The notes under the pieces: model-generated
Seen by the model: only the letters and a program-made list of their open reading frames with translations
Told to the model about the DNA's origin: nothing
Databases searched by the model: none
Program-made: the position numbers and the translations under genes
Part shown: positions 1-64,000 of the stretch, one piece after another
How the letters are laid out: each line of letters begins with the position of its first letter
How positions within the stretch are numbered: the first letter of the stretch is position 1
Assembly (NCBI GenBank): GCA_003598175.1
Contig: QZKN01000096.1
Span: 1-64,000, forward strand
Origin: Candidatus Omnitrophota bacterium
GTDB taxonomy: Bacteria > Hinthialibacterota > Hinthialibacteria > Hinthialibacterales > Hinthialibacteraceae
Direction of reading: 5' to 3'
DNA length: 64,000 nucleotides

Positions 1-969
1 TTATTGTTTCTGTTGCCGAACACGTTGACCGGCCAAACGGAGAAAATTCGGTTGTCCATTCGCGAAACGGCGAAGAGCGATACGGTTTTTCGTTTCGAGG
101 AACGGGCGGATCGGGATTTGCGCCTTTTCGAGGGAGAACGGCCGGTGATGGTCTATAATTTTGGCAGGATGCTGAAAGAAGGCGTGCCGGAAAATCGCGC
201 GCGTTCTTCTTACGTCCATCCGATTTATGGGGTGGAGGGGGAAGAACTCAGCGACGACTTTCCGCGGGATCATTACCACCATCGCGGTTTGTTTTGGGCC
301 TGGCCGGTGGTGCAAATCGCCGATCGAACCTACTCGCTGTGGGATATTCGCGGGATTTATCACCGATTCGAGCGCTGGACCTATCGCGAGGCGGGGCCGG
401 TTTGCGCCATGTTCGGCGTGCAGAACGGTTGGTATGTGGGGGATCGAAAAATGATCGACGAGCAGGTGGAGTTTCTCGTGTATTGCGCGGGAGAAACCGG
501 CCGCGCGATTGACGTGGTTCTCCATTTCCGAGCGCTGGATGAACCGGTGACGCTGTCCGGCACCGCCGATCAAAATAAAGGGTATGGAGGATTCAATTTC
601 CGACCCGCGCCGCGAGAAGAGACGAAAATCGTCACGTCCGGCGGTTTTCAGGAAAAAGATAGTAATCTTCTACCGTTTCCATGGGCGGATATGTCGGCGC
701 GGTTTCACGGGCGTGAGAACGTGACGGGAATTGCGATTCTGCAAGACGAACATAATCCCGATTTTCCTGCCGGTTGGACGCTGCGATATTATGGCTTTTT
801 GGGAGTGGCCTGGCCGGGATTGCAGGATTTGACGATCCGGCCCGGCGAAGCGGGGATTCGGTTGCGGTATCGGCTTTGGATTCACAAAGGGGATGCGGAA
901 ACCGGGAAAGTGGCGGAAGCGTATCGCGTGTATCACGAACCGGTATCGGTTCAAGTGGTGAATGAGTGA
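1..969 (+). CDS. DUF6807 (PmoA-like) family protein, 5' partial
   Basis: The frame is open to base 1, so the true start lies upstream of the window; about 322 residues are visible. It matches the DUF6807 family, beta-sandwich proteins common in planctomycetes and similar uncultured phyla, often found near DUF1080 hydrolases and sugar oxidoreductases. The visible hallmark is the His-rich motif DHYHHRGLFWAW about 90 residues in, with an aromatic-rich C-terminal part containing RYYGFLGVAWPG. No enzymatic reaction is established for the family as far as I know, and the name PmoA should not be read as methane oxidation. The 3' end faces a convergent gene 29 bases away, with no clear terminator between them. 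Confidence 0.75.
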   Translation, partial: LLFLLPNTLTGQTEKIRLSIRETAKSDTVFRFEERADRDLRLFEGERPVMVYNFGRMLKEGVPENRARSSYVHPIYGVEGEELSDDFPRDHYHHRGLFWAWPVVQIADRTYSLWDIRGIYHRFERWTYREAGPVCAMFGVQNGWYVGDRKMIDEQVEFLVYCAGETGRAIDVVLHFRALDEPVTLSGTADQNKGYGGFNFRPAPREETKIVTSGGFQEKDSNLLPFPWADMSARFHGRENVTGIAILQDEHNPDFPAGWTLRYYGFLGVAWPGLQDLTIRPGEAGIRLRYRLWIHKGDAETGKVAEAYRVYHEPVSVQVVNE

Positions 970-998
970 ATGACGGCAGGATTATGCGCTTTTTTCGT

Positions 999-2267
999 TC
1001 ATGTTTTCCGCTCTTTCTTTTTTGCTGCGGGAAACAGAACATTATTCAAGATCAAGCGATAACCGGGCGAGTTGGGATATTGCGAGAGATCCGTATCCTC
1101 TTCTCCCACCAAATGTTGCGGATCTTCCGGATCGTGGCCTCCCAGAAACGTGAACGTCCCTTTTCCCCGCACACCGTGAATATATTTGGCGACTTCGAAG
1201 CCGGGAAAATCCGCGAGAACGATGATATTCGGTTTTAAGATGGATTTGCGAAAGGCTGTGGTCTGCCCGAGAAAATCAGCGATACGCGCGCGATGGTTCT
1301 GCGTCAGCATCGCCGGAACGGGATCGAATTTGGCCGAGAATTCGAATAGCTGAAAATTCGCGGATTGATAACGCGCGCCCGGCGTGGCGGGACTGGGGCT
1401 GGTATCGATATTCGAAAATTCATAAATCAACGGATTGGTGACCAACTCAAAATTTTGAAAGGCGAAGCAATTGGAAAAGTGGAGTTGGGATTGGAAACCC
1501 GGCGTGAGTCCGTCTCCATCGATTTCCGGGGCGACGATGTCCAGTCCTTGCGCCGCCAGAGCGACATCCAGCGTGTCCGTCGCGGCGCACATGGCGAAGA
1601 GGAATCCACCATTTTCAACATAATCGCGTATGGTTTTCGCTACGGCGCCTTTGTGCTGGGAGACTTTGACGTAGCCCGCTTTTAACGCCGCGGCTTCGAA
1701 CAGACGTACTTTTTCCTGATACCACTGCGCATTGTGAAAACTACGATAAAACTTACCGAATTGGCCGGTGAAATCCTCGTGATGCAGATGTAGCCAGTCG
1801 TATTGATACAAACGGCCGGCCAGAACTTCCTGATCCCATATCTTATCGTAAGGAATATTTGCATAGGTCAATGCCAAAGTCACCGCATCGTCCCACGGAT
1901 TGTTGGATGGCGTGGTATAGACCGCCACTTTCGGGGCTTTTTCCAGCGGGATCACTTCCATGTTGTCCTGCGCAATTTGCGCATGAATGGCGTCGATTTC
2001 ACCATCGCTGACGACGACGGCGGTCACGCCGTGCAGGACGGTTTGGTTGAAGGTTTTCCCGCTGTTGTCATAGACGAGAAACGAACCGCTGCGATAATTC
2101 AACAGCCATGCGCATTTGTACTTTTGTTGCAATGCCCAATACGTCACTCCATACGCTTTCAAGTGGTCCGTTTGCACTCCGTCCATGGGAATCAAAACGC
2201 CGTCGGCCATGCAGGCGAGCGGCAGGAGTAAAAGTACGAACCACGGAATTACACGTTTGTTCATCAA
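999..2267 (-). CDS. Secreted protein of the group often labelled asparagine synthetase B
   Basis: This is a 422-residue protein with a clear signal peptide (hydrophobic residues 8-20, cleavage probably near CMADG). Directly after it comes LIPMDGVQTDHLKAYG and then WLLNYRSGSFLV. I recall this arrangement from secreted proteins of Bacteroidetes and other phyla that databases call asparagine synthetase B. None of the hallmarks of true AsnB is visible: there is no N-terminal Cys2 glutaminase and no SGGxDS pyrophosphatase loop. A segment near the middle, GGFLFAMCAATDTLD, resembles the turn of a class-I glutamine-amidotransferase-like fold. A role in amino-acid amidation is therefore unlikely, and the function is unknown. 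It probably sits in the periplasm. It is followed on the same strand by nothing and preceded by a Yip1-like gene 68 bases upstream. Confidence 0.7.
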   Translation of the reverse strand: MMNKRVIPWFVLLLLPLACMADGVLIPMDGVQTDHLKAYGVTYWALQQKYKCAWLLNYRSGSFLVYDNSGKTFNQTVLHGVTAVVVSDGEIDAIHAQIAQDNMEVIPLEKAPKVAVYTTPSNNPWDDAVTLALTYANIPYDKIWDQEVLAGRLYQYDWLHLHHEDFTGQFGKFYRSFHNAQWYQEKVRLFEAAALKAGYVKVSQHKGAVAKTIRDYVENGGFLFAMCAATDTLDVALAAQGLDIVAPEIDGDGLTPGFQSQLHFSNCFAFQNFELVTNPLIYEFSNIDTSPSPATPGARYQSANFQLFEFSAKFDPVPAMLTQNHRARIADFLGQTTAFRKSILKPNIIVLADFPGFEVAKYIHGVRGKGTFTFLGGHDPEDPQHLVGEEDTDLSQYPNSPGYRLILNNVLFPAAKKKERKT

Positions 2268-2335
2268 AATTCTTATCCTTTCTATGTTCGGTTGCCTTGT
2301 GAGGTTGCGTGCGTTTGTTTTTCACGCTGTATTGT

Positions 2336-2953
2336 TTATAAACTCTGGGCGAAGAGAAAAATAACGCGGATGAGAAGCCAAATGGTCGTAAACGTTATTA
2401 TGACTCCGCCAATCACGATGAGGAAGTTCAAAACGAATAAAAAAACCACCGCCGGCGTTTCGTTCAATTGCTGATTTTCGTTGATGGCGAAGAATAAAAG
2501 AATGCAGAAGACGCTGGAAAAAATGACCAAATTGGCGAAGGGAATGGGGATCAGCCATGCCAGAAACGCCACACTGGCGTATGCCGTGCAGCGATAGGTT
2601 ACAAGAAAGTCTTCGCGTCTGCCAAAAAAAACGGTAAACGCATAAATCAATCCGGTTACGCCGATAAACAGGCAGATATTTATAAAAAAGGAGATCGTCA
2701 AAGCCAGAAAAGAAAGCCCAAGTGTAATCGGCGCGAAGAGCAGGGCATAAAACAATTTCGGAAAGAGTATATTGATGAACGCGAAGATCGTGGGTTCCGC
2801 GAGGTCGGTTTTCCCTCCCTGATTCTGGAAAAATAGGACCGGGTCCGTTAAAATCCCATGAACGATTTCTGCGTAACGCCGAACGAAATTGGCGACATTT
2901 TTTTGGAGTATGCTTAAATCCTTCATGGTGTTGGTTGTTAAGGTGTTCGACAT
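2336..2953 (-). CDS. Yip1-domain-like integral membrane protein
   Basis: This is a 205-residue protein if translation starts at the ATG at 2953; the open frame runs further upstream, but that extension would overlap the divergent rarA gene and looks non-coding. A short soluble N-terminus containing FVRRYAEIVHGILTDPVLFF is followed by roughly five hydrophobic segments covering most of the chain. The layout of an amphipathic leader, then EIVHGILTDPVLFF, then paired membrane spans is typical of bacterial Yip1 (PF04893) proteins, whose function is unknown. The gene is followed on the same strand by the secreted protein at 999-2267, so the two could be co-transcribed. It is divergent from rarA with only about 90 bases between the chosen starts. 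Confidence 0.6.
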   Translation of the reverse strand: MSNTLTTNTMKDLSILQKNVANFVRRYAEIVHGILTDPVLFFQNQGGKTDLAEPTIFAFINILFPKLFYALLFAPITLGLSFLALTISFFINICLFIGVTGLIYAFTVFFGRREDFLVTYRCTAYASVAFLAWLIPIPFANLVIFSSVFCILLFFAINENQQLNETPAVVFLFVLNFLIVIGGVIITFTTIWLLIRVIFLFAQSL

Positions 2954-3043
2954 AGATTCTCGTAATCCGTTTGGCGCTTCTCCACCGGGGAACGCCGGAT
3001 AAGAATGATAGAATGGTATATTATAATTTCGAGTGATCGTTTC

Positions 3044-4414
3044 ATGAAAAAAAACGTGAACCACGAATCTTTTTTTCCGACGAATCCGGAAATGCCGGAA
3101 TCTGCGCTTTGGCAGGATCTGCCGGCGGATGTTCCACTGCCCGAACGTTGCCGTCCGACTCGACTGGAGGAGTTCGTCGGTCAACATGAGATTCTGGGAG
3201 AGGATCGTCCATTACGCAAGGCCATCGAACGGGATCGGGTTCCCTCCATGATCCTGTGGGGGCCGCCGGGGAGTGGTAAAACCACGCTGGCAAGGCTGGT
3301 GGCGCGTTTGACAAAATCCCATTTTTCGAAACTTTCGGCGACGGACAGCGGCATACGGGATTTGCGCCTCATCATCGATCAGGCGAAGGAAATGCGTGCG
3401 CAGCAAGGGGTCAAAACGATTCTCTTTATCGATGAAATCCATCGCTGGAACAAGTCGCAGCAGGATGCCCTGCTTCCTCATGTGGAATCCGGTCTGATCA
3501 CACTGATCGGGGCGACCACGGAGAATCCTTCGTTTGAAGTGAACGGCGCTTTGCTGTCGCGGGTAACCGTCTTCACTCTCGTCTCGCTGGAGCCGGAGCA
3601 CTTACGGCAGGTGCTGCGGCGAGGACTCTCGTTCCTGCAAGAGGAATCATGGCCGATCACGGCGGAGGATGACGCCTTATCGGCAATTATCTCGGTTTCC
3701 CACGGCGACGCCCGGGTGGCGTTGACGGCATTGGAGCAGGTGGTGGAATATTGCCGAACGGAGGAGCCGCCTACGCATCTGACCGTTGTCAACACCGCTC
3801 GGGCGCTACAGGAAAAACGAATCCTCTACGACAAGGCCGGCGAGGAGCATTACAATTTGATTTCGGCGTTTCACAAGAGTATGCGCGGCAGCGATCCGCA
3901 GGCCGCGTTGTATTGGCTGGCCCGCATGATGGAGGCCGGCGAGGATCCGATGTATGTTGCGCGGCGGATGATTCGCTTCGCGTCGGAAGATGTGGGCATG
4001 GCGGATCCCAACGCATTGTTGATCGCCATTGCCGCGCGGGATTCCTATCACTTTTTGGGGTCGCCGGAGGGAGACCTGGCGCTGGCGCAGGCGGCTGTTT
4101 ATCTGGCGACCGCCCTGAAAAGCAATACACTGTATGCCGCGTATGGCAAGGCCTTGGCCGCCGTGAAAGAATACGGTTATTTGCCTGTTCCTCTGCCTAT
4201 TCGCAATGCGCCCACACAACTGATGAAGTCGCTCGAATACGGAAAAGGATACAAATATGCGCACGACTACGAAAATGCATATACGGCGCAGCAATATCTT
4301 CCCGACAAACTCGTAGGTACCGTGTTTTACCAACCCACCGATCGCGGATTCGAGAAAAAAGTCCGGGATCGAATGAACGAGTGGCGGGAGTTGTTAAAAC
4401 GGAGCTCGAAATAA
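3044..4414 (+). CDS. rarA: Replication-associated recombination protein A (AAA+ ATPase)
   Basis: RarA/MgsA is an AAA+ ATPase of the clamp-loader group that acts at stalled replication forks. The protein shows a Walker A GPPGSGKTTLA, the Walker B stretch FIDEIHRWNKSQQDALLPHVE as in the family, a sensor segment GATTENPSFEVN, and the C-terminal MgsA domain with MRGSDPQAALYWLARM. From this start it has 456 residues, near the usual 430-450. An in-frame ATG at 3005 would add 13 residues, but a TATAAT box at 3022-3027 lies inside that extension, which favours 3044 or a later ATG. It is followed by birA on the same strand after 25 bases, suggesting one transcript. Confidence 0.95.
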   Translation: MKKNVNHESFFPTNPEMPESALWQDLPADVPLPERCRPTRLEEFVGQHEILGEDRPLRKAIERDRVPSMILWGPPGSGKTTLARLVARLTKSHFSKLSATDSGIRDLRLIIDQAKEMRAQQGVKTILFIDEIHRWNKSQQDALLPHVESGLITLIGATTENPSFEVNGALLSRVTVFTLVSLEPEHLRQVLRRGLSFLQEESWPITAEDDALSAIISVSHGDARVALTALEQVVEYCRTEEPPTHLTVVNTARALQEKRILYDKAGEEHYNLISAFHKSMRGSDPQAALYWLARMMEAGEDPMYVARRMIRFASEDVGMADPNALLIAIAARDSYHFLGSPEGDLALAQAAVYLATALKSNTLYAAYGKALAAVKEYGYLPVPLPIRNAPTQLMKSLEYGKGYKYAHDYENAYTAQQYLPDKLVGTVFYQPTDRGFEKKVRDRMNEWRELLKRSSK

Positions 4415-4439
4415 CTGCAATTTGTCAATCGTTCAATCA

Positions 4440-5453
4440 ATGGAGCCAATTGTGGAACTGCGTTTTTTGAATAATTCTTACGAAAAAACTTCTCTTCTTC
4501 GCTTTTTCGATCCGAATCCGTTGCGATGTTTTTCTCTTGAACAAATCGCTTCCAAATCCGGGCTATCATACGAAACCATCGTCAACGCCATTGCGCAATT
4601 GAATCAGGAAGGTATTCGCATCCTTTATCGGCCGGAGAATGGTTACTTTTATGAACCGCGGGAAACCATTCTTCATCCCGACAAGATCACTTTGCATCTT
4701 TTCACACGCTGGTGGGGACGGCGTGTCATTACGGTGGACCAGATTTCTTCCACGATTGATTTGGCCAAAACACTCGCAATCGATCCCGAACGGCATGGAA
4801 CGGTTTGTATCGCCAATGCCCAATCCAAGGGGCGGGGACGATATGGGAATGCATGGGCGTCGCCCCAAGGCAAGGATATTCTTTTGACTTTTTTGATCGT
4901 CCACGAAGGCTGGGATATCCCGGTTTCCTTGCTGTCTTTGTATACGGTTGTTTCCGTTGTCCGTGTGTTGGATACGGCGTACGGCTTGCCGGTCGCGATC
5001 AAATGGCCCAACGATATCGTCGCGGAAGGACGAAAATTAGGCGGCGTGCTGGTGGAGCGCGACGAATCTTCCAACAGCTTTTTGATCAGTTTGGGATTGA
5101 ACGTGCATAGCCGACCTTGCGATTGGCCTCGCGAGATTCGCGACGTCGGCGTGTCGTTGTCGATGTTGAAAGAGGACCATTGGGAACGGGATTATCTCAT
5201 TGCGCAATGCGGCGCGACGTGGGAAACGCAATGGGAGACGTTGATGCAGGATAAGGGGGAAACCGTCAGAGACTATTGGAATCGATACTCGACCACGCTC
5301 GGCAAAACCGTTTCCTTTTTATATCGCGGACGGCAATTGTCGGGATTCACCAAAACCATTGATCAAGAGGGACGTCTTTTGCTTTTGACCGATGAGGGAA
5401 GAGATTTGGCGCTTCTTCCGGAGGAAGTGCGATCTTTGCGAATTTTGGAATAA
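4440..5453 (+). CDS. birA: Biotin--[acetyl-CoA-carboxylase] ligase with N-terminal HTH
   Basis: BirA activates biotin with ATP and attaches it to biotin carboxyl carrier protein; proteins with an N-terminal helix-turn-helix can also repress biotin genes. Here residues about 20-65 form a winged-helix region (FSLEQIASKSGLSYETIV), followed by the catalytic domain with the biotinyl-AMP loop GRGRYGNAWASP and the KWPNDIVAEGRKLGGVL segment, and a short C-terminal SH3-like domain. The length, 337 residues, is normal for the bifunctional form. I chose the ATG at 4440; a TTG at 4422 would add six residues. No biotin synthesis gene is nearby, so a regulatory target cannot be named from this window. Confidence 0.93.
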   Translation: MEPIVELRFLNNSYEKTSLLRFFDPNPLRCFSLEQIASKSGLSYETIVNAIAQLNQEGIRILYRPENGYFYEPRETILHPDKITLHLFTRWWGRRVITVDQISSTIDLAKTLAIDPERHGTVCIANAQSKGRGRYGNAWASPQGKDILLTFLIVHEGWDIPVSLLSLYTVVSVVRVLDTAYGLPVAIKWPNDIVAEGRKLGGVLVERDESSNSFLISLGLNVHSRPCDWPREIRDVGVSLSMLKEDHWERDYLIAQCGATWETQWETLMQDKGETVRDYWNRYSTTLGKTVSFLYRGRQLSGFTKTIDQEGRLLLLTDEGRDLALLPEEVRSLRILE

Positions 5454-5455
5454 AT

Positions 5456-5509
5456 GGAACGCCGGCATCCTGCCGGCAAATCGAAGAGCCGCCGAGAAAG
5501 CGGCGTTCC
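5456..5509. repeat. Palindromic repeat unit 1, three-way-junction fold
   Basis: Directly after birA, an outer stem (GGAACGCCG at 5456-5464 with CGGCGTTCC at 5501-5509) encloses two hairpins: GCCGGCA-TCC-TGCCGGC and GCCGC-CGAGAAA-GCGGC. The fold is a cloverleaf-like three-way junction. It is not a tRNA: the arms are too short and there is no T-loop consensus. It resembles dispersed REP-like elements. Confidence 0.6.
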
Positions 5510-5560
5510 AATATTCCGTTGTAATCAATTGTACAGGCGTGTTGACGCGAAAATAAACGT

Positions 5561-5619
5561 GGGTAGAGCCGGCGTCCCCGCCGGCGCTGGTCATGCAAGC
5601 GAGGACGCTTGCTTTACCC
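5561..5619. repeat. Palindromic repeat unit 2, three-way-junction fold
   Basis: A second element 51 bases after the first has the same plan with partly different arms. The outer stem GGGTAGAG pairs with CTTTACCC (one G-T pair) and encloses GCCGGCG-TCCC-CGCCGGC and GCAAGCG-AGGA-CGCTTGC. The region between birA and the end of sppA (5454-5671) contains no credible gene. Confidence 0.6.
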
Positions 5620-5671
5620 ATGCATGAAGGTGTGATCACCCCATGATGTTGGTTGATAGGCGATTTGCGCA

Positions 5672-6799
5672 TCAATACGGGAATCGGTATTGTATCGGAG
5701 AGGGAAATTTCTGTCCGGTCAAGGTTGATAATTTTTGCGAAAGCAAATCCAGCCACGAATATTCCCGTTTCCGCCGCTCGATGACTTTTGGTCGTCCGCG
5801 GATTCCCACAAGCCCGGCTGCCGTTTGGATCGCATCCTCCAGCGAACCGATATCGTCGATGAGGGCGATTTCCTTCGCCTGGCGGCCGGTGTAGATTTTC
5901 CCATCGGCCAGCGTCTTCACCAATGATAGAATCACGTCATGACTGGGCAGAAAGCGTTCCTGAGCAGTCGGGTTCGCAATCTCGGGATTTGAGGTTGTTT
6001 CCGTTCCGGATTGAATTTCGGTCGCGGCCGGAATGATCGGCGCGGCATTATGGATTTGTGCAAGCTGTGCGATGCGATCCTGATAATTGCGTATGATTTC
6101 GACCACATCCGGCGTGAAGGGATATTCCGGCGTCGTTTTCGTTGATTTCCAATGTTGCAGCAACCGAATCATGTTTTCCTTGCGGCCTTCGGCCACCGCT
6201 TCGACGAATTGCAGATAGGTATCGTCGATGACGCTTTGCATCATCGTCCGTTCCTCTTCCGTCATCTCTCGTTCGATCGAACCGACGGTTTTGTATTTTC
6301 CCGCTTTTATGGTCTCATAATCGATCCCGATTTTCTCGAACAGTTCTTTGGTTTCTAGAAATTTGGCATAGACGCCGATACTGCCTGTCAGCGTACCCGG
6401 CGACGTCAAAATCCGGTCCGCGCCGCAGGCGATATAATACCCTCCCGAAGCGGCGATGGATCCGAAAGATACCACGACGACTTTTCCGTAATCTTCCCGC
6501 GTCTCGACGATGGCGCGGTGTAAATCTTGTGAGGGGGAAACCGCTCCGCCCCCGCTGTCCACCCGCAGGACGATCCCGCGTATGGAGCTATCTTTCTGAT
6601 ATTCCTCGATCTGATCGAGCCACTCTTCCGCATCGTAAATCAGACCCTCCACTCGCACCAGCGCCAATCGATCCGCCCCTAAAAGATTGACCGACGATCC
6701 CCGAATCGAATAGACGATCAACGTGACGAAGATGCCGATCATAAACAACACGATCAGGAAGAATGTGAACACCAACAATAAACCGGTTCTCTTTTTCAT
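5672..6799 (-). CDS. sppA: Signal peptide peptidase SppA, S49 family, with internal insertion
   Basis: SppA is a membrane-bound serine protease that degrades cleaved signal peptides. The 375-residue protein has one N-terminal membrane segment (residues 7-31) and the S49 core: VDSGGGAVSPS, the nucleophile region GSIAASGGYYIACGADRI (Ser118), LTSPGTLTGSIGVY, and the lysine of KAGKYKTVGS (Lys168 or Lys170), followed by EREMTEEER. The closing motif DGKIYTGRQAKEIALID at about 299-316 is present. Between them, residues about 208-290 form an insertion with a low-complexity stretch (IPAATEIQSGTETTS) that short SppA proteins do not normally have. The start is the ATG at 6799 before KKRTG; the upstream open frame is not convincing. 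Confidence 0.9.
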   Translation of the reverse strand: MKKRTGLLLVFTFFLIVLFMIGIFVTLIVYSIRGSSVNLLGADRLALVRVEGLIYDAEEWLDQIEEYQKDSSIRGIVLRVDSGGGAVSPSQDLHRAIVETREDYGKVVVVSFGSIAASGGYYIACGADRILTSPGTLTGSIGVYAKFLETKELFEKIGIDYETIKAGKYKTVGSIEREMTEEERTMMQSVIDDTYLQFVEAVAEGRKENMIRLLQHWKSTKTTPEYPFTPDVVEIIRNYQDRIAQLAQIHNAAPIIPAATEIQSGTETTSNPEIANPTAQERFLPSHDVILSLVKTLADGKIYTGRQAKEIALIDDIGSLEDAIQTAAGLVGIRGRPKVIERRKREYSWLDLLSQKLSTLTGQKFPSPIQYRFPY

Positions 6800-7001
6800 G
6801 ATACGATTTAAACGATGTCCTTTATTATTGTGATTCTTGTAACCGAGCTTGATGCCTTGAATGTTCCTGTTTACATTATCCTTTGCATGGAGGAAGTCAA
6901 TTGGCCGTAGTGTACTGATTTTTTTACTTTTCGATAAGGATAAGCATAGGTACCGCCGCTCGGAATCCGCATGGTCTTGTTCAATGGGAAAACCGACCGG
7001 A

Positions 7002-7030
7002 TTGGCGGAAAAGGAGAATCCGCTTATCCT
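7002..7030 (+). promoter_or_regulatory. Candidate sigma-70 promoter of the glycosyl-1-phosphate transferase gene
   Basis: TTGGCG at 7002-7007 and TATCCT at 7025-7030 are separated by 17 bases and end about 20 bases before the first ATG of the downstream gene. The match is by eye only. Confidence 0.35.
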
Positions 7031-7050
7031 ACAGTATAGCATACTTCCAG

Positions 7051-8163
7051 ATGGAAATGAGCATCATCATGCCTTTTGAATATTGGATCGTGTTGGCGTT
7101 GAGTTTTTTTTCGGCGCTGCTTTTCACCCCGATTGTTCGAAAACTGGCGATTGTTTTGGATATCCGGGATCATCCGTCCGATCGCAAGATTCATCGATAT
7201 CCCGTTCCTTATTTGGGCGGATTGGCGTTTCATGTTTCCATGACCGTCTGTTTGATTTATTCGGCCTGGTTGGCTCCGCATGTTTTAGCGGTTCAAAATG
7301 CGTGGGAACATTTGCTCCCCCTTTATCTGGTTGCGACCGGATTTCAGCTGTTGGGGATTCTCGATGACGTCTCTCCGATTTCGCCCCCGTTGAAACTCAT
7401 GGTTCAGATCGTGTTGAGTATTTGGTTGGTCAACTCCGATTTTCTGATTTCTCAGATCACCAGCCCGTTCGGTGGAACCATCCCGCTGGGTTGGCTGGGT
7501 TGGTTTCTGTCCGTTTTGTGGATTCTCACGATCGTGAATGCCATCAATTTTATCGACGGGATGGATGGTCTGGCCGCGGGAGTCGTTTTTTTTGCCGCGC
7601 TGGCGAATCTCATGATCGCGCTGGATCCGTGGCAAAATTTTGTGTGTTTGATTTCGCTGATTTTATTGGGGACGACGTTGGGATTTCTCCCCTTCAATTT
7701 TTCGCCGGCCAAAATATTCATGGGTGATGCGGGCAGTTTATATCTCGGCGCGATTTTAGGAGGAAGCGCCCTGGCCAGCAATGTGAAAGGAGCGACGGTC
7801 TTGTCGTTGTCGCTGCCGCTCGTGATCCTCTCGTTGCCGTTGCTGGATACCGTTTTGGCTGTAGTTCGCCGCGGCAGGAAAGGCCGCCGTTTTTTTGCGG
7901 CGGATAGCGAACATATTCATCATCGCTTGTTACGGCTTGGTTTTTCCGACAGGCATGTGGTTTTGAGCGTGTATGGTCTCTGTTTTCTGCTTTCGATGTC
8001 CGCGATTTTGGCGGCGCGGCTGCCGAATCGATATACGATGCTTTTTGTTTTTGTATTTCTGGCTGCAATCGTTTGGGGATTGTTGGTTTTTGCGGCGTTT
8101 GAAAAACGGGTTTCCGCTTCCCGTATGCAAAACGGATCTATCGGCGAATTCGAAAATAAATAG
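7051..8163 (+). CDS. Undecaprenyl-phosphate glycosyl-1-phosphate transferase, WecA/TagO/MraY family
   Basis: Members of this family transfer a sugar-1-phosphate, usually GlcNAc-1-P, from a UDP-sugar to undecaprenyl phosphate to begin O-antigen, teichoic-type or other surface polymers. The protein has about ten or eleven hydrophobic spans and the cytoplasmic motifs of the group: DHPSDRKIHRYPVPYLGG near the N-terminus, LDDVSPISPPLK, the catalytic NFIDGMDGLAAG, FMGDAGSLYLG, and the His-rich EHIHHRLLRLG. Those features fit WecA/TagO better than MraY. Three in-frame ATGs (7051, 7057, 7069) are possible starts. The last 26 bases overlap the convergent gene that follows. No polymer-synthesis genes are adjacent. 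Confidence 0.88.
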   Translation: MEMSIIMPFEYWIVLALSFFSALLFTPIVRKLAIVLDIRDHPSDRKIHRYPVPYLGGLAFHVSMTVCLIYSAWLAPHVLAVQNAWEHLLPLYLVATGFQLLGILDDVSPISPPLKLMVQIVLSIWLVNSDFLISQITSPFGGTIPLGWLGWFLSVLWILTIVNAINFIDGMDGLAAGVVFFAALANLMIALDPWQNFVCLISLILLGTTLGFLPFNFSPAKIFMGDAGSLYLGAILGGSALASNVKGATVLSLSLPLVILSLPLLDTVLAVVRRGRKGRRFFAADSEHIHHRLLRLGFSDRHVVLSVYGLCFLLSMSAILAARLPNRYTMLFVFVFLAAIVWGLLVFAAFEKRVSASRMQNGSIGEFENK

Positions 8164-8932
8164 CCGCAATCGCGACGACGCCAAATAAAAAAACGCATCC
8201 CATTACGATCATTTCCCCCCCACTGGTTGGTTTTTCCTGGTAGATATTGGTTTTTTCAGGCAAGAGTACGGGATAAGCCTCGCTCTGACTGCTTTGAGAT
8301 ATATAAACTTGAATTTGCAGGGATTCGGTCGAAGGATAAAATCCTTTTGTATTGATGATTTCATAATCGAACGGCGCATACTGCTGGTAAGGCACGTGGC
8401 CTTCATACCGGACGCCGTTTTGAGCAGCCAAAGTGATTTGTTTCCACCCCGGATTATTCTTGAAATTCAGATCTTCGTATGAAAAGGCGAGCGTGGCGTC
8501 TCGGGGAATCTCATCGGGCAAAGGACATGCGAAGCCAATATCGATTCGCAGGCAATTGATGCCGTTGTGGCCGATGGTCGAATACACATCGCCTAGTTTG
8601 GATTGCAAATGCAATTCGGTTTCGCCGATGCGAATCCGTTGTCTTGCCGCATATTGTCCGGAAATCTCTTCGACGAAGCGGTTCCGTTCCGCGTCGGTGA
8701 TTTTCCCATCGTTGTCCGCATCAAGTTTTTCCGTGGCCTGGTCAGTCGGATTGATCCCTAAAATGACCTGGAAGATCACCACCAGCTCGGACGGAGTCAG
8801 AATCAGTTCCGCGCATCGATCAATGCTTTCCGGATGCAACGCATGAGAGAAAGTAAGCATCGGCGTTGATGCCATGATGGTCAAAAGGACCGCGACGGGA
8901 ATGAAATTATGAGTTTTTCTATTTTGTGCCAT
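8138..8932 (-). CDS. Membrane-anchored extracytoplasmic protein with EF-hand-like motif
   Basis: I do not recognise a named family. The chain of about 264 residues begins with a signal peptide (hydrophobic stretch IPVAVLLTIMASTPMLTF), followed by a segment with LDADNDGKITDAERNRF. That segment has the D-x-D-x-D-G spacing of a calcium-binding EF-hand or dockerin-like loop. A beta-rich middle follows, and the chain ends in one membrane span (VMGCVFLFGVVAIAAIYF) with the basic tail RIRR. The topology implies a periplasmic domain anchored at its C-terminus. The start lies inside the end of the upstream DUF1015 gene (14-base overlap), so the two are probably translationally coupled. The 3' end overlaps the WecA-like gene by 26 bases. 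Confidence 0.7.
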   Translation of the reverse strand: MAQNRKTHNFIPVAVLLTIMASTPMLTFSHALHPESIDRCAELILTPSELVVIFQVILGINPTDQATEKLDADNDGKITDAERNRFVEEISGQYAARQRIRIGETELHLQSKLGDVYSTIGHNGINCLRIDIGFACPLPDEIPRDATLAFSYEDLNFKNNPGWKQITLAAQNGVRYEGHVPYQQYAPFDYEIINTKGFYPSTESLQIQVYISQSSQSEAYPVLLPEKTNIYQEKPTSGGEMIVMGCVFLFGVVAIAAIYFRIRR

Positions 8933-10238
8933 TTTCCGCAAGTGACCGCAACACCAAACCTGTAGGGATTTTTGGATAAAAATCAGTTGACTTTTGAGGC
9001 ATTCGCACCCCGGAGAGAGAGACTTCGAATACTGTTTGCGGTGAAATCTTTCCTAAAATGAAGGCGGCTTGAAAATGCCCCTCTCGAACCATGGCGATCG
9101 CTTCGTTTGCCTCGCGTACGTAGCGGATTTTATTCGCCGACTCTTCCGCGGACATGCCAAGGCAGGAAGAGAGAATGAAACGGTGCAGAATCGATACGTT
9201 CAAATCGCGTATCGGCTGCGGAATATCAGCGAGTGCGGGCGCCGTTATACCTGTTTTCAACGTATATAACGCGGATTCTTTCGCGGAAACCACCGCGATT
9301 GCGTTTTGGTTGTTCGATTGCGCTATCGTGCGGTGGATCGCGATGGAATCGGGCTGATTCATGGGAATTATGTCGCAAAAAGAGGATGCTTCCTTCCGAA
9401 GCTGCTCAAACCAACGATCCGGCATGGTTTCAATGACGCGATGCGTTGGCAGAACCAGCAGGTCGGGGCTTTCGACCGGCGTCATATAAGCAAGCACCCA
9501 TCCCCATGCTTCCTCGGCAGGATTTTTTCCGCTTTGTTCCATCATTTCCCGCCGGTAATTCAATGCGGTTTCGTAGCGATGATGCCCGTCGGCGATGACT
9601 AACTTTCGATGGGTAAAGAATTGTGTAATTTCACGAATTTTATCTTTGTCGGTAACGGCAATTAATATATGTTCCTGTTTTTCCGTGTCGTGAAATCGGG
9701 CCAGTTGGGTGTCACCGAAATCAAACAATTGTTCCCATGTATTCAAATCTCCATCCCCTAATAAAAAAATGGGGGAAAGATTCATTTTCGTCGCGCGCGT
9801 CAGACGAAGCCGATCCGCTTTAGGGCCTTCGAAGGTATGCTCATGCGCGAATGCGCCTTCGTGTTCGTCCAGCAACAACGCGCCGAAAAATCCTTTTCGC
9901 GTATACATCCTGCCTTCGAAAGGAAAACGTTGTTGATAAAGGTACAGGCAATTCGGATCTTGCCGCAGGATGCCTGTATTTTTCCATTGTTGCAGGTAAT
10001 TCATGGATTGGGCGTACCACTCGCCGGATTCGTTTTCCGTCGATTGCGTTGCCACATCGGTCTCATTTTCGCTTGGGGGCGGGAGGATCAGCCGGATGAC
10101 GTTGAAATCGCTGCATTCCCATAAAAGTTTGCGTTCGGTTTTCGATACTTTATCATAAGGTGGGGAGATGACCGTGGAGAGATTATCGATTTGTTCGAGG
10201 TTATATCGGATTCCCGGAAATGGACTGATTGTAACCAT
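8919..10238 (-). CDS. DUF1015 family protein
   Basis: A 439-residue protein whose N-terminus, with FPGIRYN, ISPPYDKVSKTERKLL and NVIRLILPP, is the typical opening of DUF1015 (PF06245). The central IADGHHRYETALNYR motif is the most conserved part of the family, and the C-terminal region FYPKIPTGLVLRSL also fits. The family is widespread in bacteria and often sits beside serine-biosynthesis genes, but its activity is not established; the GHHR motif suggests an enzyme or a metal or phosphate site. The start ATG at 10238 gives the standard family N-terminus; an upstream in-frame extension of 63 residues is not conserved-looking. It overlaps the next gene in the same direction. Confidence 0.9.
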   Translation of the reverse strand: MVTISPFPGIRYNLEQIDNLSTVISPPYDKVSKTERKLLWECSDFNVIRLILPPPSENETDVATQSTENESGEWYAQSMNYLQQWKNTGILRQDPNCLYLYQQRFPFEGRMYTRKGFFGALLLDEHEGAFAHEHTFEGPKADRLRLTRATKMNLSPIFLLGDGDLNTWEQLFDFGDTQLARFHDTEKQEHILIAVTDKDKIREITQFFTHRKLVIADGHHRYETALNYRREMMEQSGKNPAEEAWGWVLAYMTPVESPDLLVLPTHRVIETMPDRWFEQLRKEASSFCDIIPMNQPDSIAIHRTIAQSNNQNAIAVVSAKESALYTLKTGITAPALADIPQPIRDLNVSILHRFILSSCLGMSAEESANKIRYVREANEAIAMVREGHFQAAFILGKISPQTVFEVSLSGVRMPQKSTDFYPKIPTGLVLRSLAENGTK

Positions 10239-10487
10239 AATATCCTTTGCAATTGAGTGGTCTTCAGATTGTATTTTGTTTGATGGCGAATCGAGAACAA
10301 TAAAGTATACTTGAATTCCGGCTTTTCGCGAATAGGAAAACCGATACAAAATGCGCTTTCCAGCACACAAACACTGAGGGACGCTCCTGAATATCATTAA
10401 TGATAACGAATATCGGTAAAAAATCAATTATGGAATCGCTCGATAAATTATTTCCTTTGCGATGGATCAACAAAAAAGAGGGAACGC

Positions 10488-13130
10488 TCAAAATGAAGGA
10501 ACATCGATATCCATGGAGTTGATCAATATGTTGGTAACTGCCTGTTGATAGGAAGCGCTATCGACTTTTTGATGAATGGGGCAGTTCCCTTTGGGTTCGG
10601 TTCCCGCGACGAATGGCAGCTGTTGCACGGTTTTCGAAGGACAGGATGCGGTTGCCTTATGACCCGACGCCGTGCAAATCGAGGCGAATTGAATGCCTTC
10701 GGGGGGAAGGATTTCGCCGAACATGTCCGATCTCAATTCATACGCTTGTTTCATGAAATCCATCCAAACCGGCAAGGCCACTTTCGATCCGGTCATTTTT
10801 ACGCCGAGAGAGCGTTGGAAATCATCGTATCCCATATAGACGATGCACAGCAAATCTTTCGAGTATCCGGCATACCATGCATAGGTGCAGGCATCCGTGG
10901 TTCCGGTTTTTCCGACGCTGAAAAACGGTAACTCTTTCGCCGGTTCGCCGGTTCCTTCCTCGACGACGCCGCGCAATAGGTAAGTGATTAAATAGGCCAC
11001 TTCCGGTTTCAGCCGTTTGGTTTGCGTATACGATTGTTTGAATTCGTAAATCAAATCGGGAAAGGTTCTTCGCGAGTCTTTGCGTGCGTGCACTTTGTCG
11101 ACCAAATGCAGCCGAACAAAATCTCCGTTATTGGCCAGGACCGCATAGGCCTGCGCCAAATCGAATGGCGTCGTTCCGGAAGTGCCCAAGGCAATGGATA
11201 AATTGGAATCCGTGATGGTGAATTCGAAAATGTCGCGGCAAAAATTCTTGACGGTTTCGATTCCTTTGGTGCGACTGTCGCGAAAATTATCCAATAGCCA
11301 GACGCTGGCGGCGTTTAGGGAATGAATGAGGGAATAACGAAGGGTTACGTTGCCATAATATTCGCCATAAAAATTTTGCGGGATCCAACCGGTCCAATAT
11401 TCTTTTTTGATATCCTTTAAGATCGATGCAACTGTCCATCGTTTTACCGGATCCGCCAGCGCCGCCGTATACATCAGCGGTTTAAACGCGCTTCCCGGCT
11501 GTACGGTGGAAGCCTGGATGGCGCGAATGAACTGGCCGGCGTTTTTATTGTCATAGAAATCATAGCCGCCCACCAATGCCAGAACGTTTCCGGTCGAGGG
11601 TTGAACCGCAATCAAAGCTCCTTGCACATACCGCTCTTCCGCCAGTTGCAGTTGGATATCGGCGCCTTCCTGAACCGCTTTGACGCGGATGAAATAATCG
11701 GGATGGAGAAGATCAAATTCGTCCAGCCAGGTTTTGTCGGGAATGACGGCAACGGTGAAAGGTCCTTTTCCATCCTGCACGTTCGGAACGGTCACTTGAA
11801 TCGTGCCTTCGGCTGGATTGAATGCAGAGACGATTTTGGCGTCATAGACTTCGCCCACCTGCAATCGCGTGGGACCGGAGCGATTGGCGCCGCGATAATC
11901 CGGGCGTCCCCAATCCCGTCCCCCTTTCAAACGGCGGGCGCGTTCGTGTTCTTCGATTCCCCGGCGCAAGGATTTTTCCGCCGCTGCCTGCAATTCCGGG
12001 TCGATGGTGGTTTCGATGTCGTAGCCCTGCCCGTAAATTTCGATGGGGATGCCGTCCGCCCGTTTGATTCTGCCTTCATCGAATTGACGGACAATCGACC
12101 AGGAATAATAAGGGAAAAGCGCGATTTGCGAGCGTCGCGTCGCTTGCGTATCCAATTGAAATGGTTCTTGGATCGCCTGTTCGCATTCTTCCTCGGTAAT
12201 GACGCCTGCTTTCAACATGGCGCGCAGAACCACTTCCGTTCGCTTTTGGGCGGCGTCAAGGTTCTTGGTCGGCGAAAAACGGTTTGGCAGTTGCAGCATC
12301 CCCGCCAGAAGTGCGCATTCCTTGAGATTCAAATCGGAAATATTTTTCCCGAAATACGATTCCGCCGCGCGCGCCACGCCGAAAATATTGCCGCCGAGGA
12401 AAACCTGATTCAAATAGATTTCCAGAATTTCATCCTTGGTGTAGCGTTTTTCGATTTGCAAGGTCAACAACACTTCGTAAAGTTTTTGTGTGTAAGAACG
12501 CAAGCCGACTTTCGGCAGTTGATAGGGTAAATGTTCGTTTTTGATCAAATCTTCGGCCAGTTGGATGGTGATCGTGCTGGCGCCTTCGCGAATGCGGCCG
12601 CTCTTGAAGTTGACATAAGCCGCGCGAAGGATATCTTTCGGGCTGATTCCAAAATGTTCATAAAAGCGGATATCTTCCTTGGCGATAACCGCCTTGATCA
12701 GATATTCGGGCATGGAGGAAAGGGGGACGACTTCGCGATTTTGTTTGGGGCTGAAAAAATCCGCGATCAGTGTTTTCCGCTCGCCGCCCGAATACATTCT
12801 CGACGGCATCCACGGGCGGTAGTCTTCCAAATAGGGAATCGCCGGCAGCTGTTCCAGGTAATGATTGAATATCCCCACGGCGCTGCCAACCAAAACTCCC
12901 ATCATGATGACGAAAAAGCCGGCTACGAAATAAAATCCTTTTCGCCCCCTTTTTTTTGTGATTGTGGGAGTTGGTACCTTTGTTTCCTCCAGGATTCTGA
13001 CTTGGGGCAGACGAGAGGAGGGAGGCACATACCGCTCCGTCAAATTGGTAGTGGCCACACCCGCCATGGGAGGTAAACTTTGAGATGGTTTTCTCGTTGT
13101 TGGCTTTGTGTTCACGACTTTTTTCATCAT
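10488..13130 (-). CDS. Class A penicillin-binding protein (PBP1A-type)
   Basis: Bifunctional peptidoglycan synthase of 880 residues: a glycosyltransferase 51 domain polymerises lipid II and a transpeptidase domain cross-links peptides in the periplasm. A basic, proline-rich cytoplasmic tail (1-65) precedes a membrane span (66-88). The GT51 motif KEDIRFYEHFG (about 151-161) is present, then GASTITIQLAEDL, then KDEILEIYLNQVFLG. An OB-like insert (about 420-480) leads to the transpeptidase motifs PGSAFKPL (nucleophile Ser and Lys), SLN and KTGTT. The C-terminal tail carries spaced cysteines (ICTASG, SCPS, GNCPIH). The second GT51 motif departs from the usual GGSTITQQLAKN. The gene stands alone with about 250 bases on each side. 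Confidence 0.93.
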   Translation of the reverse strand: MMKKVVNTKPTTRKPSQSLPPMAGVATTNLTERYVPPSSRLPQVRILEETKVPTPTITKKRGRKGFYFVAGFFVIMMGVLVGSAVGIFNHYLEQLPAIPYLEDYRPWMPSRMYSGGERKTLIADFFSPKQNREVVPLSSMPEYLIKAVIAKEDIRFYEHFGISPKDILRAAYVNFKSGRIREGASTITIQLAEDLIKNEHLPYQLPKVGLRSYTQKLYEVLLTLQIEKRYTKDEILEIYLNQVFLGGNIFGVARAAESYFGKNISDLNLKECALLAGMLQLPNRFSPTKNLDAAQKRTEVVLRAMLKAGVITEEECEQAIQEPFQLDTQATRRSQIALFPYYSWSIVRQFDEGRIKRADGIPIEIYGQGYDIETTIDPELQAAAEKSLRRGIEEHERARRLKGGRDWGRPDYRGANRSGPTRLQVGEVYDAKIVSAFNPAEGTIQVTVPNVQDGKGPFTVAVIPDKTWLDEFDLLHPDYFIRVKAVQEGADIQLQLAEERYVQGALIAVQPSTGNVLALVGGYDFYDNKNAGQFIRAIQASTVQPGSAFKPLMYTAALADPVKRWTVASILKDIKKEYWTGWIPQNFYGEYYGNVTLRYSLIHSLNAASVWLLDNFRDSRTKGIETVKNFCRDIFEFTITDSNLSIALGTSGTTPFDLAQAYAVLANNGDFVRLHLVDKVHARKDSRRTFPDLIYEFKQSYTQTKRLKPEVAYLITYLLRGVVEEGTGEPAKELPFFSVGKTGTTDACTYAWYAGYSKDLLCIVYMGYDDFQRSLGVKMTGSKVALPVWMDFMKQAYELRSDMFGEILPPEGIQFASICTASGHKATASCPSKTVQQLPFVAGTEPKGNCPIHQKVDSASYQQAVTNILINSMDIDVPSF

Positions 13131-13379
13131 GGTTTCTTGAAAAAAAAACGCTTGACCTTATCGATCCATTAAACAGATCGCAATCATTCCAATGAAAGGT
13201 TTATGCGATTACCTTCATGTAAATAATCGTATCAGACGATCTCACTTCTCCAAATATTCATTACATAATGGGATAATCTTCTCATTCTTTCTCATTATTT
13301 TAACATGGTTCGGACAAATAGGAATATGGAATCGAAGATTGTAGGACTAATATGGATCAAATCGTTGCATCTGCCAGGA

Positions 13380-15155
13380 TTATCGATGCGATTCCGTCGT
13401 CAACTGATGAATTTGCGCCTTGCCCATCACCGAATTGCCGATGACGAGTTCGTCGGAAGTCATTAGTTCCTGTTTTTCAATGGATCGTTCCCTTGCCCTA
13501 ACCTCTTTGATAAATTGTTGCCTCCAAATGCCGTTTAACAATCCGTCTTCGATGGGTGGAGTGAACCATTCGTGACGTAAGCGATAAAAAAAGTTGGTGA
13601 TGCTGCCTTCGGTCACGTGGCCTTTTTCATTCACAAAGAATACCTCGAAAAAATCGTTGTCCAACGCGGTTCTTCGTTCCCGGTCATACATTTTCCGATT
13701 CGTGGTCTTGTGAAAAAGAAAAGGATTCGCCGAATCGATCGGTTTGTCCGACACAATTACGCGAACCGTGGGTGGGGGAATCGTAACGGAACGATGGGTG
13801 ATCACCATCTCACCGTTTTCCGACAATTGCAGCCGTACGGCGCAGGGGCCGGCCTGGCGTCTTGCATATTGTTGCAGTAAGCAAATTATCTTTGAACGAT
13901 CGATAGGAAAGTTCCAATAATCCGCTGACATTTCAAGACGATCCAGATGGTCCACGAAGAATCGGTAATGCCCGTGTTCATCCAACAACAACGTTTCAAG
14001 CAAGGCAAATTGCACAGGTGTGGAATGAATAAATTGAATTTTGGTCAGATTTTCCTCATATTCCTCCGTGGACGTGGAATCCCACAAAATTCCGCCGCCG
14101 ATGCCGAGTCTGTATTGATTCTGCTGTCGATATAGCGTGCGGATGGCGACGTTGAAGTCGAAATCGCCGTTTGGATACAGAATTCCCAACGCGCCGCAAT
14201 AGACGCCGCGGGGGGATTTTTCCAGATCGCGAATGATTTGCATGGTTCGATGTTTGGGCGCGCCGGTGATGGAGGCGGCGGGAAATGTGGCGGCAAAAAT
14301 GGCGGAAAGCGGGGTGTCTGCGATCAATTGCCCGCGAACCGTGCTGGTCATTTGAAATAATGTGCGGTATCGTTCGATTTTGAACAAATCGGATGCGATG
14401 ACGCTTCCGAATCGACAGATTTTGCCGAAATCATTGCGCATCATGTCGAGAATCATGAGATTTTCGGATTGATTTTTTTCATTGTGCTTTAATTCTTCCG
14501 CGAGTTTTCGATCTTCCGATGGAAAACGCCCGCGTTTCGCAGTTCCTTTCATTGGCCGAGATTCCAATAGGTTTCCCCGTTTGCGCAGAAACAATTCCGG
14601 CGAGAGGGAAAGGACGCTCCATGTTCCCGCGTTCAAGAACGCGGAATAAGGAACCGGCTGGGATAGTTCCATACAATGAAAAAAATCTTCCGGCGATTCG
14701 CCGAATTCGAAATCCGCTCGTTGGGTAAAGTTGACTTGATACGTTTCCCCTGCCGCGATTTTTTGCCGTATGGTTTCGATGGTTTGTTGATATGCATCCT
14801 GCGAGAGGGAAAATTGAATAGGGGGAAGCCGGCAAGGCGTGAATTCGTATTCATTTTTCGCAACGAAGTGCAAATCGTGTTCAGCGATGATGCCGAACCA
14901 AAGATAGGGAAATTCGGGATAAAGAGACGAATGAACGGGGAGTCCGAACGCGGCGGCGGCTTCGTATGCGAGAAATCCAATGGCCGTATTCCCTTTTTGA
15001 ATTGCGACCGTCAGTTCTTCGATTGCCGGGAGCACTTCGCTTGCCTGACGCGCTTGGATGATGGGATGAAGCCGTTCGGCGAGAATCCACTTGCCGTCAT
15101 TTCGCCATGCGTGACCGGTCAAAATGGCTTTTTCTGTTTCGTGTAAGACGTCCAT
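13380..15155 (-). CDS. pabBC: Aminodeoxychorismate synthase component I fused to aminodeoxychorismate lyase
   Basis: One 591-residue polypeptide carries two steps of p-aminobenzoate (folate) synthesis. Residues 1 to about 385 are PabB: the chorismate-binding motifs RPMKGTAKRGR, ENLMILDMMRNDFGKI, FQMTSTVRGQL and FPAASITGAPKHRTMQ are clear. Residues about 390-591 are a class IV aminotransferase fold: LLETLLLDEHG at its start, the pyridoxal-phosphate lysine in FHKTTNRKMYDRER, and VTEGSITNFFYR. The fusion is known from other bacteria. The glutamine amidotransferase subunit PabA is not encoded nearby, so it must lie elsewhere or ammonia is used. A methyltransferase gene starts upstream, 14 bases away, in the same direction. 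Confidence 0.92.
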   Translation of the reverse strand: MDVLHETEKAILTGHAWRNDGKWILAERLHPIIQARQASEVLPAIEELTVAIQKGNTAIGFLAYEAAAAFGLPVHSSLYPEFPYLWFGIIAEHDLHFVAKNEYEFTPCRLPPIQFSLSQDAYQQTIETIRQKIAAGETYQVNFTQRADFEFGESPEDFFHCMELSQPVPYSAFLNAGTWSVLSLSPELFLRKRGNLLESRPMKGTAKRGRFPSEDRKLAEELKHNEKNQSENLMILDMMRNDFGKICRFGSVIASDLFKIERYRTLFQMTSTVRGQLIADTPLSAIFAATFPAASITGAPKHRTMQIIRDLEKSPRGVYCGALGILYPNGDFDFNVAIRTLYRQQNQYRLGIGGGILWDSTSTEEYEENLTKIQFIHSTPVQFALLETLLLDEHGHYRFFVDHLDRLEMSADYWNFPIDRSKIICLLQQYARRQAGPCAVRLQLSENGEMVITHRSVTIPPPTVRVIVSDKPIDSANPFLFHKTTNRKMYDRERRTALDNDFFEVFFVNEKGHVTEGSITNFFYRLRHEWFTPPIEDGLLNGIWRQQFIKEVRARERSIEKQELMTSDELVIGNSVMGKAQIHQLTTESHR

Positions 15156-15169
15156 GACTCGAGCCGCCG

Positions 15170-15940
15170 TTATTCGGGCTTGTATGCCGCCAGCATGGCG
15201 CGTTCGCTATAATTCGAATAGGGCTCCGCATCGAAATTTCCATATACGCGATCGACGTTCAGGCCGGCTTGTGTTGCCAGCAGGGAGAGTTCCCATCCGT
15301 TAAACAACCAGGGGCGATATAAGTAACTGCGTTTGTTGCCTTTATCGTCGGTCACCGTGATCAGATTGTTGAGTCGGCGTCCGTTGTCGAGAACCGTGCG
15401 TTCTTCGCGCACGAAAAGGCCCGCCTGTTCGGATTCGTAAACGCAATTCAAGCGGGGCTCAATGAAATGCCGGTTCATTACATCGATTAAAACTTTTCCA
15501 CCTTTTTTGAGTACGCGAGCGAATTCTTTCATGATTAGTAAATTTTCGTCGTTATTTTCTCCGTAACCGTAGCTGCTGAACATGCAGATCACGAAGTCGA
15601 ACATTTCGGAGCGGAACGGATTTTGTTGCATAAGTCCCCGAGTGAAGGAAGGCATGACGCACTTTTTCGGGAGATGTTCGGCTCCGCGTACGGCTTGTTG
15701 GATCAAATAGGCGGAAATATCCAATCCGAAAACGGTATGGCCCCGCCCCGCCAGCACTAAACTATGCCGTCCCGCTCCGCACGGCGCATCCAGAATGGGT
15801 TGACCGTTTTTCCAGGCGAACACCCGTTCGCAAAAGTCCAACTCTCGCTCCGTTCTTTCCGGCCCGGTCATATCCCGATAAATTGTCAGGTAGTCCGGTG
15901 AATTGAAGAATCGAAACCACCAATCGTTTTTTGTTTTCAT
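15170..15940 (-). CDS. Class I SAM-dependent methyltransferase
   Basis: A 256-residue Rossmann-fold methyltransferase. The SAM-binding glycine motif is ILDAPCGAGRHSLVLAGRG (about 46-64), followed by the acidic end of strand 2 in FGLDIS and a post-motif FDFVICMFSSYGY that resembles the acceptor loop. VLKKGGKVLIDVMN forms the usual motif III region. The substrate cannot be inferred. The N-terminal WWFRFFNSPDYLTIYRD is seen in methyltransferases often found in sugar or small-molecule operons. I chose the ATG at 15940; a TTG at 15952 would add four residues. It lies 14 bases upstream of pabBC and the two probably share a transcript. Confidence 0.85.
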   Translation of the reverse strand: MKTKNDWWFRFFNSPDYLTIYRDMTGPERTERELDFCERVFAWKNGQPILDAPCGAGRHSLVLAGRGHTVFGLDISAYLIQQAVRGAEHLPKKCVMPSFTRGLMQQNPFRSEMFDFVICMFSSYGYGENNDENLLIMKEFARVLKKGGKVLIDVMNRHFIEPRLNCVYESEQAGLFVREERTVLDNGRRLNNLITVTDDKGNKRSYLYRPWLFNGWELSLLATQAGLNVDRVYGNFDAEPYSNYSERAMLAAYKPE

Positions 15941-16186
15941 CAGCGTGCGCAATCACGGTTTTTCGGCGGCGTTTCCGACAGGTGCAGTGATCGGATGTTA
16001 AAACACGAGAGCCAGTTGGGTTTCCGTTTCTTGAAATTGTGTTTTTTTATCACGTGATCCAATGAATGGATTGTTCGAATCAGTCCCAATCTACAAAAAA
16101 ATGCACAACAGACTATAATAACAGGGAATTGCGGTTCATGATAGTCGATATGAAATCCTTTTCGGTCAATGTGGAGTTTGGAACAT

Positions 16187-17158
16187 ATGGAAAGTTATGT
16201 GCAGACCGCTGTGCAGATGAAAGAAGATGTTCTCTCCGAATTCGAGAGATCGTTTCCGGAAATCGCCGGAAATGATCCGTACAAGGCAAAGCCCAATGTG
16301 TTGCGCGTTCTCGACAATATCGAAATCGTGTTTCGTAATTCCGCGAAGCAAAAAATTTTTTCCGAACGCGTGCGGGGCATTCAAAAATCTCGCTTGGACG
16401 GAGATGAAATCTTATCCGCTTATCTGACAACTGACGATAATGATAGTTATAACGACAGTTTGAATTCCATCGGGTGTTCGAAAAAAATCTGTTTTTTTCT
16501 CTTCACTTCACGCTACAACGGTTTTGGATTGGTGGAACGAACCAAATATACGGACATCCTGCGGAAACAGGAGACCTTGTGTCCCGCCAAGAACGTCGAA
16601 ATTTACAACGTGAAGAAAATTCTTGCCGATTTTATGGTGGAAGGGAATCCGACGTATGCGAATATTCAGCCTCTGGTCACTCGCTATGTTCAGGCGTTGC
16701 GCGCGTTGTTGGATAGCCAGCGAAACATATATCAATGCGAAGCCGAGTTGAACGAAATTTTTGCCGATTGTCTGGATGAATTCGCTCAAACCGGATTGAA
16801 TCCGGACAAAGTCAAACTCAATCCCGTCAGTATGAAAGCCATGCTTCAGGTGTTCAATGATTTGAGAAAACGAGGATTGGAAATTCCTGAAATCAAGCAA
16901 AATGAAACGAACGAACCCATCCGTTCCATCTGCGTTGAATTGCGGGACCATCAACAAAATTTATTGGATGAATGTGATATTCTACAGGATGTGGTCCATT
17001 TCCTCGACGATGTCATTCTTTATATCGAAAAGGCGAAACAAGCGGAAGAACGGGCCCAATCCGCAAAAGAAAAAAAGGAGGCGGGAGAAGACGTGGGCGC
17101 TTTCGCCGCGTTCAGGGAAACTTTTTCCAGCAAATTCAACGAATGGCTCAATCGTTGA
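16187..17158 (+). CDS. Hypothetical helical cytoplasmic protein
   Basis: I do not recognise this 323-residue protein. It has no signal peptide or membrane span. Much of it appears helical, with a charged, coiled-coil-like C-terminus (YIEKAKQAEERAQSAKEK). A hydrophobic strand, KKICFFLFTSRYNGFG, sits about one third in. The ATG at 16187 is preceded by a GGAG about ten bases upstream, which supports it over the ATG at 16169. Its stop codon directly abuts the stop of the convergent coaB gene, with no intergenic bases. It has no obvious link to its neighbours. Confidence 0.7.
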   Translation: MESYVQTAVQMKEDVLSEFERSFPEIAGNDPYKAKPNVLRVLDNIEIVFRNSAKQKIFSERVRGIQKSRLDGDEILSAYLTTDDNDSYNDSLNSIGCSKKICFFLFTSRYNGFGLVERTKYTDILRKQETLCPAKNVEIYNVKKILADFMVEGNPTYANIQPLVTRYVQALRALLDSQRNIYQCEAELNEIFADCLDEFAQTGLNPDKVKLNPVSMKAMLQVFNDLRKRGLEIPEIKQNETNEPIRSICVELRDHQQNLLDECDILQDVVHFLDDVILYIEKAKQAEERAQSAKEKKEAGEDVGAFAAFRETFSSKFNEWLNR

Positions 17159-17824
17159 TTAGCGCAAATGGCGCGCCAGCCGTTCGACGATTTTTCGCGC
17201 GACGGCTTCCCGGGTGGATAGAGGTTCGGAAACGATGATTTCTCTCTCGTTGATGCGTTCGACGAGTATGCCGCTATGATTCTTCTCGGTTACCTCTTCC
17301 GTGCGATTGGCCAGCACCATCGCCGCATCGCTGCGCCGGATCAGATCTTCGGCTTTGGCGATTAATTCATCCTGCGTAATGTTCGTCTCCAATTTGAATC
17401 CGACGATGAGCACCTGAGTATCCCATTTGCGGATTTGTTCGATGATTTTCATCGAACGTTTCAGCGTGATTTGCCAACGCTCGTCTTGTGAGGATTTTTT
17501 GTTTTCGAGCATGGTTTCCGGCACGTAATCCAACACCGCCGCCGCCATGAGCAGCGCATCTATGCGATTGGTTGCAAGACAACGTTGAATCAGCGCGGCC
17601 AAATCGTCGACGGTTTCAAACGAATGGATGGTCAAGGCCGGCGAGTCGGATGAAGGCGTCAGGCTTGTCCGTCCCGCGCAATAGTGCACAATGGCGCCCT
17701 GCCGAAGACATTCCTCCGCCAGGGCGCAGCCCATTTTGCCGCTGGAACGATTGACGATGCTACGCACGCTGTCAAGCGGAGCAAAGGTCGGGCCGGCAGT
17801 GATCAGGATTTGTCGTCCATGCAT
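17159..17824 (-). CDS. coaB: Standalone phosphopantothenate--cysteine ligase
   Basis: CoaB joins 4'-phosphopantothenate and cysteine in coenzyme A synthesis. The 221-residue protein begins with ILITAGPTFAPLDSVRSIVNRSSGKMG, the hallmark nucleotide-binding opening of the CoaB half of Dfp (shown here as the segment from about residue 5). It also has AAAVLDYVPE and LIVGFKLET, which match the family. The N-terminal CoaC decarboxylase half of the usual bifunctional CoaBC is absent, and no coaC gene is visible nearby; separate CoaB and CoaC are known in several phyla. An ATG at 17824 and a GTG at 17833 are both possible starts. It is 15 bases downstream of the HTH-EIIA gene, so both are probably co-transcribed. 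Confidence 0.88.
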   Translation of the reverse strand: MHGRQILITAGPTFAPLDSVRSIVNRSSGKMGCALAEECLRQGAIVHYCAGRTSLTPSSDSPALTIHSFETVDDLAALIQRCLATNRIDALLMAAAVLDYVPETMLENKKSSQDERWQITLKRSMKIIEQIRKWDTQVLIVGFKLETNITQDELIAKAEDLIRRSDAAMVLANRTEEVTEKNHSGILVERINEREIIVSEPLSTREAVARKIVERLARHLR

Positions 17825-17839
17825 TGGCAACACTTGACT

Positions 17840-18526
17840 CTACCGTTGTCCGATGGCGACCGGGGAAGCGCCGGCGAGGATGGCCGTAAAATCGCCAACG
17901 GTTTTTGCCCTGCGCAAATCGTGCAGGATTTCCGTATTTCTGCCGATGACGGACATGGTTGAGAGCAACGCCAGATGTTGCCGGTTTCGTGGGGAGCAAA
18001 GCAGAAAGACCAGATCGACCGGCTTATTGTCCACCGCGTCGAACTCGATCGGTGTGGACAGACGCGCACTGACAACCAGCGGTACGCGAAAAAGATCGTT
18101 GATCGGATGCCAGGCGTGCGGAAGCGCCACCCCGTTTCCGATCCCCGTTGTCGAGATGCGTTCTCGTTCCAGGACGGCCTGGAGAAAAACCTCACGCTGC
18201 AAAAGATGGCCGGTTTCCGTCAGCACATCGACCATCGTTTCCAACGTCTCCTGTTTTGTGCGGCAATGGATGTCGAGTAAGGATCTATTTTTCGAAAAAA
18301 GACGAAATTCTTCTTCCTCTTTCCAACGGTTCTCTTGTGTCTCGTTTTCGACGAGGGTATCTTCTCCCCCGTTCATGAACCACGCTTCCAAACGGGCGGG
18401 ATGAAAACGCCATTGGTTCCCGATTTTTACGGCGGGAATTTTCTGGGCCTTGATCAAGCGCAGAATGGTGCGTTCATTGACCTGCAAAATCTCTCCCACT
18501 TCTTTGATCGTTAATAAAGACTTCAC
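17840..18526 (-). CDS. Fusion of excisionase-type helix-turn-helix and PTS EIIA (nitrogen-type) domain
   Basis: A 228-residue two-domain protein. Residues 5-50 form a MerR/excisionase-type HTH (LTIKEVGEILQVNERTILRLI with the RFHPARLEAW wing). After an acidic linker, residues about 75-228 form an EIIA domain of the fructose/nitrogen group, with the phosphorylatable histidine in GNGVALPHAWHP (His137) and the following PIEFDAVDNKPVDLVFLL core. No EIIB or EIIC partner is visible. The natural reading is a DNA-binding regulator whose activity depends on EIIA phosphorylation, as inferred from the domain pairing. The start is GTG at 18526: the sequence AGGGAG lies seven bases upstream. It leads the coaB gene. 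Confidence 0.82.
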   Translation of the reverse strand: MKSLLTIKEVGEILQVNERTILRLIKAQKIPAVKIGNQWRFHPARLEAWFMNGGEDTLVENETQENRWKEEEEFRLFSKNRSLLDIHCRTKQETLETMVDVLTETGHLLQREVFLQAVLERERISTTGIGNGVALPHAWHPINDLFRVPLVVSARLSTPIEFDAVDNKPVDLVFLLCSPRNRQHLALLSTMSVIGRNTEILHDLRRAKTVGDFTAILAGASPVAIGQR

Positions 18527-18597
18527 GATGATTCTCCCTGCGATCCGATTTCCTTGCCGTGAATACCCCAATCGATGGATCGCTCGATTAAAGGAAT

Positions 18598-18617
18598 GGG
18601 CACGGTTTGCCGTGCCC
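18598..18617. repeat. Perfect GC-rich palindrome
   Basis: GGGCACGG and CCGTGCCC form an 8-bp perfect stem around a TTTG loop, about 70 bases upstream of the GTG start of the HTH-EIIA gene. There is no T-tract directly after it on either strand, so it is not an ordinary terminator. Its composition is like the arms of the repeats at 5456-5619. Confidence 0.45.
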
Positions 18618-18838
18618 TTGTTCATGATAATTTCATTTTCAATGCGTATTGTCTATGGCATTCTTTTCGCTTCCTGTTTTGTTAAAGTGTTTTGGTTATG
18701 TTTATTCGAACGAATCATGTCTGTTTGAATAACCGAATGAAAGAGCAACCATACATCATTATCATCTTTTTGCAAATATTTTTCGTTCGGATTCCTAACA
18801 TTACCAGTGAAATCGAGTTTTCCCCACATAAATTTCAC

Positions 18839-18866
18839 TTGACTTTTTGAATTGTTGTCATAGATT
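18839..18866 (+). promoter_or_regulatory. Candidate promoter of the small KOW-like gene
   Basis: TTGACT (18839-18844) and TAGATT (18861-18866) are separated by 16 bases; transcription would begin about 100 bases before the ATG at 18973. Seen by eye only. Confidence 0.3.
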
Positions 18867-18972
18867 ATACGTTGATGTCATGAATTGTCAAATACATTCG
18901 GTCATATGGGAAATAGAATGGAGATTGAAGATGGAAAAATCTAGAACTTAATTATTTAAGAAGGAGTGTTTA

Positions 18973-19209
18973 ATGATCGATTTTGCCAAAGAAGTGTACT
19001 TCAATGTCGGTGACAACGTCAAAATTGAAAGTTTGAATGGAAAAAAGGGAAAGATCAAATCCATTCGAATCATTTCCGAAGGACGCCTGGTCGAAAATTA
19101 TCAAGGCACGCCGGAACGGGTTGTTCTTAGTATTTCCATCGGCGATGGAATCGTAAATAAAAGGGGTATGGAAATAACGCCGATTCTCGCCGAAGCGCAT
19201 TATTATTGA
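18973..19209 (+). CDS. Small hypothetical protein with KOW-like N-terminus
   Basis: A 78-residue cytoplasmic protein preceded by a good ribosome-binding site (AAGGAG about seven bases before the ATG). The first half, VGDNVKIESLNGKKGKIKSI, has the form of a KOW or SH3-like beta-barrel, as found in NusG, ribosomal protein L24 and CarD-like proteins; the second half, VVLSISIGDGIVNKRGMEI, is beta-rich. Such modules often bind RNA or RNA polymerase, but that is inference. The gene stands alone between long intergenic stretches and is not clearly linked to its neighbours. Confidence 0.7.
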   Translation: MIDFAKEVYFNVGDNVKIESLNGKKGKIKSIRIISEGRLVENYQGTPERVVLSISIGDGIVNKRGMEITPILAEAHYY

Positions 19210-19249
19210 TTTTGGCGGTTTTAGTCTAAACCAACTGAGAAATACAACT

Positions 19250-19270
19250 CCACAAAGGATTCATTTGTGG
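19250..19270. other. Hairpin in the 301-base gap before the sigma factor gene
   Basis: CCACAAA and TTTGTGG form a 7-bp stem with a 7-base loop, 41 bases after the small gene's stop codon. No strong T-tract follows immediately. A 12-base palindrome, TTTTCCGGAAAA, lies further on at 19376-19387. The remaining part of 19210-19450 shows no gene. Confidence 0.3.
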
Positions 19271-19450
19271 TGAAAGTCTTCCTTTTAAACGTCGACATTT
19301 ATAACTTTTTCTTTTGATTCAACCCATCCTGTCATCTCCACCGTCTCCGTTCAAAACGAGTTGATTTCGGTGAAATTTTCCGGAAAAATCCTCGTAACGA
19401 ATGAATCCCCCCAAAGTAATGCATCCGGACAAAAAAAAATCAACTTTTTA

Positions 19451-19476
19451 TGAACCGCTTGAATTCAAATCGCGTA
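19451..19476 (+). promoter_or_regulatory. Candidate ECF-type autoregulated promoter
   Basis: TGAACC at 19451-19456 and CGTA at 19473-19476 are separated by 16 bases, close to the GGAAC...CGTA/CGTC pattern of many ECF sigma factor promoters. It lies 35 bases before the start of an ECF sigma factor gene, where an autoregulated promoter would be expected. Confidence 0.45.
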
Positions 19477-19510
19477 TAAGGTAGCGAAAGGAAAGACAGG
19501 AGAGGCACAG

Positions 19511-20053
19511 GTGATAGAAGATTGGGTCGAGCAGTGCCGTAACGGACAGACCAGATCATTTGCTCTGATCGTTACCGCCCTGCAGGATAAAATCGTGGAG
19601 TTTTTGTATCGCATGACCCGAAACCGGGAAGCGGCGGAGGATTTAGGCCAGGAAGTTTTTCTACGCGCCTATCGACTCCTGGATCGATACGACCGTAAAA
19701 AGGCCGCATTCTCCACCTGGTTGTTTACGCTGGCTCGAAACCTGTGCCTTGATGAGTTGCGTAAAAAACGCCCGCTATGGGTCAATCTGGAGGATGCGGC
19801 CATGGCGGAAACGTCTTCAGATCCGGATCCACACCTTCAGGCCCGCGATGCGGAACTCGAACAAATGATCGCAACGGCGGTCGCCACGCTCGATCCCATT
19901 TTCCGCGAAGTGTTCATTTTGCGGGACTATCAACACCTTTCATTTGAAGAAGTAGCGGAAATCACGGGCTGTCCGGTCGGAACCGTCAAATCCCGGCTCC
20001 ACCGCGCGCGCCTGCTGTTGCAGGACAAATTAACGCCGGCCCTCAATGCGTAA
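19511..20053 (+). CDS. RNA polymerase ECF sigma factor
   Basis: A 180-residue sigma-70 family protein with only regions 2 and 4, as in group IV (ECF) factors. Region 2 contains DLGQEVFLRAYRLLDRY and FSTWLFTLARNLCLDELRK; region 4 contains REVFILRDYQHLSFEEVAEI followed by the recognition helix CPVGTVKSRLHRAR. Translation starts at GTG (19511), preceded by AGGAGAG. Its stop codon is 13 bases before the ATG of a zinc-binding anti-sigma-like protein, which is the normal ECF partner arrangement. Which signal it senses and which genes it controls cannot be read directly, but the secreted protein and ABC exporter downstream are the nearest candidates. Confidence 0.93.
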   Translation: MIEDWVEQCRNGQTRSFALIVTALQDKIVEFLYRMTRNREAAEDLGQEVFLRAYRLLDRYDRKKAAFSTWLFTLARNLCLDELRKKRPLWVNLEDAAMAETSSDPDPHLQARDAELEQMIATAVATLDPIFREVFILRDYQHLSFEEVAEITGCPVGTVKSRLHRARLLLQDKLTPALNA

Positions 20054-20066
20054 ACAGGAGCGTATC

Positions 20067-20636
20067 ATGAACGAACTCTGCCAACGGTATCAAGAGTCGT
20101 TTGGAGATCAGGAAATGCCGCAGGAACTTGCCTTACACGCTTCCACCTGCGAATCGTGCAAGGAATTCGCCTATCGGCAGGAAATCATGCAACAGGCGCT
20201 GCCCTCGTGGAAATCGGCGACTCCATCGCCGGATTTTGCCTTAAGCGTCATGGCCCGTCTGGCGGAAAACCAACATCGCCGAAAAAGCCTGCGTGATCTG
20301 CTGGCGGAACTGTTCAGTTTTCGCGTCGCCATCCCGCTCCCTGTCGGCGCATTGGCCTGCATCCTGTTCATCATTTCGCTGCTGGTGAACCTGTTTTTCT
20401 GGACGGACAATCCGCCGGGTGGGATGAATACGAATCAGGCCGGTCACGTAGCCGTCTCACCCGACATGCCCACTCCTCCGACGCTGCAGGCTGTAAATCA
20501 AAATACCTACTTGCCTCGGATATGGAACGGCGCGGGCGCCTTCCTGCTCATCCCGATGACCGATCTGCATATTCCGATCGTTCCTCTCGAGAACGAGCAA
20601 TCCGATGTCTCGAACGAGAAAGCGGAAAAAATATAA
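20067..20636 (+). CDS. Membrane anti-sigma factor with ZAS-type zinc motif
   Basis: A 189-residue protein with an N-terminal H-x3-C-x2-C motif (His24, Cys28, Cys31 in LALHASTCESCKEF), the zinc-binding anti-sigma signature. A single membrane span follows at about residues 88-111 (PVGALACILFIISLLVNLFFW), then a periplasmic tail of about 75 residues rich in Pro and Asn. It lies immediately downstream of the ECF sigma gene, with AGGAG six bases before the ATG. The arrangement indicates that it holds the sigma factor at the membrane until a signal is received. The periplasmic part has no domain I can name. Confidence 0.85.
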   Translation: MNELCQRYQESFGDQEMPQELALHASTCESCKEFAYRQEIMQQALPSWKSATPSPDFALSVMARLAENQHRRKSLRDLLAELFSFRVAIPLPVGALACILFIISLLVNLFFWTDNPPGGMNTNQAGHVAVSPDMPTPPTLQAVNQNTYLPRIWNGAGAFLLIPMTDLHIPIVPLENEQSDVSNEKAEKI

Positions 20637-20673
20637 TTTTGTGCAATTCCAACCGTAAAACGGGAAATGGAAG

Positions 20674-20702
20674 AAAAAAAATCCACCGCCGTTAACGGTG
20701 GA
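20674..20702 (-). terminator. Intrinsic terminator pointing leftward, antisense to the operon
   Basis: Read on the minus strand, a TCCACCG...CGGTGGA stem (7 bp, 7-base loop at 20682-20702) is followed by eight T residues (the A-run at 20674-20681). This is a textbook terminator shape, but it faces against all the surrounding genes, which read rightward. Confidence 0.55.
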
Positions 20703-20750
20703 TTCAAGCAAATCACAATCATTACAAACGCAATCATAGGAGAGCTTATC

Positions 20751-22169
20751 ATGAAAAAACTTGTCAGTCTAACCGTTGGTATCGTCATCGTCTTGACTTG
20801 TCTGTCGACAATCCATGCGCAGGACGCCGATCTTCGCGCCAGAGTGGAGGCGCTCTATCAGCGCAACAGCCAGGCCATTGAAGCGAAAAATCTGGATGCG
20901 CTGATGTCGCAGTTTACGGAAGAATTCGTAGCCCTGGGATCCGGCCTCAACAAGAAAAGTCTGCGTGAAATGGTGGAAAAACACCTGTTCGCCGAATTCG
21001 CTCAGATTCAGGTGAACACCGTCATCGAACAAATCCAACCGGTCGGTTCGGAAATCCAGGTCATCTGCCGCAGCACAATGAAAACCAAAAAGCAGAATGA
21101 TCAGGAGTGGAAAACGCTGGATGATGCCACGCTGATGGAATTTTTGAAGGAAGAAAACGGCGAACTCAAATTTCACGTGAGCACGAAAACGGATAAAGAA
21201 CGATTGAATCTAATCCAAAATCAAACCTATACAGACCAAAAACTTGGTTATTCGTTAACCATGCCGAACGGCTGGACCATCGTTCCCGGTTCGCATCCGC
21301 GTCTGCAGGATTTCCTGGTTTCCCGTTCTCCCGACGGATCGAGTTTTGCCGTATTCGGCTACATTGAAATTCCCTACAACGTGGGAGTCAAAGCCGCCAT
21401 CGAAGGCGACAACGCCGCCCAGACACGCATGCTGGGCGATTCCTTGAAAACTCTGCATATGGGACCGACAACCGTCGGTGAATTCGAAGCCTACGAATCC
21501 ATCAGCGAAATTACGGAAGATGGAAAATTGAACAAGCGATGGAGTGTGTATTTCACGACCGGCGGCCTGCTCTATACCTTCATCTTCAATACCATTTCCG
21601 CCGATAAGTTCGAAACGGCGAAAGCGGATTTTGAATCCATCATCAAATCCTTCTCGTTGAGTGCGGAAGCGAAGGAAAACGGAGTCAGCCGCGACCGCGC
21701 CAATCGCGCGCAAGGCGAAATCGTGGAACAAATCTACACCAATAATGAATTGGGTTGCCAGGTCGCGGCGCCTGCCGGCTGGACCATCGAATCCACTAAC
21801 ATCGGCGAAATGGTTTCCGTCAATATGAAACCGCCCAAAGGCGACAGCCTCGCCCGTTTCATCACCACCAACACAAAAGGACTGGCCTCATTGGAAAAAA
21901 TCTTCAACGGCGAGCTGGAAGGCATCAAAGCGATCACCAAAGACTTCAGCAGTGAACCCATCAAGGAAATCACGATCAGCGATCACAAAGGCATGTCCTG
22001 CGTCTATCAATTCACGCTGGAAGGATTGGGAACCGTCAAGAGAAAATCCGTCATGTTTCTCGAAAAAGACATTCTGTTCATGTTCGCCTGCGATGCGATT
22101 CCACCGGCGGAATATGATGCGCTCGAATCCGGTTTTGATCAAATCATTCAATCCTTTACGTTGAATTAA
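20751..22169 (+). CDS. Secreted protein: SnoaL-like domain plus two PsbP/DcrB-like repeats
   Basis: The 472-residue protein has a clean signal peptide (MKKLVSLTVGIVIVLTCL, cleavage after HAQ). Residues about 28-150 look like a nuclear-transport-factor-2 or SnoaL-like fold (LYQRNSQAIEAKNLDALMSQF). Two related copies follow, beginning YTDQKLGYSLTMPNGWTI (about 165) and YTNNELGCQVAAPAGWTI (about 325). Each ends in a segment like YDALESGFDQIIQSFTL or FETAKADFESIIKSFSL, typical of PsbP- or DcrB-like lipid- or protein-binding domains. AGGAG stands ten bases before the ATG. The protein sits between the anti-sigma factor and an ABC exporter and is probably periplasmic. Its exact role is unknown. Confidence 0.72.
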   Translation: MKKLVSLTVGIVIVLTCLSTIHAQDADLRARVEALYQRNSQAIEAKNLDALMSQFTEEFVALGSGLNKKSLREMVEKHLFAEFAQIQVNTVIEQIQPVGSEIQVICRSTMKTKKQNDQEWKTLDDATLMEFLKEENGELKFHVSTKTDKERLNLIQNQTYTDQKLGYSLTMPNGWTIVPGSHPRLQDFLVSRSPDGSSFAVFGYIEIPYNVGVKAAIEGDNAAQTRMLGDSLKTLHMGPTTVGEFEAYESISEITEDGKLNKRWSVYFTTGGLLYTFIFNTISADKFETAKADFESIIKSFSLSAEAKENGVSRDRANRAQGEIVEQIYTNNELGCQVAAPAGWTIESTNIGEMVSVNMKPPKGDSLARFITTNTKGLASLEKIFNGELEGIKAITKDFSSEPIKEITISDHKGMSCVYQFTLEGLGTVKRKSVMFLEKDILFMFACDAIPPAEYDALESGFDQIIQSFTLN

Positions 22170-22188
22170 ATCATCGGCGAGGACACTC

Positions 22189-23094
22189 ATGAATCAGGCA
22201 ATTCAGATCGATCATGTATGCAAACGATTTCGCGACGTCACAGCGCTTGATCATGTTGCGTTTTCGATCGCAAATAATGAAATTTTTGGTCTTCTCGGCC
22301 CCAACGGGGCCGGGAAGACCACCTTGATGCGAATTCTGGTTGGAATCCTTACCCCTGACGAAGGTAAAATTATTTTCCACAGCAGTGATCCGCGAAGTTG
22401 GAAGCAACGAATCGGTTATTTGCCGGAAGAGCGTGGGCTTTATCAAAAAATGAAGGTCAGGCATTTGTTGCATTATTTCGCCGCGATAAAAGGCGTGGAT
22501 CAGAAAACGCGGGATGCAGCCATACCGCAAGGCTTGGAACGAGTCGGGCTCGCGGGTCAGGAAAACAAGAAAATCCAGGAATTGTCCAAAGGCAACCAAC
22601 AACGTATTCAGTTACTGATCGCCTTGTTGCACCAGCCCTCCATTTTAATTCTGGACGAACCGTTCACCGGCCTCGATCCGATCGGCGTCGATCAAATGAA
22701 AACCATTCTGATGGAAGAGGCCGCGCGGGGAGCGGCCGTGATCATATCCACGCATCGCATGGAAGACGCGGAACAATTATGCCGCAATATCGCCCTGATT
22801 CACCGCGGCCGCTTGATTCGTTCCGGTTCGTTGGAGCAAATCAAGGCGTCGGAAGGTAAAGACGAGTTGATCGTCAAATATCAAGGCGATGCGAACGCCA
22901 TTTCCACGTTGCCGGAAATCTCCATCGTTTCCGATGAAAATCAATGCCTGCGGTTGCGCCTGAATAACGGGATTCCGATTCCCGAAATCGTCCGTAAAAT
23001 CTCATCGCAACTTGCGGTGGTGGAAGTGATCCATGCGATTCCCACTTTGCACGATATTTTCGTGCGGCTGGTGGGAGCGGAGGTGGAATCATGA
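22189..23094 (+). CDS. ABC transporter ATP-binding protein, NatA/ABC-2 exporter type
   Basis: The 301-residue ATPase has Walker A GPNGAGKTT, the signature LSKGNQQR, Walker B ILILDEPFTGLDP and the switch ISTHRMEDAEQ. A C-terminal domain of about 80 residues (after about residue 215) fits the DUF4162-type extension of NatA-like exporters. The stop overlaps the start of the permease gene (ATGA), so the pair is translationally coupled. The family exports sodium, drugs, lipids or polysaccharides; the substrate here is not visible. It lies in the same rightward block as the ECF sigma/anti-sigma pair. Confidence 0.92.
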   Translation: MNQAIQIDHVCKRFRDVTALDHVAFSIANNEIFGLLGPNGAGKTTLMRILVGILTPDEGKIIFHSSDPRSWKQRIGYLPEERGLYQKMKVRHLLHYFAAIKGVDQKTRDAAIPQGLERVGLAGQENKKIQELSKGNQQRIQLLIALLHQPSILILDEPFTGLDPIGVDQMKTILMEEAARGAAVIISTHRMEDAEQLCRNIALIHRGRLIRSGSLEQIKASEGKDELIVKYQGDANAISTLPEISIVSDENQCLRLRLNNGIPIPEIVRKISSQLAVVEVIHAIPTLHDIFVRLVGAEVES

Positions 23095-24437
23095 AGTTCA
23101 ATATTCGCAACGTTGCTCTTGTGGCCCAACGGGAAATCCGGCAAACCATGGGCAAAAAAGGGTTTCTCGTGGCGCTGATTCTTCCCATTCTGCTGCTGGC
23201 GTTGATTTGCAGTTTGGTTCCGCTGGCGGAAAAATTGCTCAACCGCTCTCAAAATCTACGCACCGAATCCGTTAAAATCGGCGTGATCGGAAACGATGCC
23301 GATATTATCGAAAAATGGCGCATCAAATTGGATGAAGAAAAACTTCCCAACGGACGCCCCCTTTTTTCATTGGAATCACTGTCGATCCTCGGAATTTCAC
23401 GAACGCTTTTAGAACAAAACGCCCAGAAAAAAGTGCGCGATAAAGAATGGAACGCGTACGTCGTCTTCTCCGGCGACATCACGCAAAACGGCAAATGTGA
23501 TTTCTACACCTCGCGCGGATTCGATTTAAATCTGCCTTACGTTCTTTCCCGAAGCCTGCGCGAAGTGATTCGTAATCAACGTTTGCTGGCGGAAGGCCTC
23601 GATCCCCAACGCATCAACCTGCTGAATCGTGGAATCACCTGGAATGAGTTTGAATTGAGCCTAGAATCAAAGCCGACCAGCGAAAAAGAAGAAACAAAAA
23701 AAGAGGGAACCAAACGCAGGGCCCGTTTCGAAGATCTGATCGGTCCCGCCATGATCTGCATCCTGATGATGTTTTTCCTCACGTTCGGGACCAGCCAGAT
23801 GCTGCTGCGGGGCATCGTGGAGGAAAAAACCTCTCGCGTAATCGAGCTGCTTCTCTCCTCCCTATCGCCAGGGGAAATTTACACCGGAAAAATTTCAGGA
23901 TTTTTTTTCATCGGCCTGTCGCAATTCGCTTTTTGGGTGGGGTGCGGTATTGTCATGCTGCCGTGGATGGATGTCTCCGTAATGGATTATGTTCCCCCGA
24001 TCTTTTTTATGAATTATCTCATCTTCATGACGACCGGTTACCTTTTTTACGCGACCATTTTCGCCGCCATCGGCGCGATCGTGACCGACGAAAACGAATC
24101 GCAGCAATTTCAGATCATTTTCAACATCACCAGCGTTATCCCGATGATGATGTATTTTGTCTTTATTTCCCAACCGAATTGGTGGGTGGTCCGACTCATC
24201 AGTTTCATTCCTTTCTTTTCACACAGCGTCATGGCATTGCGCATGGTGGCCGCTCCGATTCCGTGGTGGGATATCCTGCTGGTCGCATTATCATCCCTTA
24301 CGTTTGCGATGCTTGGCATCTTTCTGGCCGCCCGTATTTTCCGCATCGGGATTCTCATGACGGGAAAACGCCCTTCGTTGCGCGAAATCGGACGTTGGTG
24401 TTTCTATCGCGAAACCGAGGGCGTAATCGAGACGTAA
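23091..24437 (+). CDS. ABC-2 type transporter permease, NatB-like
   Basis: A 448-residue permease. One membrane span near the N-terminus (FLVALILPILLLALICSLVPLA) precedes a large extracytoplasmic domain (about 50-215). A C-terminal group of five or six spans follows, starting around MICILMMFFLTFGTSQMLL, with the conserved VEEKTSRVIELLLSSLSPGEI loop. This layout is that of NatB-like ABC-2 permeases that pair with the ATPase encoded directly upstream, with which it overlaps by four bases. It probably exports a substrate across the inner membrane. Confidence 0.9.
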   Translation: MKFNIRNVALVAQREIRQTMGKKGFLVALILPILLLALICSLVPLAEKLLNRSQNLRTESVKIGVIGNDADIIEKWRIKLDEEKLPNGRPLFSLESLSILGISRTLLEQNAQKKVRDKEWNAYVVFSGDITQNGKCDFYTSRGFDLNLPYVLSRSLREVIRNQRLLAEGLDPQRINLLNRGITWNEFELSLESKPTSEKEETKKEGTKRRARFEDLIGPAMICILMMFFLTFGTSQMLLRGIVEEKTSRVIELLLSSLSPGEIYTGKISGFFFIGLSQFAFWVGCGIVMLPWMDVSVMDYVPPIFFMNYLIFMTTGYLFYATIFAAIGAIVTDENESQQFQIIFNITSVIPMMMYFVFISQPNWWVVRLISFIPFFSHSVMALRMVAAPIPWWDILLVALSSLTFAMLGIFLAARIFRIGILMTGKRPSLREIGRWCFYRETEGVIET

Positions 24438-24456
24438 AGGATGAACGAGGTGGATT

Positions 24457-25209
24457 ATGAAAAATATGAATATCACAAACAATCACATCCATCAGCGGTA
24501 CGCAATTATTTTTGCCGCTTTTATAATTTGTTTATTTTCAAATTTTGCGCAAACACAACTTCTACAAAAAGATGAAAACGGAACCGTGATTGAAACCGAC
24601 GAAGGTATGATTTTGTCCGGCATGATCGAAGGCGCAACTGATCGCATCACGGAATTGCGCACGGATTACGGTGTTTTAATGATTCCGTTGAACAAAATCG
24701 TTCGCGTGGACGGCGACCGTTTTGATCCCGAATTGGGGATTTTCCGTGAACATTCCGTTACAATCGATCAAGAAGGCAATGCCACGCTTGAATATACCAT
24801 CCCGATTTCACGGCCGGTGAAGGAAGGCTCGCTACGCATTCTATTGCCGGGAAAAGTGCTGAAAATCGAGGATCTCGACGGACGCGCCCTACCCTATTTC
24901 GCCAAATCCTATGACGGGTATACCCGCTGCACTGTGAACGTGCCCAACTATCGTCTTCCGGCGTTGAAAGTCAAAGTGTTGCAAAAAAACGCGGCGCGCA
25001 TCGAAAACGATACGTTGCATTATTCCTACCGCTACACCCCCCGCACCGATCAAACGTTCCGCCTGCATCTCACTTTGCCGGCGAGTCATTCACAAATTCA
25101 AGCGACGCCGCAGGCGATTTACGACGCCACGGATTCACTGGTGTGGGAATATTTATTAAAACGGCAGCAAACCACCGTTTTTGAGTGCTCTCTCCCACTC
25201 CTTCCATAA
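24457..25209 (+). CDS. Secreted hypothetical protein
   Basis: A 250-residue protein with an N-terminal hydrophobic signal segment (IIFAAFIICLFSNFA, cleavage near AQT). The mature part is beta-rich and has no motif I recognise. A strand pattern beginning VIETDEGMILSGMIEGATDRITELRT resembles small barrel folds, and the segment KVLKIEDLDGRALPYF is a possible carbohydrate- or peptide-like interface, but no function can be assigned. GAGGTGG precedes the ATG. It is 19 bases after the ABC permease, so it is probably the last gene of that rightward block. Confidence 0.6.
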   Translation: MKNMNITNNHIHQRYAIIFAAFIICLFSNFAQTQLLQKDENGTVIETDEGMILSGMIEGATDRITELRTDYGVLMIPLNKIVRVDGDRFDPELGIFREHSVTIDQEGNATLEYTIPISRPVKEGSLRILLPGKVLKIEDLDGRALPYFAKSYDGYTRCTVNVPNYRLPALKVKVLQKNAARIENDTLHYSYRYTPRTDQTFRLHLTLPASHSQIQATPQAIYDATDSLVWEYLLKRQQTTVFECSLPLLP

Positions 25210-25392
25210 GTCTCTCCGACCGTTGGTTTTCCATTCATTTTGATTGATTTCATGGAAAGGAAGGCAAACCAATCCACACATTTTTACAACCATCTTTCGA
25301 GAAATCCATACGATACGGTTATAATAATCCCATGAAGTGATAACACGGATGGGGATGGTTATGTCACCCCTGTTTCATTTGAGGATAAACCC

Positions 25393-26526
25393 ATGAAATG
25401 GTCTTGGAAGTTAGGCAAGGTTTTTGGCATCGAAGTCGCCATCCATGCGACATTCTATATAATTATCGCGTGGGTGGTGCTGTTGCATTGGATGGATGGC
25501 GACAATCTCTCCGATACGGTCAGCGGAGTGGGATTTGTCTTGGCGTTGTTTATCTGCGTCATCCTGCACGAATTCGGCCACGCGCTGATGGCAAGACGAT
25601 TCAACATCAAAACCCGCGATATCACCTTATTGCCGATCGGCGGGCTGGCGCGGTTGGAAAAAATGCCGGAAAAGCCGCATCAGGAACTATTGGTTGCATT
25701 GGCGGGACCTGCGGTGAACGTCGTGATCGCCGTTTTGTTGTTGATTTGGTTGCTGGTCACGGCCACGGTCGAACCGCTCCATCAATTGAGCGTGACGGCG
25801 GGTCCTTTTATTGAACGGCTGATGATTGTGAATATTTTTCTGGTCATTTTCAACCTGCTGCCGGCGTTTCCGATGGACGGCGGCCGGGTGGTGCGGGCGT
25901 TGTTGGCCACGCGTTTGGAATATGCCCGGGCCACGCGCATCGCCGCCAGTCTGGGGCAGGGAATGGCATTCCTGTTCGGATTTCTCGGATTTTTCGTGAA
26001 TCCGTTTCTGATTTTTATCGCATTTTTCGTATGGATCGGCGCCGAACAGGAAGCGGGGATGGTCGAGATGAAGTCCGTGCTGGGCGGCGCGGTCGTCCGG
26101 AATGCCATGGTTACCGATTTTCGCACACTGGCCTCCGACGACAGGCTTGCGCGCGCCGTTGAACTGGTGCTTTCGGGCTCGCAGCAGGATTTTCCGGTGA
26201 TGGAAGAGAACCGCCTGATCGGCATTCTCACGCACTCGGATTTACTGGTGGCATTGGCAACCAAGGGCCAGGATTTGCCGGTGATCGACGTCATGCGGCG
26301 GGATTTTCAAATTGTGGAGCCGTGGACGTTGTTGGAACATGCATTTATTCTCTTAAAAGAATGCCGTTGCCAGACGATTCCGGTCTTGTTCAATCAGCAA
26401 TTGATCGGCTTGTTGACAAAAGATAATGTGAGCGAGTTTGTGATGATTCAAACCGCATTGAAAGGGAGTTTTAAAGAAAAAGCACATTCATCCCATCCCG
26501 CAATAAGCGTGGATATGAAAGCATAA
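25393..26526 (+). CDS. Site-2 protease family metalloprotease (M50) with C-terminal CBS domains
   Basis: A 377-residue intramembrane zinc metalloprotease. Several membrane spans surround the catalytic HEFGH motif (His59, Glu60, His63) and the second metal motif LLPAFPMDGGRVVRAL (about 154-170). From about residue 240, two CBS-like modules follow (AVELVLSGSQQDFPVMEENRLIGILTHSD and the PVLFNQQLIGLLTKDN unit), which in related proteins bind nucleotides and regulate activity. Such proteases cleave membrane-bound regulators, including anti-sigma factors. The nearby anti-sigma factor is a conceivable but unproven substrate. A gap of about 180 bases separates the gene from the preceding operon. Confidence 0.9.
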   Translation: MKWSWKLGKVFGIEVAIHATFYIIIAWVVLLHWMDGDNLSDTVSGVGFVLALFICVILHEFGHALMARRFNIKTRDITLLPIGGLARLEKMPEKPHQELLVALAGPAVNVVIAVLLLIWLLVTATVEPLHQLSVTAGPFIERLMIVNIFLVIFNLLPAFPMDGGRVVRALLATRLEYARATRIAASLGQGMAFLFGFLGFFVNPFLIFIAFFVWIGAEQEAGMVEMKSVLGGAVVRNAMVTDFRTLASDDRLARAVELVLSGSQQDFPVMEENRLIGILTHSDLLVALATKGQDLPVIDVMRRDFQIVEPWTLLEHAFILLKECRCQTIPVLFNQQLIGLLTKDNVSEFVMIQTALKGSFKEKAHSSHPAISVDMKA

Positions 26527-26684
26527 TCGCGCCTCGTATTCTTCAAACCGTCAGTGAATAATACCGTGAAGCAATATCGAGGGATCGTCTTCAACATTCG
26601 TCTTCCCGCACCTATACTAAACATTCACAAAACCAGAAGTGGGTTCGTGTTGCCGAAAACGCATACGCCAAGAAAGGAACGATC

Positions 26685-27686
26685 GTGAAATATCGCAAAT
26701 TAGGCAAATCGGATTTGAACGCATCCGTCGTGGGATTGGGAACGTGGGTGACCGGCGGAGGGATTGTGTGGGGAAAGAATCCGGATGACAACGAGTCGAT
26801 TCGGGCGATTCAGGCATCCATCGATGCGGGCGTCAATTTAATCGATACCGCTCCGGCCTATGGTTTCGGTCGCAGTGAGGAAGTCATCGGCAAGGCGATC
26901 CAAGGCCGGCGGGATCAGGTGATCATCGCGACGAAATGCGGATTGTGGACGAAAGACAAACGCGGTTCGTTTTTTTGTGAATTTGATGGTCGCGACATGT
27001 ATCGCTGCTTGCGGCCGGATACGATCCGCGAGGAAGTCGAGATGAGCCTTCGCCGTCTGGGCGTCGATGTCATCGATCTATATCAGGTTCACTGGCCTGC
27101 TATCGAGCCGGAAAAAACGCCGATCGCGGAAACGATGGGCTGCCTGATGGACCTGAAAGCGCAAGGAAAAATCCGCGCGATCGGCGTATCCAACGTCTGT
27201 TTGGACGAAATGAAGGAATATGAGGCGCATGGAGTCGTCGATACCAATCAGCCGCGTTACAGCATGTTTTGTCGTGGGATCGAAAAGGACATTTTGCCCT
27301 ATTGCATCGACCATCGGATTTCCACCCTTTCCTATATGTCGCTGGAGCAGGGATTGTTGACGGGCAAGGTGACGATGGATCGCCAATTCGACAAAAACGA
27401 ATGGCGCAGCAACGAACAATGGAACCCCTGGTTCAAACCGGCAAATCGAAAACGAGTGCTCGATCTGTTGGCTTCGTGGAAGGATTTGACGGTCAAATAT
27501 GATTGCACGTTGGCGCAGTTGGCGATTGCCTGGACGTTCCATCAACCGGGAGTCACGCACGTGTTGTGCGGCGCGCGCACGCAGACGCAAGCGATGGATA
27601 ATGCGAAGGCGGGCTCGCTTGCACTCGAACCGGCGGATGTCGATCGGATCCGAAATGAGGTGATTGCACTTGGTGAGCCGGTTTGA
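26685..27686 (+). CDS. Aldo/keto reductase
   Basis: A 333-residue NAD(P)H-dependent oxidoreductase of the AKR superfamily, a TIM barrel. The typical opening KYRKLGKSDLNASVVGLGTWV, the catalytic region DTAPAYGFGRSEEVIG (with the active Asp and Tyr), the Lys of IIATKCGLW, and VDVIDLYQVHWP are all present. The C-terminal HVLCGARTQTQAMDNAKAGSL matches the cofactor-binding region. It starts at GTG (26685) after AAAGGA. Substrate is unknown; members of this subfamily act on sugars and sugar-like carbonyls. It is followed by an AT-rich stretch before the toxin-antitoxin locus. Confidence 0.93.
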   Translation: MKYRKLGKSDLNASVVGLGTWVTGGGIVWGKNPDDNESIRAIQASIDAGVNLIDTAPAYGFGRSEEVIGKAIQGRRDQVIIATKCGLWTKDKRGSFFCEFDGRDMYRCLRPDTIREEVEMSLRRLGVDVIDLYQVHWPAIEPEKTPIAETMGCLMDLKAQGKIRAIGVSNVCLDEMKEYEAHGVVDTNQPRYSMFCRGIEKDILPYCIDHRISTLSYMSLEQGLLTGKVTMDRQFDKNEWRSNEQWNPWFKPANRKRVLDLLASWKDLTVKYDCTLAQLAIAWTFHQPGVTHVLCGARTQTQAMDNAKAGSLALEPADVDRIRNEVIALGEPV

Positions 27687-27943
27687 TTGAAAGCAGAAAA
27701 TTATTGGTTGTTTGTGCGAGATGTTTTTTGTATAAAAAAAATAGTATTTTGTGTGAATTGTTTTGTTTTTAAATTTTATGAGGAAATACATATTGAAACA
27801 ATGTAAGAAGAGCATCTCAAAAGAATCCTGACAGGATAACAGCATGAGGGTGAGATTCGAAGAAATTAATATGATCAAATCGTTATGTCATAGTAAAAGC
27901 AAGCGATATAAAAAACGTATGGAGGCAAGCAAGCATTCTGTTC

Positions 27944-28216
27944 ATGCACATCGAGAAAATAGAATGAGATGATTATCGCATTGAACACGTCGCTCAGCAT
28001 GGAGTGTCGCCGGAAGAAGTATGGGAAGTTTGTGAAGACTCGTTGAATAGGGCTCATCGTTTAGGTCAGAATCGTTATCTGCTGTATGGACAAACGGCTA
28101 GTGGCCGTTATTTGTTCATTGTATTGGAACGAATCGCAAACACACGTTTCAAGCCGATCACGGCGCGAGATATGACCGATAAGGAAAAACGGAATTTCAG
28201 GAGGTTACGGAAATGA
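27944..28216 (+). pseudogene. brnT: BrnT-family toxin gene interrupted by an in-frame TGA
   Basis: The frame from an ATG at 27944 would give a typical BrnT (DUF497) RNase toxin: MHIEKIE, then a stop TGA at 27965-27967, then DDYRIEHVAQHGVSPEEV and the conserved RYLFIVLERIA and KPITARDMTDKEKRNFRR. In related toxins the position of the stop is a tryptophan (codon TGG), so a single G-to-A change explains it. A GTG at 28004 could restart a 70-residue protein lacking the first helix. Its stop overlaps the antitoxin start by four bases, the normal toxin-antitoxin coupling. It is either a disabled toxin, a sequencing error or a truncated form. Confidence 0.75.
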
Positions 28217-28476
28217 GCGATTTGCACATGCCCGAATTCAAATCGTATGAGGAAGAGGCTGCTTTTTGGGATAATCTTGATACGGCTCCTTTTATGGAGG
28301 CAGACATGGAATGGTTTCGCTTCGAAACGCCAATGAAACGCGCCATTCGTGTAGCAATTCTTCCTGAAATTGCGGAAAAACTTATACTGCGTGCACACTC
28401 CCAGGGAGTAACTGTTGAAACGCTGGTGAACGCTTTATTACTGGAACGAATACATAAACCTCTGGAAATCAAGTAA
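28213..28476 (+). CDS. CopG/BrnA-type antitoxin
   Basis: An 87-residue protein that overlaps the end of the BrnT-like gene. The start, LHMPEFKSYEEEAAFWDNLDTA, is the usual opening of BrnA/CopG-type antitoxins, and the C-terminal part, VAILPEIAEKLILRAHSQGVTVETLVNALLLERI, forms a ribbon-helix-helix DNA-binding domain. In intact systems the antitoxin binds BrnT and represses its own operon. Here the toxin has an in-frame stop while the antitoxin looks whole. Confidence 0.8.
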   Translation: MSDLHMPEFKSYEEEAAFWDNLDTAPFMEADMEWFRFETPMKRAIRVAILPEIAEKLILRAHSQGVTVETLVNALLLERIHKPLEIK

Positions 28477-28543
28477 TCATGTATTTATATTTAACGTGTA
28501 ACTGATCAAACCGTGTTGCTTGCTTCTGTTTATTTGGATTTTC

Positions 28544-29941
28544 TTATTCCGGATTATTCCTGTTGACGTCCTGTTCCCATATTTCAATTTCCTGCTTCAA
28601 TGCATTGACAAGAGCAGGATATTTCTCTTTTAAATCGATGGTTTCTTGGGGATCGGCCTTCAAATCGAAGAGAAGAATCGGATTTTCGTCGTCTGCGTTC
28701 AGAATCAGCTTCCAATTTTCTCGGCGGACGGCGCGTCGTTTTCCCGATTCCCAAAAAATTTGCTGATGTGGGCTTTTTGCGTTTTGTGTAACCATCGGCA
28801 GAATATTATAGCCATCGTATGTACGGTCCGTGGGAAGGTCTGCGCCGACTATGTGCAGTATCGTGGGAAACACATCCATCGTTACGCCGATTTCGTCGAC
28901 GGTTTGTCCTGCCGGGATCACACCGGGCCAGCTCATGAGGGCGGGAACACGGATACCGCCTTCGAACAGATCGAATTTGTGGCCGCGATAGTCGCCGGCG
29001 CTGCCGCCGTGATACTCTTCGCGAGAATCGTCGAGCAGATTGCGTTGTTCGGTGGAGGGACCGTTGTCGCTAATGAAGAAAATAAGAGTATTCTCCATCA
29101 AATCATTGCGTTTCAACTCATCCATGATTTTCCCGACGCTGTCGTCCAGCACGGAAACCATCGCGGCTTGAATGCGGCGATGCGGATCCTGGATGTGCCG
29201 GACGCGGTCGAAATATTCGTCCGGCGCATGCATGGGATAATGCGGCGCATTGAAGGGGACGTACAGGAAAAACGGTTTTTCTTTGTTTCGGCGGATAAAT
29301 TGCACCGCGCGCTGTGTGATCAGATCGTGAATGAACTCGCCGTTTTTCCAAATCTCTTCGTTGTTTTCCCATAAATCGTGCATGGGCGGAATCCCGCCGG
29401 CCAATGCCCAATAAAAAATATGAGAGTAGTAATCAACGCAGCCGTTGAGGAAGCCGAACGATTCGTCGAAGCCTTGGCTGACGGGCCGGCACTCCTGCGC
29501 GCCGCCCTGATGCCATTTGCCGCTGATGCCGGTGTGATAACCGACCGTTTTCAACGCTTCCGCAAGCGTAATTTCATCGGGTTTCAAACCGATCGCGCTA
29601 AAACCGGCGGGAACGTTGCCGGGGACGCCTCCACGGCGTGGATAGCGGCCGGTCAGGAGCGCGGCGCGGGATGGCGAACAGACCGGCGCGTTGGAATACC
29701 ACTGCGTGAAACGTGTTCCGGACGCGGCCAATGCATCGATATGCGGCGTGAAAATATCCACGCCGCCGTAACAGCCGACGTCGCCGTAGCCCTGGTCGTC
29801 GGAATAGAGGATGATGATGTTGGGACGGTTGGAATTTGCAGCGGACGCGGCGGGCGCAAATAATCCGCCGGCGAATCCCATGGATCCGAAAAGGGAATTT
29901 TTGAGGAAAGAGCGTCGATTGAGAGACTGAAAACCATTCAT
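28544..29941 (-). CDS. Secreted arylsulfatase-type sulfatase with Tat-like leader
   Basis: A 465-residue sulfatase. A Tat-like leader (NRRSFLKNSLFGSMGFAGG, then APAASAA) precedes the catalytic domain. NIIILYSDDQGYGDVGCYGG carries the first metal-binding aspartates; the CSPSRAALLTGRYPRR motif holds the cysteine that becomes formylglycine; ISDNGPSTEQ holds a second metal-binding pair. It hydrolyses sulfate esters, probably of a polysaccharide, in the periplasm or outside. GGAG sits nine bases before the ATG at 29941; the earlier ATG at 29956 has no such site. Genes for a PliI-like lipoprotein and a transglutaminase-like protein lie just upstream on the same strand. No sulfatase-maturase gene is visible. 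Confidence 0.93.
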   Translation of the reverse strand: MNGFQSLNRRSFLKNSLFGSMGFAGGLFAPAASAANSNRPNIIILYSDDQGYGDVGCYGGVDIFTPHIDALAASGTRFTQWYSNAPVCSPSRAALLTGRYPRRGGVPGNVPAGFSAIGLKPDEITLAEALKTVGYHTGISGKWHQGGAQECRPVSQGFDESFGFLNGCVDYYSHIFYWALAGGIPPMHDLWENNEEIWKNGEFIHDLITQRAVQFIRRNKEKPFFLYVPFNAPHYPMHAPDEYFDRVRHIQDPHRRIQAAMVSVLDDSVGKIMDELKRNDLMENTLIFFISDNGPSTEQRNLLDDSREEYHGGSAGDYRGHKFDLFEGGIRVPALMSWPGVIPAGQTVDEIGVTMDVFPTILHIVGADLPTDRTYDGYNILPMVTQNAKSPHQQIFWESGKRRAVRRENWKLILNADDENPILLFDLKADPQETIDLKEKYPALVNALKQEIEIWEQDVNRNNPE

Positions 29942-29974
29942 ATCGTAAATCTCCATGTAGGAATGTTTGCGGCG

Positions 29975-30568
29975 TCAAACCGATGACGCCGGTTCCATCG
30001 TGACGCTCCACTCTTTCCCCGCAAACCGATACGACAGCGTCCGCATGCCGCCGGTGGGTGTGGAATTGGGATCCTCCGGTTTATAGATGGGAAACGAACG
30101 GACCAGTTGTTTGTCTTCCACTTGAAACCTATCGTGACCCATATAGCCCTGTCGTTGTTCTTCGGTTAACTCCGGCAATTTTCGTTCGATCAATTTGCCG
30201 CCGATCCATTCGTGGATGACGGCGTTGCCATACGCGCCGGTTCCGGTGCTTTGAGTAATAATGATGACTTCGAAATGACGGTCATTATCCATATCCGTTA
30301 CGGTGGAGTCGATCACAAAATCAAAGATGCCAAATTCCTTCATAATGCTGGATTTACGTGGAGTGATCACCTCGATTTGCGCGAGGGCGACAGGCGAGGG
30401 CGAGATTTCGCCCAATCCCCGAACGTGGATTTGGTGATTTTTAAAAGAGTAGGATTGTGACCAATGGTAAGGAATATCTGTGGTTTCATCCTGCCTTGTC
30501 GCGTTGGCGCAACCCCAAAAAAGCAACAGGACCGGGAATAACGCAATAGGAACAAGATTTTGATTCAT
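29975..30568 (-). CDS. PliI-like lysozyme inhibitor family lipoprotein
   Basis: A 197-residue lipoprotein with a lipobox ending in LFWGC, so it should be anchored by a lipidated cysteine. The mature part matches the PliI family of inhibitors of invertebrate-type lysozyme: TDMDNDRHFEVIIITQSTGTGAYGNAV and the closing block GYMGHDRFQVEDKQLVRSFP with PTGGMRTLSYRF. The start at 30568 has GGAG six bases upstream. The much longer open frame upstream overlaps the neighbouring gene in another frame and looks spurious. The family protects peptidoglycan from lysozyme, though some members may do something else. Confidence 0.75.
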   Translation of the reverse strand: MNQNLVPIALFPVLLLFWGCANATRQDETTDIPYHWSQSYSFKNHQIHVRGLGEISPSPVALAQIEVITPRKSSIMKEFGIFDFVIDSTVTDMDNDRHFEVIIITQSTGTGAYGNAVIHEWIGGKLIERKLPELTEEQRQGYMGHDRFQVEDKQLVRSFPIYKPEDPNSTPTGGMRTLSYRFAGKEWSVTMEPASSV

Positions 30569-30588
30569 TGGAGTCTCCGTCACGGATG

Positions 30589-32157
30589 TTATTTGAAAGA
30601 TAGCACTTCCACCTTCAGATTTCCGATCAATTTCACGATATTGGCCTGCGAATCGAGCGCGCCTTCGGCGAGTTTGATGTGGGCGGCGTCCATTTCGATG
30701 CGGTCCAGCGTGGAATCGATGGGGACCCATTGATCGCCGAGATAGACTTCGTTCCATGCGTGATAGTAGAATCCGTCGTCCATGTATACCAATCCGGCGA
30801 TGATTTTTGCGGGGATGCCGATCGCGCGGGTGAGAGCGGCGAAGAGCGCCGAATGCTCGTTGCAATCGCCTTTCATCGAATTGAGCACCTCGAGCGCGGA
30901 CGGAATGGTGACGCGCATTTCCTTGCGGATATTCTTGTATAACCACATCGCTATGGTTTCACTCGCTTCCCAACGGTTTTTCGCGTTTTGGGTGATTTCC
31001 ATGGCTTTTTCGCGAATGCGGGGATTGGACGCCTGCACCAAAGCGTCGTCTTCGAGAAATTCGTGCAGTTGTTCATCGGGCGGATACGGAGGCGTCTCCA
31101 CGGGGAGAGAGGCGGAAATGGCTTGATAGTTCAGTTTTTTGATGCGTAAAATCAATTCCTCTTGTTCCTCTTTTTCGAGGAATTGATAGGTATTGTCGAT
31201 CACCACGTCGTCGATGGCTGCGCCGATCAATTTGACGCGCAAGTCGATCACGTCTTTGGGATTATGAATCGGATTGTCGGGCGTGATTTTGGAGGCGTCG
31301 ATTAAATCCCGAGTTCCGTCATGCCGGTCTTGTTCCACGCCGTCGGAAGAAAACGATAGATCGATGGCCTGTTCCTGCGTTTCCCGCATGGCGGTGAAGG
31401 TAATGCCGGCTATCTGGCTGATTTCCTTGAACACGTCGCCGTCTTTGTTGATCCACGAAGTGGTGTGAAATCCTTTGAAATCGAGATCGATTTTGTACGC
31501 TTCGACTGTTTTGCCATCGGAAAGCGTGATGTCCTCTCTGGTTTCGACCTTGGCGACGATGTTGCCCAACGCCATGTTGAGTGGATCGTAAACCGGATAA
31601 AAATAACTTTTACCGACAATCAATCCTTCCCGCGCCAACAGGAGATGCACGATGTCGGGATTATAAATTTTCGCGGGCGTTTCGACGGTTTTTTGCGTCG
31701 TGGCGCCTTCCGAACGGGTGGTGACGTGTAATCCTTCCTCGTCGACAAGCCCCAGGACGTATAGTTTTTGACCGCTCGCTTCAAAATTGAATTGAAACGA
31801 ACGAATCGACAGATCTTCGTTCACTTCGCCGAGCTGTTGGATTTTGACGTCGATTGCCATGCCCATTGCCTGAATGGTTAAATGGGTGTCGGAGGTAAAA
31901 ATATAAAATTTTCCGGGCAGTTTGCTCAAACTTTCTTCGTTGTCCTCTTTCAGAACAAAGCGCGAATAACCGATCTTTTCACCGCCGAGGTAAAATCCCA
32001 AATAATCCTGACGCATAAGCAAGGCTCCGTCGTTGATGTCGATGAGGGCGTCTTTGGTGAGAAAAGATCGGCTGCTGACGTCACGCTGCAACAGCCACAG
32101 CGCCAATAACCAAACGATGGCCAGTATGGGAGAGAAACGATATTGAAAGATTTTCAT
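30589..32157 (-). CDS. Transglutaminase-like superfamily protein, membrane-anchored
   Basis: A 522-residue protein with an N-terminal membrane segment (FSPILAIVWLLALWLLQRD), so it acts outside the cytoplasmic membrane. A long beta-rich middle of about 290 residues, with IGYSRFVLKEDNEESLSK near the start, leads to a C-terminal transglutaminase-like core. The core shows the catalytic cysteine in GDCNEHSALFAALTRA, the histidine in FYYHAWNEVYL and the aspartate in PIDSTLDRIE. Related proteins act as peptidases or cross-linking enzymes at the cell surface. The ATG at 32157 has AGGA nine bases upstream; an earlier ATG at 32187 has none. Confidence 0.85.
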   Translation of the reverse strand: MKIFQYRFSPILAIVWLLALWLLQRDVSSRSFLTKDALIDINDGALLMRQDYLGFYLGGEKIGYSRFVLKEDNEESLSKLPGKFYIFTSDTHLTIQAMGMAIDVKIQQLGEVNEDLSIRSFQFNFEASGQKLYVLGLVDEEGLHVTTRSEGATTQKTVETPAKIYNPDIVHLLLAREGLIVGKSYFYPVYDPLNMALGNIVAKVETREDITLSDGKTVEAYKIDLDFKGFHTTSWINKDGDVFKEISQIAGITFTAMRETQEQAIDLSFSSDGVEQDRHDGTRDLIDASKITPDNPIHNPKDVIDLRVKLIGAAIDDVVIDNTYQFLEKEEQEELILRIKKLNYQAISASLPVETPPYPPDEQLHEFLEDDALVQASNPRIREKAMEITQNAKNRWEASETIAMWLYKNIRKEMRVTIPSALEVLNSMKGDCNEHSALFAALTRAIGIPAKIIAGLVYMDDGFYYHAWNEVYLGDQWVPIDSTLDRIEMDAAHIKLAEGALDSQANIVKLIGNLKVEVLSFK

Positions 32158-32299
32158 TCGTGGGTTTCCTTTCGATGGATGAACCATTTCAAAAGACAGC
32201 GACTATAATACATTATATACTCCTGAATAACGTCTCATGCGACGCCTCGGGTACGCCGCCAATCGCGTATGATCGTAAAAGTGAATTATAGAAAGAACG

Positions 32300-34156
32300 A
32301 TGAAAAAAACAAATCGGATGAAAGCCTATTCTCTCATTTCTCGCTCTCCTTTTTTTCGGATGGGTTTGTTACTTCCGCTCCTGCTCGGCTGTTCGGAGCA
32401 GCGCAAAGCGGGGCCGCCGGTGTTTTCCGGCAAGAACGTGCTGTTGATCAGCATCGACACCTGCCGCGCCGATTATTTGGAGCCGTACGGCGGGAAAAAG
32501 ATCAAAACGCCCCACATCAATGCATTGGCCCAGGATGGTTTTCTTTTTACGGACGCCGTGACGCCGGTTCCGCTCACGCTTCCGGCGCATACGACGTTAT
32601 TGACCGGCTTGCATCCGATTCAACACAACGTACGCGATAATTTTTCCGGCGTCTTGGGCGACTCCGTCGTTACGCTGCCCGAATTGTTTCGCGAAGCGGG
32701 ATACGCTACGGCAGGAGTGATCGGTTCCATTCTCATCTCGCATCGCACGGGATTGGGGCAGGGATTCGACGTTTATAAGGACGAATTCACGCGAGAGGAA
32801 TTTCGCGCCCTGCAGCCGTCGGTGGAACGCAAAGGGGAGAGCGCGCTCGCGCTGACGCGGGATTGGCTGGATTCGTATCTGCAAACGGAGAACAAAAAGC
32901 CTTTCTTTCTGTTCGTGCATTTCTACGATCCGCACAAATTGTATCAACCGCCTGCGCCGTTCGATGAACAATATGCGCATGATCTCTATGGCGGCGAGAT
33001 TGCCTACGTGGATTTCTGCATCGGCAAACTGGTCGACGGATTGAAAGAAAACGGATTGTATGACGATTTACTGCTGGTTTTGATTGGCGATCATGGAGAA
33101 GGATTGGGCGATCACGAGGAAGTGACGCACGGTCTGTTTTTGTACGAAGAAGCGGTTCATGTGCCGTTTCTGGTCAAACTTCCGAACTGTGAAAATAGTT
33201 TTTCGCCTTTTCCCATCCATCAAACCGTATCGCTGGAAGATGTGACGCCGACCTTGATCGAACTCTGCGGTCTGGGATTCACCAAAACCAACGGCGTCAG
33301 TCTCGCGCCTTGGCTGCTGCGACAGGAAAGCGAAACGGACCGTTGGATTTGTCTGGAAACGCAATATCCGTTGACGTACAATTGGAGTCCGATGTATTCG
33401 TTACGAAGTTCACAGTGGAAATACATCCACACGCCCCGGCCGGAACTGTACAATCTGCTCGAAGATCCGAAAGAAAAGAAAAACCTGGCCGGCCTCTCCG
33501 CCGCGCAACGGACGTATATGAACGGCATTCTCGAAAATCAACTGGTCGAGTTGGCGCGCACGGCCGTCAATGATCACGATCCGCAATACTCCATCGATCG
33601 CGCCGAGATTCTCACGTCGCTCGGTTATATGGCCGCCGGAAACATGAAAGGCCGGATCGGCCCGGACAGAACCCTGCCTGATGCAAAAGATAAAATTAGT
33701 GTTTATATCAAAAACGACGTGGCGTTGGGGTATATGATGAAAGGGATGTATTCCCAAGCCATCGACATGTTTTTGGAGGTCGTCGAGAACGATCCCACCA
33801 ACCCCACTCCCTATTTCAACCTGGGTCTCACCTATATGCAAATGGCGGATTATGACAATGCGCTGTCGCTGATGGAAAAGGCGGTTCTTCTCGCGCCGGA
33901 AAGCATACACATCCATCTCCACATTGCCAAAGTGCTGCTGCAAAAAGGGGAATACGGGAAATGTCGCAGTGTCCTCGAATCGATTATCGCGGAACAACCC
34001 ATGCTGGCCGACGCGCATTTCCAACTCGGCTGGCTGGAAATGATGGAAAAACGATTCGAAAACGCGCTGGTTCACTTTCAGGAAGCCCGGCGCTGGATGC
34101 CGGATATGCCGAATTTGGAGGAGTCGATTGCAAAGGCGCGGCAAGGAGAGAGTTAA
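32300..34156 (+). CDS. Sulfatase-fold lipoprotein with C-terminal TPR repeats
   Basis: A 618-residue protein with an N-terminal signal ending in a lipobox (LLPLLLGC). Residues about 50-480 have the alkaline-phosphatase/sulfatase fold: LISIDTCRADYLEPYGG with the metal-binding Asp, TLPAHTTLLTGLHPIQH, GDHGEGLGDHEEVTHG. At the site where sulfatases have C/S-x-P-x-R, this protein has TLPAHTTL, so it cannot form formylglycine there. Threonine or another residue may be the nucleophile, as in phosphodiesterase or phosphotransferase relatives. Residues about 480-618 carry three TPR-like units (NPTPYFNLGLTYMQMADYDNALSLMEKAV). It is divergent from the transglutaminase gene. Confidence 0.87.
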   Translation: MKKTNRMKAYSLISRSPFFRMGLLLPLLLGCSEQRKAGPPVFSGKNVLLISIDTCRADYLEPYGGKKIKTPHINALAQDGFLFTDAVTPVPLTLPAHTTLLTGLHPIQHNVRDNFSGVLGDSVVTLPELFREAGYATAGVIGSILISHRTGLGQGFDVYKDEFTREEFRALQPSVERKGESALALTRDWLDSYLQTENKKPFFLFVHFYDPHKLYQPPAPFDEQYAHDLYGGEIAYVDFCIGKLVDGLKENGLYDDLLLVLIGDHGEGLGDHEEVTHGLFLYEEAVHVPFLVKLPNCENSFSPFPIHQTVSLEDVTPTLIELCGLGFTKTNGVSLAPWLLRQESETDRWICLETQYPLTYNWSPMYSLRSSQWKYIHTPRPELYNLLEDPKEKKNLAGLSAAQRTYMNGILENQLVELARTAVNDHDPQYSIDRAEILTSLGYMAAGNMKGRIGPDRTLPDAKDKISVYIKNDVALGYMMKGMYSQAIDMFLEVVENDPTNPTPYFNLGLTYMQMADYDNALSLMEKAVLLAPESIHIHLHIAKVLLQKGEYGKCRSVLESIIAEQPMLADAHFQLGWLEMMEKRFENALVHFQEARRWMPDMPNLEESIAKARQGES

Positions 34157-34187
34157 TTTTCCTTTTCATCGAGGTGAAAACGAATAT

Positions 34188-34493
34188 TCATTGTTGTTGA
34201 TCAAAAGACTCGAGGTGAATAGGGGTATGGATTTTTTGATATTCCACGATATATTCTTCATCTTCCTTCATCTGTCTTGCAATATCCTCACCGTGATCGT
34301 GATAGTAAGTCAGCGCGGCGTCGATTTCAGCCAGGGTAAGGTGCGGATAACTCCGGACAATCTCATTGGGAGATTGTCCTGCTTTTGTCAATACGACAAT
34401 ATCCTGCACACGAATGCGGTTTCCCGCAATATGCGGTTTCCCTCCGCATCGGCCAGGCGTCACCACAATAGGATCGGACAGAGAGTTGACCAT
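34188..34493 (-). CDS. DUF433 domain protein (VapB45-like antitoxin family)
   Basis: A 101-residue protein with the DUF433 pattern: PIVVTPGRCGGKPHIAGNRIRVQDIVVL at the start, then SPNEIVRSYPHLTLAEIDAALTYYHDH. DUF433 proteins are often antitoxins paired with a PIN-like (DUF5615) toxin downstream. Here the downstream neighbour is the convergent end of a sulfatase gene, so no partner is visible; it is an orphan or its partner has been lost. The start has no clear ribosome-binding site. The 113 bases upstream to the DUF1080 gene contain a nine-base G run. Confidence 0.8.
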   Translation of the reverse strand: MVNSLSDPIVVTPGRCGGKPHIAGNRIRVQDIVVLTKAGQSPNEIVRSYPHLTLAEIDAALTYYHDHGEDIARQMKEDEEYIVEYQKIHTPIHLESFDQQQ

Positions 34494-34583
34494 TGTACGC
34501 TCGCATACTTTTTTATTTTCATTGTATACGATTTTGCCTTAAACTAACAGTTTTGTTGATATACGATTGTTTTCACTTCGGTC

Positions 34584-34592
34584 GGGGGGGGG
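34584..34592 (+). repeat. G9 homopolymer in the gap between two genes
   Basis: Nine consecutive G residues lie 15 bases after the DUF1080 stop (on its own strand a C9 run). Such tracts are slippage-prone and are also frequent sites of sequencing error. It is outside coding sequence. Confidence 0.5.
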
Positions 34593-34606
34593 AAAATAAA
34601 ACGTGC

Positions 34607-35419
34607 TTATTCCTTTAGTGGCAGAATCTCCACGTTCCGGAACTCGCACGGGTGGCTTTCGGCCTGCAGGGAGATATAGCCTTCCGCCAGTTTCTTCTCG
34701 CCGTTGTTTTCGTTGATCAGTTTCAAGCCATCGGCGTCTCGTTCGTCGTATTGCGGTTGTTCGTATTCCATCACCAATTCGCCGTTGACGAAATGCTTGA
34801 CGATCCCGTCGCCGTGCACTTCCACTTCCGCCGTCACCCACTGATCGCCGTGGTAGGTTTTCGATTGCGAATTGGTGCAGTGCTGCGTGATCAGTTTGCC
34901 GTCCATGACGACATTCGTGCCGGGGGTGCATAAATTGTTGGTGGTGCGGGTTCCGGTCCCGCCGCCGCCGAGCAGCTGCGCTTCGATGGAAACCGGAAAC
35001 TCCTGATCCTTCCTCATGCTTTCGGGCGCCTGGCAGTGCAGCATCATGCCGCTGTTGCGGAACGCCCAACTCGGCCCGCCCGGCGTTTGTTCGCCGACGA
35101 AGCGGTATTCCACCCGCAGGCGGTAATGCGAAAACTTTTTCATATAGAAAAGGTGCCCGAAATTACCGCTGAATTTTTCGTATTGATCGTAACATACCTT
35201 CAACACACCGTCCTCGACGCGAAAAGTGTTTTTGTAATTGTCGTTCAGATCACAGCCGGTGATTTTGGGAACCCAGCCATCCATATCTTTACCGTTAAAG
35301 AGGCTGATCCAGCCCTCTTCCTTCTCGTTTGCGCAGGTCAATATGCCCATAAATACGAGGCAAAAAACAAACAATGCGCTCCGCCATGCTTTCATAGTCA
35401 CAAAGCGATTCCTGTTCAC
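34607..35419 (-). CDS. DUF1080 domain protein (3-keto-disaccharide hydrolase family)
   Basis: A 270-residue secreted protein with a hydrophobic signal segment (ALFVFCLVFMGILTCA). The mature part starts GWISLFNGKDMDGWVPK, the standard entry of the DUF1080 concanavalin-like beta-sandwich. Conserved signs are GGPSWAFRNSGMMLHCQ, IEAQLLGGG, and HGDGIVKHFVNGELVMEY, ending in ISLQAESHPCEFRNVEI. Family members bind or cleave sugars; some hydrolyse 3-keto-disaccharides. GTG at 35419 is preceded by GGAAGG; ATG at 35395 is an alternative. No glycosidase partner is adjacent, but the DUF6807 gene and aldo/keto reductases elsewhere in the window fit the same style of sugar catabolism. Confidence 0.9.
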   Translation of the reverse strand: MNRNRFVTMKAWRSALFVFCLVFMGILTCANEKEEGWISLFNGKDMDGWVPKITGCDLNDNYKNTFRVEDGVLKVCYDQYEKFSGNFGHLFYMKKFSHYRLRVEYRFVGEQTPGGPSWAFRNSGMMLHCQAPESMRKDQEFPVSIEAQLLGGGGTGTRTTNNLCTPGTNVVMDGKLITQHCTNSQSKTYHGDQWVTAEVEVHGDGIVKHFVNGELVMEYEQPQYDERDADGLKLINENNGEKKLAEGYISLQAESHPCEFRNVEILPLKE

Positions 35420-35485
35420 GATACGTATTCCTTCCTTTATTCAGGTTATCTGGTGAAGCAAGGTTATCAGGCAACGACGAACGGT

Positions 35486-36094
35486 TCAAGGCAAATTCGT
35501 CGCCGGCTTCCAATCCGTCAATTCGCCCGTTGTATTCGCTGCCAGCCAATTCCGCAATCCCTCGATGTCGCGTACTCCGCCATCAAGCACGGCGCGATAC
35601 AAATCAATCGACAAACAGGACAGGGAAGGATCATTGGCGCGACGCTGTTTCAATTGCAGGATGAGGGCGCGCGTCTCGCGGGTCAAACTCCGTTTTATCG
35701 GCTCCACAATGGTTTCACCGCGAGGCAGGTCATAATCCTCGGACGCCGACCACATGTCGATTTTCCATTCGGTTCCCGTGTTCTGTCGATAGTTCAACTG
35801 CCAATATAATGCCTTGTCCGCATCGTGAAGATGATTTCGGAAAGCTGCGGAAGTGATTTGGGGAGAAAGGGAGCAGCATTCGGACAGCACCTGAAAACCA
35901 TGCTCGATGCGCAAATCGGAACAATAGATTTCCATGTCGATATCCGGACCGTAAACCAAATCATACGCCACCGCGCCGACAAGAACCGGCCGCCCAAATC
36001 GTCCCCATCGTTCCATCAATCTCAAGTCCTCGGTGATTTGCAATGCGATCGTTCTTTGCGCAGAGGCATATTGCAAGATGGCATCAATTTCCAT
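35486..36094 (-). CDS. Nucleotidyltransferase-fold-like protein
   Basis: A 202-residue cytoplasmic protein. The segment VLVGAVAYDLVYGPDIDMEIYC resembles the start of nucleotidyltransferase folds (a G-x-x-A turn followed by D-x-D metal ligands). WKIDMWSASEDYDL further on could supply the third aspartate. The C-terminal part is helical, with NDPSLSCLSIDLYRAVLDGGV. I do not recognise a more precise family. It could modify a small molecule or RNA, or be an inactive member. It stands alone between the DUF1080 gene and the pilin genes. Confidence 0.5.
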   Translation of the reverse strand: MEIDAILQYASAQRTIALQITEDLRLMERWGRFGRPVLVGAVAYDLVYGPDIDMEIYCSDLRIEHGFQVLSECCSLSPQITSAAFRNHLHDADKALYWQLNYRQNTGTEWKIDMWSASEDYDLPRGETIVEPIKRSLTRETRALILQLKQRRANDPSLSCLSIDLYRAVLDGGVRDIEGLRNWLAANTTGELTDWKPATNLP

Positions 36095-36144
36095 TTGTTT
36101 CCTTTTTCTAAAAATGAGTGATCGAGCGTCGAAAAGTAAAAAAA

Positions 36145-36678
36145 TCAGAAAGAAATACCGCGCCAGGACGTGTGAATCACGTCGCCGCTGCTGACCAGGC
36201 CGTTGGAAATCTGATAGAGCAGGGTTTTAAAACGATCGGCGGTTTGCGGCGCATACGTACCGACGCTGATGTCTTCGTCGGTGTCCGGCCCGATGCCGTG
36301 CAGCAACCAGTCGGTTTTGCATGACGGCCCATAAGAGGAATAATCGTAATTCTGTGTCGTACTGACATATTTGGCGTTCGATCCACGATAGGGATCGTGG
36401 GGAATGGCGGCGATATACGAGACCGGCGTGGTCAGGCGCTGCAACTCCTGATGCGGATTGCTGCCCATTTGCTCGAAATAACAGCGGTTATCGACGCGAT
36501 ACATAAGCAGCGCATCGCCCAGAGCTTTCATGTCCGCTTCCATTCTGGCGATGGTCGCCCGCATGCGCGCGTTTATGAAGTTCGGCACGGCAATGGCCGC
36601 GAGGATACCGATGATCGCAACAACGATGAGCAGCTCAATCAACGTAAAAGCAAAACGATCAACCAACTTCTTCCTCAT
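36145..36678 (-). CDS. Type IV pilin-like/pseudopilin protein 1
   Basis: A 177-residue protein with the prepilin cleavage and N-methylation motif FTLIELLIVVAIIGILAAIAVP at about residue 10-31 and the following NFINARMRATIARMEADMKALGDALLMYRVDN, typical of G-type pseudopilins in PVC and related bacteria. The C-terminal domain is short. AGGAG stands seven bases before the ATG at 36678, inside the end of the upstream GNAT frame, so translation may be coupled. No secretion ATPase, prepilin peptidase or secretin gene is in the window; the protein may be a substrate or accessory subunit of a type II secretion or pilus machine encoded elsewhere. Confidence 0.9.
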   Translation of the reverse strand: MRKKLVDRFAFTLIELLIVVAIIGILAAIAVPNFINARMRATIARMEADMKALGDALLMYRVDNRCYFEQMGSNPHQELQRLTTPVSYIAAIPHDPYRGSNAKYVSTTQNYDYSSYGPSCKTDWLLHGIGPDTDEDISVGTYAPQTADRFKTLLYQISNGLVSSGDVIHTSWRGISF

Positions 36679-37275
36679 AAAACTTCTCCTCTTTTTTATG
36701 TTCACTTATTAAATATTTCTCCAGGCTGTTGAACAGTACATCTTCTTCATACCTTCTTCCGCGTCTTGCCAGCCAATCGTCACAGAGCACCGCCCAGCGC
36801 TCATGATCTTTCCATTCATCCCCAATGCGGAGATAGGCGCGTGAATAGCCTTCTTTCACGAAACCAAGGCGCTGGACCAAACGGATCGATTTTTCGTTTT
36901 CCGGCTGGATGTTGGCTTCGAGCCGATGCAGTTTCATTTCGTTGAACGCATGATCGATAACCAGACTCAATCCTTCCGTCATGCAGCCGCATCCGGCAAA
37001 GCGAGTCCCAATCCAATAGCCGAGATACGCGCTTTGAAACGCGCCTCTGACGATTTCATTGAGATTGACGATTCCTGCGATTTGCCCGGATTCCCGCAGA
37101 CAAATAAAAATCCTTTTTTGTTGTCGCCGGCAAGCTGTTCCAGATAGTTCTCATACCCGACCAAACTCGCCGAAAGATAAACCCACGGCGCTAGAAATTC
37201 CGCGCTTTCTTGGATCAGCGTGGTATATTCCACGCCATCATCAGTCGTGGGATGGCGAATATAAGTTCGTAACAC
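36659..37275 (-). pseudogene. GNAT (RimJ/RimL-type) N-acetyltransferase split by a frameshift
   Basis: The two halves lie in different frames. The first (from GTG at 37275) reads VLRTYIRHPTTDDGVEYTTL and ends its useful part at GDNKKG; the second continues LRESGQIAGIVNLNEI, then GYWIGTRFAGCGCMTEGLSL and IQPENEKSIRLVQRLGFVKEGYSRAY. The second carries the acetyl-CoA-binding region of the family. The frames join at a run of six T residues on the plus strand (A6 on the coding strand, 37114-37119). One extra A, or a -1 slip on that run, gives a single chain of about 205 residues. Either a sequencing error, a mutation or a programmed shift explains it. Its end overlaps the first pilin gene by 20 bases. 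Confidence 0.75.
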
Positions 37276-37295
37276 GATGATAATGTAGTATTTAC

Positions 37296-37889
37296 TTAAA
37301 TCCCGATCAAACTCGGATCGCAGGGAAAGGAGGTCGGCGGCCCCAATTTGAGCATGTCTCCGCGGCTGGTCAGGCCGTTGGTGGCGTTCCAGGTGGGCGC
37401 GGTGCCGTAGGTTTCCGCGTCGTAGTCGGGTCCGGCGCTGGAAATTTGCCATTCGCAGCATCGCAGGCTGGCGCCCACCACCGCGCGCTTGGCGTTGTGG
37501 ATGATCGTCCAGGCGTCCACGTAATCATACGTGACGTAGGCTTCATGTTGATTGGTGACGACCCGTTCGCCATAGCGCGTTTCCAAAAACGGATCCTGCG
37601 GGACGGAGGCGAGATACGCGACCGGCGTCGTTAATGGAATCAAGCGGCGATTGACCGGATTGATATTCACACCCGACGGATCGACGAAGGGTGGATATTT
37701 GCCACGATCGATTTTATACATCTCCAGCGCGGTGGCCATGGTTTGAAATTCTCCTTCGACTTTGGCGATCATGGCCCGGACCCGAGCATTGAGAAAATTG
37801 GGAACGGCAATCGCGGCCAGAACGCCAATGATGGCGACAACGATCAGCAATTCAATCAGGGTAAACGCGCTTGCGGTTTTTCCGCACAT
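37296..37889 (-). CDS. Type IV pilin-like/pseudopilin protein 2
   Basis: A 197-residue protein with the prepilin motif FTLIELLIVVAIIGVLAAIAVP near residue 10, followed by NFLNARVRAMIAKVEGEFQTMATALEMYKIDRGKYPP, the classic pseudopilin helix and proline turn. GGAG lies seven bases before the ATG at 37889. The C-terminal domain has paired cysteines (SLRCCEW). It is closely related in plan to the pilin at 36145-36678 and the two flank the GNAT gene; the group looks like one leftward transcript. Confidence 0.9.
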   Translation of the reverse strand: MCGKTASAFTLIELLIVVAIIGVLAAIAVPNFLNARVRAMIAKVEGEFQTMATALEMYKIDRGKYPPFVDPSGVNINPVNRRLIPLTTPVAYLASVPQDPFLETRYGERVVTNQHEAYVTYDYVDAWTIIHNAKRAVVGASLRCCEWQISSAGPDYDAETYGTAPTWNATNGLTSRGDMLKLGPPTSFPCDPSLIGI

Positions 37890-38077
37890 GGGATTTCTCC
37901 GTTTCTTTTCGTCCTCTATCAATAGGTGTCTTGCGTTGTGTCACCATTATAAACAGACAGCGGCAAAAAAACCATGCATGAAGCGTTATTCTTTTTTAAT
38001 TGTAAATTTGAGATGGTATCCTGGCGTGAATGTTTTTATGGGAGGATATGAGAGGACGACGCAAACTGCCAATGCAT

Positions 38078-39262
38078 TCAGCCGGCGGATAGTTCCCGCG
38101 CATGATGGTGAATGCATTCTATCGCTTCACAAATGGTTTCCGCCTCTTCCGCGCTCATGTCGGAATAGAGCGGCAGACTGAGTGCGTTCGATTCGAGGTA
38201 GAGCGTATTGGCGAGCCGTTCCTGCGCATCCTTGTCGACAAATTCCTGATATGCTTTCATGCGATGCAAAACAGGGGAATAATATACGCGCGTTTGGATC
38301 CCTTCCGCTGATAAAGCGTCCGCCAATCGCATCCGATCAAGGCCGAATTCCCGTTCTTCGACGACAATCGAGAAATCTTTATACGACGAACGATTGCATG
38401 GATCGATTTTTTGGCAGCGGATGCCGGGAAGGGAAGCAAATCGCTCACAAAAATAGGTCGCAACACGATTCCGGTGTTGCGCCGCCGCTTCCAATGATTG
38501 AAAGGATTGCAGCGCGAGCAGAGCGTGCAGTTCACTCATGCGCGCATTGATTCCGGCAAACAAACAATCGTAATTGCCCGGATTGCCGTAATTGCGGCCG
38601 ATCCGTACATGGTCGGCGATGCGATCATCGTTGGTGGCCACGATCCCCCCTTCCGCGGCAATCAATAATTTGGTAGGGGACATGCTGAAAATTTCGGCGT
38701 TCCCAAATCGACCGAGAGGCTGTTTTTTGTGAAGAGAACCGAATCCGTGCGCCGCGTCGAAAAGGAGCGTCAGGCCGTGTCTTTGAGCCAACGACTGCAG
38801 CTCGTCCACGGGAGTGGGATTGCCGAATTGATGCGCCGCCAGAATCGCGGATGTGTTTGAAGTGAGAGCCTGTTCCACCGATTGTGCGGTCACGTTCATG
38901 GTTTCGCGATCCACATCGGCAAAGCGCAGCCGCAATCGGTTCCAAACCGGTCCCAGTCCCGAAGCCATGAACGTAAAACTGGGAAGTACCACTTCGGAAT
39001 CCGGCGGCAACGCCATTGCCTGCACCGCGAGCATCAGGCCGGTTGTACAGCTGGAAACGGCTATCGCATGGTTCACGCCCAGTTGGTTTGCAATCACCTT
39101 GCCTAACGAATCGGCATAAGGCCCCGTAGTAATCATTCCATTACGCAGTATTTCCCGGTACGATTCATCCAGATCTTCCATTGCGGGAAGGCATGGGCGA
39201 ACGAAAGGCAGAAGCGGCGAACGGGGAGGATTTCCATCGAGAATGGCAGGTCGACGAACCAT
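38078..39262 (-). CDS. DegT/DnrJ/EryC1/StrS-family aminotransferase
   Basis: A 394-residue PLP enzyme of the sugar-aminotransferase group. The N-terminal PFVRPCLPAMEDLDESYREI and ITTGPYADSLGKVIANQLG, the AVSSCTTGLMLAVQAM motif, LPSFTFMASG, and the phosphate-binding AAHQFG are all present. FSMSPTKLLIAAEGG contains the PLP lysine and NYGNPGNYDCLFAGINARMSEL is typical. Members transfer amino groups to keto-sugars of nucleotide-sugar intermediates, used in lipopolysaccharide, glycan or antibiotic synthesis. No dehydratase or glycosyltransferase of such a pathway is adjacent. It is divergent from the hypothetical gene at 39505. Confidence 0.9.
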   Translation of the reverse strand: MVRRPAILDGNPPRSPLLPFVRPCLPAMEDLDESYREILRNGMITTGPYADSLGKVIANQLGVNHAIAVSSCTTGLMLAVQAMALPPDSEVVLPSFTFMASGLGPVWNRLRLRFADVDRETMNVTAQSVEQALTSNTSAILAAHQFGNPTPVDELQSLAQRHGLTLLFDAAHGFGSLHKKQPLGRFGNAEIFSMSPTKLLIAAEGGIVATNDDRIADHVRIGRNYGNPGNYDCLFAGINARMSELHALLALQSFQSLEAAAQHRNRVATYFCERFASLPGIRCQKIDPCNRSSYKDFSIVVEEREFGLDRMRLADALSAEGIQTRVYYSPVLHRMKAYQEFVDKDAQERLANTLYLESNALSLPLYSDMSAEEAETICEAIECIHHHARELSAG

Positions 39263-39504
39263 TGAAAGTACCTTGATTGTTTTAGCTTACAGTTTTTAAA
39301 ATTATTGTCGATAAAACGGTTATACAGGATAAGTTTTTCAATTATATCCTTGAAACGGCGAATTGGGGAGGTGTACGGTTTGTCGCTGGGGAAGAACACG
39401 GTATGAATACTCGTTAAAACCTTACACTTTCATGACGGTGGTGATAAAATTTTACAGAGCGGGTAATATTTTGTGAATTGCGGTTGAGTAATCTTTTGAG
39501 ATGA

Positions 39505-40383
39505 ATGGGTATTTTTAAGCCGATGAAAAGTAAAACCGCCATCAAGTCGAAAATCACGAAAGAAGAAATCGAACAGCGATTGGCTGTGGGCAATGCCGTA
39601 GCGGAAATTGAAAAAATGAAGCGAGGCATGTCCGGCGGTCTCATTGTTTCTTCCGACACGCCGTTTAAAGAAGTCCCGTTGCAAAGTTTGTCTCACATCG
39701 GCAAATCCACAGATCACATCTATAAGGATGTGCAAGGTGAATTAAGTACGTTTCTCAATAAACTAGGCGAATATGCCTTTTCCCCCAGCGAAACGAAACG
39801 TTATTTTCCGAACAACAAGATCAAATATCTGATCGAACTGATGAAAAAAGCTAACATGGAGCTGGAAGCTCGCTATATTATGGACATTTTTAAAGATCGG
39901 GTAAAACAGTTGAATGGAGGCAAACTCCCCACGGTCAAGGAAAAAAGCGGTTTGTTCGGAAAAGTCACGGAACGTCAAATGAAACCGGAAGAAATCGCCC
40001 TGAAATTTCAAATCGAGGAAAATTATCCCCCCGGCGAAAACAAACCACTCAACGTTGTCGGAACCCAGGAAAGTTTGATGAATCATCTCTATGAAATGTT
40101 GTTGAACAGTGAAGATATTTTAGATCCGCTGAAGAAAGGACCGCGAAAAACCGTCGCCCGCTTTTTACAAGCGGCAGGCATGCTCAATCCCGCCACAAAA
40201 GATCCGCGAGAAAAGTACTTCGTCGCTTGTTTGATGACGCCGGATAAAATTCAACCGCAATCGATTCAGGATATGGACCGATTGATTAAATTGCAGGTCA
40301 TCATCAAAAAAGGAACCGAATGGCTGGAAGAAAAATTATCGGCCTCCCGACAATCTTCCGATCAATCCTCCGCTTCCCAATAA
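39505..40383 (+). CDS. Hypothetical cytoplasmic protein
   Basis: I do not recognise this 292-residue protein. It has no signal peptide or membrane span. The first part is charged (KSKITKEEIEQRLAVGN), then helical, with HIYKDVQGELSTFLNKLGEYA and RYIMDIFKDRVKQLNGGKL. The C-terminal tail is Ser/Gln-rich (ASRQSSDQSSASQ). The overall look is that of a small helical adapter or regulatory protein. The start at ATG 39505 has no strong ribosome-binding site. It lies between a DegT-type gene and the TauE/SafE block, with about 190 bases before the latter. Confidence 0.65.
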   Translation: MGIFKPMKSKTAIKSKITKEEIEQRLAVGNAVAEIEKMKRGMSGGLIVSSDTPFKEVPLQSLSHIGKSTDHIYKDVQGELSTFLNKLGEYAFSPSETKRYFPNNKIKYLIELMKKANMELEARYIMDIFKDRVKQLNGGKLPTVKEKSGLFGKVTERQMKPEEIALKFQIEENYPPGENKPLNVVGTQESLMNHLYEMLLNSEDILDPLKKGPRKTVARFLQAAGMLNPATKDPREKYFVACLMTPDKIQPQSIQDMDRLIKLQVIIKKGTEWLEEKLSASRQSSDQSSASQ

Positions 40384-40573
40384 TTTTTTTGAATTCATTC
40401 CGGATTCATCCTCTCTCCTTTCTTTCCTCTTTTATGATATTCTTGTTTTTGATGAAGGATTTCTGATCTCATGGGGAATCCGAAGGGATGCACGATCGGA
40501 AAACGAGATCATTTCAAATCGAGTGATTGATGAGTTTTTTACATTTCATGCATACAGGTGGGAGACGTTCCTG

Positions 40574-41494
40574 ATGTATATTTACCTACCCCTGGCCAAT
40601 ATGAGCATTCACATTCTCACGCTGGTTGGAATGGGGTGCGTTGTAGGTTTTTTATCCGGTTTGTTCGGAGTGGGGGGAGGATTTCTCCTTACGCCGCTCA
40701 TGATCATTTCCGGGATTCCGCCGGCGATGGCGGCAGCCAGCAGTTCGAATCAGATCGTCGCGGCGGCGGCGTCCGGCGCCACGGCTCATTACCGGATGGG
40801 GAATATCGACGTAAAAATGGGGATCGTAATCCTGGCGGGGAGTCTCGTGGGTGGAAGCATGGGAGTGCAGGTTGTCAAACTTTTGCGAGCGCTGGGGCAT
40901 TTCGACATCGTGTTGCAAGGATTGTACATCGTGATGTTGGGTGGAATCGGTGGTTTGCTGTTTGTGGAAAGCCTGAAAACGCTGCGACGAAAAAAAGAAG
41001 TGTTCACTGAAAAACGAAGCGTTCCGTTTTCCGGAAAATGGACGCCCCTGTTCCATCATTTACCGCTGCAAATGCATTTCAAGAGCCTCGGCGCGGAAAT
41101 CTCCGTGTTCGTTCCGATTACGGCGGGGATCATCATTGGTTTTTTATCCGCCTTGATGGGAATCGGAGGGAGTTTCATCATGGTTCCGATTCTCATCTAC
41201 ATCATCGGAATGCCGACGGTCATGGCGATCGGGACCGACTTGTTTCAAGTCGTCATTAGCAATGCCAATATTACCATTCAACAAGCCGCTCGCAATCACA
41301 CCGTTGACGTGGTTCTGGCATTCAGTCTTTTTTGCGGGGTGGTGTTGGGCGCGCAAATCGGCGCTCGAACCGGTCGTTTTCTGCGCGGCGAACAAATTCG
41401 CATGGTCATGGCCATTTTTGTTTTGTCGATGATGGCGAAACTTATAATCAATTTGCTATTGCCGCACGATCATGGTATCGTACCGGCATATTGA
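40574..41494 (+). CDS. TauE/SafE (TSUP) family sulfite/sulfur-anion permease
   Basis: A 306-residue membrane protein with two repeats of four spans each. Each repeat starts with the TSUP signature: GFLSGLFGVGGGFLLTPLMI in the first and GFLSALMGIGGSFIMVPILI in the second. GGGAG stands nine bases before the ATG at 40574, which removes an unsupported 17-residue extension. TSUP proteins export sulfite, sulfoacetate or other anions. The gene is followed by a TIGR02186 protein and a cytidylate-kinase-like/BON protein; I recall similar groupings in other bacteria. Confidence 0.92.
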   Translation: MYIYLPLANMSIHILTLVGMGCVVGFLSGLFGVGGGFLLTPLMIISGIPPAMAAASSSNQIVAAAASGATAHYRMGNIDVKMGIVILAGSLVGGSMGVQVVKLLRALGHFDIVLQGLYIVMLGGIGGLLFVESLKTLRRKKEVFTEKRSVPFSGKWTPLFHHLPLQMHFKSLGAEISVFVPITAGIIIGFLSALMGIGGSFIMVPILIYIIGMPTVMAIGTDLFQVVISNANITIQQAARNHTVDVVLAFSLFCGVVLGAQIGARTGRFLRGEQIRMVMAIFVLSMMAKLIINLLLPHDHGIVPAY

Positions 41495-41526
41495 AAACAT
41501 TTTGTGGTCGATTTTGAAATACACAA

Positions 41527-42321
41527 ATGACTGTCATTGTTGTTTTGGTTCTGCTTTGCGGACAGATGAAACCATCCGTCGACGGGGTGAATGTTCCAAT
41601 TACGTTGGATCGGGATATCGTCCGAATCCATTCCTTTTTTCATGGTGAAACGGTTAAACTCTATGGAACCATCCCCACGGAAATCGATGGCGTGATTGCG
41701 ATTCTTCGTTCGGACCGATCCGAGAGGAGACACGATCGCCCGTTGCTCTGTCAAATTTCGACAAAAGATCAACCCGCATTGTTTCGGTTTCGAAAAACAC
41801 GGTATCGTGTTCACAATTTTCCTGCACTTTTTTTATTGGCTTCCAACCGCCCTTTAACCGATTTGATCCATGAAAACGAAAATACGCAGCCAAACCATCT
41901 TCCGGTCGGGTATGCATCATTGAGAGAGGAATGGGATAAAGAACTGATTTCGGGAGTTCCCTCCAAGGATGATGGCGATGTGTTGTTCGATACGTTGATT
42001 CGATGGAAAGAAAAACAAGGATTGTTTGGTTTGAACGAGGAAAAACTGGAGCTGAAAGACAACGGCCATTTTTTATATTCGTTTTTTCTACCTCCCGCGG
42101 TGGAGGAAGGGAACTATACCCTCACCGCGCACGTGATCAAGGATCACAACATGATAGGGACGGGGCATGCGTCCCTCTCCGTTGAATCGATCGGAGTCAT
42201 CCATTTTTTGCGAAATTTATCCGTCAACCATCCTTTGCTGTATGGTTGCGTTTCAGTACTCACTGCTTTGAGTGTTGGAGTTCTCGTCAGTTTTATTTTC
42301 AGGCGCAAGAGCGGAAGATAA
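41527..42321 (+). CDS. TIGR02186/Alph_Pro_TM family membrane protein
   Basis: A 264-residue protein with an N-terminal hydrophobic segment (VIVVLVLLCGQ) and one C-terminal span (LLYGCVSVLTALSVGVLVSFIF) followed by the basic tail RRKSGR. The layout RIHSFFHGETVKLYGTIP, NFPALFLLASNRPL and EGNYTLTAHVIKDHNMI matches TIGR02186, a family first noticed in alphaproteobacteria and often encoded next to TauE/SafE permeases. The bulk faces the periplasm. It may assist the permease or bind the exported anion. It starts 32 bases after the permease stop. A ribosome-binding site is not obvious. Confidence 0.8.
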   Translation: MTVIVVLVLLCGQMKPSVDGVNVPITLDRDIVRIHSFFHGETVKLYGTIPTEIDGVIAILRSDRSERRHDRPLLCQISTKDQPALFRFRKTRYRVHNFPALFLLASNRPLTDLIHENENTQPNHLPVGYASLREEWDKELISGVPSKDDGDVLFDTLIRWKEKQGLFGLNEEKLELKDNGHFLYSFFLPPAVEEGNYTLTAHVIKDHNMIGTGHASLSVESIGVIHFLRNLSVNHPLLYGCVSVLTALSVGVLVSFIFRRKSGR

Positions 42322-42419
42322 AACTGACGATGCCCCGGCATACCATGAGAATTCCATCGGAAGATGGGCGCGGAATAGAGATCCGATTCATTATTTGCTC
42401 CAAACAGGAGGCGAGAGCC

Positions 42420-43241
42420 ATGGCAATCATCACGATTTCACGCGGTTCACTGAGCATGGGGACCATCCTGGCCGAAAAAGTGGCGCGGGCATTGGATTAT
42501 GAATGCGTAAGCCGGGAAGCTATAATCAAGGAATCGGCTTGCGAGTATGGATTGGAAAAAGAAGAATTGACAATCGCGATGGAAAAACCACCCACGTTTT
42601 GGGAGCGGTTTACTCATGGTCGCCGGTTATATTTGGCTGTCATGCGCGCGGCTCTTCTCGATCGGGCTTGCTCCGGAAAACTGGTATATCATGGTCTTTC
42701 CGGGCATTTTTTATTGAAAGGAATCAAATGTGTCCTGAAAGTACGTCTCATAGCGCCGATGGACATGCGTATACGCGCTGCCATGGAGGAAAAGCAACTG
42801 AAACGTGAGGATGCCGAGTATCATATTCGCGATGTGGACGAAAAACGCAGCCGCTGGACGAAATATTTGTATGGCGTCGATTGGCGGGATCCCTATCAAT
42901 TCGATTTGATCATCAACCTCGAAACGATGACGCTTTCCACGGCGAAAGAATTGATCTGCCAGACGATCAAACGACCGGAATTCCAGGTCTGCATTACCGC
43001 CATGGACGATCTCGAAAACCTGGCGTTGGCGGCAAAAGTGGAAGCGTTTTTAGCGGCGGATATACGTACGCGATCCGTCAATATCGATATCGAAGCGCTC
43101 AACGGCGTGGTGCGATTGCGTGGAATGATCGAAACCGAGAATTTGCGTCCAACCATCATCGAAGTCGTGAAGCGGATCCAAACCATCAAATCCGTGGAAG
43201 ATGAACTCGTGGTGCAAAGTATATCTCCTCTTCCCACATGA
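42420..43241 (+). CDS. Cytidylate-kinase-like protein with C-terminal BON domain
   Basis: A 273-residue fusion. Residues 1 to about 190 fit the cytidylate-kinase-2 family (AIITISRGSLSMGTILAEKVA, SREAIIKES, DVDEKRSRWTKYLYGVDWRDP). The P-loop lacks the usual GK[ST] and instead has a GS-type loop, normal for this family. Residues about 205-270 form a BON domain (VNIDIEALNGVVRLRGMIE, with RIQTIKSVEDELVV), which binds membranes or lipids in other proteins. AGGAGG precedes the ATG by eight bases. It follows the TauE/SafE and TIGR02186 genes and is probably co-transcribed with them. Its substrate is unknown. Confidence 0.85.
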   Translation: MAIITISRGSLSMGTILAEKVARALDYECVSREAIIKESACEYGLEKEELTIAMEKPPTFWERFTHGRRLYLAVMRAALLDRACSGKLVYHGLSGHFLLKGIKCVLKVRLIAPMDMRIRAAMEEKQLKREDAEYHIRDVDEKRSRWTKYLYGVDWRDPYQFDLIINLETMTLSTAKELICQTIKRPEFQVCITAMDDLENLALAAKVEAFLAADIRTRSVNIDIEALNGVVRLRGMIETENLRPTIIEVVKRIQTIKSVEDELVVQSISPLPT

Positions 43242-43417
43242 CTCCTCTTCTCAAAAAAAAGAAAACCAACGCGACTTGTCGTGCGGAGCGACAGCGAGCG
43301 CGGGGCCGTGGGATTCCCTCTCGAACGTTGGAGACCATTCACTCGCCTTGGAAAAGATGAATTTTTCTGGTATTGTATTTTTCATTCATGAAATCGGTTA
43401 GTCGGTTTTGAGTTGAG

Positions 43418-43678
43418 ATGTTTCGAAATAAAGATTACGAAAAACAATTTGCCAACCATATCTGCCCGAAATGCCGAGGCCGTTCCTTCGCGGTCAGCAA
43501 AGTTTCGCTCGCCAGTCTTCCGAAAAAACTGATCATGGGAAGAAACGATACTCATTACTTGCTGGTGACGTGCGGGTTGTGCGGGTATACGGAAATGTAC
43601 AATCTGCAAGTGCTGGCCAGGCTGAAAGAGGAGGCGCCCATCAATCAAACCTCCCCCGTCATCGAGAAAATGGAGTAA
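43418..43678 (+). CDS. Zn-ribbon protein of the DUF2082/zinc_ribbon_13 type
   Basis: An 86-residue protein with two C-x2-C knuckles (CPKCRGRSF and CGLCGYTEMYNL) around about 30 residues that include KLIMGRNDTHYLLVTCG. The pattern fits the small predicted nucleic-acid-binding Zn-ribbon family DUF2082. It probably folds around one zinc ion. Nothing in the context shows its partner. It converges with carD, the stop codons being only a few bases apart. Confidence 0.75.
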   Translation: MFRNKDYEKQFANHICPKCRGRSFAVSKVSLASLPKKLIMGRNDTHYLLVTCGLCGYTEMYNLQVLARLKEEAPINQTSPVIEKME

Positions 43679-43684
43679 GACCCC

Positions 43685-44215
43685 TCAGCGTTGCACATGG
43701 TGATCCCGGCGGGTGCGGCGTCCTTCCGTCAAGGCTGATTTAATGCGGTTTATGATTTTCTGCCGGCTGGAATGCTGAATGTGAGCAATTTCCTCGGCAA
43801 TCGCCGCCAGGGCATTTTGATAGATTTCCGCTTCCGCTTTTGCCAATTCTACAATTTTGTCTTTGTAGAATAGGGTTTTGACGATCTCCACAATCGCATC
43901 CGTCCGGCGTTGTTTGATGTCTTCTTTCGCCTGATCGACCTGAATCCCATATAAATCCGTGGTTTCCGCGCCCTCTTCGGGAAGACGGATCGGAGTATGG
44001 AAAAATTCCAAAATTTTTTCAATGGCGTCTTCATCCAGCAGGAACCGCAGACCGCCGGCGTGAGCGAAGGAAAAAGGCACCATGACTTTTACATCGCCGG
44101 ATTGGAGAACATAAAACTGCTGTTCCACGCCTTCCACTTCCATTTTGCGGATTGCCTTGATTTTGCAAATGCCAAGGCCCGATTTCATTACTGTGTCGCC
44201 GATGTTAAAATTCAT
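43685..44215 (-). CDS. CarD/CdnL-family transcription regulator
   Basis: A 176-residue protein with the N-terminal CarD_CdnL_TRCF domain (NIGDTVMKSGLGICKIKAIRKMEVEGVEQQFYVLQ), a Tudor-like fold that binds the RNA polymerase beta subunit. A helical C-terminal domain follows (AKEDIKQRRTDAIVEIVKTLFYKDKIVELAKAEAEIYQNAL), which contacts the promoter in related proteins. CarD stabilises open complexes at rRNA and other promoters. It is transcribed leftward, ahead of the tig-clpP-clpX group but separated from clpX by about 230 bases without a gene. Confidence 0.9.
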   Translation of the reverse strand: MNFNIGDTVMKSGLGICKIKAIRKMEVEGVEQQFYVLQSGDVKVMVPFSFAHAGGLRFLLDEDAIEKILEFFHTPIRLPEEGAETTDLYGIQVDQAKEDIKQRRTDAIVEIVKTLFYKDKIVELAKAEAEIYQNALAAIAEEIAHIQHSSRQKIINRIKSALTEGRRTRRDHHVQR

Positions 44216-44436
44216 GGGTTTTATGCCGTCAAAGTTTTTTAGATTTTATGAAAGGGATGGATACGGGGCTTATCAGGGAGATAAAGACACGATCAATACC
44301 CACGTCAAGCCCCACTCCGTTCGTTATCTCTACTCCGGTATGCCGCACCGTTCAATCCGAACTGCTTCAATGACTTCGTTGGTGTGTCTTTCTCACTTTC
44401 CCGGCCATGAGACAGGGCATGGATAGCGTAGTATTC

Positions 44437-44464
44437 AAAAAAGAAGTCAGGCGGATTCCACCTG
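44437..44464 (-). terminator. Intrinsic terminator overlapping the clpX stop codon
   Basis: On the minus strand the last bases of clpX and its stop form a CAGGTGG-AAT-CCGCCTG hairpin (7 bp with one G-T pair, 44448-44464), followed five bases later by six T residues (A-run at 44437-44442). It would end the tig-clpP-clpX transcript. Confidence 0.5.
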
Positions 44465-45703
44465 GTCTTCAAAAACGAGAAGAGGATCGGAACCCTCCGT
44501 GATGGTTTCTTTCGTGATGATGCATTTGGAGACGCCTGACATGGACGGGATTTCGTACATGATCTCCATCATGGCTTTTTCCAGGATGGCGCGTAGTCCG
44601 CGTGCGCCGGTTTTGCGCAACAATGCGCGTCTGGCCACTTCGTCAAGCGCATCATTGGTGAATTCCAATTTTACGCCTTCCAGTTCGAACAACTTTTGAT
44701 ACTGTTTGCAAATGGCATTTTTGGGTTCGGACAGAATCGTTTTCAATGCATCGAGTCCCAATTCCTCCAATGCGGTAATACATGCGAATCGGCCGACGAA
44801 TTCGGGGATCAGTCCGAATTTGAGCAGATCCTCCGGTTCCACGATGGTCAGGAGATGATCTTCATCGATGGCCACAACTCCGTCGTCGGTGGTATCGAAA
44901 CCGATTACGCGTTTACCGATTCGCCGTTCGATAATCTTGTCCAATCCGACAAACGCCCCTCCGCAAATAAAAAGAATATCCGTGGTGTTGACCTGGATGA
45001 ATTCCTGATGTGGGTGCTTTCTTCCGCCTTGCGGCGGCACGTTGCAGACGGTCCCTTCGATGATTTTCAATAAGGCCTGCTGTACGCCTTCGCCCGATAC
45101 GTCCCGCGTGATGGAAACGTTTTGTGTGGTCCGAGCGATCTTATCGATTTCATCGATATAAATGATGCCTTTTTCCGCTTTTTCCACATGATAACCGGTC
45201 ACCATGAGAAGTTTTAGAATGATGTTTTCAACATCTTCCCCCACGTAACCGGCTTCCGTGAGGGTGGTGGCATCGACAATGGTAAAAGGAACGTTCAAAA
45301 TTTTTGCCAGAGTCTGGGCAATATATGTCTTCCCCGATCCGGTCGGTCCCAACATCAAGATATTGCTTTTTTGCAGTTCCACGTCATTGGTGATGGCTTC
45401 ATGATACCGAATCCGTTTGAAATGGTTGTGAACCGCGACGGAGACGGTTTTTTTCGAAAGCTCCTGACCGATGACGTATTGATCCAGCGCTTCCTTGATC
45501 TCTTTGGGTTTGAGAAATTCGCGCAGTTCAACTTCGATCTCCTCATCAAGTACGCTGTTGCAAAGCAAAACGCATTCGTTACATATATATGCCGGCTGCG
45601 AGGTGTGTTTTTGAGGAGGACCCGCTATCAGCTTTTTGACTTCATCTTGATGTTTCCCGCAGAACGAGCAATACAATGGCTTGTTCTTGCTGGTATAATC
45701 CAT
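44447..45703 (-). CDS. clpX: ATP-dependent Clp protease ATP-binding subunit ClpX
   Basis: ClpX unfolds proteins and feeds them to ClpP. The 418-residue protein has the N-terminal zinc-binding domain with four cysteines (CSFCGKHQ and [10 protein letters not shown]), the AAA+ core with Walker A GPTGSGKT, the pore loop GYVGEDVE, Walker [13 protein letters not shown], and the segment [13 protein letters not shown]. The sensor and C-terminal helical domain follow. It is the last gene of the tig-clpP-clpX order, 107 bases after clpP. A terminator overlaps its stop codon. Confidence 0.97.
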
Positions 45704-45810
45704 TGGAATCCTCTCTTACCATGTTCTATTATTGAATTCCCAAGGCAATTCATCCGTTTTGCATATTGGAAATAGTATACACTGATTTAGTCGGAATGAC
45801 GGCGCGTCAA

Positions 45811-46425
45811 CTACTCTTTTTTATCATGCGTTGCACCGTTCCCCTTGCTTTGTTTGAAAATGTTGTCGATGAGTCCGTATTCCTTCGCTTCTTCCGGCGA
45901 CATGAAGAAGTCACGATCCGAATCCTTTTCGATTTGTTCGACAGGTTTATTCGTATGGTGCGAAATGATATGATTGAGTTGCGATTTCAATTTAACAATT
46001 TCGCGGGCTCGAATTTCAATATCGGAAGCCTGCCCCTGAAATCCTCCCATCGGTTGATGGATCATAATGCGGGCGTTGGGCAAGGCATGGCGTTTGCCGG
46101 GCGTTCCCGCACATAAGAGAACCGCGGCCATACTCGCCGCCAAACCCATGCAGGTAGTCGCCACATCAGGCCGGACATATTGAATCGTGTCATAAATAGC
46201 CAATCCCGAACTGACCGAACCTCCCGGACTGTTGATATACAATTGAATATCCTTTTCCGGATCTTCCGCCTGTAGAAAAAGGAGTTGGGCAATAATCAGA
46301 TTCGCCATGTGATCCTCTATCGGATCACCGATGAAAATAATTCGATCTTTTAAAAGCCTGGAGTAGATATCATAGGCGCGTTCACCCCTATTTGTCTGCT
46401 CCACCACCATTGGTATCAACACCAC
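45811..46425 (-). CDS. clpP: ATP-dependent Clp protease proteolytic subunit ClpP
   Basis: ClpP is the serine protease chamber that works with ClpX. The catalytic triad is present: Ser in [11 protein letters not shown], His in [10 protein letters not shown] and Asp in [12 protein letters not shown]. The opening [28 protein letters not shown] is typical. I placed the start at GTG 46425 because GGGGAGG lies nine bases upstream; ATG at 46410 is an alternative that removes five residues. Either start lies inside the 3' end of tig (overlap about 20-38 bases), so ClpP translation probably depends on tig translation. Length is 204 residues, as expected. Confidence 0.95.
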
Positions 46426-47785
46426 TTTGATTTTCCTCCCCTTCTTGTACATCTGCCGTAGCTTGCGCGGGTTCTTCCGTTTCCTCTTCAAAAATTCGAG
46501 ATCGCAAAATGCCTAACACCTTCTTTTCGAGAGCTTCTTCCCGGAAAAAGTGAGCCAGGCCTTCCGATTCGATTCGCTTCATGAAGGTTTTCGGGTCCGT
46601 GTTGTATCGATGAGCAACCTGATGGATATGATTGGCAAATTCCATTTCGGTTATTTCGATCTTTTCCTGTTTTCCGATGGTTTGCAGGATAATGGAAAGC
46701 CGAACATCTTCCGCGGCTCTCAGTTTGTTGCGCTCCAAATGTTGTTCATCTCGTTGTGTGATCGCTTCCAACGAAGTTCCCATCCGGCGCAACTCCTGAT
46801 CCTGAGACGCATTGATGTAATTGTATCGCGCGTTCACCATGCTGGGTGGAACATCGAATGAATTCCGTTTTAAAAGCTCTTCCCGAATCGATTGGAAAAT
46901 TCGTTCATTTTTTTCCATCTCTTTCCGACGAGCCAAATCCTCGCGAACGCGTTCCTTCAAATCGTTCAGCGATTGGTAATCGCCTAAATCCTTGGCAAAT
47001 TCATCGTCCAATTCCGGGGGCCGTTTTTCACGAATTTGTTTGATTTTGATTTTAAAAGTGGCGTCTTTTCCGCGATTTTGTTCGACCGGGTGATTTTCAG
47101 GCAGTGTGAGAGTCACTTCTTTTTCTTCGTCGAGTTTCATCCCGATCAAAGCGTCCTCGAATCCCGGAATATAGTTACCGGTCCCCAACTGGACAACGAT
47201 TTCATTATGGGTCGCTTCCGGGAACGGCATTCCATCAACCGTCGCTTCGGAAGAAATGGTCACGTGATCTTCACGCGCCACCGGTCGATCTTCAATGGTG
47301 GCGAACATGGCGTTCTCTTCCCGCATGTGGTTGATGACATCCATCACCTCGGTTTCACTGACTTCGGTCGATGGCGGTTCGATCACAACATCTTTGTAAT
47401 CGACGGATTCCAATCTCGGTCGATATTCGAAACGGGTTTCGAACACAAGCGGAGCGGTTTCATCTTTTTCCGTCGCTTCCCCTTTGGTTTCGTCTTCGAT
47501 TTCTTTGAAATCCGGCGCGCCGATCGGATCCAAATCCAATTCTTCCGTCGCTTTTTTAAAAGCGGAATTCATCGCTTTTTGAACGGCTTCTTTTCTCAGT
47601 TCCTTGCCAAACCGCATTTTGGCGATACTGCGAGGAACTTTGCCTTTGCGAAAACCGGGTACGGAAGCATTTTCCATAAATTCTTCATACACATCGCCCA
47701 GTTCATGGTCGATGTCTTCCATCGGCACTTCAATTTTCAGCATTTTCGAACAAATATCGGTTTCTTGTTGGTCCAGGATCTTCAA
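46388..47785 (-). CDS. tig: Trigger factor
   Basis: Trigger factor is the ribosome-bound chaperone and prolyl isomerase. The 465-residue protein carries the ribosome-binding N-domain with [19 protein letters not shown] (the ribosome-contact loop), a central FKBP-like domain ([33 protein letters not shown]), and the helical C-terminal chaperone arms. Its C-terminal tail is acidic and polar ([23 protein letters not shown]). Tig, clpP and clpX in this order are common in bacteria and form one transcript here. Confidence 0.96.
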
Positions 47786-47951
47786 GGTTCAGCCGCTCCT
47801 CAATACGAAATCAGTTGAAACAAATGATGCGATGATCTCCAGCCGATGCCAAACGGAAAAGACCATCGCCTTATCTTACTCCAATAATATGATGGCGTAA
47901 ACGTTAATTTTAACCAATATTTTCCATTCATCAATGTCAAGAATCGGATTC

Positions 47952-49121
47952 TTAACCGGATTCCACTCGACAGGAACGATATGCTTCCATTAATTGTTCC
48001 GTTCCCCGTTCCCACGTAAAGTATTTTTTCGCTCGTTCTCTCGCCGCGCGACCGTCCTGATCACGTTTTTCCTCATTCGTTGCATAAGCCAGGATTCCCT
48101 TTGCCAAAGCCTGTGGTATCCCGGCGTCCACCGTAATGCCGCACCCATCCAACATCCACGGCGCTTCCCCCACCCGCGACGCCACGATCGGTTTTCCCGC
48201 CGCGAGATATTCGGCTATTTTCAATGGACTTTTTGCGCGAACGGCGTGAGAATCGTCGAAACAGGCCACACAGATGTCGGACGCGCCGATGATTCGGGGA
48301 ATGTGATCCGATTCGATATAACCGGGAATATGCAACGTTTCACGCACAGGCGACAATTCCGCCCGTCGGCGAAGGTTTTTCAGTTGTTCTCCCCCTCCGA
48401 CAAGCAGAAATTGGCAGTTCGGACATGCGGACAACACCATCGGCGCCGCTTCCATCAGTTGATGAGCGTAAGCGGCGCCTTCCATTTGCCCGATATATAA
48501 AATCGTAAGTTTATTCGGATCCAGCCCCAATTCGATTAATTCCTTCGCGCCGCCGATGCCCGGCCGGAACCGTTCCAAATCCGCTCCCACCGGCAGATGC
48601 CACATTCTGGATTCCGGAAATCCCAGCGCCGCCGCTCTGTCACGAATCGCACGGCTGGAATAGGTAATCGTCGAGGCGAAATTCGGAAGTTCGTATTCAT
48701 AAACAGTCAATTGCAGACGCGAAAGCCATCTTCGTTCCACGATCCGGGAAATGGCGGTTTCATCGTCGTCCCAATCATAATGCAATGGTTTCCGAAACGT
48801 ACGGCAAATCCATAAAATTGGTAAAGAGGTTGCCGCAAAACATTTTTGTAAATGGATCACATCGCATTCTTTCGCAAGAGCGGACAATAAACGCGCATTC
48901 TGCACGATGTGAAACTGGCGCGGCAGCAAATCGTAAATAAGGGGATCGTCCGCCATTTTTTGACGTAAGGGTGGGTGATCCGGTGGTTCTTTGCGGGGAA
49001 GATGACACAAATGGACTGTACATCCCTTTTTCATCAGGCATTTTGCCAACTGTAGAATCCGAATGGTCCAGGGATCATACCATAAATCATGGGGGTGAAC
49101 CATTAAAACGTTCAACTTCAA
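47952..49121 (-). CDS. Glycosyltransferase family 4-type protein
   Basis: A 389-residue GT-B glycosyltransferase. The N-terminal half starts NVLMVHPHDLWYDPWTIRI and has the CDVIHLQKCFA region; the C-terminal half has TILYIGQMEGAAYAHQLMEA, QFLLVGGG and the signature VRAKSPLKIAEYLAAGKPIVASRVGEAPWMLDG, which holds the glutamate-like E-x7-E region of family 4 enzymes. Such enzymes transfer sugars from nucleotide-sugar donors to lipid or surface glycans. No neighbouring glycan gene is present; the stop of the adjacent SAM hydrolase gene is one base upstream of the start, so the two are tightly linked. Confidence 0.88.
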   Translation of the reverse strand: MKLNVLMVHPHDLWYDPWTIRILQLAKCLMKKGCTVHLCHLPRKEPPDHPPLRQKMADDPLIYDLLPRQFHIVQNARLLSALAKECDVIHLQKCFAATSLPILWICRTFRKPLHYDWDDDETAISRIVERRWLSRLQLTVYEYELPNFASTITYSSRAIRDRAAALGFPESRMWHLPVGADLERFRPGIGGAKELIELGLDPNKLTILYIGQMEGAAYAHQLMEAAPMVLSACPNCQFLLVGGGEQLKNLRRRAELSPVRETLHIPGYIESDHIPRIIGASDICVACFDDSHAVRAKSPLKIAEYLAAGKPIVASRVGEAPWMLDGCGITVDAGIPQALAKGILAYATNEEKRDQDGRAARERAKKYFTWERGTEQLMEAYRSCRVESG

Positions 49122-49122
49122 T

Positions 49123-49950
49123 TTACCTTTTCGCTGTTTTTATCAAATGAATGGTGATCGGGTCGCCGATTCCCAAACCGGTGGTAACCGCCGCGTTTCC
49201 CTTGCTCACGGCGATTTCCATGCGATCGAATCCGCCGAAAACGGCCAATAATTTTCCCGGTTCCTTATCCCCGAACGCATTGGAAATCCCGTGAAGGCGA
49301 TTGGCCGGCAGTTGAACAACGATATCCTCGTTTTTGCAATGATTTTTCGAGCACCAATCCATAAATACGGATTCTTCCAGATTGGTAACCAGATTCCCGA
49401 AATGATCGATGTAGCGAATGTATGTTTCAATGGAATCGTTCGTGATCTGCAATGGTTTGAATATGGGAAGAATGACGGGATCGTCAATCTCGTTTCCCAT
49501 TTCCGAGGCGGGGATTCCCCGCGCCAAATGCGCCGCGATCGGCGAAAAAATATCACGTCCATGAAAGGTGTTGCTGATTTTATCCATCCAAAATTGTGTA
49601 TTCGTCGCCGTAAAAATTTTCTTCGAGTGGGTGCTATTCAATAACGGACTCAGCAGCCCATTATCCGGCGCCACGAACAGATGCCCCTGCGTTTCGAGTA
49701 TTAAGACCCGTCTTTTTGTTCCCACTCCCGGATCCACTACACACAAATGAACGGTTCCTTGCGGAAAATAGCCATAGGACCAATTATTTAAAAAACCTCC
49801 CGCGGAAACGGCAAAAGAAGGTAAGTCATGGGAGATGTCCACGATATGCGCGTCGGGTACGATTTGCAGCATGACTCCTTTCATAAGCCCGACAAATCCG
49901 TCTCGCAATCCAAAATCGGTCAATATGGTAATAATCGGTCGATGATTCAT
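49123..49950 (-). CDS. SAM hydrolase/SAM-dependent halogenase-like protein (DUF62 family)
   Basis: A 275-residue protein. ILTDFGLRDGFVGLMKG at the start, IVDISHDLPSFAVSAG, VVDPGVGTKRRVLI and VAPDNGLLSPLL are the conserved patterns of the DUF62 family, whose members hydrolyse S-adenosylmethionine to adenosine and methionine; related proteins are fluorinases and chlorinases. The chlorinase/fluorinase-specific loop is not obvious, so SAM hydrolase is the better name. AGGAG lies seven bases before the ATG at 49950. It lies 32 bases downstream of the histidine kinase gene and immediately upstream of the glycosyltransferase. Confidence 0.88.
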   Translation of the reverse strand: MNHRPIITILTDFGLRDGFVGLMKGVMLQIVPDAHIVDISHDLPSFAVSAGGFLNNWSYGYFPQGTVHLCVVDPGVGTKRRVLILETQGHLFVAPDNGLLSPLLNSTHSKKIFTATNTQFWMDKISNTFHGRDIFSPIAAHLARGIPASEMGNEIDDPVILPIFKPLQITNDSIETYIRYIDHFGNLVTNLEESVFMDWCSKNHCKNEDIVVQLPANRLHGISNAFGDKEPGKLLAVFGGFDRMEIAVSKGNAAVTTGLGIGDPITIHLIKTAKR

Positions 49951-49982
49951 CTCGACGCTCCTTAAAATGTGTTTGAATGATA

Positions 49983-51239
49983 TCATTTCACATCGAAATC
50001 GTTAAAATTTTGCGAGGGAGTATGGATTTCATTATGGATGCGTAATTTTGTTTTTCCATGCTCCAACAAACGAACGGTTTCCGCCGCGACCGGAAATGTC
50101 ACGATGAATTGTGTTCCCTGGCCGGGTTCGCTATGAACCGAGATGCTGCCGTTATGCTCGCGGATAATCCGATCCACGATCATCAATCCCAAACCGGTGC
50201 CTCGTGATTTGGTGGTAAAATACGGCTCGAAAATATGCGGCAAATCTTCCGGCTCGATCCCCTTGCCCGTATCGGCAAATACGAGCGTGACCGTCCCGTC
50301 CTTACAAACCATCCGCAGGAAAACTTCGGATTCCTTTCCATTGAATTCTTCTTCGTATTGGCTGTCGATGGCTTCGATCGCATTGCGCAGTAGATTGATC
50401 AACGCTTGTTTCAGTTGTGTTTCATCGGCTTCGATATACGGCCATTCTCCTTCTTCATGCAAGGAAACGGAAATGTGATTTTCCAGAAACTCCGGTTCCA
50501 TCAACCGTAGCGTTTCGGTGACGAGAGTGTATAAGCTGACCAGACGCAGTTGCGGTTGGGAAGGCTTGATCGCGCTTAAAAAACGATCGATCACGTCGTT
50601 GAGGCGTTTGATCTCGTTGGAAAAAATGGTGAGCACCTCTTCCGCCTCTTGATCTTGTATTCCCTTTTTTTTGATATGCCGCTGCAAGAGTTGAAGATGA
50701 ATGGACAACGAATTCAGCGGATTGCGTATTTCGTGGGACATGCCGGCGCTCAATGTCGTGAGGGCGGCCAGTTTTTCCGCCTCCCGTAATTTTTGATCGC
50801 GCTCTTTATGCTCGGTTTCATCCTCGAAAAGATAAAGGGTACCGAATCGCTGCCCTTTGATACGCAGCGGGATCATGCTGACCAATAAAAATTGCAGCCG
50901 ATCATGCCGCCGCAGCGTGAATTCGCGGGAATGAATCGTTTCCTCGGTTTCCATCCCTTCCCGGCACAAATCGAGTAGCGGTTGATGATGCAGCAAACGG
51001 ACCAATTGCAGTTCGGGCGTGTTGATTCCGTCGCCTAAACCGAGGATATCCCGGGCGGATTTATTGATGTACACGACTTTCTCTTCCACGTCGATGACGA
51101 TCATTCCTTCATGAATGCTGTCGAAAAGATGGACGAGGAGATCCCGTTCGTTGGCGATATCCTTGAGATAATCGACGATACGCTCTTTATCGATTTTTTC
51201 AGCTCGATCCAACAAACGATATAAAAAACCACTTTTCAT
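49983..51239 (-). CDS. Soluble sensor histidine kinase with PAS domain
   Basis: A 418-residue kinase with no membrane span, so it should act in the cytoplasm. Residues about 35-145 form a PAS-like domain (HLFDSIHEGMIVIDVEEKVVYINKSARDILG). The HisKA dimerisation helix has the phosphorylation site His169 in SAGMSHEIRNPLNSL. The HATPase domain has the N-box QALINLLRNAIEAI, the D-x-G-x-G box FADTGKGIEPEDL, and the F/G2 boxes PYFTTKSRGTGLGL. There is no response regulator gene within several kilobases, so its partner is encoded elsewhere. It heads a leftward group with the SAM hydrolase and glycosyltransferase. Confidence 0.93.
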   Translation of the reverse strand: MKSGFLYRLLDRAEKIDKERIVDYLKDIANERDLLVHLFDSIHEGMIVIDVEEKVVYINKSARDILGLGDGINTPELQLVRLLHHQPLLDLCREGMETEETIHSREFTLRRHDRLQFLLVSMIPLRIKGQRFGTLYLFEDETEHKERDQKLREAEKLAALTTLSAGMSHEIRNPLNSLSIHLQLLQRHIKKKGIQDQEAEEVLTIFSNEIKRLNDVIDRFLSAIKPSQPQLRLVSLYTLVTETLRLMEPEFLENHISVSLHEEGEWPYIEADETQLKQALINLLRNAIEAIDSQYEEEFNGKESEVFLRMVCKDGTVTLVFADTGKGIEPEDLPHIFEPYFTTKSRGTGLGLMIVDRIIREHNGSISVHSEPGQGTQFIVTFPVAAETVRLLEHGKTKLRIHNEIHTPSQNFNDFDVK

Positions 51240-51403
51240 TGTCTACAACTCGTGAAGGCATATGGAACTTGTATTGTCTAATTGATGTCCACGCGTGATT
51301 TATTTTTCATTCACGTCTTTATATTATAACGTTTCCGCAGGTCAGCCGTATTATCCATGAATTGCTTGTATGAGTGTATCGCAATTTCCGTGGATCCGGT
51401 TCA

Positions 51404-52225
51404 TCAAAACTTCGGTGGATTGAGCAATTTTCGCAAATCTCGCACCATATAATTTTCCGGATAGGTGATTTCGAATTGTTTTTCCGGTAAATTGGGATCG
51501 ATGTGAATTTCTTCCACCCGCTCGATCATGCGAATCGTTGATTTCTGTTCCTTGATTTCCGTAATGGAATGAAAAACGTAGGCAAAATCGCCGGAATCGG
51601 TTTGTTTCCATTCATATGTCATGGTACGTTTCGATTCCTCGATGCGGACAATGCGAAAATGCGCATCCAATGCGATGAGCCGGGTTTGGGGAAAGTCGGA
51701 CGTGTTAAAGTGGAGAGAAAAATGATCGGTTTCAGGCTGAATTTGGCCGTTCGTGCTGGCGTTTTCGATTAAATTCGCCGTGTTCAGAGAACCATACATT
51801 TTTCCGGCAAAAAGGATGGCGATGCGTTCGAATTGTGACGAATCCGCTTTTTTTATATAAACGCGATGGCGCTCGTGATCGATTTGGGTGACTTTATCCG
51901 GCTCGAACAGCCATTCTTCATTCGGCGAGGAAAAATCGGTGGGTTTGTCGTCCGCAAAGACGGATTGAGAAAGGATTTTTCCGTTCTTCACGTCGACAAA
52001 CACCTTCTGCCACATGAATGTTTCGCCCGGTTCGCTGAGAGCATGTGGTGGATAGAGTGGAATCGGTTGATCCCCCGCGAGAATCACGCTATTACTTTTC
52101 AATAACAATTGTATCGATTGGATCGCATCATTTTCGAAGCCATTCAAACTCGCTTGTGACAAAGAGGGATTAAAAAGATAGAACGACAAAACAATCCAAC
52201 ACATATACCTCTGTGTCAATTTCAT
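51404..52225 (-). CDS. Secreted hypothetical protein
   Basis: A 273-residue protein with an N-terminal signal (CWIVLSFYLFNPSLS, cleavage near SQAS). The mature part is beta-rich with LFEPDKVTQIDHERHRVYIKKAD and DFAYVFHSITEIKEQKSTIRMIERVEEIHID, a pattern seen in outer-membrane-linked beta-barrels or lipoprotein-carrier-like folds. I do not recognise a family. An earlier GTG at 52279 is a possible alternative start; ATG at 52225 places the signal peptide correctly. It ends about 165 bases before the start of the histidine kinase gene. Confidence 0.65.
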   Translation of the reverse strand: MKLTQRYMCWIVLSFYLFNPSLSQASLNGFENDAIQSIQLLLKSNSVILAGDQPIPLYPPHALSEPGETFMWQKVFVDVKNGKILSQSVFADDKPTDFSSPNEEWLFEPDKVTQIDHERHRVYIKKADSSQFERIAILFAGKMYGSLNTANLIENASTNGQIQPETDHFSLHFNTSDFPQTRLIALDAHFRIVRIEESKRTMTYEWKQTDSGDFAYVFHSITEIKEQKSTIRMIERVEEIHIDPNLPEKQFEITYPENYMVRDLRKLLNPPKF

Positions 52226-52691
52226 GATTTTTGGGCTGAAACAGGTTCGGAAGTTCCTATCATACGTCATGTTCTTCACTCTCTTTTTTATAATATCATA
52301 ATGAATGGAATAGACCTATTCGAGCATCATTATAATCCGCTTCTGTTATCACAACAGGTAAATCTCCTTTCCATTGATTTATAATGCGCTGTAATGTATA
52401 ATTTTATGTTGAGTTTATGGATTGTTTTTCTGGCGCGCTGTTGTCCGAAGAAATTCGCTCACGGCGATAAGGCCGGAATTGCGGTTGAGGTCGCTTTTCT
52501 TCATCCTTTATCCCCAACTCGCCCGACCTATCGAGTCTGTGCGCCCGATTGTGATCCGTATTCTCGTGGTATGTATTCCGAATATCCCGATATCATTCAT
52601 AACGGGCTTTTTGTATCACGAAATGTAATTTTGGACAATTGCGCAGCATTTGCCATAGGTTTTGCTGTATTTTAGTTTTGGAGTTCATTGC
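52226..52691. other. Intergenic region upstream of gyrA
   Basis: This 466-base stretch separates the secreted protein (leftward) from gyrA (rightward). It contains AT-rich regions typical of promoters but no clean sigma-70 boxes that I can defend. An open frame at 52394-52675 has no coding-like composition and no ribosome-binding site. Confidence 0.4.
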
Positions 52692-55238
52692 ATGTTTGCT
52701 CAGAATGAACGGATCAAACCGATCAATATCGAAGATGAGATGAAGACGTCGTATATCAGCTACGCGATGTCGGTCATCATTCAACGCGCCTTGCCGGATG
52801 TGCGCGACGGACTGAAACCGGTGCAGCGGCGCATCGTTTACGCCATGCGCGAGCTGGGTCTCACCTCCCGTTCCGCTTATAAAAAAGCCGCCCGTATCGT
52901 GGGTGAAACGATGGGGAAATACCACCCGCACGGCGACGCCGCCATTTACGATACGCTGGTGCGCATGGCGCAGGATTTTTCCTATCGTTATCCTCTCGTC
53001 GACGGCCAGGGTAATTTCGGATCCGTGGACGGCGACAATCCCGCCGCCATGCGATACACCGAGGCCCGCCTTTCCGCCATCGCGGAAACGTTGTTGACCA
53101 ATATTGAAAAAAATACCGTTGATTTCATGCCCAACTTCGATGGGCAGCTGGATGAGCCGGTGGTTTTACCGTCGGAAATCCCCAATTTATTGATCAACGG
53201 ATCGTCGGGCATCGCCGTCGGCATGGCGACTAATGTGCCGCCGCACAATTTGGGCGAAGTGATCGACGCCACCGTCGCCATGATCGATGATCCGGATATC
53301 GATACCGGCGGATTGATGAAATACGTGCTGGGTCCCGATTTTCCCACCGGCGCGTACATTTGCGGGCGAGCGGGAATCGCCGAGGCTTATTCGACCGGAC
53401 GCGGGCGCGTAATCATGCGCGCCGTGACGCACAAAGAACAACTTTCGCAGGGCAAAGAAGCCATTGTCGTCACCGAAATTCCTTACATGGTCAACAAAGC
53501 CAAATTGGTGGAAGAAATCGCCGCTTTGGTGCGTTTGAAAAAGATCGAGGGAATCTCCGATTTACGCGACGAATCCGACCGTGACGGAATGCGCATCGTG
53601 ATCGAACTCAAACGCGGCGAGAATCACGAAGTGGTTCTCAATCAGCTGTATAAGCATACCCGCATGCAGTCCACATTCGGGATCATCCTGCTGGCGCTGG
53701 TCGATAACCATCCGCGATATTTGACGTTACGTGAGATGATCTCCCATTTTATCGATCATCGCCGCGAAGTTATTATTCGACGAACGCAGTACGATCTCGA
53801 AAAAGCGGAAGCGCGCGCGCATATTTTGGAAGGATTGCGCATCGCCGTCGATAACATCGACGAGGTGATCAAGCTGATTCGCGCTTCAAAAGACCGCCAG
53901 GAAGCAATGAATGGTTTGATGACCCGCTTTGAATTAAGCGAAATCCAGGCGAAAGCCATTCTCGAAATGCAACTCCAGCGGCTGATCGCGTTGGAGCGGG
54001 AGAAACTGGAAGAGGAATATCAACAGCTGATTAAAGATATCGATTATTACCGCCAAATTTTGAGCACGCCCGAAATCGTGATGTCCATCATGAAAGACGA
54101 ACTGCTTGAAATCAAGAAACGGTTTGGGGACAAGCGTCGCACCAAAATCGTGACGGATGCGGCGGATTTGGAAATCGAGGATTTGATTGCCGAAGAAAAC
54201 ATGGTCGTCACGATTTCTCATTCCGGCTATGTCAAACGGATCGCCACGTCTGTCTATCGCAAACAATTGCGCGGCGGCCGCGGAATCACCGCGATGGGGA
54301 CGAAAGAAGAGGACTTCGTCGAGCAACTCTTCATCGCTTCGACCCATCACTACCTGCTATTCTTCACGGACAGAGGCCGCGTGCATTGGCTCAAGGTTTA
54401 TGAAGTTCCGCAGGCGGGCCGCGTCTCGAAAGGCAAGGCCATTGTCAATCTGCTGCAACTCGAACGCGGCGAAAACGTTACCGCGATGGTTCCCGTCGCG
54501 GAATTTATCGAAGGCCGCTTTCTGATGATGGCCACGCAGCGGGGAGTCGTAAAGAAAACGGATCTGGTTGCCTATTCGAATCCGCGCAAGGGCGGAATCA
54601 ACGCGATCAGCCTTGACGAGGGAGACCGGTTGCTCAGCGTCTGGCTCACTTCCGGTAATGATGAAATCATTCTGTCGACTCGCAACGGCATGGCGATTCG
54701 TTTTTCCGAAGAAGATGTGCGGCCAATGGGCAGAACCGCCCGCGGCGTCATCGGCATTCGGCTGGAAGAGGATGATGCCGTGGTGGGGATGGTTCTTTGC
54801 CGCGAGGGGGCTTTTCTTCTGACCATCACCGAATGCGGATATGGCAAACGCACCGATGTCAATCTGTATCGCATGATTCACCGCGGCGGAAAAGGCGTTA
54901 TCGATATTCAAACCAATCAACGCAACGGAAAAGTCGTGGGGATTCTTGAAATCTTCGACGACGATGAATTCATGTTGATCACGAAAGGCGGAGTCGCCAT
55001 CCGCATGAGCGTCAACGATGTGCGCGCTATATCCCGCAACACGCAGGGCGTCCGCATGATCCGTCTCGAAGAGGGAGATTCTGTGGCTGCTATCGGAAAA
55101 TTACCCGAAGCCAAGGAAGCCAAACGCGATCAAATCAATTTTTCTGCTTCGACCGATCCGGCCGCGATGGAAACGGACATTGATCAAGAAGTGGAAGAGG
55201 AAGACAATGATGATGAAAGTGAAGATCAACAGGTATAA
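52692..55238 (+). CDS. gyrA: DNA gyrase subunit A
   Basis: GyrA cleaves and religates DNA with GyrB to introduce negative supercoils. The 848-residue protein has the catalytic tyrosine in [11 protein letters not shown] (Tyr122), the quinolone region [19 protein letters not shown], the tower and coiled-coil core, and the six-bladed C-terminal pinwheel with a GyrA-box-like QLRGGRG, which marks gyrase rather than ParC. The numbering matches Escherichia coli, where residue 83 is Ser; here it is Ala83. The chain ends in a long acidic tail ([16 protein letters not shown]). GGAG lies eight bases before the ATG. No gyrB or parE is nearby. Confidence 0.97.
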
Positions 55239-55710
55239 ATCCGGATAAAAAAAACGGTAATATAACCGATGTCTTGCTGCATCCCGGCAATGTGCGCTTT
55301 GTCATCAATAGGGCGGTGCATAACGTGCGGTAAATAAATACAAAAGAAATTCCTTGCTTTATTGTATCGTTTTGTTGTAAGATAAATGGATTGGAATCAG
55401 GAACATAAATACCTCATCGATCCCAACGGCTTGAAATGCCGGCCAGGTGTTATTATCGGATCGACGATTCAGTAAAACCGGTTTTTAAACTTATTGATTC
55501 ATACGGCAAATGATTTGATTATGATGGGAAGAGGGAAGATTTTTCCTCCGGAAAAAGAATAGATGGAGATTCATTCCCCTCTCGCAAAAAGATTCTCAGA
55601 ATGATATGGATTGATAAGTGATTGAAAATCAATGAGTTAACTTCTCTCAAAAAGAAGTGGCATTCTCCTTGCTTTCTTGAATTACCGAATATCGAATCGA
55701 GGTAAGGTGA
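55239..55710. other. Intergenic region downstream of gyrA, 472 bases
   Basis: AT-rich and without a convincing gene. A small palindrome (TTTTTCC-TCC-GGAAAAA) lies at 55540-55556. No clear terminator follows gyrA. Confidence 0.4.
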
Positions 55711-56028
55711 ATGCGGATTTTGGAGTTCATAGAACATTCGGTTTCACCGACGACGAAATTGATCATCTGCACGGCAATCGGATTGGCTCTCTTCGTCGTA
55801 TATTATTGGGAGCCGAATCGAAAACAAAAAAAACCGGCGCAGAAAAAAAATACAGGATTTTCGGGATACATAGAGGTTGATCCGAATCAATACGATGAAC
55901 CGGATAAAATGATCGGTCCAATCGAAAATAAAAAAGCTAGTATGGATCGTCACCCGACTCTTGAGCAGTTGAATGAATATGTCGAGCAGGTCAAACGGTA
56001 CAAGTTTGAAAACATCGACCGGGTGTAA
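55711..56028 (+). CDS. Small membrane protein of unknown function
   Basis: A 105-residue protein with one membrane span at about residues 15-31 (TKLIICTAIGLALFVVYYW) and a charged, hydrophilic C-terminus (KKPAQKKNTG, then MIGPIENKKASMDRHP). AAGGTG just before the ATG supports translation. The topology is probably N-in with a cytoplasmic or periplasmic charged tail; I cannot tell which. It is followed by the structured region and terminator at 56040-56206. Confidence 0.6.
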   Translation: MRILEFIEHSVSPTTKLIICTAIGLALFVVYYWEPNRKQKKPAQKKNTGFSGYIEVDPNQYDEPDKMIGPIENKKASMDRHPTLEQLNEYVEQVKRYKFENIDRV

Positions 56029-56039
56029 GGAATCGAAGG

Positions 56040-56206
56040 AGATTTCAAGCAGTACGGCAGTACCCACAAATTAGCGTCCACACGATGTGTGCGAGGAGCC
56101 TCGGATCCTCCCTGATACTGAGTTTTCCGAACTCCTCCCTCATCGCCCTCAACCCTGGGGGCCTTGTGCCCCGTTGGCGCCAGATAAGTTCTGGCGCATT
56201 TTTTTT
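56040..56206 (+). ncRNA. Possible structured RNA or leader, ending in a terminator
   Basis: A chain of hairpins can be drawn between the small membrane gene and the strong terminator: CACAC-GAT-GTGTG at about 56071-56083, GGAG paired to CTCC around 56093-56110, GAGTT-TTCCG-AACTC, GGGGC-CTTGT-GCCCC at about 56157-56171, then the terminator stem. The region is rich in CTCC stretches. It does not match 6S, SRP, RNase P or tmRNA signatures that I know, so its identity is open; it may instead be a structured 3' untranslated region. Confidence 0.35.
56177..56206 (+). terminator. Intrinsic terminator
   Basis: GCGCCAGA and TCTGGCGC form an 8-bp perfect stem around TAAGT at 56177-56197, followed by A and eight T residues (56199-56206). 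This is a textbook rho-independent terminator for the rightward transcript. Confidence 0.9.
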
Positions 56207-56291
56207 GTAACCATATTTCTTCATATGATTTATTGTGAAGAGTGGCAGAGGATGGTCAGTTTGTGTCAGATCTACACAATCCCCTAAAAAA

Positions 56292-56573
56292 TCATTCTTT
56301 CACATAACTTCCGTCAGGTTTTCTGATGAAACTGCGGCAAAGGGGGAAAAAGGAGCGCCAGCCGCCGTCGTCGATGGAGCCGAGAACCACGACGGTTTTT
56401 TGCGTCTCATCGTCCCAGCGGAATTCAATTTCCAGTTGATAGCGTTTTCCGGTTTCCGAAACGACCTCTTTGGTTTCCGTATGGCCCACGAGATTGGCAA
56501 GATAGGCGTATGGCCATTGTTTGTAGAAGGCTATTTCGTTTTCGAGAATGTGCGCTGCTTCTGTTTTATTCAT
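56292..56573 (-). CDS. Conserved-looking small hypothetical protein
   Basis: A 93-residue cytoplasmic protein. The start KTEAAHILENEIAFYKQWPYAYLANLVG, the middle YQLEIEFRWDDETQKTVVVLGSIDDGGWR and the end FIRKPDGSYVKE resemble an uncharacterised family I have seen in several phyla, often as a single-domain protein with an alpha-beta fold. No function can be given. The ATG at 56573 is the best start; the upstream frame carries no signal. It faces the terminator at 56177-56206 tail to tail. Confidence 0.65.
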   Translation of the reverse strand: MNKTEAAHILENEIAFYKQWPYAYLANLVGHTETKEVVSETGKRYQLEIEFRWDDETQKTVVVLGSIDDGGWRSFFPLCRSFIRKPDGSYVKE

Positions 56574-56930
56574 TTTTTTAGTGGTTTGAGGTTGAAGACT
56601 GAAGGTTAACCTTTGAATTCTATACTCTGCACCATAAACCTTCATTTTTTCGCGCTGAGACGCGAAGGCGCAGAGAGTTCAGCCTTCAGTTACTATTATC
56701 GTTCCGAGAAATGGGCATAGTCAACGGCATAGCCTCAAGATTTTTCCAAATGAATATCCGGTTCATTAAAATGGATATTCTGGCAAAGGAAAAGCGATCG
56801 GGTAAAATTTGCATACCGGTTTGACGCATCGGGTATCATTTTTTTGGGGGGAGAATTACAATGAAAGCAATGCGGGCGTATTCGAATGAAAAAGTGATAG
56901 CAAAATAGGGAAAAAGGAGAGTCAACCACG
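56574..56930. other. Intergenic region with a repeat-like element, 357 bases
   Basis: It holds a GC-rich stretch around 56650-56684 (the words GCGCTGAGACGCG and GCGCAGAGAG). Inverted 8-base arms flank it, ACTGAAGG at 56598-56605 and CCTTCAGT at 56685-56692. Similar words recur in intergenic DNA of many bacteria. No gene is visible. The Tat-type aldo/keto reductase gene follows. Confidence 0.45.
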
Positions 56931-57824
56931 ATGAATGAACTAAATCGACGTAGTTTTTTGCATAAATCGTTGTTTGGAGCGGGCGTGTTGGCTTCGTTGC
57001 CGGCGTTGGCGAGTGAACCGGGGACAAGCGTTTCTCGCTGCGTCGCCGATCGGGTGGATTTGGGAAACGGAATTCGCGCTTCCCGGCTGGCGATGGGAAC
57101 CGGGATGCGCGGAAGCAATCGGGAATCCGACCATACGCGGTTGGGGCAGAAGAAATTCACGCAATTGGTGCGCCACGGCTTCGAGGAAGGCTTGAATTTT
57201 TTTGATATGGCGGATTTGTACGGCTCGCATCCGTTTCTGAAAAATGCGTTGGAAGGGATACCGCGGGAGCAATACGTTTTGCTGACGAAGATTTGGTTTC
57301 GCAAGAATCAAGTCATTCATCCCTCCGGCGGCGCGAAGGAGGAAATTGATCGGTTTCGCCGGGAATTGGGGACGGACGTGATTGACATCTGCCTGATTCA
57401 TTGCGTCACCGACGTCAACTGGCTGGAGGATTTAAAGCGGGTGCGGGAAGAAATGTCGGAAATGAAGGAAAAAGGCGCAGTGCGGGCGATTGGATGCTCC
57501 TTCCACGATCACGCGGCGATGAAGGCGATGGTGGAACAGGAATGGGGGGATGTGATTCTGGCTCGCATCAATCATGCCGGCAATAAAATGGATGGTACGC
57601 CGGCGGACATCACGGCGACGCTGAAAAAAGCGCGCGCAAAGGGAAAGACGGTGATCGGCATGAAGATTTTCGGCGAGGGCACATTGATCAAACCGGCGGA
57701 AAAAGACGCCTCCATTCAATACGTGCTGCGGAACGATCTGATCGACGCGATGACGATCGGCATGTTATGCACGGCGGAGGTGGATGACAGCATGACGCGG
57801 ATTAATCAGGCGTTGAAATCATGA
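56931..57824 (+). CDS. Aldo/keto reductase-type protein with Tat-like leader
   Basis: A 297-residue AKR-superfamily protein with a leader NRRSFLHKSLFGAGVLASLPALAS, similar to a Tat signal. The barrel follows with LGNGIRASRLAMGTGMRG, FFDMADLYGSHPFLKNAL (the active Asp and Tyr region), LLTKIWFR, DVIDICLIHCVTDVNWLED and IGMKIFGEG. The leader is the same style as that of the sulfatase at 28544-29941. Such secreted AKRs occur in planctomycete-like genomes, where export of a folded oxidoreductase would fit Tat. Its last four bases overlap the start of the HAD gene, so the two are coupled. Confidence 0.88.
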   Translation: MNELNRRSFLHKSLFGAGVLASLPALASEPGTSVSRCVADRVDLGNGIRASRLAMGTGMRGSNRESDHTRLGQKKFTQLVRHGFEEGLNFFDMADLYGSHPFLKNALEGIPREQYVLLTKIWFRKNQVIHPSGGAKEEIDRFRRELGTDVIDICLIHCVTDVNWLEDLKRVREEMSEMKEKGAVRAIGCSFHDHAAMKAMVEQEWGDVILARINHAGNKMDGTPADITATLKKARAKGKTVIGMKIFGEGTLIKPAEKDASIQYVLRNDLIDAMTIGMLCTAEVDDSMTRINQALKS

Positions 57825-58507
57825 ATAGCGAGAGGAAAGCGGTTATTTTTGACATGGACGGCGTGCTGATCGATAGCGAGAGAGCGCATCAGCAGGCCGA
57901 GATCGGCGCATTGGCTTTGCATGGATTGCGGGTTACGGTCAAGGATTTAAAACCGTACGCCGGCGCGAATCGGGATGCGTTCCGCATCGGCATCGACAAG
58001 CAATTCGGCGTGAAACTGGATTGGGACGCGGTGTACGAAGAGAAAGACAAGCGTTTGTTTCAGATGTTCGAGGAAGTGAATACGCTTCCCGGCGTGATCG
58101 ATTTATTGCGGGATTTGAAATCCGCCGGTTTGAAACTCGCGATCGCCACCAGCTCGACGAAAGCGCAGCTGGATTTTATCGTGCATAAATTCGGCTTCGA
58201 TTCGCTGTTTGACGAAATGGTGTGTACGATCGATATCACTCGCAGCAAGCCGGATCCGGAAATTTTTCTGGTCGCCTCCGAACGGTTGGGGGTGGAAAGC
58301 GGCGAATGCGTCGTCATCGAGGATTCGCTCAACGGATTGCTCGCGGCGAAGGCGGCGGGGATGACTGTGATTGCGATTACGTCCACGTTTCGGCGCGAGG
58401 AATTGATCAACGCGGATCTCATTATCGATTCGTTTGATGAACTGTCCGTCGAAATGTTGCAGAACTTGAAGGAAGAACAAGTTATTTCCGGCGGCGTTCG
58501 TCGATGA
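57821..58507 (+). CDS. HAD-superfamily hydrolase, beta-phosphoglucomutase-like
   Basis: A 228-residue HAD phosphatase or phosphomutase. Motif I is FDMDGVLIDSE, motif II is IATSSTK, motif III carries the conserved lysine in SKPDPEIF, and motif IV is VVIEDSLNGLLAAKAAGM. The cap is inserted after motif I. Members convert sugar phosphates or hydrolyse small phosphates. The gene starts inside the end of the aldo/keto reductase gene, so the pair may act on the same sugar-type metabolite. Its 3' end overlaps the convergent MazG-like gene by 26 bases. Confidence 0.9.
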   Translation: MNSERKAVIFDMDGVLIDSERAHQQAEIGALALHGLRVTVKDLKPYAGANRDAFRIGIDKQFGVKLDWDAVYEEKDKRLFQMFEEVNTLPGVIDLLRDLKSAGLKLAIATSSTKAQLDFIVHKFGFDSLFDEMVCTIDITRSKPDPEIFLVASERLGVESGECVVIEDSLNGLLAAKAAGMTVIAITSTFRREELINADLIIDSFDELSVEMLQNLKEEQVISGGVRR

Positions 58508-58805
58508 GTTTCATTTTCGTTTCCACCGCTTTGGCGAGATCGACGTTGCGCGCGTTGGCGTAATTGAGCAGCGCGATGAGCACGTCGGCGGCCTCGTTGG
58601 CGAAACGTTCGGCTTCGATTTCCAATCCCTTCCACACCTTCTTTTCCAGATTGGCGAGTTCCCCGGCTTCGCCGTTCAATTCCAACGCGAAAAAATTCGG
58701 TCCGCGGACGGGAAACGCGGCTTTTTGATAGATGTCGAATTCCAACTGCAGTCGGGCAAGACCTTCGTAAGCGGTCGGAAGTATGGCGCTGTCCGGATCG
58801 GGCAT
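58482..58805 (-). CDS. MazG-like nucleotide pyrophosphohydrolase
   Basis: A 107-residue all-alpha NTP pyrophosphatase. ALELNGEAGELANLEKKVWKG is the E-x-G-E metal-binding helix and EAADVLIALLNYANARNVDLAKAVETKMKLIDERR supplies the second metal site and helix, as in MazG-like proteins that cleave non-canonical NTPs. The ATG at 58805 is the best start. It converges with the HAD phosphatase gene and overlaps it by 26 bases. Confidence 0.85.
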   Translation of the reverse strand: MPDPDSAILPTAYEGLARLQLEFDIYQKAAFPVRGPNFFALELNGEAGELANLEKKVWKGLEIEAERFANEAADVLIALLNYANARNVDLAKAVETKMKLIDERRRK

Positions 58806-59428
58806 GGGTATCAGCCTTTTGTCGATGGATTGGTGTATTCCTGAATCCGTTGGAATGGTAGTTCGATCATGCGCTCGTTGCCAAGGGACCGCAATCGTTT
58901 TTTTCATACGTTTTCATATCGTATATTTTTAATTTTTAGATGCCGGCGTTACGAATGGCGTCAGGATGCCGGTTACGAATGGCCGGCAGGTTGTCGGCGT
59001 ATCGCATGTTTTTTCGGTTTATCCCCTTCGTGAAAATGAAATGGAAATCCTTGTCAAATCTGGACGTTTGTCCTATTTTCGCCTATAATAATGATCCCTA
59101 CTGATCGAACCAAACGGGAATTGCATGGATTACGCTGTGAGATCAAATCGCAATCCCGTTGAATTCATGATTCTTTTTTCCGCGCCGGGAAAGATCAACA
59201 GTCTGCGGAGAGGTCGATCCGATCCGCGAAAGCAGTTCGCAGGATGTGGACGAATACCACTCCCCCTCTTGCTTGGACCTGTTCATCAATTTCTTTTTGA
59301 TGCGAAGCGTCGCAAGGATTGATGAAACCAACTTGATGAAATGGCATTACCTCTTAATCTAAGGGTGATGGCGTATGCGTGCAAAACGCTGTTTCGCATT
59401 GGCGTAAGAACGAAAAAAGGCCTGAATT
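58806..59428. other. Long intergenic region upstream of gltB, 623 bases
   Basis: It contains the tandem repeat at 58940-58990 and an AT-rich promoter-like section ahead of gltB. An open frame at 59125-59322 has no ribosome-binding site or family likeness and is not called. No tRNA or riboswitch is recognised. Confidence 0.4.
58940..58990. repeat. Tandem direct repeat of about 25 bases
   Basis: Two copies of ATGCCGG-(CG)-TTACGAATGGC-CAGG, the second with small indels, occupy 58940-58965 and 58966-58990, and a partial third (TTGTCGGCG) follows. The GCCGG words resemble those of the repeats at 5456-5619. Confidence 0.6.
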
Positions 59429-62400
59429 ATGACGAATGGACGTTTACCGAAACAATTTGGTCTCTATGACCCTGCGATGGAGCATGATAACTGCGGTGTC
59501 GGTTTTGTCGCCAACATCAAAGGCATACAATCGCACGATATCATCGAAAAGGGATTGACGGTCCTGCTCAATCTGACTCATCGCGGCGCGTGCGGATGTG
59601 ATCCGGACACGGGCGACGGCGCCGGGCTTCTCATTCAAATCCCGGACGAGTTTTTCCGCCGCCGATGCGCTTCGCTCGATTTTGACTTGCCCCGTCGCGG
59701 GGAATACGGCGTGGGGATGGTTTTTCTGCCGACCGATCCGAAACAAAAAGAGTGGTGCTGCAACGTGTTGGAGCAAACCATTATAGAGGAAGGTCAGAAC
59801 GTGCTGGGATGGCGCGACGTTCCCACCGACGATGCTGCCATCGGTTTCATCGCCCGCGACGTAAAACCGGACATTCGCCAGATTTTTATTGCCCAAGGCG
59901 TGGGAATCGAGGATTCGTCTCATTTTGAGCGAAAACTTTATATTATTCGTAAAGTAGTGGAAAAAAAAGCGCGGGAACAGATGGACGATGCGGGGTATTT
60001 TTATATTCCTAGCCTTTCCTGCAAAACCATCGTGTATAAAGGTCTGCTTATCGCCCACCAGATCAAGAAATTTTACCCCGATTTGAGAGATCCGACGATG
60101 AAAAGCGCTCTTGCGCTGGTTCATCAGCGGTACAGCACCAACACGTTCCCGACCTGGGATCTGGCGCATCCGTTCCGTTATCTCGCCCATAACGGCGAGA
60201 TCAACACCCTGCGCGGCAACGTCAATTGGATGCACGCCCGCGAATCGTTGTTCGCGTCGCATCTGTTCGGCGACGACATCAAGAAAATCTGTCCAGTCAA
60301 CGATCCCGGCGCCAGCGATTCGGCCAATCTCGACAAGGCTCTCGAATTGCTGATCATGGGCGGCCGCTCTCTGCATCACGCCATGTTGATGCTCATTCCC
60401 GAGGCGTGGAGCGGTCACGAAAGCATGAGCCGGGAAAAAAAAGACTTTTATGAATACCATTCCTGCCTGATGGAGCCGTGGGACGGACCCGCCTCCGTCG
60501 CCTTCACGGACGGCGTCAGCATCGGCGCGGTGCTCGACCGCAACGGCCTGCGTCCCTCCCGTTATGTCGTCACCCACGATGATTTCGTGGTTATGGCGTC
60601 GGAAGTCGGCGTGCTGGACATCGCGCCGGAAAACGTTAAGGTTAAAGGTCGCCTGCAGCCGGGCCGCATGTTTCTCATCGACACCGATCAAGGCCGCATC
60701 ATCGGCGATGAGGAACTCAAACACAGCCTCGCCGCGCGCAAACCTTACGGCCAATGGTTGAACGAAAACCGCATTTTGCTGGAAGACCTGCCGCAACCGC
60801 CGGAAAAGAACGGTCCGGTGGTGGAAACCACCCCATTGCTCCAACGACAGCAGGTTTTCGGCTATACGGAAGAAGATGTAAAGATTCTCCTCACCCCCAT
60901 GATCAGCAGCGGGCAGGAGCCGGTGGGTTCGATGGGGAACGACGCCCCGCTGGCGGTCCTCTCTAACCGTCCGCAGCTGCTCTACAACTATTTCAAGCAA
61001 CTCTTCGCGCAGGTTACCAATCCGCCAATCGATTCTATCCGCGAAGAATTGGTTATGTCGCTGGAAAGTACCATCGGATCGGAACAAAACCTGTTCGAGG
61101 AAACGCCGCTGCAATGCCATATGCTCAAATTGCCGCATCCGATTCTTGATAATGACGAATTGGAGAAGTTGCGTTCCGTTTCCATCGGCAAATTGAAAAC
61201 CGTCACCTTAAAAACGTTGTTTCGCGCAGCCGAGGGTGAAGAAGGTCTGCGCAATGCGCTCGAAGAATTGTGCGGCAAGTCGTCCGAAGCGATTGAAAAC
61301 GGCATTAACATCATCATTTTAAGCGATCGCGGCGTCGATCGGGAATGGGCTCCGATTCCCGCGCTGCTGGCCAACGCCGCCGTTCATCACCATCTCATTC
61401 GCGAAGGCACGCGCACCCGCGTCGGCCTCATTGTGGAAAGCGGCGAGCCGCGTGAAGTCATGCACTTTGCTCTGTTGATCGGTTTTGGCGCCAGCGCCGT
61501 CAATCCCTATCTCGCTTTTGAGACCGCGGAGCAATTGGTCAGAGAAGGGAAGGCAAGCAATGAAGTGGATGCGCATAAAGCCAAAACGAACTTCATCAAA
61601 GCCATCAAAAAAGGCCTGCTCAAAGTTTTTTCGAAAATGGGAATTTCTACGGTGCAGAGTTATCAGGGCGCACAAATTTTCGAAGCCGTCGGTCTCGGCC
61701 CCGATCTGATCGAAAAATACTTCACCGGCGCTCATTCCCGCATCGGCGGCATCGAACTCGATATCGTTGCGAAAGAATCCCTGCTGCGCCACGAATATGC
61801 GTTTCCTCAACCTCCCACCGTTCATCCCGATTTGGACGCGGGGGGCAATTATCAATGGCGTCGCAGCGGCGAATATCACATGATCAATCCCGATTCCGTC
61901 GCCAAATTGCAGCACGCAACCCGAATCAAGAGTTACCAGACTTTTAAAGAATTTACCCGCATTATTAATGATGATAATAGAAGAAGAGCGACCATTCGCT
62001 CGTTGCTGGATTTTCGTTTTGCGCCGGAGCCTATTCCTCTCGAGGAAGTGGAACCCGCATCCGCGATCGTGAAACGATTTGTCACCGGAGCGATGTCGTT
62101 CGGCTCGCTCAGCAAGGAGGCCCACGAAAATCTTGCCATCGCCATGAACCGCATTGGCGGCAGAAGCAATTCCGGCGAAGGCGGCGAAGATCCGGCGCGG
62201 TATTCTTCTTTGCCCGGCGGAGACAGCCGTCGCAGCGCCATCAAGCAGGTCGCATCCGGACGTTTCGGCGTCACGATTGAATATCTGGTCAACGCGGACG
62301 AATTGCAAATCAAAATGGCGCAAGGGGCCAAGCCCGGCGAAGGTGGGCAATTGCCCGGTTTTAAGGTGGATGAGGTGATCGCGCGCGTTCGTCATTCCAC

Positions 62401-63988
62401 TCCCGGCGTCACCCTTATTTCGCCGCCGCCGCATCACGACATTTATTCGATCGAAGATTTGGCGCAGTTGATTTATGACCTGAAAAATTCCAATCCGCGC
62501 GCCCGCATTTCCGTCAAATTGGTCTCCGAGATCGGCGTCGGCACCGTCGCCGCCGGCGTTTCCAAAGGCCATGCCGATCACGTGCTCATTAGCGGCCACG
62601 ACGGCGGCACCGGCGCGTCTCCGCTTTCCTCCATCAAACACGCGGGCTTGCCGTGGGAACTTGGTTTGTCCGAAGCGCAGCAAATTTTAGTCGCCAACGA
62701 TCTGCGGGGACGCATCGTGGTCCAAACGGACGGACAAATCAAAACCGGTCGCGACGTCGCCATCGCCGCGTTGCTGGGCGCGGAGGAAATGGGCTTCGCC
62801 ACCGCTCCGCTGATCGCGTCCGGCTGCATCATGATGCGCAAATGCCACCTCAACACCTGCCCGGTCGGCGTCGCCACGCAGGATCCGGTCCTGCGTAAAA
62901 AATTCAACGGCGCGCCCGAATACGTCATCAATTATTTCTTTTTCGTGGCGGAAGAGGTGCGTGAAATCATGGCCCGGTTGGGGATCCGAAAAATGGAAGA
63001 CATGATCGGCCGCGTCGAATTATTGAAACCCAAAGACAACATCGATCATTGGAAAGCCAAATATCTCAATTTGTCGGCCATCCTGTTCAAACCCGATGTT
63101 CCTCACGCCATTCGCTGTATGAAAAAACAGGATCATGGATTGGAACATGCGTTGGACAATCCGCTCGTCGAGTTGGCGAAAGATGCGATTGCGCAGCAAA
63201 AGCCCGTCGAAATCCGGTTGCCGATCCGCAACGTTCATCGTACCGTCGGCACGATCCTGAGTCAGGAGATCGCGCGCAAATATGGGCTGAAAGGACTGCC
63301 GGATGATACGATTCGCATTCATTTCACCGGCTCCGCCGGCCAAAGCCTCGCCGCGTTTCTTGCCAACGGTATTTCCATCACCGTCGAGGGAGACGCGAAC
63401 GATTATACCGGCAAAGGGATGTCCGGCGGCCGCGTCGTTATCTATCCTCCTAAAAATTCCAGCTTCGCGGCGGAAGAGAACATCCTGATTGGAAACGTCG
63501 CCCTTTACGGCGCGACTGCGGGCGAGTGTTATTTCCGCGGCGTTGCCGGGGAACGTTTTTGCGTTCGCAACAGCGGCGCGACTGCCGTGGTCGAAGGCGT
63601 GGGCGATCACGGCTGTGAATATATGACCGGCGGCCGCGTCGTTATTCTGGGCGCTACCGGCCGCAACTTCGCGGCGGGGATGAGCGGCGGCATCGCCTAT
63701 GTTTACGATCAGGATAACACATTCGAGCAACGCTGCAATCCTGGCATGGTGGGTTTGGAGTCGCTCAGTGAACCGGACGATATCATAGAATTACGTGACA
63801 TGATTCAGCGGCATTTTATTTACACTGAGAGCGCCGTGGCCGAGAAAATCCTGCAAAATTGGGATGAATGCCTGACAAAATTCGTCAAGGTCATACCGCA
63901 GGAATATCGCCGCGTGCTCGAAGAACGATTGGCGCGAGCGCGTCAGGAAGAAGACATGGAATTGCAAGAGGTCAGCAGTCATGGGTAA
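59429..63988 (+). CDS. gltB: Glutamate synthase large subunit
   Basis: GltB converts 2-oxoglutarate and glutamine to two glutamates, in ammonia assimilation. The 1519-residue protein begins with a short propeptide and the catalytic Cys22 in [11 protein letters not shown]. Domains follow in the usual order: amidotransferase (about 22-430), central domain (about 480-790), FMN-binding synthase domain (about 850-1220) and a C-terminal beta-helix (about 1270-1480). The iron-sulfur cysteines are Cys1133, Cys1139 and Cys1144 in [15 protein letters not shown]. It matches the NADPH-type large subunit in length. The stop overlaps the start of the small subunit gene by eight bases. Regulation is not visible. 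Confidence 0.97.
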
Positions 63989-64000
63989 GGTTACAGGTTT
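63981..64000 (+). CDS. gltD: Glutamate synthase small subunit, 3' partial (first seven codons)
   Basis: The sequence from ATG 63981 begins MGKVTGF, the usual start of the FAD-containing small subunit GltD, and overlaps the gltB stop by eight bases. Only seven codons are inside the window. Together with gltB it forms the usual two-subunit enzyme. Confidence 0.8.

Follow-up and report, generated by a model that had tools for sequence, protein, structure and literature searches.

Two families of REPINs in a BIME-like cluster between birA and sppA of a Candidatus Omnitrophota bacterium

REPINs are inverted doublets of REPs (Bertels and Rainey 2011, PMC3116915). Among the GTAG-tagged REPs, which are carried by the PVC superphylum among others, REP dimers are regularly tied to a further palindrome in other bacteria (PMC3733652), while in the BIMEs of Escherichia coli REPs of several types, inverted with respect to one another, are combined into mosaic clusters within intergenic DNA. 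Here we describe two elements, E1 and E2, in a stretch of 64,000 nucleotides (the window; positions 1 to 64,000 of contig QZKN01000096.1, assembly GCA_003598175.1), which a preliminary description made from the letters alone had noted as cloverleaf-like repeats behind birA. Both are REPINs, set in a cluster that is BIME-like; the kind of repeat is an established one, the lineage a little-known one. Their assignment to the class of REPINs and BIMEs is secure; very probably they are single copies of two REPIN families that form part of a larger set and occur in intergenic mosaic clusters, and a RAYT has probably dispersed them. This reading is based on dispersal in high copy number, head-to-head pairs at fixed spacing, covarying hairpins and a near-exclusive intergenic location, and further on like REPs that flank RAYT genes in relatives and, for the E1 type, in distant phyla.

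Together the two elements take up much of the 218-bp gap between a pair of convergent genes. The upstream neighbour is birA (4422..5453, + strand), encoding a biotin-protein ligase with an N-terminal HTH (Pfam BPL_LplA_LipB, 4.3e-22; BPL_C, 1.8e-5), the end of which is 1 bp from E1; the other is an ORF for an sppA-like S49 peptidase (5672..7042, - strand, 3' end at 5672; Pfam Peptidase_S49, 9.9e-45), for which gene calling suggests a true start near 6778. E1 (5455..5510, + strand), recognised by its sequence, its fold and the genome-wide recurrence of its paired halves, represents REPIN family 1 and is a head-to-head heterodimer of two REPs, with the + strand layout TGGAACGCCGGCATCCTGCCGGC-AAATCGAAGA-GCCGCCGAGAAAGCGGCGTTCCA. 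Its left REP, TGGAACGCCGGCATCCTGCCGGC (5455..5477, + strand), belongs to the family TGKARCGCCGGCATCCTGCCGGC, and its right REP, TGGAACGCCGCTTTCTCGGCGGC (5488..5510, - strand), to the family TGTAACGCCGCCGTCYCGGCGGC, with 3 mismatches to that pattern. E2 (5560..5620, + strand) is separated from E1 by 49 bp and represents REPIN family 2, a head-to-head REP doublet with a 9-nt spacer and the + strand layout TGGGTAGAGCCGGCGTCCCCGCCGGC-GCTGGTCAT-GCAAGCGAGGACGCTTGCTTTACCCA, likewise recognised by sequence and fold. Its left REP (5561..5585, + strand), supported by the family pattern count and by covariation, joins a GTAG guide-type tetranucleotide (5563-5566) to the hairpin GCCGGCG-TCCC-CGCCGGC, and its right REP (5595..5619, - strand), an exact family match, joins the tetranucleotide GTAA to the hairpin GCAAGCG-TCCT-CGCTTGC. 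A search of the window returned no full copy of E1 or E2 elsewhere within it.

Beyond the window the repeats are abundant. Patterns applied at up to 3 mismatches to the whole assembly (6.88 Mb in 192 contigs, 92% complete) matched 265 copies of the E2 REP, 157 of the E1 left half and 94 of the E1 right half, and the reversed patterns used as controls matched none in any case; some of the 157 left-half copies belong to a sister family, E3, TGGAGCGCGGGCATCCTGCCCGC. A blastn comparison of positions 5440-5640 with the assembly gave at least 56 matches, 40 of 343 candidates having been scored. The dispersed repeat family supposed in the preliminary description, for which further copies in the genome were the test, is thereby confirmed. 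Finer statistics come from an unbiased 784-kb sample of the genome together with the loci of the matches. Within the sample, E2 REPs less than 150 bp apart form eight +/- pairs, in each of which 33 or 34 bp separate the two starts, the sole other close arrangement being one ++ pair at 109 bp; 32 distinct E2 doublets were collected, 60 or 61 bp in length and with a loosely conserved spacer, GCTGTTCAT. E1 is a fixed left/right heterodimer, since a joint reading of the position lists for left-half and right-half matches contains at least 46 head-to-head pairs, mostly 33-37 bp from start to start. Conservation was higher in doublets than in singlets, a difference that is not significant in this small sample (P = 0.11). 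E1 and E2 are two different families, each an inverted REP doublet.

The likeness to REPINs (PMC3116915) extends to high-copy intergenic inverted doublets of short palindromes with conserved spacing and predicted hairpins, to the coexistence of several families and to the presence of RAYT genes in the genome. The elements differ from the REPINs described there in that no RAYT linked to either family was found in the assembly, and in being compact (56-61 bp) and systematically asymmetric, the left half being unlike the right. In 22 of the 32 E2 REPINs GTAG on the left goes with a G-C pair where the stem varies, and GTAA on the right with an A-T pair there. Set against the canonical GT[AG]G at 0-2 nt from the stem, departures from which count against the preferred reading, the tetranucleotide is GTAG in 41 and GTAA in 37 of 82 E2 units, and GTAA in 24, GGAG in 6 and GTAG in one of 43 E1 units. 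E2 resembles the HH dimers of GTAG REPs (PMC3733652) in that its GTAG stands 1 nt before the stem, the ends with GTAG face outwards and two stem types are combined, and its left-type form appears to have the canonical GTAG-plus-hairpin arrangement of such REPs (PMC3733652, PMC6006769, PMC8266576); it departs from them in the GTAA of its right half, as does E1, which has mostly GTAA or GGAG. The BIMEs of Escherichia coli share the mosaic organisation, and differ in the sequences themselves, in the extra palindrome that accompanies the repeats here and in having protein binding that is characterised. The sequences of E1 and E2 were not found in the main text of the papers searched.

E1 and E2 share one plan, two hairpins enclosed by an outer stem, which sequence and folds both bear out as previously described; the unit, however, is not one cloverleaf but a doublet of inverted REPs. 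E1 is predicted to take the branched form on the + strand (-28.5 kcal/mol, z -3.6, equalled by 1 of 200 shuffles), and E2 may also form one long imperfect hairpin (-42.3, z -5.9, 0 of 200 shuffles as good), which is its predicted preference on either strand; the z-scores against shuffled sequence thus run from -3.6 to -5.9. An inverted-hairpin doublet of this kind can, according to the folding model, adopt both the branched and the long-hairpin fold. At stem pair 11-22 of 82 E2 units there are 45 A-T, 34 G-C and 3 G-T pairs and no other combination, compared with 41.6 Watson-Crick pairs expected if partners were shuffled, and E1/E3 units show C-G/G-C swaps at two stem pairs and an A-T to G-C change at a third. 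Such covariation argues that the REP hairpins are under structural constraint. It also bears on the GCCGGC arms to which the preliminary description drew attention: these are present in both copies, but are misleading as a sign of kinship, as the stems of the E2 family are GCAGGCG..CGCCTGC or GCAAGCG..CGCTTGC and GCCGGC arises in the left stem of the copy at 5560-5620 through a compensated A-T to C-G change. The likeness is therefore only apparent, the families having no arm in common, and the shared GCCGGC is coincidental. Rfam gave no match above its gathering score, only a sub-threshold resemblance to the microRNA mir-74 (20.6 bits against 57), and a known structured RNA was accordingly rejected.

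Within the 784-kb sample, in which a home-made codon-based gene caller classed 82.8% of the DNA as coding, all but one of the 63 REPs counted from four families (62) lie between genes, compared with a non-coding background of 17%. Many REP copies adjoin a further AT-rich palindrome, U (consensus TTATTTTCATCCTTCGTTGTGACCAATCGGTCATGACGGTTTATATGAAAATAT), the counterpart here of the palindrome tied to GTAG REP dimers (PMC3733652). A weak remnant of U lies between E1 and E2 (5515..5555, + strand; nhmmer, 10.2 bits, E=1.9e-4 with 401 bp searched), and was not recovered when the whole sample was searched. The REPs are combined in mosaic clusters such as E2-E3, E3-E1-G, E2-G-E3 and, at birA/sppA, E1-U-E2. 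Upstream of E2 the junction has two paralogous states, an E3 REP in 9 REPINs and GAAAATAAACG in 20, as if the same site were filled in the former and empty in the latter. Another family of palindromes, GTAGGGGCGGTTCG/CGAACCGCCCCTAC, has 11 arms in the sample, all intergenic, and often adjoins E1, E2 or U (for example at L078:10237-10264 and L101:11600-11627).

Such clustering might indicate that E1-U-E2 is one compound, non-autonomous, MITE-like element with ATGAAAAT/ATTTTCAT arms, which some other transposase moves as a unit: of the 23 U copies in the sample, 17 lie within 40 bp of a REP, compared with 3.5% of random intergenic positions, and E2 copies have a consensus in their flanks over about 40-60 bp, which we attribute to U. 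Yet E2 is found with or without E3 upstream and also without U, U stands in a few places without any REP and in others beside different REPs, and no U-flanked transposase gene was seen; because the modules vary in combination and order, a mosaic describes them better than one fixed unit, and we regard the compound element as distinctly unlikely. Highly improbable, in our estimation, is that E1 and E2 serve to terminate transcription or to structure the 3' ends of mRNAs and have been selected for this between birA and sppA. Their position in a convergent gap, 1 bp past the birA stop, and their very stable predicted folds would suit such a role, and in other bacteria REP hairpins of this kind can act on RNA. 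But the 35 REP clusters in the sample that have two flanking genes comprise 27 in tandem, 7 in divergent and 1 in convergent settings, where the gaps of the background lead one to expect 23.8, 7.8 and 3.4, so that REP clusters are not enriched between convergent genes (Fisher P = 0.23, 35 clusters), and five same-family relatives are without E1 and E2 at birA. Since copies are not enriched in convergent gaps, a dedicated role at transcription boundaries, as suggested in the preliminary description, is unsupported by genome-wide placement, and with only one cluster in 35 convergent the setting of E1 and E2 is untypical of their kind. The site can be explained without any special or selected function at birA/sppA.

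The preferred reading, REPINs dispersed by RAYTs, raises the matter of the transposase. The preliminary description rightly placed no RAYT at the locus, and a search of the genome found two intact RAYTs (NF047646) elsewhere, scoring 192.7 and 184.1 bits against a cut-off of 80; one, on contig C71, has 183 aa, the other, on C134, is a 204-aa ORF, and both have the HUH motif and are flanked by a different REP family, GTAGGGTGGG. At C134 (L033:1256-2595) the gene is surrounded by arrayed GTAGGGTGGGATGAGG..CGAATCCCACC REPs: downstream there are five tandem copies at 47-bp spacing, and upstream there are inverted pairs. The genome also has two IS200-like genes flanked by other repeats; GCCAGCGGGCAACGCCCCTGG and CCCCAACGGGGT repeats stand on both sides of them (L031 on C90, L032 on C66), and the C66 copy is shortened, at 75 aa. 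In a REPtron test none of the four Y1 transposase genes in the assembly was flanked by E1, E2 or E3, and a link between E1/E2 and the genome's own Y1 transposases was rejected, other repeats flanking all four. E1 and E2 look like orphans, since both RAYTs sit in the GTAGGGTGGG family and most of the RAYTs examined in the class adjoin their own REP with a distinct stem. Mobilisation in trans by the resident RAYT of C71 or C134, despite their different flanking REPs, is unlikely: both are intact proteins with the HUH motif and GTAG is common to E2 and the GTAGGGTGGG REPs, but against it stand the distinct stems of the REPs that flank RAYT loci in the class and the specific recognition of stem or loop in the systems tested (PMC8266576). 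Of the proposal that RAYTs mobilise the repeats, the assignment to a RAYT-related, mobile-repeat class thus stands, but both RAYTs of this genome are embedded in another REP family. Linkage is to be expected where a family has a RAYT of its own and is not required of every REP, and so its absence lowers only the claim of which RAYT was responsible; the cognate gene may simply be missing, given the completeness of the assembly and its division into contigs.

Relatives and more distant genomes treat the two families differently. E2 has 0 or 1 match per genome among 13 other genomes of the class, and its exact pattern was found neither in named GTDB genome contigs nor in viral contigs, so the family appears to be all but restricted to this genome; one same-family relative has a single exact E2 REP, GGGTAAAGCAGGCGTCCTCGCCTGC, and no further copy (G005:C179:67318-67342, L071). 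REPs of the E1 type have 89 copies in one other genome of the class (G011), and their exact core occurs in at least 116 stretches from many phyla, including Acidobacteriota, Verrucomicrobiota, Gamma- and Betaproteobacteria, Obscuribacterales, Lentisphaerae, Hydrogenedentota, Bacteroidota and others. The spread through some PVC-like genomes proposed earlier is therefore too narrow for the E1 type, which is not PVC-specific, while E2 is almost private. NF047646 genes with E1-type REPs, GGAGCGCCGGCATCCTGCCGGC, on both sides are found in Gammaproteobacteria (L130, JALVPS010000390.1) and Verrucomicrobia (L135, JANXMD010000186.1), and in a same-order relative (G007, L231) a RAYT is flanked by the E3-type REP GGAGCGCGGGCGTCCCGCCCGC; the E1/E3 kind of REP is thus demonstrably RAYT-linked. 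At L130 and L135 the 22-nt core matches the E1 pattern GKARCGCCGGCATCCTGCCGGC exactly, whereas the tetranucleotide is GGAG, the doublet geometry differs and a RAYT is linked to the REP, as none is in the present assembly. In L231 (G007:C679, about 1456-2089) an open frame of 1,110 aa, DNA methyltransferase-like over the rest of its length, takes in the RAYT, with its E3-type REPs, without a change of frame, as if a RAYT-REP unit had been inserted into a gene and the frame kept open. Another RAYT (L233, G006:C89) is flanked by a very dense REP array, in which GTAGGACAGGCCTCCGTGCCTGTC occurs about 20 times, most of the copies being tandem repeats spaced 38 bp apart.

The locus itself is only partly kept in relatives. 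Two of them, G001 and G002, keep rarA-birA and have sppA further downstream, and lack E1 and E2. In G001 an ORF of about 328 aa (L039:2558-3544), CorA/ZntB-type transporter-like by eye, lies between birA and sppA, which are direct neighbours in the window, so a gene was lost or gained at the REPIN site. No strain-level pair of occupied and empty sites was found, the nearest genomes having only about 50% protein identity (BirA), and at that distance the G001/G002 gap does not align, so that no insertion can be read from it.

To judge from their form and the linkage seen elsewhere, E1 and E2 probably owe their spread to a REP transposase, the matching gene of which is absent from the assembly. 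When single-stranded, the doublet would expose either its pair of REP hairpins or a single long one, and a RAYT (TnpA-REP, an HUH/Y1 single-strand transposase) would recognise the tetranucleotide and hairpin, cut and rejoin single strands, and so copy the doublet to new intergenic sites. The cognate RAYT might lie in an assembly gap, have been lost or act from another family. It is possible, if rather doubtful, that the E2 REPIN, 22 of 32 copies of which have a GTAG guide to the left and a GTAA guide to the right, serves as a systematically asymmetric substrate, much as IS200/IS605 elements have left and right ends that differ, and that it is handled by an unlinked or not-yet-found RAYT with preferential insertion beside U.

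These repeats extend the biology of REPINs and RAYTs to a lineage that has been sampled only sparsely. They are also a clear example of the coexistence of several REP families, of which two are abundant without a linked transposase, and this bears on how REPINs persist or decay after RAYT loss. The occurrence of one REP core, the E1 type, with RAYTs in distant phyla suggests REP-RAYT pairs that are old or move horizontally.
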